Shown piece after piece: positions 1-64,000 of a DNA stretch of 64,000 bases (positions are counted from its first letter, which is position 1; the number at the start of each line of letters is the position of its first letter). The notes below the pieces were generated by a model, which worked only from the letters and a program-made list of their open reading frames with translations, made no database searches and was not told the DNA's origin. The translations under genes were made by a program, and so were the position numbers. This DNA is from Symbiotaphrina buchneri (Eukaryota; Ascomycota; Symbiotaphrinales; Symbiotaphrinaceae), in contig BCIG01000012.1 in NCBI GenBank assembly GCA_001599915.1, forward strand, positions 620,001 to 684,000. Reading direction: 5' to 3'.

Positions 1-567
1 AACATATCCCCAAGACTCATCAGAAATTCTTTGGCTGAATAGATGATAATAAATACCGCTCAGCCGTGAATTGATGAAGCCCAAGTTGATTGCCTTCTAC
101 GCCAGTAATGTGGCGGCTCATGCTTCCGGCGGGATTTATGGACGCCGGCCAGGGAGAATATCTCTGCCGTTAGATTTGTAAGGCTGCTGAACCCTGAAAC
201 GTAGCGTGGCAGCGTACGCCTCCTCGTAATGAAGTTCACCTGCGGACCTGCACACTCGACCTCCGCTCTGTTGTTACATATTCCAGGCTTAATCTCAAAC
301 GCCGCCAATCTCTTTCTTTCTTCACTATCTCTAGACCGATCGGTAGTTGCTGCATTTAGGCCAGCACCATAAGATCGTGGCGTACGCGAGACTATGCTGG
401 CGTTCACTCCCTGCTCTGTCACTTAAAACCCGGTTTCAGCCTGCATTCCCCAAAGGCTGGGGTTCCTTGTCCGCAGTGAAGAGCCGCGACGTCACCGCCA
501 CGACAACTTCTGCTTCGCGACAGATCGCTCCTCTACGCGCCGTTGAGAGAGGCAAAGTATCGCAGTC
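1..567. other. Upstream region of the first gene
   Basis: No gene is supported here. Short open frames on both strands overlap each other and have no family resemblance. The last part presumably holds the promoter and 5' UTR of the gene starting at 568. Confidence 0.5.
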
Positions 568-3500
568 ATGGCCGGCCAATATCCGCCCGCGCTGAATCTG
601 AATACCCATCAGTCTCCTTTGTAAGGGGTGCCTGTCCATAGTGTGATAGTGCCATGGCTGATCCTCCTACAGAAATCGACCAAACCCGAATAATGCCTTC
701 AGCCCCGCCTCCGGAACGCCAACCTCCTACAAGACGAACGTTAATAGACAGAAGACGAAGAAATGGGTTGAGGCAAAGTCGGTTTCATATGACGGAGACG
801 ACTGGGCAGATGAAGACGATGAATATGATGAGGGATACGAAGAGCCGCCAGCTATGCCAGAGCCACCGAGAGGCTTGAGACAGAAGGGGCAAACCCTCAA
901 TACTGCTGCGAACCGGGCGCCGGTGGAAGCGCGGAAGGGATATGGCGACCTGGAACAGGGAGGTGGTGCCCAACAATACGGACAGAGGGCGGCAACGAAT
1001 CCTATGCCCGGCCCAGGTCTTGGAAGCAAAGGGCGGACAAACTCATTCGACGAAGGAGATGAGAGGCGGGCATTTTCCGCAGGTGCACCTCAACAGACAC
1101 AAGTTCCACTGGACTCTTTCCCGAACCCGCCGGGGCGACCGCAACCGCCGTCGAATAACTTCCAGAACTCCCCTGCTAGCGAAAGCCCAAAGATGTCCGC
1201 AACCCTCTTTCCTTCGAGAGAAAAGCCGTTGCCGGTACCTGCTTCCCGCAACTCTCCGCAGCCTCAGGCTGGCCCATATGGTTTCGGACCGCAGCCACAA
1301 ACTCAACCAGCCGATTCAAGAAGCGTCTCATATTCACAACCTCGCGGCCGGACAAGCACGGATCGAACACGCTCGATCGATAGCAATTCCCCAATAGACT
1401 TTCGGAGACGGAATGACTATTCTCCATCCGCTGTCCCGCAAGGACTTCATAGTAGGGCAGCCAGCGCCGCCAGCGGCCAGTCAGTTGCTACTGATTCCGG
1501 TGCATTCCCACCAAGAAGAAGTAGCCTGAACCAGAAAGAATCGCCTCTTGGACCACGCAACGGTTCCCCTGCCGAGACCTCATCAACCTATACCAACACT
1601 GTGAAACGGCCGGAGAATGCAAGCAATAGTCCAGTCGCAAAACCCCTGCCCTTTATTAGACCGGCTGATATATATAAGCGAATGGAGGAGGAGAGGGAGA
1701 GGGAACGAAAGTCTATGGAAAGCGGGAGACCCAGCATGGATTCAATATTGGGTAGATCACAGGGCAGTGGTGATGGCCTGGGGCCTGGGGTACATACAGA
1801 TCGACGGAGCACGGAGAGTCCATCAAGGCACTTGCGAAACAGACCTTCGTGGGACAATGGAGACGATACCGACTCTTCCGGTAGCCGGAGGCTAAAACCA
1901 ATGCTCGATCCTGTGATCGAACGAAAGAGCGAGTATGGATTCGAGGGTCACAACCTTGCCGATGTGATTCCCAATAGTGGACCATCTATGCAAGTGGAGT
2001 CCGCTCCCCGCGATGCTCCGGTTGAAGTCCAGAAAGCGGCTGTCCCGCCTTCGGATGCGCAGACGGCCGCTCCGCAGGCCGAACAGGAACAAGATGCCCC
2101 CATGCTGCCATTGGTGACACGTTTCTCTGGGTTTGGTGACGGTTTCTGGGCACCATCAAATACTGATGCAGAGAATACATCCTCCCAGAAGGCGCCACTC
2201 GAGCAAGGGCCGCCTGTGTTACCAGCTGCGTCTAATACAGAAGAGGCGCTTCAGAACATCAGAGCGAATCAGCCGGCGACACAGGCTTCTGAAGAACATA
2301 CGATCCAAGAGAAGCCCTCCCTTGGCTTCAGGTCCATGGTTCATGAAGCCTTTGACCAGCCTGATGATTCTAGCTCAATTCCACCCACACCGTCCTCAAG
2401 AGCTACCAGCCAACGTTCGCAAGAAGGGCTGACTGTTTCCAGACAGGACAGTACAAGCACATCTGGTCTGAGTCCAATCATGAGTGGTATGCCGGGGAGC
2501 ACTCTTCACCCTTCAAGATCTCGAGAAGAATTCGAAGCGCGGAAAGGCTCCACTCCTGCAATAGCAGAAGTCATGGAAGAAGGAGAGACCACAGGTTCCA
2601 GGCCGGTCTCTTCTTCCACGGACGGCCAAATGACGATACCGAGGAAGCCTTCGCCAGGGCATAGCCGTAACGTCTCCACCGAATCAGTGCCGTTGTCACG
2701 GAGATCTGGCCATCGACGTGATGTGAGCGGATCCAGTCTAGGGGATAGTCCTGCTCGTTCTCCGGCTGTAGCTACGAGCGATGCACCTGCCGGAGAAGAA
2801 GGGGTAATCAGTGACGGTACCCCTCTGCATTGGCAACCAACTGAGAGAGGCTTCGAGGAAACGGAACCTATCGTGGAAGTAACCGAAGCTATGGGGGATA
2901 ATGCACATTACACAGGTCGTGAAGCTGATATGGCTTCCGCTGTTCAACAAAACCCTAATCAGCAGGCTTCCCCCTCTATGGCCGCTGCGAGTACCGCTGC
3001 TCAAGATTCCTTCCTCGAATCTAGGCATAATAGTGCTGAAACCTCAGGGGCCCCTTCACCGCTGCCGAAAGTGGCATCGCCTACGAAAGGCAAGGTCCGT
3101 GATCTCACCGATCACTATGAGACTGTAAGTCGGGCTGGCTCCATGCGCTCCTCATCCAGCAAGAGCCTGGCAGCGTCTGGAAAGAGCCAGGAAGACCTTC
3201 TTTCACCGAGACCTGCTCCTGATCGCCTGGACAGCTTCCGACCTGCCCTGCCGGGTGGTTGGAACTCCTATTCGACGAACCAGGAAGGGTCGGGACCAGA
3301 ACCCGCCCCTTCTACTACAGATTTTGAGGAGTCGGCTCCAGACCGTAAGATGGCGCCGACACCGCTGCAATGGGATGACAACCGTGCAAAAGAGTTCGCC
3401 AAACAGATAACGCTTGCCTCTACTGGTGATACGGCTGGGCTGCCAGACACTCCACAAGAAGAGGCACCGCCTGAGGATAATTATGAACCCACGCCTGTAA

Positions 3501-5578
3501 CGTCCAAACGACAATTGGAGGGAGTGCACGAAGAGGATTTGAACAAAGGACCGCTAACTCAAGCCACAGAGACTGTGACGGAGACTGTTACTACCGCTGC
3601 GAATGCTGTTGCTGACGCTCTGGGCCTCAAGAACGAAGATACTGCTGACTCCGATGAATCGGACTCAGGACTGGACGAGCCTGTGGAAACGCAGCGAGAC
3701 CTGGAAGACAAAGAAGACGAAGAAGCTCAGCTGGCATATGCTATCGAGTTGTCAAACGCAGAGGAAGTGCCAGACAAAAGCCGCGACGCCAACCTCATGC
3801 CTCCACCCGCTAAGCCGACTCCCATCGAGCAGATTCTAGCCGCCGAGCGAAGTCTACCGCCAACCCCACCACCGAAGGATACCCCGCTTGCCTCAGATTC
3901 GCAGAACGATCAGTCAGAAAACTTTACTCCCCCTGTTCCCTTGAAGCATAAGAAAATGTCTGAGCAGATGGCTCCCGATCCCGAATTACCCCCACTGCGG
4001 CCATCGGTCCTACCGACTATCAGCACAGACTACTCGCCACAGGACCAAGAAAGCGATAGACTGCGCAAGGAAATCTACAAAAGTCTCAGCCCCACAACTG
4101 CGCATGCGGCAGAGATACCAGAAAGCCGCTTGTCTCCCACGACCCCAACCAGCGCTGCCACCGGTAGAGAGAGCACCCTCCTCCCTAGCGAATACGAGAG
4201 CTACTGGGCAAGTACTGGTCAAGGAGACAACGTCGTTTCAAGCGGGCAGTCGCTCCAAGGACCTCCGCAAGCTCAAAGAGAGGAGCCGAAAAGCGTACCG
4301 GAGACGGTGGTCCAGCCTAGCAGTCCAGTTGTGGACACGACGAACAGGAGGTTTGAGCTACAAGATCCACCGGTTTCGAATCCTACCACGCAACCAACGA
4401 ACGAAGGGTTACAGGTCCGACCTTTGCTGAAGCAACGCTTCTCGTGGGAAGAACCGGTTGCGCCGATTGAGCCGATTGAGCCGCCATCTACACACATGCA
4501 ACCAGCGGCTGGGCCATCGGCTCAGACCTTGAGCGAACCTCCAGCACATACTCGCACCCCAATCCCCGGTTCGTCAGATCCACGGCAAGCGCTACCAGCC
4601 TTGAAAACGGACAACAATAATTCTAGGGCCCTTTTCGAGACCTCACCGATCACACCAACGGATCCCACCTCGGCGATAGAAGTTGCGGATGGGCTGGAGG
4701 TAGCAGATGGCACGGAGTGGCGGCGCAATTTTGGTCTTGAACCTGAACCAATGTCCGCAACAAGCGGTCCTATTCAGAGTCCTACCCTGCAGGGACTACC
4801 GACCTTCTCCCAACCCCCGTCTGCTACTTCCCTCCAGGATAACGGAGAGTCTCCCAACGTCATCTCTCAACCACAACCATCACTACCGCCGAACGAAAAG
4901 CACGTCCATTCTCCTCTACAATCACATCCAGTGGGATCATCGAGCGCACAGAGCATAGCGTCACCTCGGCAGCCTTCGTCCAGTACTATGCCCCAGACGG
5001 TCGCATTGGTACCTCCCCAATCTCCGCCTCATCCCGCACAACAACCGGCTCAGCACGGTCGTATTCCGGCCTTCCGTGAGATCATGGCGCTCAAGACACC
5101 TCAAGAGCGGATTAAAGCTTTCAACGCTGCTCGAGAACAGTTCTATAACCTCGACATGGGTCTCCAGTCATGGCTGACCTTCATGGCGACAACGAACCCA
5201 GATTACCTGGCGTCTACATCTTCACGGGGTCCGGCTTCGGGTACGGCAACCACACCTGTGCGTCAACAAGCGGCACAGCAGCCATACTACCAGCAATACC
5301 TCGCTGCTTCCTCAGCTAGCCCTACTTCTCCCTCCCGTCCTCCGCATCACGCTGCTACACAGTCGGTTGGAGGTGGTTCCATGGCCACGTCCGGGTTTGG
5401 CAGCCCATTGAGCAGCTCGGGCACCGTTAGTGGGAGACACATGCAAGCGAAAGGAAAGGAACTGTTACATTCGGCGGGCATATTTGGAAAGAAGGGTGGG
5501 GATGCAGCTAAAGGCTTGTTTGCCAAGGGGCGCAGCAAGTTCAGGAGTTCAAGTGGGATGGGTGGCGGAGCGGAATAG
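568..5578 (+). CDS. Large low-complexity conserved fungal protein, 1,652 aa
   Basis: The model is join(568..620, 673..5578). The 52-nt intron has donor GTAAGG, branch CTGAT and acceptor CTACAG. Exon 1 starts at ATG 568 and joins in frame to a stretch containing KKWVEAKSVSYDGDDW followed by an acidic DDEYDEGYEEPP run, a signature I recall from otherwise disordered Pezizomycotina proteins. The middle (about residues 100-1430) is Pro/Ser/Thr/Glu-rich with no visible fold. Two more ordered blocks lie near the C-terminus: a helical segment beginning FREIMALKTPQERIKAFN (about residue 1,470) and a basic Gly/Lys/Phe-rich tail around KGKELLHSAGIFGKKGG. This layout suggests a scaffold or membrane-adaptor protein, but no function is shown. 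A start at 654 would put the conserved block out of frame, which supports the spliced start. Confidence 0.85.
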
Positions 5579-6402
5579 ATGGATGCTCGTTCTGGCTGAG
5601 CCTTCTACCTCTTGTGAAATCTTTGTTCCATCGATTTTCGTCCGGGAATGACGCCTGTCTCTGCTTTCTCATACCCCACGCGTTGGCATCGTATTTTGTG
5701 GTTTTGCCTCATAATGCAGTTATGCTATGCTTTAATGCACGAATGAAGTCAATTTTCACAAACAAACTGCCAGAGTTTTCGTGGTCTACGTCTCAGTAAC
5801 CCATCTGCAAAGATTTTCAGAGCCCGAAATGTATTATGCCTCTCTTAGTGTTCGTAATACACCCTCCTTTGCCTTGCGGACGGACAATATGTGCACTGTG
5901 GAATGTCTTGACGGCCGTGCAGGTAGTGACATCAGCGAGGGGAAAGAGCGAGACTGAGAGGATGCTCAGCCGGATGGGGCTGCAATTAACATTGAAGGAA
6001 ATAGTGAAAATTGAGTGTTCCACTTTGGAAAAGCTATCTCTGCCTTCTTGGTATAATCATGCTTAAGCTTGGTCGTGGAAATTGATGGGAACGGTTCTGC
6101 TCGTGGGTGCAGCGCTTGCAACTCCGTGCTTGCAGCTTCCTGCTGGCAACTTCCTGTCTCACTCTGCCTCAATTGTCACCCACACTTGACTCTCACCTGG
6201 AAGGTGCAACTGGTCACCAGCGCCCCGCATCCATCTCATCTTCAGCTACCTTATCTCGCAAAGCTCAGGCAATAAAGATGGTCTACCACTAAAGGGTTCC
6301 TTCTGCTCACCGGGAAGCCCGACTCTCACGCTTCATCTCCACTCCAGCACTAAGATCCGCTGACATCATCTCATCTCGACCATTGCCGATCTTCCGTCAC
6401 GG
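5579..6402. other. Intergenic region
   Basis: It holds the 3' flank of the preceding gene and the promoter side of the gene at 6727. Open frames here are short and overlap on both strands; none is supported. Confidence 0.5.
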
Positions 6403-6529
6403 CATCTCGTCGTCTCTACACATCATCTCGAAGCCGCATCTCGTCGTCTCTACACATCATCTCGAAGCCGCATCTCGTCGTCTCTACACATCATCTCGAA
6501 GCCGCATCTCGTCGTCTCTACACATCAAC
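6403..6529 (+). repeat. 34-bp tandem repeat, about 3.7 copies
   Basis: Copies start at 6403, 6437, 6471 and 6505 (the last partial) and are essentially identical. The unit begins CATCTCGTCGTCTCTACACA. More diverged relatives of the same CATCTCG..CTCT..CACATCA pattern follow to about 6580. The array ends about 200 bp before the ATG at 6727, so it lies in the promoter or 5' leader of that gene. Confidence 0.9.
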
Positions 6530-6726
6530 TTAACGCTGTCCCATCACGGCATCTCGACATCTCTGCACATCAACTCAAGGGTGTCACGTCACAGCCGTCT
6601 TAGTTCACTCTCGGTATCAACGCGTGATATCAGGCCATCGACTCCTGCGAGTTTCACTTCGAGCACATCTTCGACTTTCGATCTCCAGCGCTGCTTCTAC
6701 GATAGGTACACGAGTCTTTATCCATA

Positions 6727-7528
6727 ATGGCGGCAACAGGAGTCTCACCGAACATGCCATTCCGCTTCTTGAGTCTACCGCGGGAGATCAGAGATATGGT
6801 CTACCGACTGGCTCTGGTCGCAGACAGCCCGCTTAATGTCTGGGACGGCCGACACCGCGCCGGTGAGCACTTTTTCTCAGAGCTGGACGGCGTCACAAGG
6901 CTTAAAGGATGTTGTTCCAGCACTCTTGCGTTCGTGTCGTCAAATATCCTCAGAGACACTGCCGATTTTTTACTCCGAGAACGAATTTGAAATAGTGAAT
7001 TATGACTCGTGGGACGTATTGGCTCTCTGGATAGCAGCCATTGGGTCTCAAAACCTCGCCTACGTGCGCGGGCTAAATATTGACGTTCCGCGGTTTCGTG
7101 ATGTCTTAACGACCGCGCATGGGATTCGGATCCCGGAGCTGGAGGATGCAGTGCGGCGTCGCGCACCGGATTGGTTCTTGAGAGGTCTCGATTTCGACAG
7201 GGAGCCTTTGGAGGTCCCTCGAGCGGTATGCGGAGTTCTTCGAAGATCCGCCAGTATACGCGCTCTAAAATATCTGGTGGATGTAGGGTGTGATGATCTT
7301 CCTTATGAGATAGGCAATGATTGTCTCGGCCAACTGAGAGAAGATCTGAATGTACCAGCCGAGGCTATTACAATATGGATCAAGAACTCCAAGCCATATG
7401 ATCATCGGAGACTGCAGGGATTCCTAGATACGATTTCCAAGGCCAGGGAACAGGGATACATGATTCAAGTGGATGGAAAGCCTTACCAGGAGGGTAACAT
7501 CTACTTTGAAGATGGTCAAGATGATTGA
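6727..7528 (+). CDS. LPxEIR/F-box-like family protein, 247 aa
   Basis: The model is join(6727..6862, 6921..7528); the 58-nt intron has donor GTGAGC and acceptor GTTCCAG. The N-terminus carries FRFLSLPREIRDMVYRLAL, and splicing brings it next to ALLRSCRQISSETLPIFYSE. This arrangement, LPxEIRxxIY then (L)RxCRQI..E then (F)YSxNxF, marks a large fungal family related to F-box/2EXR proteins. A shorter acceptor at 6899 is possible but gives a 37-nt intron. The family is expanded in filamentous ascomycetes and usually has no assigned substrate. Four relatives occur in this window, at 8391, 42035, 43581 and 44920. Confidence 0.75.
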
Positions 7529-8390
7529 TACAATAGGGGTTTCTCATAGAAGCTGCTTCCTTTTAAGCTTGCTACAGACAAATGGAAGCCATATTGCTAG
7601 GCTTGGAAAGATGTTTTAGGACGGAATTCCCTATGGTCAAGTCAGATGAATGTTGTGACCTTTTCGAGAAGATCTTAGTTGTGAGGCTGGTCTAATTTTG
7701 TCTTGTACATTTACATGTGATGATATGAGTTGCACAAAGGTAAATGCTGTAGTTGTTTGTTGCTCAGTGATTGACCATCAGACGGTACAAGGATCTGGCT
7801 GCTGGACTTTATTTTCTTCAGCAGAAGTCATTCACTGTGATTCACTGTCACCGGCGTGCCCTCTACTGGCGAAAACATGACTCGCTACTGTACCTTGAGC
7901 GATTCCTCTCTTCCCTCACTTTGTTCACCTCAGTCTTCTTGGCATCGACAACCCTCCTGACACCGTACAAGGTGAGCCCAGCAGCTCGACGAGCTAGGTA
8001 TGTGTCCTCAAAACCTATGCAAGCATTCGACATTAACCTCAAGGTCATTCTAGGCCGGCTTTGGGCTATTGACGACGTTCCGCAAACTCGCGGCACTGTG
8101 GACGACAGTGACCGACTGCCTGCCATTCCGGAAGGACAAGATTTGCGGAGTTTCAAAGCCAACTGTAAGGGAGTCAATACCTTTTCTTCATCGAAGCTAA
8201 TCATCGACATAGATCCAGGAACAAAGGGAGAAAGGGTACAATCAAGTTGTGTGTACCTTGACGTCTTCACATTCTGCGTAAATCAAGCGTCCTTTCTTCG
8301 GGTCAAACAAGCAAGCCTGTCTATCTGTAAGTCTCCTCTCTTATTTGGAGTGGTGTTCTCGTTTAATTTGAGCTTTCCAGCATTGCAACC
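7529..8390. other. Intergenic region with a possible 5'-UTR intron
   Basis: Opposed open frames (7771-8481 on + and 7863-8270 on -) overlap and resemble nothing known to me, so I do not call them. A GTAAGT donor at 8327 and a CTTTCCAG acceptor ending at 8380 could remove a 54-nt leader intron just before the ATG at 8391. Confidence 0.35.
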
Positions 8391-9167
8391 ATGTCGACGT
8401 CCGATGCAACACAGGCGCCTTTCTTTGATTTCACTGGTTTGCCAGCGGAAATCAGGCATAATATCTACAAAGAAGTACTAGTTGATGACGATCCAGTCAT
8501 AGTATGGCGACAATTCCAGGATCGGTTCCAGAACGGTCCTATCCGAAGAAACAGGACTGCAATCATGAGGTTGTCACACCAGGTCTGTAGAGAGGCGACT
8601 CAGGTATTCTACACCTTGAATACATTCCGATTCTCAGGACGTATTGCGGTTGACGCCCTGAGGACATGGATACACATTATCGGAGAGCGGAATCTCGCAT
8701 GCGTGAGAAAGCTGATGATACTCAATCCTGAACATAGGAGACACGTTGTGAGGTACACGACTTGTCATGTGGATGTAGTGGGAGGGCAATTTGCTGCAAT
8801 GTTGATGCATTGTAATCCTAACCCGTCCATCCATTTTCGGACCGAGCAGGAAGCACGTCCGGAGTGGAACCTGTTGGTCCAAAACTTGAAAGCATTCGCG
8901 AATATCGGCGAGATATACCTGGAGGTGAACATGGGTCACCGTCAGACCACTTCACCAGACTTCGTGAAACTGTTTGCTCCCAGGCACGGCACTGAATCGG
9001 ACCTCGAGCCCGAGAAAGTTACAGTGATGATTCGTTCTTCTCATTCGGACGGCACAGATAGCTTGGATTCAGTAATGCACCCTTTCATGGCTTTGGGTTA
9101 CAAGGTAGTAGCCGTTCCTTCTTTCGGGCGATGTGATGGAAGACAGAGACGCGCTTTAGGATTCTAG
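8391..9167 (+). CDS. LPxEIR/F-box-like family protein, 258 aa
   Basis: A single uninterrupted exon. The N-terminal motif is FDFTGLPAEIRHNIYKEVLV, followed at about residue 60 by LSHQVCREATQVFYTLNTFRF, the second family motif. The layout then matches the 6727 and 42-45 kb copies: a WI..IG..NLACVRKLMI segment and a weakly conserved C-terminal half. The ATG at 8391 sits just after a good acceptor-like CTTTCCAG, consistent with a leader intron. Function is unknown; the N-terminal motif is F-box-like, but binding to Skp1 is only an inference from the family. Confidence 0.75.
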   Translation: MSTSDATQAPFFDFTGLPAEIRHNIYKEVLVDDDPVIVWRQFQDRFQNGPIRRNRTAIMRLSHQVCREATQVFYTLNTFRFSGRIAVDALRTWIHIIGERNLACVRKLMILNPEHRRHVVRYTTCHVDVVGGQFAAMLMHCNPNPSIHFRTEQEARPEWNLLVQNLKAFANIGEIYLEVNMGHRQTTSPDFVKLFAPRHGTESDLEPEKVTVMIRSSHSDGTDSLDSVMHPFMALGYKVVAVPSFGRCDGRQRRALGF

Positions 9168-10472
9168 GATACTGAAGAATGGCCAGAGGGATTGGAAACG
9201 CCCATGCAAGAGGAGGCGATACGATGCTGTACAATAGATACATACAGTCATGTCTTCCGCAATGACTCTACCTGATCGTTTTGTACTGCTCCTTTGCATG
9301 TGCGGTCATCAAAACACGCCACACCTCTTACGACTTGGTGGTTACTACTCTGCGATGTGCCAACGACCGTACCAGATTGTCCTCGGGAGCCCAAACGAGC
9401 CATTTGCGCACAACCTCCGAACAGGACCGCCGCTAGCTCCGGAACTGCATCCGTTCCACGCAAACACCAAAGGTAGACCAAGTGTGTGCGACTTTCGCGA
9501 CATCTTCCCTTTCGCCAACCTGGGTAAATCTAGCTATCTAATTGTATTTCACACTTCTAGAATTCTGGCTCTCTTGCGCTGTCCATGACTGTGTAGTGGT
9601 TGTGACGGACAGACCTTCAACTATCTTTGTTCCAGACGGGCCGGTAGACCCCGAATTGGCAGGTCACGATGCTCGCATGGGCCTCCGGTAGCGGGCGGGA
9701 TCAAAATAGATCTCGACGGCGAAATGGACTGTCTGTGGCGAGTAAAAGCAAGTTTACCCCAACATCAAGTCGGAGTGTCGCACAATGATTACCAATGACT
9801 GTCCCGTAGGGCCTACGAGTACCATCCATTCCTGGTGATTGCCAGCCATCCAAGGAGTTTCAGCATTTCCAGGAGTGGCAGGGAGGACGGCGGGTTACGC
9901 ATGCCGTGTTTTGGGGCTTCTGGGCTGCAGCAGACTCACGATGCTTGGCCGACGAGCTTAAATGGGACGAACCGAGGACAAATGAGATGATGGTAAATCA
10001 AGGCAATTGTCCAATCAGCGACGAACAACCTGCGCTAGCTCTGCAGAATCCAGCTTGTCTGGGCTAAGCGTCAGACTAGCCCAGGCTAGTGTTTGTCCTC
10101 GGTTTCCCGCCTCTCGCAGCTTCCACGCCAGCACCGACAGACAAATTGCTTCCTTTCTGCTTTTTCCCTTCCGCTCCCTCTCTTCCTCTTCTTCTCTTTC
10201 TCTTCATCGCGCATCTTCACCGGCTGCCTCTCATCACCATCTCCCAGCATCTCTAGCTGTTGCGCGACAATTCCATCATAACCGCACTCGTTATCATACA
10301 AGGTAAGCCCCGCTATTCATGACCCGGAAGATCGGCATTTGTTGACAGCGTGCTCGGGTGGTAGCGAGAGCTTGACTGTGTCGATCCTCAATCCTCCGAC
10401 GAAGCATCCCCACTCTCGTTCCAACACCATCGCAACCAGCATTCGCTACCGTACATCATCTCTACAATTATC
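9168..10472. other. Intergenic region
   Basis: About 1.3 kb without a supported gene. The part before 10473 is C/T-rich (TCTTCCTCTTCTTCTC, about 10,180), typical of fungal promoters and 5' UTRs, and likely belongs to the gene at 10473. Confidence 0.5.
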
Positions 10473-11188
10473 ATGGTTTCACCGACGACTTTGTTGATCT
10501 CCCTCTCCGCATTCGCGGGTCTTGCGCTTGCGCAGGGCAACTACACCATTGACCCCAACTCGGTTGACTTGTCGACCCGATGTGAGCCAAAACTTCTGTG
10601 TCGCTGGTGGTTTACATCTAATGGATGATAGCCCAATGGTGCTTGGCTCAGGAAAATGCTTGCCCCGACCTTTGCCCTGATAGCTTGACCGGTCAAAACT
10701 ATTGCGACGATGTGAGTTCCAGGCTGCAGGCCCTTCTTGATCATTCGACGCAGTAGGCTAATGACCTTCCAAAGACCACTTTGTCCTACAACTGCACCTG
10801 CAATGACGGTACCGTACCTGACCTCGCCAACTATACCAACACCATTCCCTTCTTTGAGTGTGAAACCTGGATCTCCCAGTGTATCACGGCCCACCCCAAC
10901 GACGCGACTGGCCAAGCTGCTTGCGGATCGGTTGCGAAGAACTGCGCCACGCTCAACCCGGCCAATGCTACACAGTCCACCTCCTCGAGCAGCTCTTCAA
11001 CGAGCGCTACCCCGACTTCTTCCGCTGCCGCTACCACCTCCGCAGCTGCTGCCACTACTACTGCGGCCTCTTCTGCCTCCGCTTCAGCTACCAAGGCCAG
11101 CTCCGCCAATGCTATTAGGGTCGGGCAGGAATACGGCGCCGGAATACTCGTTGCTGGGTTGCTAGCAGCGTTCGGACTTGCCTTATAG
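10473..11188 (+). CDS. GPI-anchored cell-surface protein, DUF7707-type, 200 aa
   Basis: The model is join(10473..10581, 10632..10711, 10775..11188); the introns are 50 and 63 nt, with branch sites CTAAT and GCTAAT. The product has a signal peptide (MVSPTTLLISLSAFAGLALAQ), then a compact Cys-rich domain containing NYTIDPNSVDL, WCLAQENACPDLC, NYCDD, YNCTCNDG and a CETWISQC segment. Next comes a Ser/Thr/Ala-rich spacer (about residues 125-175) and a hydrophobic tail ending AGILVAGLLAAFGLAL, as expected for a GPI attachment signal. The Cys pattern matches the fungal GPI-anchored family I know as DUF7707. It should act at the plasma membrane or wall; no enzymatic role is known. Confidence 0.88.
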
Positions 11189-12519
11189 GGCGTCGCGGGG
11201 GGTGGATGGTGACTGATGCTTGACTCGGTCATCGTTTGTTCTCGAAATATTCCCTTCTAGAAGTGTCTTTTGGCCGCTGTCCTATCTGCTGCGCTCCTAG
11301 CGAAGAGTTGTTCTTTTACCGCGGCCGCTTTGTTGTTTGTCCCTTTACGAGTCTTATGACCTTCACGTCGGCCACATGTTATAATGGGTTTCATGCGGAT
11401 AGTGGTGGAATTGGGCCAGTCCGATGATGGCTTGATTGGCTTGCTGGCTACCTCGAAAATATTACGTTGTTTTGCAGGACTTTGCACTCAACGGTTGCCG
11501 TGGCTGCTGGGCGTTGCTGCGTTCGTCATACGATGCAATCAATTGCTGAGTCCCTGCGCCTGTCTTGCCTGCGGTTTAAGTGAAGTATCTGGTGTATACG
11601 TAGAAGTCTTTCTGATAAGTAAGAAAAGAAGTCGGTGAACCATTTTGCCCATTCCTGCCTGCCTTAGCCACGGTCGTGCTGCACTTTACTCCGTACACCG
11701 TCGATGGCCTTGTGTCTGTGTGCCTTTCAAATCTCCGTAGCAGGACAGCGCGCGTGCGGCCCGAGCGGCACCGGGGGTGGGTCGGCGTCGGGCTCGGAGG
11801 TTGTGCGCAAGTTGCTTGAGAGGCTCACCGTAGTCATGCTACCACCGTGTACAGCCTCGGCTTTGTTCCGGCTGCGCGAGCCAAGCGACGATAACTGTGA
11901 TGCTTGGGCCTAGGGTGGCCGGCCAATAATAATGTTTATGAGTAGGCCAACCTATGTACGGAAGATGATAAGGTATTTATTCATAGACTTAGGTAAAAGT
12001 GGGATCAGATTGCAGCTTCTAGTCTGTACCGTGGTTGAGTATCTCTGATGGAGGGTCGTTGTAGTGTGAGAAAAGGGGGTTTCAGGGGGTCTTGGCGCAT
12101 ATAGCTAAGGTAGATTTTGCTACGGTGTATTGTTTGTAGAAATAGCAAGATAGGTACACATATTGCATTGTAACGCAGGCAGAGGAAAAAAAGCCTCGGC
12201 AGGAGTTAGGCTTAGGCGCTGGCTAATTGAGAATTTGTTTGAAGTTTTCTTTTGTTTGTCTTACATAAAGCTAGTCGGAGAGAATCTACAATGGCAAGAA
12301 GATCGATGCTTTGTTTGTGTTTTTAACTTCTTTCATTAATATTATTGATGTTAAGAATAGTAAGAAAAGGAAAGAAAGCATGAAAAGCATACAAAAAAGA
12401 TGAGCATTCTGAATAGACAGTAAGAAATAAGAAATAACTCACCACGATGTCCGTCCTCCGCCCTTATGCTTGGAATGTAACTATAAAACATCTGGAAAAG
12501 GAGAAAAAGGACGTACCTC
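11189..12519. other. Intergenic region
   Basis: About 1.3 kb. The second half (12,000-12,440) is AT-rich with many A and T runs. No gene or clear repeat was seen. Confidence 0.5.
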
Positions 12520-13221
12520 TTAATCTATATCCATCATCTCAACGTCTTCTTCCTGCACAGTCGGCACAGTCGTTGCGTCAACCATATCAACATCAGGGGG
12601 CGGGGGCGGGGGCAGGGACCAGCTTTGCGTCAAGAGCAGCATCGGCCTCGGAATCTGAGATGTTGCACTGGGAAACAACGCGATTGTTGTATCCCAGGAT
12701 GCAGGACGAATCGTGCGTCCCGATGAGGAGGATGGACGCGGTGGGCGCCGTGGGCCCGATCCACCAGAGCGAGGTCCACCCGAGCGTGGAACAATCAGCT
12801 GTTGCTCGGAAGTTCGCCTTCCAGGGTCACTAGAATAACCGAGTTGTTTATCATCTTCGAGTTCGGTAAAGCGAGATGCGTCTCGTGCTCTAGCTGCGGA
12901 GGCGGCAGCGGCAGCGGCTTCGGCGGCTGCGGCGGCTTCGCCGTGATCAAAACGCGGTGAATAACGTGATTTGGCGACCCGACAACATCGGCAGTGGCAG
13001 TGGCAACGAACTGTGCTCAGAAGGCAGATGCGTGCTGGCTCGTAGAAGCGTCCTCCGGGACTATACATTGTGGCGGAGATTGGCTGGTCTCTGTGAGAGG
13101 ATCTGAAGCTGGGAAGGGTAGGCTGGGAACGAAGTGTTGTCTTGCCCCTGGATGATCGTCGTTTCTTCGTTTTTGTGCGAACTCTTGGATTGAACAGAAA
13201 GTAGGGACGGGAGCCTTTCAT
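12520..13221 (-). CDS. Hypothetical basic protein with acidic tail, up to 233 aa
   Basis: One open frame. The N-terminus is basic (KTKKRRSSRGK), then there is a Cys/His patch (RCHCHCRCCR), an Ala-rich stretch (about residues 95-112), a Pro/Ser/Gly-rich middle and an acidic tail ending DVEMMDID. No family is recognised. Compositional bias, not homology, keeps the frame open, so it may be partly or wholly spurious. An internal Met (SATMYSPGGRFYEP) is a plausible alternative start. Confidence 0.35.
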   Translation of the reverse strand: MKGSRPYFLFNPRVRTKTKKRRSSRGKTTLRSQPTLPSFRSSHRDQPISATMYSPGGRFYEPARICLLSTVRCHCHCRCCRVAKSRYSPRFDHGEAAAAAEAAAAAASAARARDASRFTELEDDKQLGYSSDPGRRTSEQQLIVPRSGGPRSGGSGPRRPPRPSSSSGRTIRPASWDTTIALFPSATSQIPRPMLLLTQSWSLPPPPPPDVDMVDATTVPTVQEEDVEMMDID

Positions 13222-14159
13222 GAGCCATGTCCAGGACGTTCGGATATTCTCCGGTAGTTGTGCAGAGTGAGCGGAGGGGACATATGGTGCGGAGAATCCA
13301 GTTCAGATTATTGCGAAATCAGCTGTTAAATCTCCGGAGGTTGTTCAGGGACGGCGGATACAGTGGAAAGTAGCGTGAGGAGAGGTTCTGCTGCCTTTGT
13401 TGAGATCTCCTTGTCAGAGGACAATGGCATTGTCGATCTTTGGCATTGTTCAAAAGGCTATGGTCCATCCTCTCGGAGTAAGCAGAGGCTGTGTCCGATA
13501 TTTGTTCGTGATGTTGTTTGAATGGAGTACTGGAACTGTCCATGCGTGGATATTCAGAGCATCAAAGAACGGTTCTTTGTTTATTAAGCACAATGCTGGA
13601 TTGTTATTCCTTTGTTGGAGCACCATGCTCCTGCAAACGATGCATTGTTTCTGCGGGACATTTGACATACCTGAGTGACACTCTTTATAAGTCTAAAATA
13701 CGATAAACCAACTAACTTTCAAAGATTAGTCAATCTACAGGATTCCACTCTATGTGTACGCAAATGCCTTGTACATTTTCTAAGGACAATTGACAGCTAG
13801 CATACATGAACATGTTTTGGACTCAGCTGAGCTGTAAAAAAAGATAGTGGACGCTTACACTTACATGGTGAACAAAGTGGGATTGGGTTTTACACCTTTT
13901 TTTATTTGTATGCCAAACAGGCTTTTTTTTCATAAGAACTAAATCAGCAAAATTCCTAACGCCAGTATGTGAATAGACAACCATAACTAACCAATGAGCC
14001 AAGTTCCATCCCATTTGATTCTCATATCAACGTACAACGGTCTCGCCCTTACATCACGTTCCGTCCAGCAACTCCCTACTAGGACCATTCACCGGAGACC
14101 AGATCCCCAGTAAGTAAACTCAGAGAAGACACTATGGTAGCCACCTCCTCTTGTGTTTT
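13222..14159. other. Intergenic region rich in CTTTGTT/CATTGTT words
   Basis: No gene is supported. Between about 13,395 and 13,650 the words CTTTGTT (13395, 13575, 13610), CATTGTC (13428) and CATTGTT (13444, 13643) recur, a density picked up again between the Cys-rich genes at 15-20 kb. Confidence 0.45.
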
Positions 14160-14705
14160 CTATCCTGTAAGACGAAGGGTCCAAGATGGGCTCTCCAGTT
14201 CCGCTGTCAGAACTGTCATTGGAGGACGTGCCTCCACTAGGAACAAAGTCCGGCGTTGCGGCCCAAACACGTGCGGACCACCTTTCCTAAGAGTCCTAAG
14301 AGGAAGTGTCTCTGGACTTGGGCAGGGCAGCCTGATGAAGTCGAGTTGCCAGGCAAATGGTTCATTGTCATCCATAAGCCTGTTTGGTGCCGAGCGCGAG
14401 TCTGTGGCAGTGTTGCCTAGAATAGTTGCAAAGTCGTAATCAGAGAAGCCGGGTGGTCCCCACACAGTAACATACGTGTCGTATGGGGGGTATGAGATGT
14501 AATAGGCTTGCCATTGGCTGCCTTCGACCTCAGAAGGACTCGGAGTGGCCGATCGCGTCGGGCCCGGAACGGGACTCAGAAGGCTGGGATCCTGTTCAGG
14601 TAAGAGGGTTTCATGCATACCTTGAGCAGCCCAGGATGTATCGGTTGAGCCTCCCGGCGTGGGAGGCTCGAGAAAGATTTTCGGAACAATGTCTGAAGAA
14701 GTCAT
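14160..14705 (-). CDS. Hypothetical protein, about 181 aa
   Basis: The open frame extends upstream to 14816, but ATG 14705 (MTSSDIVPKIFLEPPTPGG) is preferred because a TATATAAG box lies about 110 bp upstream of it. The product is Pro/Ser-rich at the N-terminus, with WQAYYISYPPYDTYVTVWGPPG in the middle. No family is recognised and no signal peptide or membrane segment is present. It borders the Cys-rich cluster and shares its TATA and TTGTCCAG-rich upstream style, so it may be a neighbour in regulation. An undetected intron is possible. Confidence 0.4.
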   Translation of the reverse strand: MTSSDIVPKIFLEPPTPGGSTDTSWAAQGMHETLLPEQDPSLLSPVPGPTRSATPSPSEVEGSQWQAYYISYPPYDTYVTVWGPPGFSDYDFATILGNTATDSRSAPNRLMDDNEPFAWQLDFIRLPCPSPETLPLRTLRKGGPHVFGPQRRTLFLVEARPPMTVLTAELESPSWTLRLTG

Positions 14706-14815
14706 GTTGATCTTCGCTTTTGTGAGCAAAAGTGTCAGAATGAATTCGAACGAATACGGTAAATACTCTGACGAAGAATGTGACGAGAAAACGATCTGGG
14801 AGGTTCGATAGCGCA

Positions 14816-14823
14816 CTTATATA
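14816..14823 (-). promoter_or_regulatory. TATA box (TATATAAG on the minus strand)
   Basis: Perfect TATATAAG about 110 bp upstream of the ATG at 14705. It supports that start over the in-frame ATG at 14816. Confidence 0.5.
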
Positions 14824-15340
14824 CACCCAGACTCCAACTGTCCAGCAATTGTGCCGGCTGAGAAATTAGAGTCCAGTTGCTGTCTCGAATCCATACACTT
14901 TATCAAGTGTTGTCAGCATCGAAAAGCTGTTCATTGTCTTGTCCTGCCTCTACCCACCTGTTGGAAGTTGTCCAGTCACATGAATGGGATGAAGTCTTCT
15001 CTTGCGATATTGGACATTGTCCAGCTGCTTGTCCCTCTCATCCAGAGGCCTGCAATAGTCGAGTGAGGCATATGTATACGTGATCAGCAGCAGACGGTGC
15101 ACCGCCTCCCTGCAGCGACGGTTGTCCCCATCACTGTGTTTCCAGGCCATTACAAGGTCGTTAGTGAGGCTATTGTGGATGAAGCAGAGCTTGGTAAACA
15201 GTGGACAGTTTATCACATTGGGAGGCATTAAAGCATTTGAGTGATAAATATTCATTGATAGGAGGATTTTTTAACTAGAGTAATGGGACCAGCCACACTT
15301 ACCGCAATTATATTAAGAGTTCATCATCATGGACCATAAT
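14824..15340. other. Intergenic region with repeated TGTCCAG words
   Basis: TGTCCAG or GTCCAG occurs near 14838, 14868, 14966 and 15019, and CATTGTC at 14932 and 15015. No coding sequence is supported. Confidence 0.45.
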
Positions 15341-16264
15341 TCATGAAATTAAATACCACATTAAAACCACCAGGGAGACAGCTGCGAGAGGGAGGATACT
15401 GGGGGCCCTTTCATTCGACTCAACGTAGCTGCCATCGAGGATCTTGTTGAAGGTTCTGATCGCACGTGGGTTCGGTACTTCTTCTGTTCCCATTGGCGTC
15501 TCCTGCATGATTTCAATCGGGGGCAGCGTAGGATCTGAGTACCACTCGGGAGCCTTGTAGATGCTAGGATTGATGCTGAACGGCTTTGTTGGAGCCGACC
15601 AAGAGGATGACCAAGAGGACGTGGAGCGTGCAGGCCGGCTGTTTTTCAACAACTTTCTGTGTTCAGCAAGTAGAGATGGCGCCTTTGTTTGCCGACGTGA
15701 GCGGCTAGGATTGGGATCATCCAGCTTGGGCTTCGCCTGACCGTATGGCGTTTTCCAATGCGAATAAGGACCTATTTCCGGAAGCTTGGAGCAAAAGTCA
15801 GCGATGAGCGCGTCCTCCTCCGCCTGGGGTAAGGGCTCCTTGCCTTCCCTATCTTCTTCGTCTAACAGACCACCGGCCATCATGGCCAGGTTGTCAATGA
15901 CCACTCCCTTCTTGTCAGTGACTATTGCAGCCCAGATTGGATCGTCTTCCAGACTGTCTAGATACTGCGCTCTGGCACGTGGCAAGGAGAAGATAGACGC
16001 GTTGTTTCTTCGTCTGTGTGCTTCTGGACATTTGCCTGAAGAACTGAAAGCAGCTTCAAAGTCATTGCACAGCTGATCCTGTTCCGCTACTGGCGGCATA
16101 CTGTTTCGTCTGGCTTTTGCACAGCCACCGCATTTCACTCCTTGGTAGATAGTCTGCATAACTTGGAGCCATATCGCATCTGTGCAAGGCGGGTTATGGC
16201 AAGGGGAAAGGTAGATAGTGTCGACGTGCCCGCACGTGTACGACCGTTGAGTTGCTTTGCACAT
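15341..16264 (-). CDS. Cys-His mini-domain protein A with C-terminal membrane tail, 307 aa
   Basis: A single exon starting MCKATQRSYTCGHVDTIYL. Cys/His residues are spaced C2-x8-C11-x-H13, then CHNPPC, then KCGGC by about residue 49, as in a small zinc-binding module (zinc binding is inferred, not shown). Beyond residue 60 the protein is hydrophilic and variable, and it ends with a hydrophobic segment (APSILPLAAVSLVVLMWYLIS) that could be a tail anchor. A TATAAG lies about 106 bp upstream of the ATG. The first 50 residues are related to the proteins at 17518, 18494, 19571 and 20135, forming a local family. No known function. Confidence 0.7.
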   Translation of the reverse strand: MCKATQRSYTCGHVDTIYLSPCHNPPCTDAIWLQVMQTIYQGVKCGGCAKARRNSMPPVAEQDQLCNDFEAAFSSSGKCPEAHRRRNNASIFSLPRARAQYLDSLEDDPIWAAIVTDKKGVVIDNLAMMAGGLLDEEDREGKEPLPQAEEDALIADFCSKLPEIGPYSHWKTPYGQAKPKLDDPNPSRSRRQTKAPSLLAEHRKLLKNSRPARSTSSWSSSWSAPTKPFSINPSIYKAPEWYSDPTLPPIEIMQETPMGTEEVPNPRAIRTFNKILDGSYVESNERAPSILPLAAVSLVVLMWYLIS

Positions 16265-16369
16265 TTTGTGATTTTTAGCTAACCAGTAGCTTATAGTGAT
16301 TGAAGGATGGCTGGAACGGTAACGAAGTAGTTGGCTCGTGATCGTGGCTGGGTTTATGGGCTGGCCTGC

Positions 16370-16375
16370 TTATAA
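16370..16375 (-). promoter_or_regulatory. TATA-like box of gene A
   Basis: TATAAG on the minus strand about 106 bp upstream of ATG 16264. Confidence 0.4.
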
Positions 16376-16548
16376 TGCTATTGTGAACAACATGACCAGA
16401 TGTTGTTCAGCATGTATAAAGAAAGAAGAATAGCATTGTATACTTTAGACAATGAAAGTCAAATCTTTGTCCACCCGAATTTCGCCGAAGATGCTGGAGC
16501 AGGCCCCAGTAGAGATGCGCAGCGCGGCCTTTGTTGATGGAAACTCCA

Positions 16549-16561
16549 GACAAAGACCTCA
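16549..16561. promoter_or_regulatory. Shared upstream element GACAAAGACCTCA, copy 1
   Basis: A 13-bp word identical to 19278-19290 and close to the complement of 18198-18210. It lies about 285 bp upstream of gene A. The core ACAAAG is the kind of site bound by HMG-box proteins in general; that assignment is an inference. Confidence 0.45.
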
Positions 16562-16675
16562 GCACAAAGAAACAAGATAAGGTGCATACGAATCATGCTT
16601 CAACCCGCTCCTCCTGTAACTTCATGCGAAATGCCAGAGGAAATTGAGACATCGCCTAGGCATCGCGCATATACT

Positions 16676-17208
16676 CTACACCCATGTAACCGCCTTTGCT
16701 GGTCGTTTCTTAATTTGCCGCATCGGAATCCATTCGCTCTGGAAATCATCGCTGTCGCGAGCCGTCTGTCTCCTCCGCCCTAGCCATTTCTGGTGGTTTC
16801 CGACGGACATATCTTGCTGCAGAAGATCGTAAGACAGCTCTTTGTCAGAGACCTCACAACGGTCGCGCTTCTCCTCCGGCCATCCAAATCGGTCGTTCTT
16901 GCCCTGAAAGTCTAAGGTGACATGATGCGGCAGATCCTTTGGTAGTTCAATCGAGAGAGATTGGTTCTTCCAGGTCAAACTGAGTTGTGAGGAATTTGGA
17001 CTACCGAAGCAATTAGCCGTGTGTCTTACATTGGAGACAGGAATCCATGAGACTTGTTTGATGAATGTAAAATAGATATCCCGGACTGGAACTCAGCAGC
17101 TGAAGCTAGCAAACCTTGAGAACCAACCGATATGTTGACCCGTATCGGTGGCGAAGGCTCTGAAGTGAGGTGCGAGGTGGTGTTGCTGCCTTCTGGGTGT
17201 TCTTGCAT
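16676..17208 (-). CDS. Hypothetical spliced protein, 160 aa
   Basis: The model is complement(join(16676..16979, 17030..17208)). The 50-nt intron has donor GTAAGA, branch GGCTAATTG and acceptor ACTCAG, and the join is in frame. Exon 1 begins MQEHPEGSNTTSHLTSEPS and continues with PPIRVNISVGSQGLLAS. Exon 2 contains LTWKNQSLSIELPKDLPHHV and a charged segment rich in Asp, Arg, Lys and Glu. It lacks the Met-Cys start of its neighbours and no family is recognised. The only support is two consecutive protein-like frames joined by perfect splice signals. Confidence 0.5.
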
Positions 17209-17517
17209 TTCGTCAAAGCAGTGTCCCTTACAATCCAGAACAGTGTCTCAAATAAAACCTATTGCAATCTTCGGTATAGGCGGGAGAACAAAAAGCTGTA
17301 AGCAGAATTGGTATGGTGAATATCAGGCAACATCATAGCTCCAAAAGTGTTGGCGTGACAGAAGGCGTAGCAGTCGGCGAAACGATACTTCCCCCTTTTT
17401 GCGAGGTTATAGTTGCCTAGATCTTGTAGTTGGGCACAACAAACCGATGACTGTTTGCTAACCGTACACACGACAGGCAGATACGACAGTTCCGTAGAAT
17501 TCTCCACAACCTCGCAT

Positions 17518-18027
17518 TCAAAGCTCTTCCCGCCGAATTCCTAGATTCCATGGCTTCCCCGGGTATCTCGGATGACCCAGCTCTCCCAGTATCTCCACGA
17601 TCTCCTCGTCATCAAACCCTTCCGCCTCCAAATGCAAAGTAAGACTCCCAGCATAGCGCAAATACCTCTGGACTGCCTGATCCTCCCACTGTCGTCTAGC
17701 TTTACGTTTCCGCTCCCGCTCCCGTTCCTCCACATACTGCCGCCGGAATTGAGCATCGTCCCACATCCGGTACTCGGCGCCGGTGTCGCAGAGACGTTGT
17801 TGTGCGCCGTAGATGCGAGCCGTAGGTACACACCAAGGCTTAGCGGTAGCCCAGAGGTTGCGGACCGTGGTTTTGTATTGTGAACACCCGCGCGCGCACA
17901 TTTTGCATGGGCCCTCGTCGTAGACATTCGAGATGATCTCGGGGAGGAGGCAATGCTCAGAGCATATATACCCATAGACATACTCCCAGTGATGGCAGGC
18001 GTAGTGGCAGAGAGTTGTAAAGCACAT
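17518..18027 (-). CDS. Cys-His mini-domain protein B, 169 aa
   Basis: The start is placed at the Met of MCFTTLCHYACHHWEYVYG rather than an upstream in-frame Met (18102), because all relatives begin Met-Cys. Cys/His residues continue with ICSEHC and CKMCARGC by about residue 50. The C-terminal half is a highly charged, probably helical segment (EERERERKRKARRQWEDQ) followed by an acidic stretch with DDEEIVEILGELG. It is related to A, C, D and E through the N-terminal 50 residues only. The shared upstream element occurs about 175 bp upstream, in inverted orientation. Function unknown. Confidence 0.7.
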   Translation of the reverse strand: MCFTTLCHYACHHWEYVYGYICSEHCLLPEIISNVYDEGPCKMCARGCSQYKTTVRNLWATAKPWCVPTARIYGAQQRLCDTGAEYRMWDDAQFRRQYVEERERERKRKARRQWEDQAVQRYLRYAGSLTLHLEAEGFDDEEIVEILGELGHPRYPGKPWNLGIRREEL

Positions 18028-18493
18028 TGTGACTGTATTTGTGCTGGTGAAAGCCCTCAAGTACGGAGGATCGGAGAACATGAGATGCCGCAGAAGGAAC
18101 AAAAGGTCTAGACTAGCCCAGACCTGGATCCGGTTGGCTTAAGTATCTTCATCTGCTGTAGCGATGTCATCCACATTTGGGAACAGCTGTTGGGAAGGTC
18201 TCTTTGTCTGGAATGAAACGTATTGTCTTACGCGGACCTCTTTGTTAGGCCTGAGCTTCTCGGTCGTTGTCTACCACCTTTTCTTCCTTAAGCCTACGTC
18301 TATTGAACCATTAACTTGTCCATCTTCTGTTCCTGCTATTTCGTTCCTTACTTCTGCCCATCACTATCAGAATCATTCATAGTTATCCTGCCATTGCGGA
18401 TACTCTTTTGTTTTAAGAATTTCAACTTTTTGTATTGAAATTAGAGACTTGCCGCATTAAGAGAAAAGCCACCATACCGTAATGAAGATCAGT
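18028..18493. other. Intergenic region of the Cys-rich cluster
   Basis: It holds the promoter of gene B. CTTTGTC at 18202, within a copy of the shared element (CCAGACAAAGA.ACCT on the minus strand), and CTTTGTT at 18240 are visible. Confidence 0.45.
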
Positions 18494-19038
18494 CTAAATC
18501 CACCCGTACATGATGAAATCCTCGAGTTCCTTCTTGCCAGGGCTGCGAGGCACATCAGCCGTCGCATTCAAAGCCCTATATGCCTCCATGCGGTTCCAGA
18601 TGATTTCATTCCTGTCTTCTTTAGCGTTGATTTCGGGAGAAAACATACCTTTCTGAACCAGCTCATCGATCTGCGCTTGTACAGGCTGCCAATTCTCTTG
18701 GATATGCTTGTGGCTGGTGCTATTCAGCAAGCCCAATAGGTCGGTGGCTTCCTTCTTAGGATCCATTCGTAAGCCTTTGTGAGAAGGAATTTCTGGTAAA
18801 GGCTTGTTGAATGGTGGAGGCTTGCTGCATGGTAAAGGCTTGCTGAAATTTGGTACAGCCTTGTTGAGGAGTCCCGCTACAGCCCTGCGTCCAGGCAAAG
18901 AACAGCCACGGCAACTCTCGTCGACCCATATACCTTTCCCAAATCTGCAGCGTGAACACAAGTCGGTTGCTTGCAACTGGAGAGAATCTTTCTGTCATGG
19001 TGACCACACGTGTAAGTGTAGAGAAGAAATCGACACAT
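18494..19038 (-). pseudogene. Cys-His mini-domain protein C, frame broken near 18930
   Basis: Translation from ATG 19038 starts MCRFLLYTYTCGHHDRKIL, continues SSCKQPTC, and then leaves the family pattern. The expected continuation (IWVDESCRGC, then a Pro-rich segment with repeated KPLP/KPPP and a helical tail ending MYGWI at 18494) lies in the next frame. No GT..AG intron of usable length joins the two frames without losing the CRGC motif, so one base appears to be missing around 18925-18945. A weak donor (GTCGAC) spliced to the acceptor at about 18845 is the only alternative I found. A TATA-like sequence lies about 135 bp upstream. It could be a recent pseudogene or a sequencing error. Confidence 0.55.
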
Positions 19039-19570
19039 CGTGCTGTCAGCGTAGAAATAGATCAGTATCAAATCGAAAGATTCTTACCGTTTCTATGCCT
19101 CAATCAGAATATCTCCCCGGTGTCGCTAGAATCTGCGCTTGAAGATCCGTCACCATCAACCTTGAGGTGCATTATATACTATGACTGTGTCAAATTGTCC
19201 AGCAGCGCGAGAGAATCCAGCTGAACAAGGCATTGTCTTCTAATAAAAGAAAACTTCTTTGAAACAAAGAATTCGTGGACAAAGACCTCACATATAATGC
19301 ATTGTCAGGCCTGTATACACAACAGAATAGTTGCTCCTTTGTTGCAGGACTTGGCCTTACAACAATCAGCGATCTCTACAGAAACCACTCACAGCATAGG
19401 GACAATCCCCGGACGTTCGCAGGCCACTTTGACACAATTCTCCGAATTTGATAAAGTATTGCAGTGTCATTGCAACGTCCTGGTGCTCCATCAATTATTG
19501 CCAATTCCCCAGACCATTATCCACAACTATCGACAGTACGTCCCAGCTGATTGCTAATCAAATCTTCAAG
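19039..19570. other. Divergent intergenic region between genes C and D
   Basis: About 530 bp with CATTGTC (19231, 19300), ACAAAG (19264), CTTTGTT (19337) and a TATA-like ATTATATA (19171). This is the densest run of these words in the cluster. Confidence 0.5.
19278..19290. promoter_or_regulatory. Shared upstream element GACAAAGACCTCA, copy 2
   Basis: Identical to 16549-16561. It lies about 240 bp upstream of gene C and about 280 bp upstream of the divergent gene D. Confidence 0.45.
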
Positions 19571-19786
19571 ATGTGCGAAGGCCTTCTTCTCGGTTGTAAA
19601 CAAAGCCAGAGTCTTGAATTTGGATTCCTTGAAATTTGCGCCGCAGATACATCATGTGGCAGCGCAGATGTCCGTCGAAAGATGATCGATGATCCAACAT
19701 GTGCGGAATGTCAGAAAGAAAAGACGCAGGCAGCGGTCAAGAAATTGAAACATTACAATATTGACTATTGGTTCGGTCATATTTAG
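19571..19786 (+). CDS. Cys-His mini-domain protein D, 71 aa
   Basis: The start is taken at the Met of MCEGLLLGCKQSQSLEFGF; the frame is open upstream to 19448, but family members begin Met-Cys. The remaining cysteines follow as EICAADTSC and TCAEC, giving the C..C / C-x2-C ending seen in the relatives. A short Lys-rich helix and YWFGHI close the protein. This is essentially the bare N-terminal module without the long variable tails of A, B, C and E. It is divergent from gene C. No signal peptide. Confidence 0.6.
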   Translation: MCEGLLLGCKQSQSLEFGFLEICAADTSCGSADVRRKMIDDPTCAECQKEKTQAAVKKLKHYNIDYWFGHI

Positions 19787-20134
19787 CGTGTTTCGAGCAG
19801 TTGAGATGAGTATGGTGATTTAGGTGGTCTTGGAAGATATGATAGAGGATTCTCTGCACTAAACCGGAGTTAAATGTTCTATTACTTTCAGCTTTCATGA
19901 TGCTCTTTCCCTGTTCCCCAAATTGTGAGGTTTAGATGGTAGAAGGACTTCAAACATCCTAGCCATGTCACGCAATGACGTTCCCTGTTGAACATGGCTG
20001 TGCAGATGCTGTCCTGACTTGCACGGACAGTATTACCTCAAATTATAAATATCCAACAGCACTCCCATCATTTTTCCCCTGCTGTGCCTCGACTCTCGAA
20101 CCAAGACTGCAGCTAAATCCAATTTAGCAGTGCC
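19787..20134. other. Promoter region of gene E
   Basis: A TATAAATA box at 20044-20051, 84 bp upstream of the ATG at 20135. Nothing else is called. Confidence 0.5.
20044..20051 (+). promoter_or_regulatory. TATA box of gene E (TATAAATA)
   Basis: A perfect TATAAATA 84 bp upstream of the ATG at 20135. Confidence 0.55.
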
Positions 20135-20925
20135 ATGTGCCGCGGTACGTTGAATCTGTTTGCTTGCTACCACTGGGCATTAACCTTTGAGGAAGGCGGT
20201 TGCGACTCCATCATTACAGGAGAAATTTGCTTACGCTTCTTTGCAACAGAATCCACCTTTTACCCACAGCTCTGCGCTTGGTGCGAGGCTGCGCTCAATA
20301 CCTGGAGAGGCGACCAGATTCCCGACTCACCAACCTCACCCGGATCCTCGGGGGTGCCGTACCCGCGTGGTAGGAGGGGAGCTATATCCGGTCCATCTGG
20401 GATACGACCTGCCACAGAGTAGAGGCTGGGCCCCTGAAGCTAATGGCTAACCCAAACCATACAGGCCAGTCCGATGGGCTACAAAGTCATGCTCAGCCTC
20501 AGGATAATCCCGCTCGTGAAATTGAGCAGCTCAGGCAGCGCATGGAGGTGTTATTACGGACTCTCGACTCGCCAATCTCGCCCCGTTCATCGGAGGTTCC
20601 GTACCCGCGTGGTAGGAGGGGGGCTGTTTCTGGTCCTTCTGGGGTAGGACCCCCACCTAGAGTAGGGACTCCTGCTCAGCCTCAGAATGAGGCCGCTCGT
20701 AAGATTGAGCAGCTCAGGCAGCGTATGGAGATGTTGCTAGCGAGCGATGCAAACCGTCAGAGTCATCCTAATGGCCAACAGCTTGCTGAAGGTCATAATG
20801 TGTCTCAGGACGAGTTTGCTCGTGAGCTTGAAGAGGCCAGACGGCTGCTGGAAACGTGGGAAAGGAGCACTCAGCACGTGGCTGGATCTGGAACCGGGGA
20901 TGGAGATAGGATGGACATTGACTGA
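20135..20925 (+). CDS. Cys-His mini-domain protein E with internal duplication, about 240 aa
   Basis: Proposed join(20135..20418, 20487..20925). The 68-nt intron contains branch GCTAAC and ends ACAAAG, and it removes the stop at 20420. The N-terminus reads MCRGTLNLFACYHWALTFEE, then GGCDSIITGEIC and LCAWC, the family pattern. After residue 60 a block is repeated twice: SP-x-SP, VPYPRGRRGA, SGPSG, then AQPQ..AR-x-IEQLRQRME-x-LL. The C-terminal part is a predicted coiled coil (ELEEARRLLETWE) and the tail is acidic (DGDRMDID). Without the intron there would be two proteins, of 95 aa and up to 160 aa; alignment of the two repeat copies favours the spliced form. Confidence 0.55.
20324..20739 (+). 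repeat. Two-copy in-gene direct repeat
   Basis: Copy 1 is about 20324-20564 and copy 2 about 20565-20739. Both contain the words GTACCCGCGTGGTAGGAGGGG and GAGCAGCTCAGGCAGCG. Copy 1 is longer because it holds the proposed intron. Confidence 0.7.
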
Positions 20926-21299
20926 ATAATGTCTTGAGAACGTGTGGACGCTAGATTGCTTTTGTTGTTGCTTTGGGACCAGGAGGTAGATTGGTTCGAT
21001 AGCAGCAATCATTTTGATTAGAACAATAACATTCGTTCCTTACCTAGGCACCTTGTTTAATGCCGTGAGATTTGATACACGTGATTCTTCCTTTGCCAAA
21101 CTGAAAATATTATTAACCTGCACATTTTGCATCTTGTAGGACAGCATTCACTGTGGAATCTCTCTCCACATGTAACTCCTCGTCGGCCGTCTACACTTGA
21201 GATTTCGGTTCTGTACTTGATCTATTCTAGATTATGTCTAATGCATTCACATCTACATAAAGATACATAAGACCTCCCACCCCTCCATAATTCTACAAA
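20926..21299. other. Intergenic region
   Basis: AT-rich 3' flank between gene E and the aldo-keto reductase relic. No feature seen. Confidence 0.5.
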
Positions 21300-43580: not shown

Positions 43581-44228
43581 CTATGGATTTACTTGCTTTG
43601 TCTCCCATTGCTCTGGTTTCATCAATGGATCAGGGCAGAACGTCACCCAGGTAGTTCCTTGATCCGGAAAATATTCACGAATTGCGGTCAACTTCGCCTG
43701 TCGGTCTGGTCGGTTCCAGTCGTCGATCAGTAGGAAGAAATCCAGACGCCGAGTCAGAGATTTCACGATTGGGCCGAATTGTGGATCATGGGGGATATAC
43801 CCGGTGGGAGTCGGCCATATCCTACGGGCTGAATCACCGGTCAAGTGGGCGAACGACTTGTTGCCAGAAGGGAACTTGATCTCAACCCGTCGAATCAGTA
43901 CTAGGTTGCGTGGTCCTAAGCTCTCTATCCATAACTTCAACTCCCGCCATGCTGCATCGACTAGGAAGGCAAATGTATTCCTGGAATAGTACGGCGGAGC
44001 AGCCTCCCCGCGTATTTGTCTGCACACTTGTAACAGTGGCTTTGCACGAATTTTTTCCCGTGGTCCGTACCAGGGGTTGTCCTGTAGGATCTCTGTCCAG
44101 TTCGGCAGGTTGGTACTCTTTGTTACGTTGATGGCTCTAGGGGCCACTAAGCTAGCTTCGTATATCTTGTGACGGAGTTCTGGTGACAGGCTGAGCAAAC
44201 GGGAATTCTGTCTTCCTAGCTCCCTCAT
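43581..44228 (-). CDS. LPxEIR/F-box-like family protein, tandem copy 2, 215 aa
   Basis: A single intact exon starting MRELGRQNSRLLSLSPELRH. The canonical Pro of LPPEL is displaced (LSPELRHKIYEASLV). The second motif is LLQVCRQIRGEAAPPYYSRN then TFAFL. The C-terminus ends with GTTWVTFCPDPLMKPEQWET, closely matching copy 3 and less so copy 1, so copies 2 and 3 are sisters. Function unknown. Confidence 0.8.
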   Translation of the reverse strand: MRELGRQNSRLLSLSPELRHKIYEASLVAPRAINVTKSTNLPNWTEILQDNPWYGPREKIRAKPLLQVCRQIRGEAAPPYYSRNTFAFLVDAAWRELKLWIESLGPRNLVLIRRVEIKFPSGNKSFAHLTGDSARRIWPTPTGYIPHDPQFGPIVKSLTRRLDFFLLIDDWNRPDRQAKLTAIREYFPDQGTTWVTFCPDPLMKPEQWETKQVNP

Positions 44229-44919
44229 GGTGGACCTGGTGTCACAACTTTGGGTCTTTGATATTTGAACTAGTATGATGGCTGGTATATTGATGAATTC
44301 CTTCTGTAGAGTAACTGCGGTTGGAGTGTTTGTGAACTTGATTGCAAATGATTATGAAAGGGAACACAGGGAGGTCTAGACAAGGAATATATATTCTATA
44401 CAGGTAGCCTGTAGCATGCTTGAATACAGTGACTGAAGATGGGAGCTTACATGGTGTTTAAAACATTATGTGTCAGATTCCCCGCCATTTCATTAACAGG
44501 TTTGTCGAGCAAGAGTTATTGAGTCGTTAATTTACCTACCAATGTACCCCTTATCATGGGACGTTTATTTGGATTCATATTTGACTTATAGCTACTCCTG
44601 ATCGCCGATAGATCATAGCTCTTAACATTGTTTACAGTTTATCCCGCCTTGCCATTTCCACTTCTCCTGAAAACGTTACGCAGGCTGGGCTATGTATGCA
44701 AGGTCGAAGCCATCTTCTACACAAAGAATATGCAGCAGGCAGCACTGTAGTCTTCAAGATTGATAGTTTAGTTCTCAGGGGTTATACTGAAAAATAACTA
44801 TTGCTGTCTGCTCCACAAATGTTTACCTTGTGTTTCATGCTCGAAGTGTCAATATTGATGTTCATTCCTCTGTTCTACTACTAAGCAAGCTATCACAAAT
44901 CATCTCTCCTCTAACCTTT
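44229..44919. other. Spacer between tandem copies 2 and 3
   Basis: The promoter of copy 2 and 3' flank of copy 3, part of the repeated segment. No other feature. Confidence 0.5.
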
Positions 44920-45559
44920 CTATGGGTTTACTTGGTTCGTCTCCCATTCTCCGGGTTTATTGACTGGATCAGGGCGGAAGGTCACCCAGGTAGTCCCGTT
45001 GGGCGGAAAGAATTGGCGAAGTGCGGTCAACTGACTCAACTCCATCCGCCGGTCTGTGATCAGCAGGAAGCGATCCAAATGCAGAGTCAGAGACCTAATG
45101 ATTGGAGCGAATTGTGGATCAAAGGCTATTCCGAGACCACCCGTTGGCCATTCACTACGGGCTGCTTCCCCGGGGAAGATGTTCAAGGGCAAACCATTAG
45201 GAAACCTAATCTCAAGCTGCCGAATGAGTGCTAGGTATCTTGGCTCCACGCTCGGTATCCAGGACTTCAACTCCATCCATGCCCCGCCGGATAAGAAGGC
45301 AAAGGTGTTCTTGGAATAGTAGATCGGTGCAGCTTCGTTACGGATCTGGCGACATACATGCAACAGCGGGTTTGCGTTGATATGCTCCGGCGGGGTGTAC
45401 CAGGTCTCTTGCAGCAGAATTTGCGTAGCCAGACTTTGTATGGTATTCCTTGTCACGCTGATGGCTCTGGGGGGGTATTAGACATGTTTCGTATATCATC
45501 ATATGGAGTTCCTTTGGCAGATCCAAGAGGCGGAAACTCTGTCCTCCTGGCTCACTCAT
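44920..45559 (-). pseudogene. LPxEIR/F-box-like family, tandem copy 3, frameshifted at a C7 run
   Basis: From ATG 45559 the frame reads MSEPGGQSFRLLDLPKELHM, MIYETCLIPP and then departs. The expected continuation (RAISVTRNTIQ, then LLHVCRQIRNEAAPIYYSKN) is in another frame. The switch coincides with a run of seven C on the minus strand (G run about 45469-45475); six would keep the frame and give LIPPRAISVT, matching LVAPRAINVT of copy 2. Everything after it is intact to 44920 (QFFPPNGTTWVTFRPDP). A homopolymer change like this is the commonest sequencing error as well as a common real mutation. Confidence 0.75.
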
Positions 45560-46010
45560 GGTGATGGTTTGATATGGTAGCTGCTGTGTTTGTTGATTGT
45601 TTCTGTAGAGAACCTGCAGGTTGAGGTCTTTAGGAACTTATTGAAAATGATTATGAAAGGAAACAATAAGGTCCAGGAAAGGAAGATACTCTTATACAGG
45701 CACCCTGTAGTACAGGGCAGGTGTGGACTGTCAAGAGTACTCGAATCAATTATGAAAAAGGAGAGCGTACGTGGTGGTGTTGTACATTGATCTTACAGCA
45801 TCACGTATCAGATCCATCAGGACCTTCACCTATCCAGCATATCGGCAATGGGAGATTCTCAAGTGTATTACGTATCTTTCAAAAGCAAAGAACGTTCATG
45901 CATTACTGAAAACTCAGAACTGGGATACGCGTCCTCAAAGTGCCTCCACTGCAACGATTTAATCTCCTGCCGACATCCACGCAAACTCCTTTAACGAACC
46001 CAATGCCTCT
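45560..46010. other. Intergenic region
   Basis: The promoter side of copy 3, up to about 45830 part of the repeated segment, then the 3' flank of the transporter. Confidence 0.5.
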
Positions 46011-47158
46011 TCAAGCTCTCTTCTCCATCTCCGCCACATCCACATCCGACCTCGGCCACAAGTGACTGAGATCGCCAACGGGCAGCTTAACACTAATGCG
46101 CATCTCCGCCGACATGATGACGATCTGCCTCACACACACATCAACCCTGGTCCCCCAAAAGGCCGCGAAGTTATCACTTACAGTCATATACCAGCCCAAC
46201 ATAGCCACGACAAAGAGCATGGCGGCGCCGGCCTTCTGCAGCTTCATGGCCTTGTCGAAGTCGCCGAGGCTGACGGCCCAGTACGCCCCCGAAAGCGTGA
46301 AGACACCGATGGTGGTGAAGAAGAAGATGCCCGAGAAGACGAGGTTCGTGCGCAGGCAGAAGCAGAAGACTAAGACACCACAACACATCAGCCCTGCAGC
46401 CTCCCCAGCGACACTTTCTAGAGAGGTACGAGAGGAAGAGAGACGGACAGGTAAACATAGTAAAGCCCAACGCAATCAAATACAGCGCCAAGCCAGCATT
46501 ATACCCGACACTCGCCGCGCCCGCGGCGGCATCCGTGCCGGAAGGGGAGTACGACGCGGCGATGTTCCATGAGGGGAGCTCCAGGCAGCCGAAGGAGAGC
46601 CAGAAGACCGTGAAGATCCCGCACACCATCATGGGGAAGAAGTTGCCGGCGATCCACTCGAACACCGTCGTCAGGAGCAGCAGCACGGGGCCCGTGAAGA
46701 AGAATATGCCGCTGACCACATATGATGTCAGCGAGGAGAACGGAGGAAAGGGAAGGGAGAGGGGAAGGGGGAGCGCACACGACGCTGTTGAGACTGTTGG
46801 CTCCGCCCCAGCCCATGAGGATCATGGCAAAGGTTGCATCCGAGACGACGAAGCTGAGTTAGCCCCGTTAGAGGGGCAGGGATATGCTGATACGCGGTCA
46901 CGTACCCCATGAACCCCAACGGTGTCGCGTTGGCAAAGCGCTTGCGCAGGTCACCCGCGGTATCGACCTTGGGCGTCAAGTAAAGCTTGAAGAGTGTCAA
47001 CAACTGCATATGCCGGGCCCACGAGATCAGGCTGGGAGAAGCGAGGGGGTGGATACCTTTTCGAACAGCTCCGGCGACATGCTGATCGTCGACGCGGCTG
47101 TGGTGATATGCTTGATATCATTTTCCGATTCCGGAGAGCGCGCCATGGTCGCTGCCAT
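46011..47158 (-). CDS. GPR1/FUN34/YaaH (acetate/succinate transporter) family protein, 279 aa
   Basis: Six exons: complement(join(46011..46124, 46182..46369, 46449..46711, 46779..46853, 46906..47003, 47057..47158)); the introns are 52-79 nt and all joins are in frame. The signature region FANATPLGFMGF corresponds to the family NPxPLGL motif. Six hydrophobic segments follow: FVVSDATFAMILMGWGG, GIFFFTGPVLLLLTTVFEW, MMVCGIFTVFWLSFGCLEL, AGLALYLIALGFTMFTFFC, LVFSGIFFFTTIGVFTLSGA and MLFVVAMLGWYMT. The protein ends LPVGDLSHLWPRSDVDVAE, also typical. The family (yeast Ato1-3, Yarrowia Gpr1, bacterial SatP) moves acetate or related anions, or ammonium export in yeast models. The final two splice choices are the least certain. 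Confidence 0.88.
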
Positions 47159-47697
47159 GATTGTTTACTCTGCTGTCTGCTTTTGTGCGATGACCGGTGT
47201 TGATGGGTCTTCTCACGTGGTGAGAGAAGATCGTCAGGGGCGGCGAGAATAGTTGGTCCTCAACGCAGCTTTACAAGGATCACAAAGGATGACTTGGATC
47301 ATCTACAGCTGCGGCAGAACAGCTTGCATCGCCCCACTTATACTCACTCACTCCACCACCATCAGCAGCTGCACTGCTGACACGGGGGCTGACGGACCTT
47401 GTCTGGCAGGTGGTTTACCCCGCGTCGTCCCACATTGCATGATGCTGACCCCGGACCCCCCGGCACTTTCTGGGGTCTGCAGTTCTGCCGGGTGCCAAAG
47501 GGAAAGCCTATTGGCTCATCGTGGACTTGAGATGTGGATTGGGCTCTAGGTGCTTGCCGTTTACGGTGCTAGGCTTACATGGCCGCGTAGGTTCGTGTGG
47601 GCCCGTGCCGCATATAGGTAGCAACTGGGGGATGGTGTGTGGTGGCGCATGTTGAGCGCCTGGGTTTTGTGATGATGCCGCATCCATGAAGTTGGAG
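47159..47697. other. Intergenic region
   Basis: The promoter of the transporter. No other feature recognised. Confidence 0.5.
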
Positions 47698-48150
47698 TCA
47701 TTGATGAACTTCATTGCCTTCGCGGCCATGTCCATTTCTGCGATGATATTTTCTTACATCCAAATCATCCTCAAAGCCTTTACCCTTCACCACAATGAAT
47801 CCCTTAATCCCTTCCTCCCTCTCCACAACCCTTCCCTCCAACTCCCCTCTCCAAGGCACCCCAGCAACCTCAGCAGGCAACTGCTGACCCCGCATCCAGC
47901 CCCAGCCCCCCTGCCAGGGCCTGCCTGCATCACCCGGGCAGATTACCCTTCTGGAAGACCGTGGCGCGCCTTGGCAGCCCCATCCCGGGCCATCCAAGCC
48001 TATTGCAGTCCCTCGCCCGGCAGTTGCAGAAACCTTCGTCGAATCAGGTGCCGAGCGGGCGTTGCTGACGGATTCCTGACCAAGCTTACGAGGGGGTACG
48101 AAAGTACATACGTGGCTGGTTGTGTTTGTGGGTTGGGATTTGGAATACAT
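47698..48150 (-). CDS. Possible small hypothetical protein, up to 150 aa
   Basis: An open minus-strand frame with a protein-like second half: GWGCQGAPRSSRRVICPG, RGQQLPAEVAGVPWRGELEG and EREEGIKGFIVVKGKGFEDD. A potential intron (GTATGT to TCAG, about 48,070-48,105) would shorten the N-terminus. No family is recognised, and an opposed frame of 196 codons covers the same bases, so this call is tentative. Confidence 0.3.
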   Translation of the reverse strand: MYSKSQPTNTTSHVCTFVPPRKLGQESVSNARSAPDSTKVSATAGRGTAIGLDGPGWGCQGAPRSSRRVICPGDAGRPWQGGWGWMRGQQLPAEVAGVPWRGELEGRVVEREEGIKGFIVVKGKGFEDDLDVRKYHRRNGHGREGNEVHQ

Positions 48151-50133
48151 TGGAGGAGGTGGAGCATGATGAGAGAGGCGGTAGGTGATGAAATATCATC
48201 ATCGCGCGGCGCAGCAGCAGCAGGAGACCTCCCCGGCCACCTTTGGCGCTGCAAACGGACCACAGCGCAGACGTGATTCCACTTCCATGTCAGCGGAGGA
48301 AAAGGCATACAGAGACTACGACGGTTCAAGTGAGGCCCGGTGCCGTTCTTTCACACACGAGGCGATCCCCAACAAAGAGCTTTCTGCGTTGGACCATTGG
48401 TGACCTTAGAAAAGCGCACTCCATATCATAAGGTATGCTTTGATCTTCCTTGCCTCTCCGAGATCAGACAAACCGGGACTTGGACTGGTGGCCGACCTCC
48501 CGGGTAGCCTGTCCTCTTTCCAATACGGCCATAGGTCCAGACCACGTAAGCACTCGGCCGGCGCAAGGTCGTGTCAGGAAGTCGCCCGAATCCCGCTCCC
48601 ACACCGCGCCGGATCATCACGCGGGATCTCTGCCTAGAGACGGTCTTGCGGGGCGGAGTGGGAACAACCGTAATTTTGGGGACCGTATGCCAAGCGGGTG
48701 ATGACTAACCCCCATATGTCGGCGAGTCGGGTTTGCGGAGAGTCTGTTGTCCACTGGCGGGGCTCCTCCCCGATGCCGGTGGTCGATGCCGGGCCCACTT
48801 TGGGGAGGGTTCCACCCCCGAATCCCCCACCGGTCTGCTGCAAAGCCCGGAAGTAAGGTACCTTTTCTATGGTACGTGCTGAGAATACTCGCGTCTAAGA
48901 GGTGCACCTCATAAGTGTAAGACAGATCAATGCCTACAGCTGGCAGCTTGTAGAGTATAGTCAGCTGAAATCTCATTTCAGCGTTCCGGACACACCCGAC
49001 GACAGCGCGCAATTTCAGCTCGACTTTATGGGACGAGAGTCATGTAGGGCAAATAAGCGATGGGTACGGACCCGTCTCTTTCCGAAGTGCAGCAGCACCA
49101 AGAAAGTTCACGGAGAAGAGGCGCTTTGGCTAGCCTTCTTTTCTACGATAAACTGTACACCTCTCTAGAAAGAAACGGCTTAATTTCAGGAGAGAGAGAG
49201 AGCTTTGCAAAGAGACCCACTTTCGACATGAGACCATACACCTACATTTCTGGGGATTCTCCGAAACCCCTCACCTGGGCTGCCGCGGCATTTACCCATC
49301 TGACTCGCTGGCTGGCGAGCTGTCCAGGTGTCATTATATTCATGTCTTGTGACGAGCAGAAATTTATCCTCCTGACTTAGATGGGCCTAGAGCTTCGTCA
49401 ATCCCCCAATTGACCAAAAGAAAGACCACGGCGATCATGACGAGGCACGCGGCCTGGGGGTGCGGGACGGGGTTCTGTACCCTTACCTCCACATACGCAA
49501 AAGTACACAAGTCTGCACGTCCGATATTCTTGACCAATGACACTATGCCATAATCTCGGAAAACTAGTAAATGTACGCAATTTCACCCAGTAACGGAACG
49601 AGCACTTCGCAATCCCTCAGATAGTTCCTTCAGCTCTCCAGCCTGGCCTCGAAGCGGGAAAGTCACTCGTCCGATCGGGCTGGGCCGGGTACGTAACTGC
49701 AGAGGCCAGCGAATCAGCGCCCGTGGGGCACCGCCGCCCTGAGACCCCGCACGTGCACGGCCTGGACTGTGCGGGACACAAAAAACTACGGCCTCCCCCC
49801 GGAGCCGGGTGTGTTTTTCAAGGGGTGTTTACATCGAAGAGCCTCCTTATGCACAATTGGGGATCCAACACATCCAATTGCTGTCTTTATTCTCAGTCGT
49901 TGCGAGAGTCGCACGAACACGTTGTTGTCGCGTTGCTTCTTCCCGCTCCGGAATAAGGCTCCACCGAACATCCGCTCATCCGCCGAGCTGAGCCGAGGTC
50001 TGATCCGAAAACGGGCCCTTGGTCAGCATCATCACCACTACTACCATCACCAACAACCCACCACCAGAAGCTCTTCCTACCCATCACCTCGGTCCTGCAA
50101 CCACCCAACCTGTCGCTCAACAGCAACCAAACA
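48151..50133. other. Long intergenic region
   Basis: About 2 kb before the Zn2Cys6 gene. Only short overlapping frames are seen. The final 100 bp (CAACAACCCACCACC-like) look like a fungal 5' UTR. Confidence 0.45.
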
Positions 50134-51465
50134 ATGCCGCGCGCCCTCCCCCTCGCCGCCGCCCCCAAGCGGCCCCTCCCCAGCTCACCGACCCCGACCC
50201 CCTCCCCACCCAGCACCAGCACGACCTCCACCTCACGGCGGCAGCCTCTCCCGGCCCACGCGCGACAACGCATCGCGCTGGCCTGCGACCAATGCCGGGC
50301 GAAAAAATCCCGCTGCGACGGGCGCTCACCGGAATGCCGCGGCTGCCTCGCCGCCGGGCGCGAGTGCACCTACAGCAAATCCGGGAAGAAGCGCGGCCTC
50401 GCCCCGGGGCACACGCACCGCCTGGAGCTGCGCGTTGCCATGATGGAGGGCCTGCTCGGCCTCTTACTCTGCCCGGACCCCCCGCCGGCTCCTACCTCCC
50501 AGGGTACCTCCCACCCCCAATCCCAGTCTCAGGGCCAAGGGCTGGGGCTGGGGCAGGGACTCCAGGCGGCAATGCAGGCCCGCGACCGGGACCTCGAATC
50601 CCTCGTGCGCCGCTCCCGCGCCCGCCTGCGCGAAGGCCGCGAGCTGCGCGGCTACTGGACGCAGTCGGCCGCCCGCGGCGCGCTGGCGCGCAAAGCGCGC
50701 CGCCGCCGCACCAATACCGTGGCGCTGGAGCAGGAGGAGGGGTTCTTTGGCCGGGCTGCGGCTGCGGATGGAGATGCTGGTGTGCAGTTGCAGGAGGAGG
50801 AGGAGGAGGAGGGACAAGGTCAGGGAGCTGGAGCGGGGGATGCGGACGCGACGCCAAGGCCGGCGAGTGTGGTTCCGGTTGGCGTGCAGGCGGAAGGGGA
50901 GAGCATGGATGTCGAGATGGATCCGCTGGCGGCGTTTGAGCATGCGCATGCCCAGCAGCAGCAGCAGCAGCAGCAGATGGGGGCGGCAGAGCATGCGGGC
51001 GTGCCGGACTGGGTCGCGCGCCTGTCCTCCGGCGGCGACGCTTTCTCGGCACCTTTCTCCCTGCAGCACCACCACCAGCAGCAGGACCCCTTCACCGCCG
51101 ACGGGTCCATGCTCTCCACGCCGCGCTCCTCGACGGCCACGCTGACCGAGACCGAGACGGAGAGCTGGGTGGATTTCTCTCTTGCGGGGGACTCTGTCGG
51201 CAGCATCGGCGACAGCTCCTTCATCGGCGGCCTGGGCGGGATGGGCGGGATGGGCCACATGGGATTCGGCAACGGGGTGGGCGATGACGAGGATATGTTC
51301 GCGACGGTGGTCGATGTCGATCGCGTGGATGCGGTGGATGAGAATTGGGATGGCTTTATGCGGCAGCAGCGTGAGGAGGAGGCGTTGGCGGAGGAGCGGA
51401 AGGGCGCGTTTGGGGCGTTTGGAGGCAGGGGAGGGGGAGGGGGTGATATTTTGATTCCGTGGTAG
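50134..51465 (+). CDS. Zn2Cys6 transcription factor with polyglutamine, 443 aa
   Basis: The zinc cluster lies at residues 51-78: C51-x2-C54-x6-C61-x6-C68-x2-C71-x6-C78 (ACDQCRAKKSRCDGRSPEC, RGCLAAGRECTY). It is followed by SGKKRGLAPGHTHRLELR, the KKRGL linker typical of a set of developmental and metabolic regulators (for example RosA/NosA-like), which runs into the start of a dimerisation helix. No fungal_trans domain is present, so the protein is short. The C-terminal half is acidic and Gln/Gly-rich with an uninterrupted Q8 tract (50953-50976), an EEEEEE run and repeated GGMGGMGHMG, consistent with an activation region. Single exon. Confidence 0.88.
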   Translation: MPRALPLAAAPKRPLPSSPTPTPSPPSTSTTSTSRRQPLPAHARQRIALACDQCRAKKSRCDGRSPECRGCLAAGRECTYSKSGKKRGLAPGHTHRLELRVAMMEGLLGLLLCPDPPPAPTSQGTSHPQSQSQGQGLGLGQGLQAAMQARDRDLESLVRRSRARLREGRELRGYWTQSAARGALARKARRRRTNTVALEQEEGFFGRAAAADGDAGVQLQEEEEEEGQGQGAGAGDADATPRPASVVPVGVQAEGESMDVEMDPLAAFEHAHAQQQQQQQQMGAAEHAGVPDWVARLSSGGDAFSAPFSLQHHHQQQDPFTADGSMLSTPRSSTATLTETETESWVDFSLAGDSVGSIGDSSFIGGLGGMGGMGHMGFGNGVGDDEDMFATVVDVDRVDAVDENWDGFMRQQREEEALAEERKGAFGAFGGRGGGGGDILIPW

Positions 51466-51844
51466 TGGATGGGATTCATAGGGAGAGGGGAGGGGCTTGG
51501 GATGGGGGGAGTGGGAGAGGGGTGAGGTGATGAGATGCAGATGGGGATCTGTGTGAAAATGGTTGAGGGATTATGGTGTGTGCGGTGGGACATGGTATGG
51601 TTGGATTAGATGGTTGGCTGTTGGAAATATATAACTTCGATACCTCAAAAGAAAGGTTTCTTGTTTTCAGTATCAAAATAATTCGCCATGTCCATCACGG
51701 ACAGCAACATCCCAAGCCAGCATGTCTTATACCCCTCCCTCATCCCATCTCCCTATCAGCCAGCCACACCCCCGGTACTTCACTCTCAAACCGCCCAACC
51801 ACCTGCAAACCCCTACCCACCCCTCAAAGAGTCAAACCACCCCA
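51466..51844. other. Convergent intergenic region
   Basis: The 3' flanks of the Zn2Cys6 gene and the NmrA-like gene. No other feature. Confidence 0.5.
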
Positions 51845-53310
51845 CTACGCACCCTCCACGACCTCCAACCCCAGATGCGGCAACAACCTCTCCCTGACGA
51901 AATCCTCGACGGTGTGAAACTGCACGCCGAGCGCGAGGATATTCGGGTCCGGCAGCTGCTTGCCGGGGTACATTCCCGCGTGGTTGTACAGCCGGAACAT
52001 AACGTCCCGGTCCGGCACGCCCGTTGTGGGCTGGAGCGTGTAGGTTGTGGGGGGGGGGGGGGCGGTTACTAGATGCGTTGCAGAGAGTGAGCAGGTGAGA
52101 TTGGTTATGATGGGGGGGTATGTGGACGGGAAGGTAAGGTAGGATAGCTTAGGGAAGGACAGGAAGGGAGAAGACAGAGGGAGAGGAGCAAACTTACAGC
52201 GCTGGATCGTAGCGACGATCTCCATCGGCGTCACCCGCGCGTTGGCCACGTACAGGTACTGCTGGTGCAGCGTGGCCTTCTTCGCCTCCCACTGGTCGAA
52301 CACGGCCTTGGCTACTGCCGCCAGGTCTTTCTCGACGTATATCATCGCCACTGCACAAGCCGCGGATCTCGTCAGCGCTTCTCCTCCGTTGAGAAACATG
52401 ATAGCAAGACGACAGATCCGCCCCCGCGATAACCCACCGACACACCCACAAACCTCACTTACCATCCAGAGACCTTCAAACGGGCAGAAAGTGAAAAGCA
52501 AACTCACACTTAGTACTCGGCTCAATAACCGGCTGTCTAAACTCCACCCTCCCCCTCCCGCCCTCTTCAGACCCCTCTTTCAAAAACCTCACATGCCCCC
52601 TGAGGACCATATTCTCATAAAAGTTCCCCGTATACAGAAAACTCACGGGCAGACCCAGCTCTCTAATATACGCGTCGACGCGCGCTTTGCCCTCGTAGAT
52701 GGCGCTCACGAACTTCCCTCCACTCAGCGCCGCGGAGCTGGGCAGCGTGCTCCAGATGAAACATTCCACGCCGGCACTGTGCGCGGCGGACGCGAGGTTC
52801 CGCCCTTGCTGCTCTTCGCTGCTGGATGCGTCGTGGATTTTCTGAGGGGGGTGGGAGGGTTAGTTAGTGCTGAGGAGGTGGGTTGGGGAGGAGGTGCGCT
52901 GGGATGGGAAGACATGGGAACGGGAGGAAGGGAGGAAGGGAGCGGTGAGGTGGGAAGACACACCGGGTCGTAGAAATTCGTCACCCCAAACACGCCCCAG
53001 CACCCCTTCAGCGCGGGCGGGAGATCCTCCGGCACGGTCAAGTCCGCTCGGACGACTTCCGCGCCGAGCTGGGCGAGGTGCTGTGCGGCGGCCGAGGCCG
53101 GGTTGCGTGTCAGCGCGCGGACGGTGTATTCCTCTGGGTACTGCAGCAGCAGCTTTGCGACGGAGCCGCCTGGTGGGATGGGATATGTTAGCCCGGTGTC
53201 AGTTTCTGTCTATTTTTTGGTGGTGGGATGATTGCCAGTGTGGGGTAGTGGGAGGTGGGAGGAGGACCTTGGTTTCCAGTTGCGCCGGTGACGGCGATGA
53301 GTTTCGGCAT
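51845..53310 (-). CDS. NmrA-like family NAD(P)-binding protein, 319 aa
   Basis: Five exons: complement(join(51845..52068, 52198..52350, 52508..52841, 52964..53169, 53268..53310)). The N-terminus is a Rossmann start, MPKLIAVTGATGNQGGSVAK, with the Gly-rich NAD(P) motif split by intron 1. Further family blocks are TVRALTRNPASAAAQHLAQL, GAEVVRADL, GCWGVFGVTNFYDP, VECFIWSTLPS and GLPVSFLYTGNFYENMV. The C-terminal exon has TTGVPDRDVMFRLYNHAGMY and FHTVEDFVRERLLPHLG. These proteins lack the catalytic Tyr of short-chain dehydrogenases and act as redox-sensing regulators or isoflavone-reductase-like enzymes. A run of 14 G at about 52049-52062 encodes a Pro run right after the last acceptor; base counts there are unreliable. 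Confidence 0.88.
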
Positions 53311-54006
53311 CTTGGCCTTGATCCCTTGTCGAAATGACTTTGTCGACTGCTATGGGACCGTGCTCTCCAAGGTATATCCTGCAGCCTTTATTATTGTCAA
53401 GAGAACAAGGACCAGCACCGCTGCTCCTCTCCCTATGTCATGCTCAGGGTAGCATCGAGCGGGCCGCAGCCAGTCTAGCCCTACGCCCTAAATGCGGGGT
53501 TAGCTCGCATGCCGAGAGCGCCGAGAGCGCGAGGTGACATTGCTCCATAAAATCCTATCTCCGACTGACAAGATGAATGACGCCATCCTCCTTGAGATCG
53601 GTGAAAATTCCAAGACCAGCAATGTTCACGAGGCACTTGACTCAGTGACTAGGATCTTGTCCCCAGTTTTTCAGGAGAAAGGAGGGGGAAGTCCGGGGTC
53701 GAGTGGAGATGAGTTGTTTGACAGCTGTCACGGTTCCTGCCGGGTGTGCCTCGTGAGCTGGGTGTTATTGGGGTACAAACCCTGTCTTGCGCCTTGTGCA
53801 TGTTGATTCCATTAGCTGCGTAGTGCTGGCAGGCCTCGTGTCTCGTATCCCGTATCCCGTATGCCGTGTGGAGTGGCTCAGATTTTAAGATCCCGATATA
53901 AGATGTGTTACCAAACACTGTCCCATTCAACTCATTCCGATCTCTCATCCTTCTCTCGCACTACTCTCCTCGTTCCTTCCAATTCACTCCACGCCAGTCC
54001 GCCACA
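53311..54006. other. Divergent intergenic region
   Basis: Shared promoter space of the NmrA-like gene and the amidohydrolase. An upstream in-frame Met at 53905 is not used as the start, because family similarity and the CCACAATGG context both point to 54007. Confidence 0.5.
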
Positions 54007-55461
54007 ATGGCCCAACAATCTCCTGCCTCCATCCTAATCAAAAACGGCCGTGTCCTGACCTGGTCCAGCATGCGCAAAGCCAGCTTCCCCACGTACGACA
54101 TCCTCCTCACCGGCCCACTCATCAGCGCCATCGGGCCCTCTCTCTCCGCCCCAGCCGGCGCCAAAATTATCGACGCAAGCAACTGCATCGTGTCGCCCGG
54201 GCTGATCGACACGCACCGGCACCTGTTCCAATCGCACCTGCGCACCGCCGTCGCAAACCACTCGCTGCTGGGGTACTGTTCACAGCTACTACTCGGGCGG
54301 GTGACGTTCCTGCAGCCCGAGGACGTGTACCTGGCGCAACTCGGCGCCGCGACGGAAGCGCTGCATTGCGGCGTTACGACGGTGCTGGACCACTCGCATG
54401 TCCAGCTTGGACCGGAGTATGCGCCGGCGGCTATCAGGGCGACGATTGAGAGTGGCTTGCGCAGTATTTACTGCTTTGCCCCGTTCGCGTACCCGAGCGG
54501 TATTAATCCGTTGATATTCCCGGACGCGGCGGATAGCCATGCGAAGCAGATGGCGCAGTTCGATGCGCTGGCGGCCGAGTCACCGCTCGGCGGCCCGGGG
54601 AACGACGGACGTGTGACGCTCGGGTTGGGGTACGACGGGCTGCAGTACCGGCCCGTCGAGGAGTCGCGGCGGGCGTTAAAAGGCGCGGCGGAAAAGGGCA
54701 TGGTTATTACAATGCACGACGTGGACTCGTACAACCTGGGCGCGATGAACTTCATGAAGCAGCACGGGCTGCTGAACTCGAACATGATCCTGAGCCACTT
54801 CACGGATCCGACGCCGCACACGGACGCCGACTTTGAGCTCTGCCGCGAAGTCGGCGTCGGCATTTCGTGTACGCCCGAGAGCGAGATGCAGATGGGGCAT
54901 GGCTGGCCCGAGGGCTTCAGGGCGATGAGGCAAGGCTGTAAGACGGGGCTCGGTGTGGATAGTAGTGCGATTTGCAGCGGAGACTTGTTTGCGGCGATGA
55001 GGTTGTGCTTGCAGACGCAGCGAGCGAGAGATAATGCGGAGCTTGCTGCCAACGGGAAGATCCCGAGGGTTCTGAAAGCGCAGGTGGATGACGTGCTGTG
55101 GATGGCGACGATGGGTGGTGCTGAAGCTATCCATCGCGAGAATGAGATTGGAAGTTTGGATGTTGGGAAGGCGGCGGATGTGGTGCTGATCAGGACGGAT
55201 GGGCCGTGTATGACGGGGGCGTTGGACTTAGGCGCTGCGATGGTGCTACATGAGAGCACCGAGGTGGTTGATACTGTGATCGTGAACGGGGAGGTTGTGA
55301 AGGAAGGTGGACGGCTGTTGAAGGTGGATTGGAACGAGCTTCATGCTAGGCTGATGGAGAACAGAAAGAAACTTGAGGGGAGATGGAAGGATGCAGACTG
55401 GGAGAGGAATACCGACGAATTGGCTGCGGCCTGGTATATGACAGACAAGCTAGGTAGCTAG
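54007..55461 (+). CDS. Metal-dependent amidohydrolase (cytosine deaminase/atrazine chlorohydrolase-like), 484 aa
   Basis: A single exon beginning MAQQSPASILIKNGRVLTW. The metal-binding H-x-H is H70/H72 in SPGLIDTHRHLFQSHL. Later ligands sit in VITMHDVDSYN and MILSHFTDPTPHTD, and the metal Asp in KTGLGVDSSAICSGD. The C-terminal beta-sandwich part carries IGSLDVGKAADVVLIRTDGP. This is the subtype III amidohydrolase layout of guanine/8-oxoguanine deaminases and TrzN/AtzA-type enzymes, which cleave C-N or C-Cl bonds on nitrogen heterocycles. The substrate is unknown. The protein has no signal peptide, so it should be cytosolic. It is divergent from the NmrA-like gene. Confidence 0.9.
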   Translation: MAQQSPASILIKNGRVLTWSSMRKASFPTYDILLTGPLISAIGPSLSAPAGAKIIDASNCIVSPGLIDTHRHLFQSHLRTAVANHSLLGYCSQLLLGRVTFLQPEDVYLAQLGAATEALHCGVTTVLDHSHVQLGPEYAPAAIRATIESGLRSIYCFAPFAYPSGINPLIFPDAADSHAKQMAQFDALAAESPLGGPGNDGRVTLGLGYDGLQYRPVEESRRALKGAAEKGMVITMHDVDSYNLGAMNFMKQHGLLNSNMILSHFTDPTPHTDADFELCREVGVGISCTPESEMQMGHGWPEGFRAMRQGCKTGLGVDSSAICSGDLFAAMRLCLQTQRARDNAELAANGKIPRVLKAQVDDVLWMATMGGAEAIHRENEIGSLDVGKAADVVLIRTDGPCMTGALDLGAAMVLHESTEVVDTVIVNGEVVKEGGRLLKVDWNELHARLMENRKKLEGRWKDADWERNTDELAAAWYMTDKLGS

Positions 55462-55821
55462 TGGTTAAAATCCTCGAAAACCCGACCCTAATTTATGGAG
55501 TCGCAGCGTACAGTAATGCTTGAAGCTGTGGCTGAAATGACTAAGAGAATTCCATTCCCCGCGTCCAGTGCAGATAATTGAGCAGGAAGATGTGGAGCAA
55601 AGACCAAGCTATGAAGCGCTTTGGAAAGCAATGTTGACGATTGCGCGAAGGACAAAGCACCTCAATAGCAATTGACTGCTCGGGGAGTCTCTAGATGCCC
55701 GGTCAGTTCTTGCCTGAACGATGGATGAAATTGGCATCACGCGGTACCTTAACAATGGGCTTCACGACCACATCCTGCTCGATTCTTCGTGATCCTTCGC
55801 CATATCCAGCATACTTGGCAA
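55462..55821. other. Convergent intergenic region
   Basis: About 360 bp between the stops of the amidohydrolase and the coiled-coil gene; nothing seen. Confidence 0.5.
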
Positions 55822-56250
55822 TCATTGCATGCCCTTTGGAACATTATCCAAATCGTCGGCAAATATCGATCCACCCGCGTCAACCCTTGTGCCCAATCTT
55901 CCAGTCAGCCCCAGTGCTCCCTCGACCTTCAAGCGGTCTCGAAGCTTATCTTGCATCTCCTTGATGTCTTTCCCCTCCATCTTCGCCTTCTCCAACTTCT
56001 GTTGCACAACCACCAGGCCGTTCCTGCATCTCCTATCGACTTCTTCGACCAACTTGAACATCTTGAGGTTGAGCACAGACAGCTCGTGCAGCATTTTTGC
56101 TGTGGCCGGGCCCTCGCTATCTCTCGCCTTTGCCGCGAAGTCATCGTAGCTTTGCATGACGCGTTCGAGTTCCCCTTCAAGGTCTTTCCATGACAGCTGT
56201 TGCTCGATGGGTGGCTCTTGCGATGGAGGATCTGGACGCCTGTCGGACAT
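55822..56250 (-). CDS. Small coiled-coil hypothetical protein, 142 aa
   Basis: A single exon from MSDRRPDPPSQEPPIEQQLS. Residues about 18-110 are strongly helical with heptad-like spacing (WKDLEGELERVMQSYDDFAA, then HELSVLNLKMFKLVEEVDRR and VQQKLEKAKMEGKDIKEMQD). There are no membrane segments and no signal peptide. I do not recognise the family. The clean start, high charge and lack of low complexity argue for a real gene. It shares an approximately 640-bp divergent promoter with the dioxygenase at 56894. Confidence 0.65.
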   Translation of the reverse strand: MSDRRPDPPSQEPPIEQQLSWKDLEGELERVMQSYDDFAAKARDSEGPATAKMLHELSVLNLKMFKLVEEVDRRCRNGLVVVQQKLEKAKMEGKDIKEMQDKLRDRLKVEGALGLTGRLGTRVDAGGSIFADDLDNVPKGMQ

Positions 56251-56893
56251 GATTGATGACGATCTCTCGGATGGCAGGATCTGCAGACGGGGCGTATGTC
56301 AGAGTCTCAGAATGCCTGACGGCGAGGAGATTTCGCTGAATGACTTCATGACTACGGCGGAGTGGGCTTTAAGCGAAAACAATAGCCAAAGCTTATAAGG
56401 GAGGAAGGTACGAGCTGCATGCTGTCGTTCTAGATACCTATCGTCCCGTTCTGGACAGCTAGATGGGGTTCTCCTTGTGCACGATTTCTCGGCCTTTGTT
56501 TCCGCTTTCGATACCCGTTCAATTAGAACGGAGTCCATGCTTAAACAAGGAGGATATTGCGGCTGCCTCACACTGGACCATGCTCACTGTCTGTCTCTAC
56601 TTTGTAAGAATCGTTCGATAATTTAGGTAGTAATCGTTGCGAAGATGATATCATCTTGAGAACTGTCATGAATGTACGCTGTTGTTGCAGAGGGCATAAA
56701 TCTGGGAGGAATTCTGTTGGCGGGTCTGGCTCCTCGGCCCCGAACTGTATCCACCAAATCCTTATCGCCGTTGGCGCCGATTGATAAGGCGCGTCCCTGA
56801 TATCCACCTTGAATTACTGAATCAACAAATCCAATATAGATCGCCGTGATTCAATGTTTCGCTGTAAGAGTGCAGTCGTAAATCACTGAAACG
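56251..56893. other. Divergent intergenic region
   Basis: About 640 bp of promoter space between the coiled-coil gene and the PhyH dioxygenase; no specific site identified. Confidence 0.5.
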
Positions 56894-57872
56894 ATGTACG
56901 AGGACCACGAACGGCCAGTCCCCGAAGTGCCAGTCTTCGACAACGCCACTGTCACAGCCGACGATGCCGTGAACGCGCTGATCCACGCTGGCGGGTGCAT
57001 CATCCGCAACATGGTCAGCGCCGGCGATCTCGCTCTGATCGAGAAAGACACGCGGCCGTGGCTCGACGCAGACAAGCCATGGGCGGGACAAATCTTTCCG
57101 TCGCAAACACGGCGCGTCAAAGGACTCGCTGGCAAATCCAAGATCTTCACGGACAAGATCGTCAAGAATGGGCTATACCAGGACGTGTGTGACCGGATGC
57201 TGAGCAGCAGCATGACGGCGTGGTGGGGACAGGAGAGCCACACGAGCGTATCGAAGCCACAGCTCAACAACACGATTATCTTCGCCATTGGTCCCGGCGC
57301 TAAAGACCAGGAACTGCACCGCGATGATATGATCCATCATCATGTCGTGACGCGTAAAACACCCGAGGAGTACCAGATGGGCCAGGATGTGGGCATTGGG
57401 TTCTTTGTGGGTGGCAAGAAAACTACAAAGGCGAATGGCGCGACGAGGTTCATCCCTGGAAGCCATTTGTGGGATAATGGCACGCCGCCGAGCGAGAAGT
57501 TGGCGTTCTATGCGGAGCTTGAGCCTGGTGATGGGTTTTTGATGTTGAGCAGTTGCTTTCATGCTGGAAGCGCGAATATGACGGAGAATGAGGAGAGGTT
57601 GGTATATTCGTGTTTTATGACTAAGGGTTATCTCAGACAGGTACGTGCAAAACATTCGTTCTCATCCCCGGAGGTAAAATACTAACATAAATCCATCTCA
57701 GGAGGAAAATCAATATATCAGTCACGATCCTCTGAAGCTGAAGGAGCTGCATGATAAGGAGACATTGAAGCTTATAGGATATGATTACAGCAGACCGTTC
57801 TTGGGATGGACAACTACTGGGCATCCGCTGACTGCGTTGTTTGGCGGTGTAGATGATGGAGATAAATGGTGA
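56894..57872 (+). CDS. Phytanoyl-CoA dioxygenase (PhyH)-family Fe(II)/2-oxoglutarate oxygenase, 305 aa
   Basis: The model is join(56894..57640, 57702..57872); the 61-nt intron has donor GTACGT, an upstream CTAAC branch and acceptor CTCAG. The facial triad is visible as H142 and D144 in ELHRDDMIHHH and H223 in SSCFHAGSANMT, with the 2-oxoglutarate Arg following in NEERLVYSCF. The HRDD-x2-HH spacing resembles fungal secondary-metabolite dioxygenases of the FtmOx1/AsqJ/AndA type rather than peroxisomal phytanoyl-CoA hydroxylase, and no peroxisomal targeting signal is seen. Exon 2 contributes YISHDPLKLKELHDKETLKL and a GYDYSRPFLGW end, also typical of that set. The substrate is unknown; no polyketide synthase, NRPS or terpene cyclase lies in the window. 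Confidence 0.9.
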
Positions 57873-60800
57873 AACCCGGTCTGCATTACTACGACTTTCA
57901 AATTTCCGACTAGCAATTGAAATCACCTGCCTGGATTGGATAATTTTCAGTAGCAGCAGCAACCTGTCTTGGAAACACATCCCTATGACCGATCTCCCAA
58001 CCTAGCACTCTGTACGAATGAAAATGATTGCGACTGCCCGATGGCACAATGGCAAAGCTATACTTCTTCTTTCGTCAGAGTGAAATGATTCATCGAACCT
58101 GTCATTGGGCCAATATCACACGCCCTAGGTGGACAGCCCACAGATCTCCATCATACCCTTGCTAGTCGCTGGTAGCTTCTACCCGTGATTCAGCCTCTCC
58201 TATTCACGCCAACAGCGCCGCGGGCAATTACCATGAGCTCGTCCCACACGATTTCCATAAGGAGCGTCAAAATCGAAATATGCACAGAGCCAGATACACC
58301 GAATCACAACAATCGGGGTGAATGCTCGCTCTCCTTCTGCCGGGATTGTACCAGTATGTACCCGTCTCTGCCGCGCGTCGGTTAGCCATCCCAGTCCAAT
58401 TGACAATCCAAAAAGCCACATTTCCTCTTTTGACAACATCGCGTTGATTTCTCCAGAAAAACACGGCAGACCCTGTGGGGGCCCCTCAAAACGGAAAGCC
58501 TTCTCCGATACGGCTCTCGTGCAGCCTTGCTAAAGTAGCGAGCGTTGGCGTCAGGCACGTTGCGAATGGAGAGGTCCGAGAGGACGGGATCGGCGGCGGG
58601 ATTGCTGCAGCGGTTGCTACGTATGCAGCTTGCTCTACAGGGGTGGCCCCCGGTGATTGGAGAAGGATTTGCCCCGGGGCATTGAGCTGGTCGCTGGGGA
58701 CTCAAGAGGCGGGAGGTAAGTGTTTCTCATCCGTCTGCAGGTCTCAGATGGGACATCTGCAATGCAAGCCAACGCGATTACCTTAACTCTTGCCGAAGAC
58801 AAAAGCCCTCCTGGGATTTAATGGGACTTCGAAGATGTGTTTTCGAGTGATGATGGCGCAATCATCCACTTTGAGCCTTTGCAGCGCATCTTCAGATGCT
58901 GTGGCTTGAGATACTAAGCAACAAAAAAAGGGTGATGACGCCCACCTGTTCGAAGCGGCTTTGCTTGCAGATTATCATACAGATGATGCTTATGTCTATC
59001 TGAGGCTTTCGATATCGGATGGGAGGCTTCCAACCCTGAACGCTGCTCTTTTAGCCTTGTCTAATCCCAGTTCCCACAAGCCGGCAGAATGGGACTCCGT
59101 CGACCTTCCGATATATGTCGAGGCGGGATATCTATACGAGCGCTTTGACTGATAGCGGGGTAATCCCCTCCATGCAAACGGCTCATCGTATCGAACGATA
59201 GCAGCTTTGACGGTAAGACTGTTGTCGGTCGTCTTACTCCTCCATTTGACGTCTGGTCCTTATCAAGCTTCAGACTAATTCAAAATGCCCGCATACAAGC
59301 CTTTCAGAACACTGCACGTACTCAGCTATGGTCTGTGCATAATAGAATCTTACTGTGAAGAACGACCATCAGCCGTCGTTCTGGCGCGGATTGGTCCGCC
59401 CCCACGCGCCACAATTCTGCATGTTCACCAATGCGAACGACTTAGCTCCACGCCAGCGCAATTTGACAGTAATCACTACCGCTCTTTTTCACGCACAACG
59501 AGGGCGGTACATGGCGGTACATCTTCCCTTTTGGCAACTTGCTGTTTTGCTCTACTGCATTCTGCCGCTTTCTTCCCTGCGCAGCACCGTTTGGGAAACA
59601 ACCACAGCGGGTATTCCTAGAGGCCTACAGCAGCTCAAGTTCCATAGGTCGGCTGCCCCCGGCCAGGAACCAAGCACGCACGTCGACGTATGCATCCCGG
59701 CGCATGCGGTGCCTGGCTGTTCCGGCAGGCAGCTGTCGATTGGGAAGATGTGCTACGCTCCTGCAAACTGCCCGAGGTGCGGGGGTGCACATGCAATACA
59801 TTTCAGACTCGACCGGTCTTGCTCCAACGTCAAGCCTATCCATTAATGGCAGTTAGCCAACTGTCACTGCCGCTTTTCGCACGGGTCTTCATGGTTAGAC
59901 CGCACCCTAGTTGCAAGATGTCATCCATGACCAGCGGGTCGGCTATGACAAGTCATGAACCTTCTTCCGCGTGGCTGGCTGGCCAGGTCAGGGGACTAAC
60001 CTCCGTCACCGACCTTGAGGGGAAGCAGACATGCACAACCCTTTGGATCGGCCCTAGGGCTCCCCAGCTAAAATTTCTCGTGTTAGCAAGACGTCGCAGG
60101 GGTAGCTCCTAGCCTTGCTTACTTCCAAGCCGATGCTATCAACCATCCTGGACGATATGGACGAAACTTTCCGCATGCAACATTTTTAGCTTCCGATGCC
60201 GTGCATTGCTGCCTCTTGTGCCCGGCGCCCCGGCCGCGCTTTGGTAACATCCAGCTCCACCGGCTCTTCACGTATTGTCCTTCTCAGCGTGGCTTGGGAG
60301 GTGTGTGCTCATACTGGCATCTCTTTCGAGGAGAGAGGAGGAGAACCACCGAGCTTTCCCACCTACAGCATACATCCCATTTCAGATACACCTCGGTCCT
60401 ATATGCCACAGATCGCACACACCCATGCACCATTTCACCACGACAGATCCAGAGACGCCAGCTCCCCAGCTCCAGCCCGCCTTCCTATCCTGGCCCACCA
60501 AGGCGCACGACTGGGCCGGTCTGCAATTGCCAGCATCCATCGTGGCGTTCTTTCAAAAAGCCAGCGGCCATCTGCAGCTGAACATGTGCAAGTAGCATAT
60601 GTAATTCGGCATGTCGAGGGCATATGGCGTGCCCGTTCCCGGCTGAGGGGTTGGACCATGTCCATGTCCCTGCCCATGCCCCATGCCCGTGTGGTTCCAC
60701 CTGGATCAGCCCCCGGGCCAGCTCCAGGGAAAAGAGGCTATAATGCCGTGACACCGCCGGGCGACTGCCCCTCATTGAACCCCTCTTGACTGCTGTCTGG

Positions 60801-60931
60801 ACCTCGGCCGGGAGAAACCAGCTACCGCCCTTCGTTGCTGCCGGTTTGTTCATGTTGAGACACACTGTCGTTTTGGTCAAGTAAAGCCAAGGAAGACATC
60901 CAAAGTAGGATACTAAGATAACCCCCTAAAA
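57873..60931. other. Long region without a supported gene
   Basis: About 3 kb with mixed composition and no recognisable coding sequence or repeat. One frame (about 58,930-59,152, ending in a GYLYERFD C-terminus) looks protein-like but lacks a convincing start, and may be a gene fragment. Confidence 0.4.
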
Positions 60932-63900
60932 ATGCGTGCCTCAACCCTGGCATTCATCCTCGCACTCATCTGCCTCGTCGCCGCAATTTCACCAGGGCAG
61001 GCTGCAGAACAAAAGCTTGCAGGAGCGGTGGCGGCAGGGGCAGGTGAATCCAGTGAAAAGGATGAAGCGGGGCTGTTCGGCGTTGTGAGAGAGTACTTTG
61101 TGCGTGAGGAACGTAACAAAGTGCCTGGCAGAACGAGAGAGGAGAATGAGACCACCGCTCAGCAAGACCATGGACAAGAGCAGGAGAAGGAGGTGGAGGA
61201 AGTGCTTGTACAGTTGCCAGTGCAGGTGCAGGGTGTGAAAGAGAAGGTTAAGAGGAACCAGCAGCAGGCTTCGTCGTCTGGTCCCCCCACGGTGCCAAGT
61301 CAGGGGCCACCGACCTCGCAGCCTCAGCAGCAACAACCTTCCAGCAGCGCGCCCCAATCCTCCAGTACAGGAAAACCTCCCTCACCGTCTGCCAGCAGCA
61401 GTAGTCATGCACAGAGCTCACCAGCTCAGTCTCCGACGCCGAGTTTCAGCTCCAAACCCACGCCCAGTCGAAGCAAGGCGTCATCAAGCGCAGCACAGCT
61501 TTCTTCAAGCAGCTCTGAGAAATCATCCTCTTCGTCATTTTCAGCAGCTGGGAAATCAAGCAGCTCTAGCTCTGCAAAAGCGAGCAGCAGCCCTTCTAGC
61601 CGAACAAGCAGCGCGAGCAGCACGAAAGGATCCTCCTCGTCGAGCTCCTCTGTGCAGAAATCCAGCAGTTCAAGTTCTGGCCCCAGTTCCAAGTCGAGCA
61701 GTCTCAGCAAGAGCAGCAGCGGCAGCAGCAAAGTCGAAAGCTCCTCAACAAGCAAAACGTCGGGCTCTGCGCATAGCAGTGCTACTACGCCCTTGTCCTC
61801 TTCTTCGATTGTGAAATCCAGCTCCAGCTCGATAAAGCCAACAACCTCGTCTGTGGTGTCTTCCAGCTCAGCTAAGTCAAGCACGAAGCCGGGTTCCAGC
61901 TCCAGTTCGTCAACGAGGCCTTCGAGTGTGGCGAGCAGTACACCTTCGTCATCGAAGTCGACATTAACGTCTAGCTCCAGTTCGATAAAGTTGAGTAGCT
62001 CTTCTTCCAGCTCGGTGAAAGCCAGCAGTGCGACATCTAGCTCTAGCGTGAAGTCGAGTAGCTCCTCGTCCTAATTGAAAGGGTCAAGCAGTGTTACACC
62101 AAGCAGTTCCTCGAAACCAACGTCCAAGACAAGCTCGGGGGGCTCTTCCGTAAGAACGAGCTCTGTCACGTCTAGCTCGTCGATGAAATCCAGTTCCCCG
62201 GTGACGTCTAGCACTGTCAGCTCTACTCCAAGCTCGAAGCTGAGCAGCTCGTCATCAGCCCCTACTCCGAGCCACACTACAGCCAGCTCATCAGCAAAGT
62301 CCAGTTCCTTCTCGAAATCCAGCAGCTCCAGCGTGGTTGCGTCCAGCAGTGTCACTCCTAGCCGCTCATCAAAACCAGTGTCAGCATCAAGTCCCAGCCA
62401 AGTGAAGTCTAGCACTACTAGCCCCAGTTCGGCTACGAAGTCGAGTTCGAGTCCCGTGGTTTCTATCCCTGCTACTCCTAGCACGAGCTCAAAACCCAGC
62501 AGCAGTTCCTCTGTCTCGAAATCTGGTACGAGCAGCTCAGGGCCGTCTAGCAGTTCCAAAAAGCCACAAAGCAGTGGTTCATCAAGTTACTCAACGAAAC
62601 CTCTGACTATTTCAAGCTCGACCAAGAGTGCCTCAAGCAGCTCTGTCACTTCAAGTTCGTCATCCAAAGCTAGCTCTACAACGAAGTCCGGCGCTACCTC
62701 TCCCAGCACTTCGTCGAAATCATCCTCGACGCAAAAGTCTAGTGGCCGGAGTTCCGGTTCAAGTCACATTACCCCCAGCAGCTCCAGTGTGTCAAAGACT
62801 ACGCCTTCTAGTTCGTTGTATTTGACCTCCTCCTCGTCGAGGATATCATCTGTGAGCACTGCAACGCCATCAACCTCAACGCGAAAGACGTCAAGCTCGA
62901 GTTCAAGGGCCACAAGTACCTCTCACTCATCTACGTCGAGTGGTCTCAGCCACACTCCGCTCAGCTCGAGTGGCACTTCACACTTGTCGAGCTCGAGCCA
63001 TATTTCTTCGCTGGCAAGCTCTAGTCGCCCATTCAGCAGTAGCACAAGGTCTTCAACCAGGGCAAGCTCAAGTGCCGGGACCACATCACATGTAAGCATA
63101 CCCTTGAGCTCTTCTATCAAGTCGTCGAGCATCTCTAGCGCGAGTCACGGTTCCTCTTCAGCATCAAGTTCCAGTAGCAGCAAGTCTTCGTCTACTTCAC
63201 ATGGGACTCCTTCGAGCGCGTCGAGTACCATCAGCCATCCCTCATCTTCTGGGTCAAGCTCCAAGTCTACAGGGACAACTAGTAAACCGTCGTCATCCAG
63301 CTCACATGGGACTTTGTCAACGACATCAAGCTTGTCGTCCATGTTGGCATCCAGTAGCACGAAGCCTTCTGCCACGAGCAAAGCTTCTTCGACCACACAC
63401 AGCCCATCATCGTCAGCGCCTAGTTCGAAAGGTCCCGGTACTACCAGCCTGAAGCTGTCTACGTCGAGTCATATCTCCCCAACAACTCCAAGCTCAAAAA
63501 GTATCGGAACAAGCAGCAGCAAGACGAGCGGTGCATCGTCTCCCACCAGCAGTTCCCATCATTCAAGCAGCCAATCTTCTTCTTCGAGTTCACTCTCGGG
63601 TCATGTATCATCTGTCCCTTCATTGTCTACCCACAAAACAACAAGCTCATCAAGCCCTACGGTGACAGGGACAAGTAGCAGTCATCACAGCTCTAGTCCT
63701 TCGTTCTCCTCGACTCCCAGCACTCATTCAACAAGCTCCTTCTCCAGCAAAGTGTCTTCCAGCTCTCTTTCCACCAGGCATTCCTCGATCAAAAGCTCTG
63801 GGACGACGTCAGGCACGAAATCCTCTAGCGTCAGCGTTTCATTTACTTCGCCCAGCACGATTCATGCTTCTCCTTCGAGTAAGGTTACATCGACCGGCTT

Positions 63901-64000
63901 ACCGTCGAGTTCAAAGTCCTCGAGTAGTTCTCATGCGACGGTTTCCAGTCCATCATCGAGTCTTCACCCAGCAACTTCTTTGTCTACACCGCACAGCTCG
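60932..64000 (+). CDS. Giant serine-rich secreted (mucin-like) protein, partial at window end
   Basis: The N-terminus is a signal peptide (MRASTLAFILALICLVAAI), then a short charged region rich in Glu, Gln and Lys to about residue 110, and then continuous Ser/Thr/Pro/Lys-rich low complexity with short motifs such as SSS-x-KSSSS and TPSSS-x-KP. The frame reaches a TAA at 62072, but I read the same frame codon by codon from 62075 to 64000 and found no stop; the Ser-rich sequence simply continues. A 54-nt intron, 62028-62081 (donor GTGCGA, branch CTAAT, acceptor AAAG), would remove the TAA in frame, giving over 1,000 residues and a gene that runs past the window. Otherwise the product is 380 aa. 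Such proteins are heavily O-glycosylated wall or extracellular stalks; the distal domain is not visible here. Confidence 0.75.

What the first reader, a model, noticed from the sequence alone, without database searches (positions are those of the whole stretch)
15341..20925. Cluster of five diverged Met-Cys-starting Cys-His mini-domain proteins
Genes at 15341(-), 17518(-), 18494(-), 19571(+) and 20135(+) all start M-C and then show C-x-H or a near equivalent, a middle pair of cysteines and a C-x2-C within the first 50-60 residues. Their C-terminal parts are unrelated: a membrane tail in A, a charged helix in B, Pro repeats in C, none in D, and a duplicated repeat with coiled coil in E. One conserved small module with freely swapped tails, in a tight two-orientation cluster, looks like a diversifying gene family. 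Zinc binding is my inference.
Basis: partly seen in the sequence, partly recalled or inferred. Interest (0 to 1): 0.8.

Follow-up and report, generated by a model that had tools for sequence, protein, structure and literature searches.

The report
Fungal Met-Cys zinc-like mini-module family
Four, and possibly five, neighbouring genes of one fungus (one of them apparently broken) start with the same short Met-Cys cysteine/histidine pattern and then carry unrelated tails, three more copies lie elsewhere in its genome, and the shared piece is predicted, not shown, to be a small zinc-binding head of a fast-changing gene family.

Summary
The core observation holds. A, B, C and E begin exactly Met-Cys-x8-Cys-x-His, the only 4 such ATG starts in the window. 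A, B and E also keep a middle cysteine pair and C-x2-C in one frame; in 264 kb read in six frames that spacing occurs only in these three. D lacks C-x-H and is borderline. Corrections: C is not one reading frame; its start and its C-x2-C plus tail lie in different frames with no convincing intron. E's tail is likely joined by an intron. Three further copies lie outside the window: a stopped one 5.7 kb before its start and a tandem pair of nearly module-only genes on another contig. The tails show no similarity. No Pfam family fits. Two searches of 5.8 billion proteins found nothing, but by one control gene no close relative of this fungus is there. Most likely: an intracellular zinc-binding adaptor module in a birth-and-death gene family. 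Zinc binding, expression and function are untested; both structure predictions failed.

The parts
15341..16264 (-). Gene A, 307 aa, single open frame; module = residues 1-50 (C2, C11, H13, C22, C27, C45, C48)
   Evidence: left-out profile test rank 1 of 3580, E 4.2e-7
15344..15400 (-). C-terminal hydrophobic stretch of A (last 19 residues), possible membrane tail anchor
   Evidence: Kyte-Doolittle mean 2.1 over residues 289-307; topology inferred
17518..18027 (-). Gene B, 169 aa from the Met-Cys start; module = residues 1-48, then charged tail
   Evidence: left-out test rank 1 of 3681, E 0.012; rank 2, E 1.3 without Met-Cys
18877..19038 (-). C, first frame: Met-Cys, C-x-H and middle Cys pair, stops after 53 codons
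   Evidence: similar to A, 45% over 31 residues, E 0.0019 in the whole genome
18494..18930 (-). C, other frame: C-x2-C and Pro-rich tail; joined to the first part only by a frame change or an unconvincing intron
19571..19786 (+). D, 71 aa, nearly module-only, lacks C-x-H; uncertain member
20135..20422 (+). E, first ORF: module (C2, C11, H13, C23, C32, C47, C50) plus first tail repeat
20370..20464 (+). Likely intron of E (donor uncertain: 20367, 20370 or 20391; branch-like CTAAC at 20447; acceptor ACAG)
20443..20925 (+). E, second ORF: second tail repeat and coiled-coil-like stretches; its first residues probably fall inside the intron

Best explanation
Genes A, B, C and E (possibly also D) likely belong to one small, fast-diverging gene family whose shared N-terminal head of about 50 residues is predicted to fold around zinc and would act inside the cell as an interaction module, with the unrelated tails likely setting location or partners. 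Shown: the Met-Cys start, the C-x-H, the middle cysteine pair and (in one frame in A, B, D, E, G1, G2) the C-x2-C; no other place with the full spacing in 264 kb; tails without detectable similarity; three further copies (F 5.7 kb before the window; G1 and G2 in tandem on another contig); broken copies (C, F). Inferred: metal binding by some of C2, C11, H13, C22, C27, C45 and C48 (numbering of A); an intracellular place, since no N-terminus looks like a strong signal peptide by a crude scale; tail anchoring of A; coiled-coil pairing of E. The family would grow by local duplication, lose copies by frame breaks and stops, and exchange or lose tails while the head stays under constraint.
For: C11/H13 in 6 of 150 Met-Cys ATG peptides against 2 of 6104 others. 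In 7 left-out profile tests against about 3400-3700 other ATG peptides the left-out member ranked 1 in 6 and 2 (behind D) in 1. A profile of the C12 copies alone (A, B, C, E, F) scored G2 at 5.9e-5 and G1 at 3.9e-4 among 4097 peptides; G2 had been found with a family consensus I composed and G1 was then seen beside it. A and G2, on different contigs, share five ligand positions exactly and the last pair shifted by one. Y or F two residues before the C of C-x-H in 6 of 8 copies (A, B, C, E, F, G2; read). A purine at -3 of 8 of 8 starts (read). No detectable similarity among tails.
Against: Zinc binding has no structural support: AlphaFold2 mean pLDDT 45.6 and 44.3. Without Met-Cys, E, F and G1 are not recovered by the others (ranks 132, 167, 125), so their kinship rests largely on Met-Cys plus C-x-H. 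In the first left-out round B scored only E 1.0 and was beaten by an unrelated peptide (L013_1011). D is erratic. Codon usage does not separate these genes from chance ORFs: A 0.054, B -0.044, D -0.014, E ORF1 -0.066, E ORF2 0.030 bits per codon; chance ORFs median -0.056, 95th percentile 0.110; long training ORFs median 0.086. No expression data.
Confidence: 0.5

Rival explanations
1. The invariant Met-Cys is a regulatory N-terminus: Met is removed and the exposed cysteine is oxidised or modified, so that it controls stability (Cys N-degron) rather than holding zinc.
For: All 8 copies start Met-Cys, although the queries that found the outside copies also began with Met-Cys. Met-Cys N-degrons exist in plants (start of the abstract of PMC11773813 in the search listing).
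Against: The other Cys/His positions are kept too. The thiol dioxygenase family PF07847 gave no match in this genome, but nothing rang in the 14 controls either, so this is uninformative.
Confidence: 0.12
2. Secreted cysteine-rich effector-like proteins.
For: Small, cysteine-rich, lineage-restricted, fast-diverging genes are typical of that class (general knowledge).
Against: No strongly hydrophobic N-terminal core in A, B, C, E, G1, G2 (8-residue Kyte-Doolittle maxima 0.56-1.26; D 1.79, F 2.27; a crude measure, no signal-peptide program was available). Conserved His and Cys2 do not suggest disulphides (inference).
Confidence: 0.08
3. Mostly decayed or non-coding ORFs: an old family of which most copies are no longer functional.
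For: C is frame-broken and F has an in-frame stop; codon usage does not tell these genes from chance ORFs.
Against: A (307 codons), B (169), D, G1 and G2 are open throughout; spacing is kept across contigs. Indices for repeat-induced point mutation are ordinary in the cluster.
Confidence: 0.2
4. Convergent chance: unrelated ORFs with Cys/His residues in similar places.
For: Identities to A are only 20-39% in the module alignment; D-E, C-E, C-D and D-F are at chance level in shuffles; E, F and G1 are lost when Met-Cys is removed.
Against: Fisher 4.6e-9; left-out tests; a second tandem pair found with the family consensus and scored by a profile that had not seen it.
Confidence: 0.05

Closest known systems
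LITAF-like zinc ribbon (Pfam PF10601)
   Same: C-x2-C knuckle; weak match to G1 only (E 0.024, 15.2 bits, cut-off 23.8)
   Different: Below cut-off, listed for 1 of 8 copies; the inserted hydrophobic helix of LITAF (recalled) is absent, and a C-x-H near a Met-Cys start is not part of it (recalled)
Zinc ribbon Zn_ribbon_8 (Pfam PF09723)
   Same: Weak match to D only (E 0.035, 14.6 bits, cut-off 34.4)
   Different: Far below cut-off; not listed for the other copies
RING finger
   Same: A C-x-H followed later by C-x2-C
   Different: RING spacing (recalled pattern) not found in any of the 9 sequences tested
Lineage-specific fungal gene clusters such as the 670 Neurospora LSGs (PMC10684091; outline with abstract and sections 13-14 read)
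   Same: Clustered, lineage-restricted, almost without known domains (11 LSGs with a Pfam annotation), homologous neighbours such as NCU00529-00531
   Different: Those are defined by restriction, not by a shared Met-Cys head; no HET domain was seen in the 18 other ORFs scanned here
IGY-motif small secreted protein family, 107 members in Marssonina brunnea (PMC4367982; listing only)
   Same: Conserved N-terminal motif in a large fungal family
   Different: Described as secreted; nothing on a Cys/His module in what I saw
Fungal 2EXR / DUF7730 families (Pfam PF20150, PF24864)
   Same: Fungal multigene families; four related ORFs lie in this same window
   Different: No Pfam link to the module

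Membership tests
Met-Cys C-x-H module family defined here | ATG directly followed by Cys | tested here: met
   8 of 8 copies A-F, G1, G2; copies were sought with Met-Cys queries or patterns, so this is partly by ascertainment
Met-Cys C-x-H module family defined here | C-x-H 8 or 9 residues after Cys2 | tested here: met
   7 of 8: A, B, C, E, F, G2 at 8, G1 at 9; D fails
Met-Cys C-x-H module family defined here | middle Cys pair and C-x2-C in the same frame | tested here: inconclusive
   6 of 8 (A, B, D, E, G1, G2); C has C-x2-C in another frame, F stops before it
RING finger | C-x2-C-x(9-39)-C-x(1-3)-H-x(2-3)-C-x2-C-x(4-48)-C-x2-C | tested here: not met
   0 of 9 sequences; pattern recalled
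Zn2Cys6, MYND, LIM, ZZ, CCHC, C2H2, CCCH, B-box, AN1 | recalled ligand spacings | tested here: not met
   0 of 9 sequences for each
A20-type finger | C-x(2-4)-C-x11-C-x2-C | tested here: not met
   Only the second frame of C fits by spacing, 1 of 9 sequences; no Pfam match to that ORF
Any Pfam-A family | score over the curated cut-off | tested here: not met
   No match of a module or of A-F, G1, G2 over cut-off
Zinc-binding domain | binds zinc | not testable with these tools
   Structure predictions too poor
Cys N-degron substrate | Met-Cys start plus thiol dioxygenase in the genome | tested here: inconclusive
   Start met; enzyme family search rang nowhere, controls included
Secreted effector | signal peptide | tested here: inconclusive
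   No strong hydrophobic core by a crude scale, highest in F and D; no dedicated predictor

The most novel reading that the evidence does not exclude
A new kind of fungal zinc module in which the protein's own N-terminal cysteine, exposed after removal of Met1, is a metal ligand, so that the fold can exist only at the very start of a protein; this would make it a redox- or metal-sensing head that is shuffled onto arbitrary tails and would explain why Met-Cys is kept while nearly everything else changes.
Probability: 0.12. Interest if true: 0.75.

Novelty: new variant of a known kind. Interest (0 to 1): 0.42.

Why it matters
Fungal genomes hold many domain-free, fast-changing gene families whose kinship ordinary searches miss. 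Here a tiny head, recognisable by about seven Cys/His positions and a place at the very N-terminus, ties together genes with unrelated tails on two contigs. If the head binds metal and needs the free N-terminus, it gives a handle on a class of orphan genes and a testable reason for a strictly kept Met-Cys.

Tried and rejected
Homology in 5.8 billion proteins: A alone gave 1450 candidates, none at E 10 or better; a six-row profile gave 269 candidates, none. These tools need shared 5-residue words, so distant relatives can be missed. As a control the neighbouring UPF0261 gene found 7998 of 7999 scored candidates at E 1e-30 or better, the best of them Sarea resinae at 56% identity: the database holds fungi but, by this one gene, no close relative of this one. 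The absence of hits is therefore weak evidence.

The weak whole-genome hit on contig C20 was dropped: its frames read like a PHD/helicase-type protein (my reading). PDB profile hits: a cytochrome c555 trimer at whole-sequence E 1.9e-4, made of three heme C-x2-C-H stretches that alone score E 41-67, and ubiquitin hydrolase 30 at E 0.4; both rejected.

Intron for C: many GT-AG choices of 40-160 nt restore an open frame. Of those printed, one (41 nt, GTTCAC to CGAG) keeps C-x-H, the Cys pair and C-x2-C, but its sites are poor and it removes nearly the whole spacer; the others lose one of these features. No CT[AG]A[CT] branch-like site exists in the first 400 nt. A frame change (decay or assembly error) is more likely. 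RIP as cause of decay: indices are ordinary. Flanking DNA duplication in the cluster: only E's own repeat and one weak inverted repeat at the settings used. The match at L019:6114 is taken as chance (36 codons; G-S before its C-x-H).

From memory, Met-Cys-starting Cys/His hypothetical proteins are common in filamentous ascomycetes; this is recall and was not tested. Paper searches for the motif in several spellings found 0 papers; in wider searches the titles and abstract starts listed showed nothing on it. These say nothing about journals not held.
Full report
What was checked. The window is part of a 23.4 Mb genome in 82 contigs (contig C12, 620001-684000). Neighbouring genes look like those of a filamentous ascomycete: a Tm-1-like UPF0261 protein whose best match is Sarea resinae at 56%, fungal transcription factors, 2EXR and DUF7730 proteins.

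The five genes. A is one open frame of 307 codons (15341-16264, minus). B is open for 169 codons from the Met-Cys ATG at 18027, with an upstream in-frame ATG at 18081. C starts Met-Cys at 19038, but that frame stops after 53 codons; the C-x2-C and the Pro-rich tail lie in a second, overlapping frame. D is 71 codons. E's first ORF holds the module and the first of two tail repeats; the second ORF is in another frame. The only CT[AG]A[CT] branch-like sites in the first 420 nt of E, at 20440 and 20447, lie just before an ACAG at 20461-20464, so an intron is likely, although its donor is uncertain. C has no such site in its first 400 nt.

The shared pattern against chance. In 264 kb (window plus 200 kb of the same contig) there are 6 ATG starts with exactly M-C-x8-C-x-H: A, B, C, E, one at L022:4257 (F) and one at L019:6114, taken for chance. 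Among ATG peptides with at least 13 open codons, C11 and H13 occur together in 6 of 150 that begin Met-Cys and in 2 of 6104 that do not (Fisher 4.6e-9); four of the six prompted the test. The full spacing without a Met requirement is matched three times in six frames, by A, B and E.

Copies beyond the finding. F (L022:4257, contig C12:614257, 5,744 bases before the window start) reads M-C-x8-C-G-H and meets an in-frame stop after 34 codons. A family consensus that I composed found contig C9:718888 at E 0.053; the fetched stretch holds two open genes in tandem, 69 and 57 codons, both Met-Cys, C-G-H, Cys pair, C-x2-C. A profile of A, B, C, E and F, which had not seen them, scored them 3.9e-4 and 5.9e-5. 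A second consensus query found A, B, C and E only, and queries with B, D, F, G1 and G2 found only themselves. The genome search scores only candidates from a loose first look, so the number of copies is a lower bound. In 15.9 kb beside the C9 pair no further copy was seen.

Tails. BLASTP among the tails of A, B, C and E finds nothing below E 0.1 except E's internal repeat. A ends in 19 hydrophobic residues (mean 2.1). G1, G2 and D are almost module only.

What it is not. No Pfam-A family over cut-off; ligand spacings of RING, Zn2Cys6, MYND, LIM, ZZ, CCHC, C2H2, CCCH, B-box and AN1 (recalled patterns) match none of nine sequences, the A20 spacing only the second frame of C. AlphaFold2 on the module alignment and on A's first 188 residues gave mean pLDDT 45.6 and 44.3, so no fold search was run.

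How it most likely works. The kept residues (in A: C2, C11, H13, C22, C27, C45, C48) are enough for one tetrahedral site with extra ligands or for two linked sites; C-x-H and C-x2-C are usual zinc knuckles (general knowledge). I therefore take the head as a small zinc-binding interaction module inside the cell, with tails that would place it at a membrane (A) or pair it by coiled coils (E). This step is inference. What is unusual is that the first Cys is always residue 2: 8 of 8 copies, and a profile without Met-Cys finds no internal occurrence of the head in six frames of 283 kb. Two cautions: the outside copies were sought with Met-Cys queries or patterns, and that stripped profile cannot recover E, F or G1 when they are left out, so it would miss distant internal copies. 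If the position is truly fixed, a free N-terminus may matter, either as a metal ligand after Met removal or as a degradation signal. The enzyme search bearing on the second idea rang nowhere, controls included.

Evolution. Tandem and clustered copies (C12 cluster, C9 pair), low identities, and broken copies (C, F) fit birth and death, without a sign of repeat-induced mutation. Selection could not be tested for lack of orthologues. Codon usage neither supports nor excludes coding.

Verdict. A real, small, unnamed gene family with a compact N-terminal signature; moderately interesting, with a testable oddity in the Met-Cys start.

Noticed in passing
window 6836-7528, 8391-9167, 42035-42688, 43581-44228: Four ORFs with 2EXR and/or DUF7730 similarity, two below and two above the Pfam cut-offs: another diverging fungal multigene family in the same window.
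   Followed up: partly
window 33054-34892 (-): Alpha-galactosidase (Melibiase_2) with a C-terminal ricin-type lectin domain.
   Followed up: no
window 20317-20858: E's tail holds two copies of a 93-nt repeat (82% identical) and three of a 66-nt repeat (86% and 61% to the first); the first unit carries about 59 extra bases between them, the likely intron region.
   Followed up: partly
window 12520-13221 (-): ORF ending ...MMDID, like E's ...RMDID end; no other similarity found.
   Followed up: partly
L039:4989-6467: Zn2Cys6-like regulator ORF about 2.7 kb before the C9 pair (my reading).
   Followed up: no
L022:4362-4517: After F's stop the same frame continues with further cysteines including a C-x-C, as if an old copy had been stopped.
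   Followed up: partly
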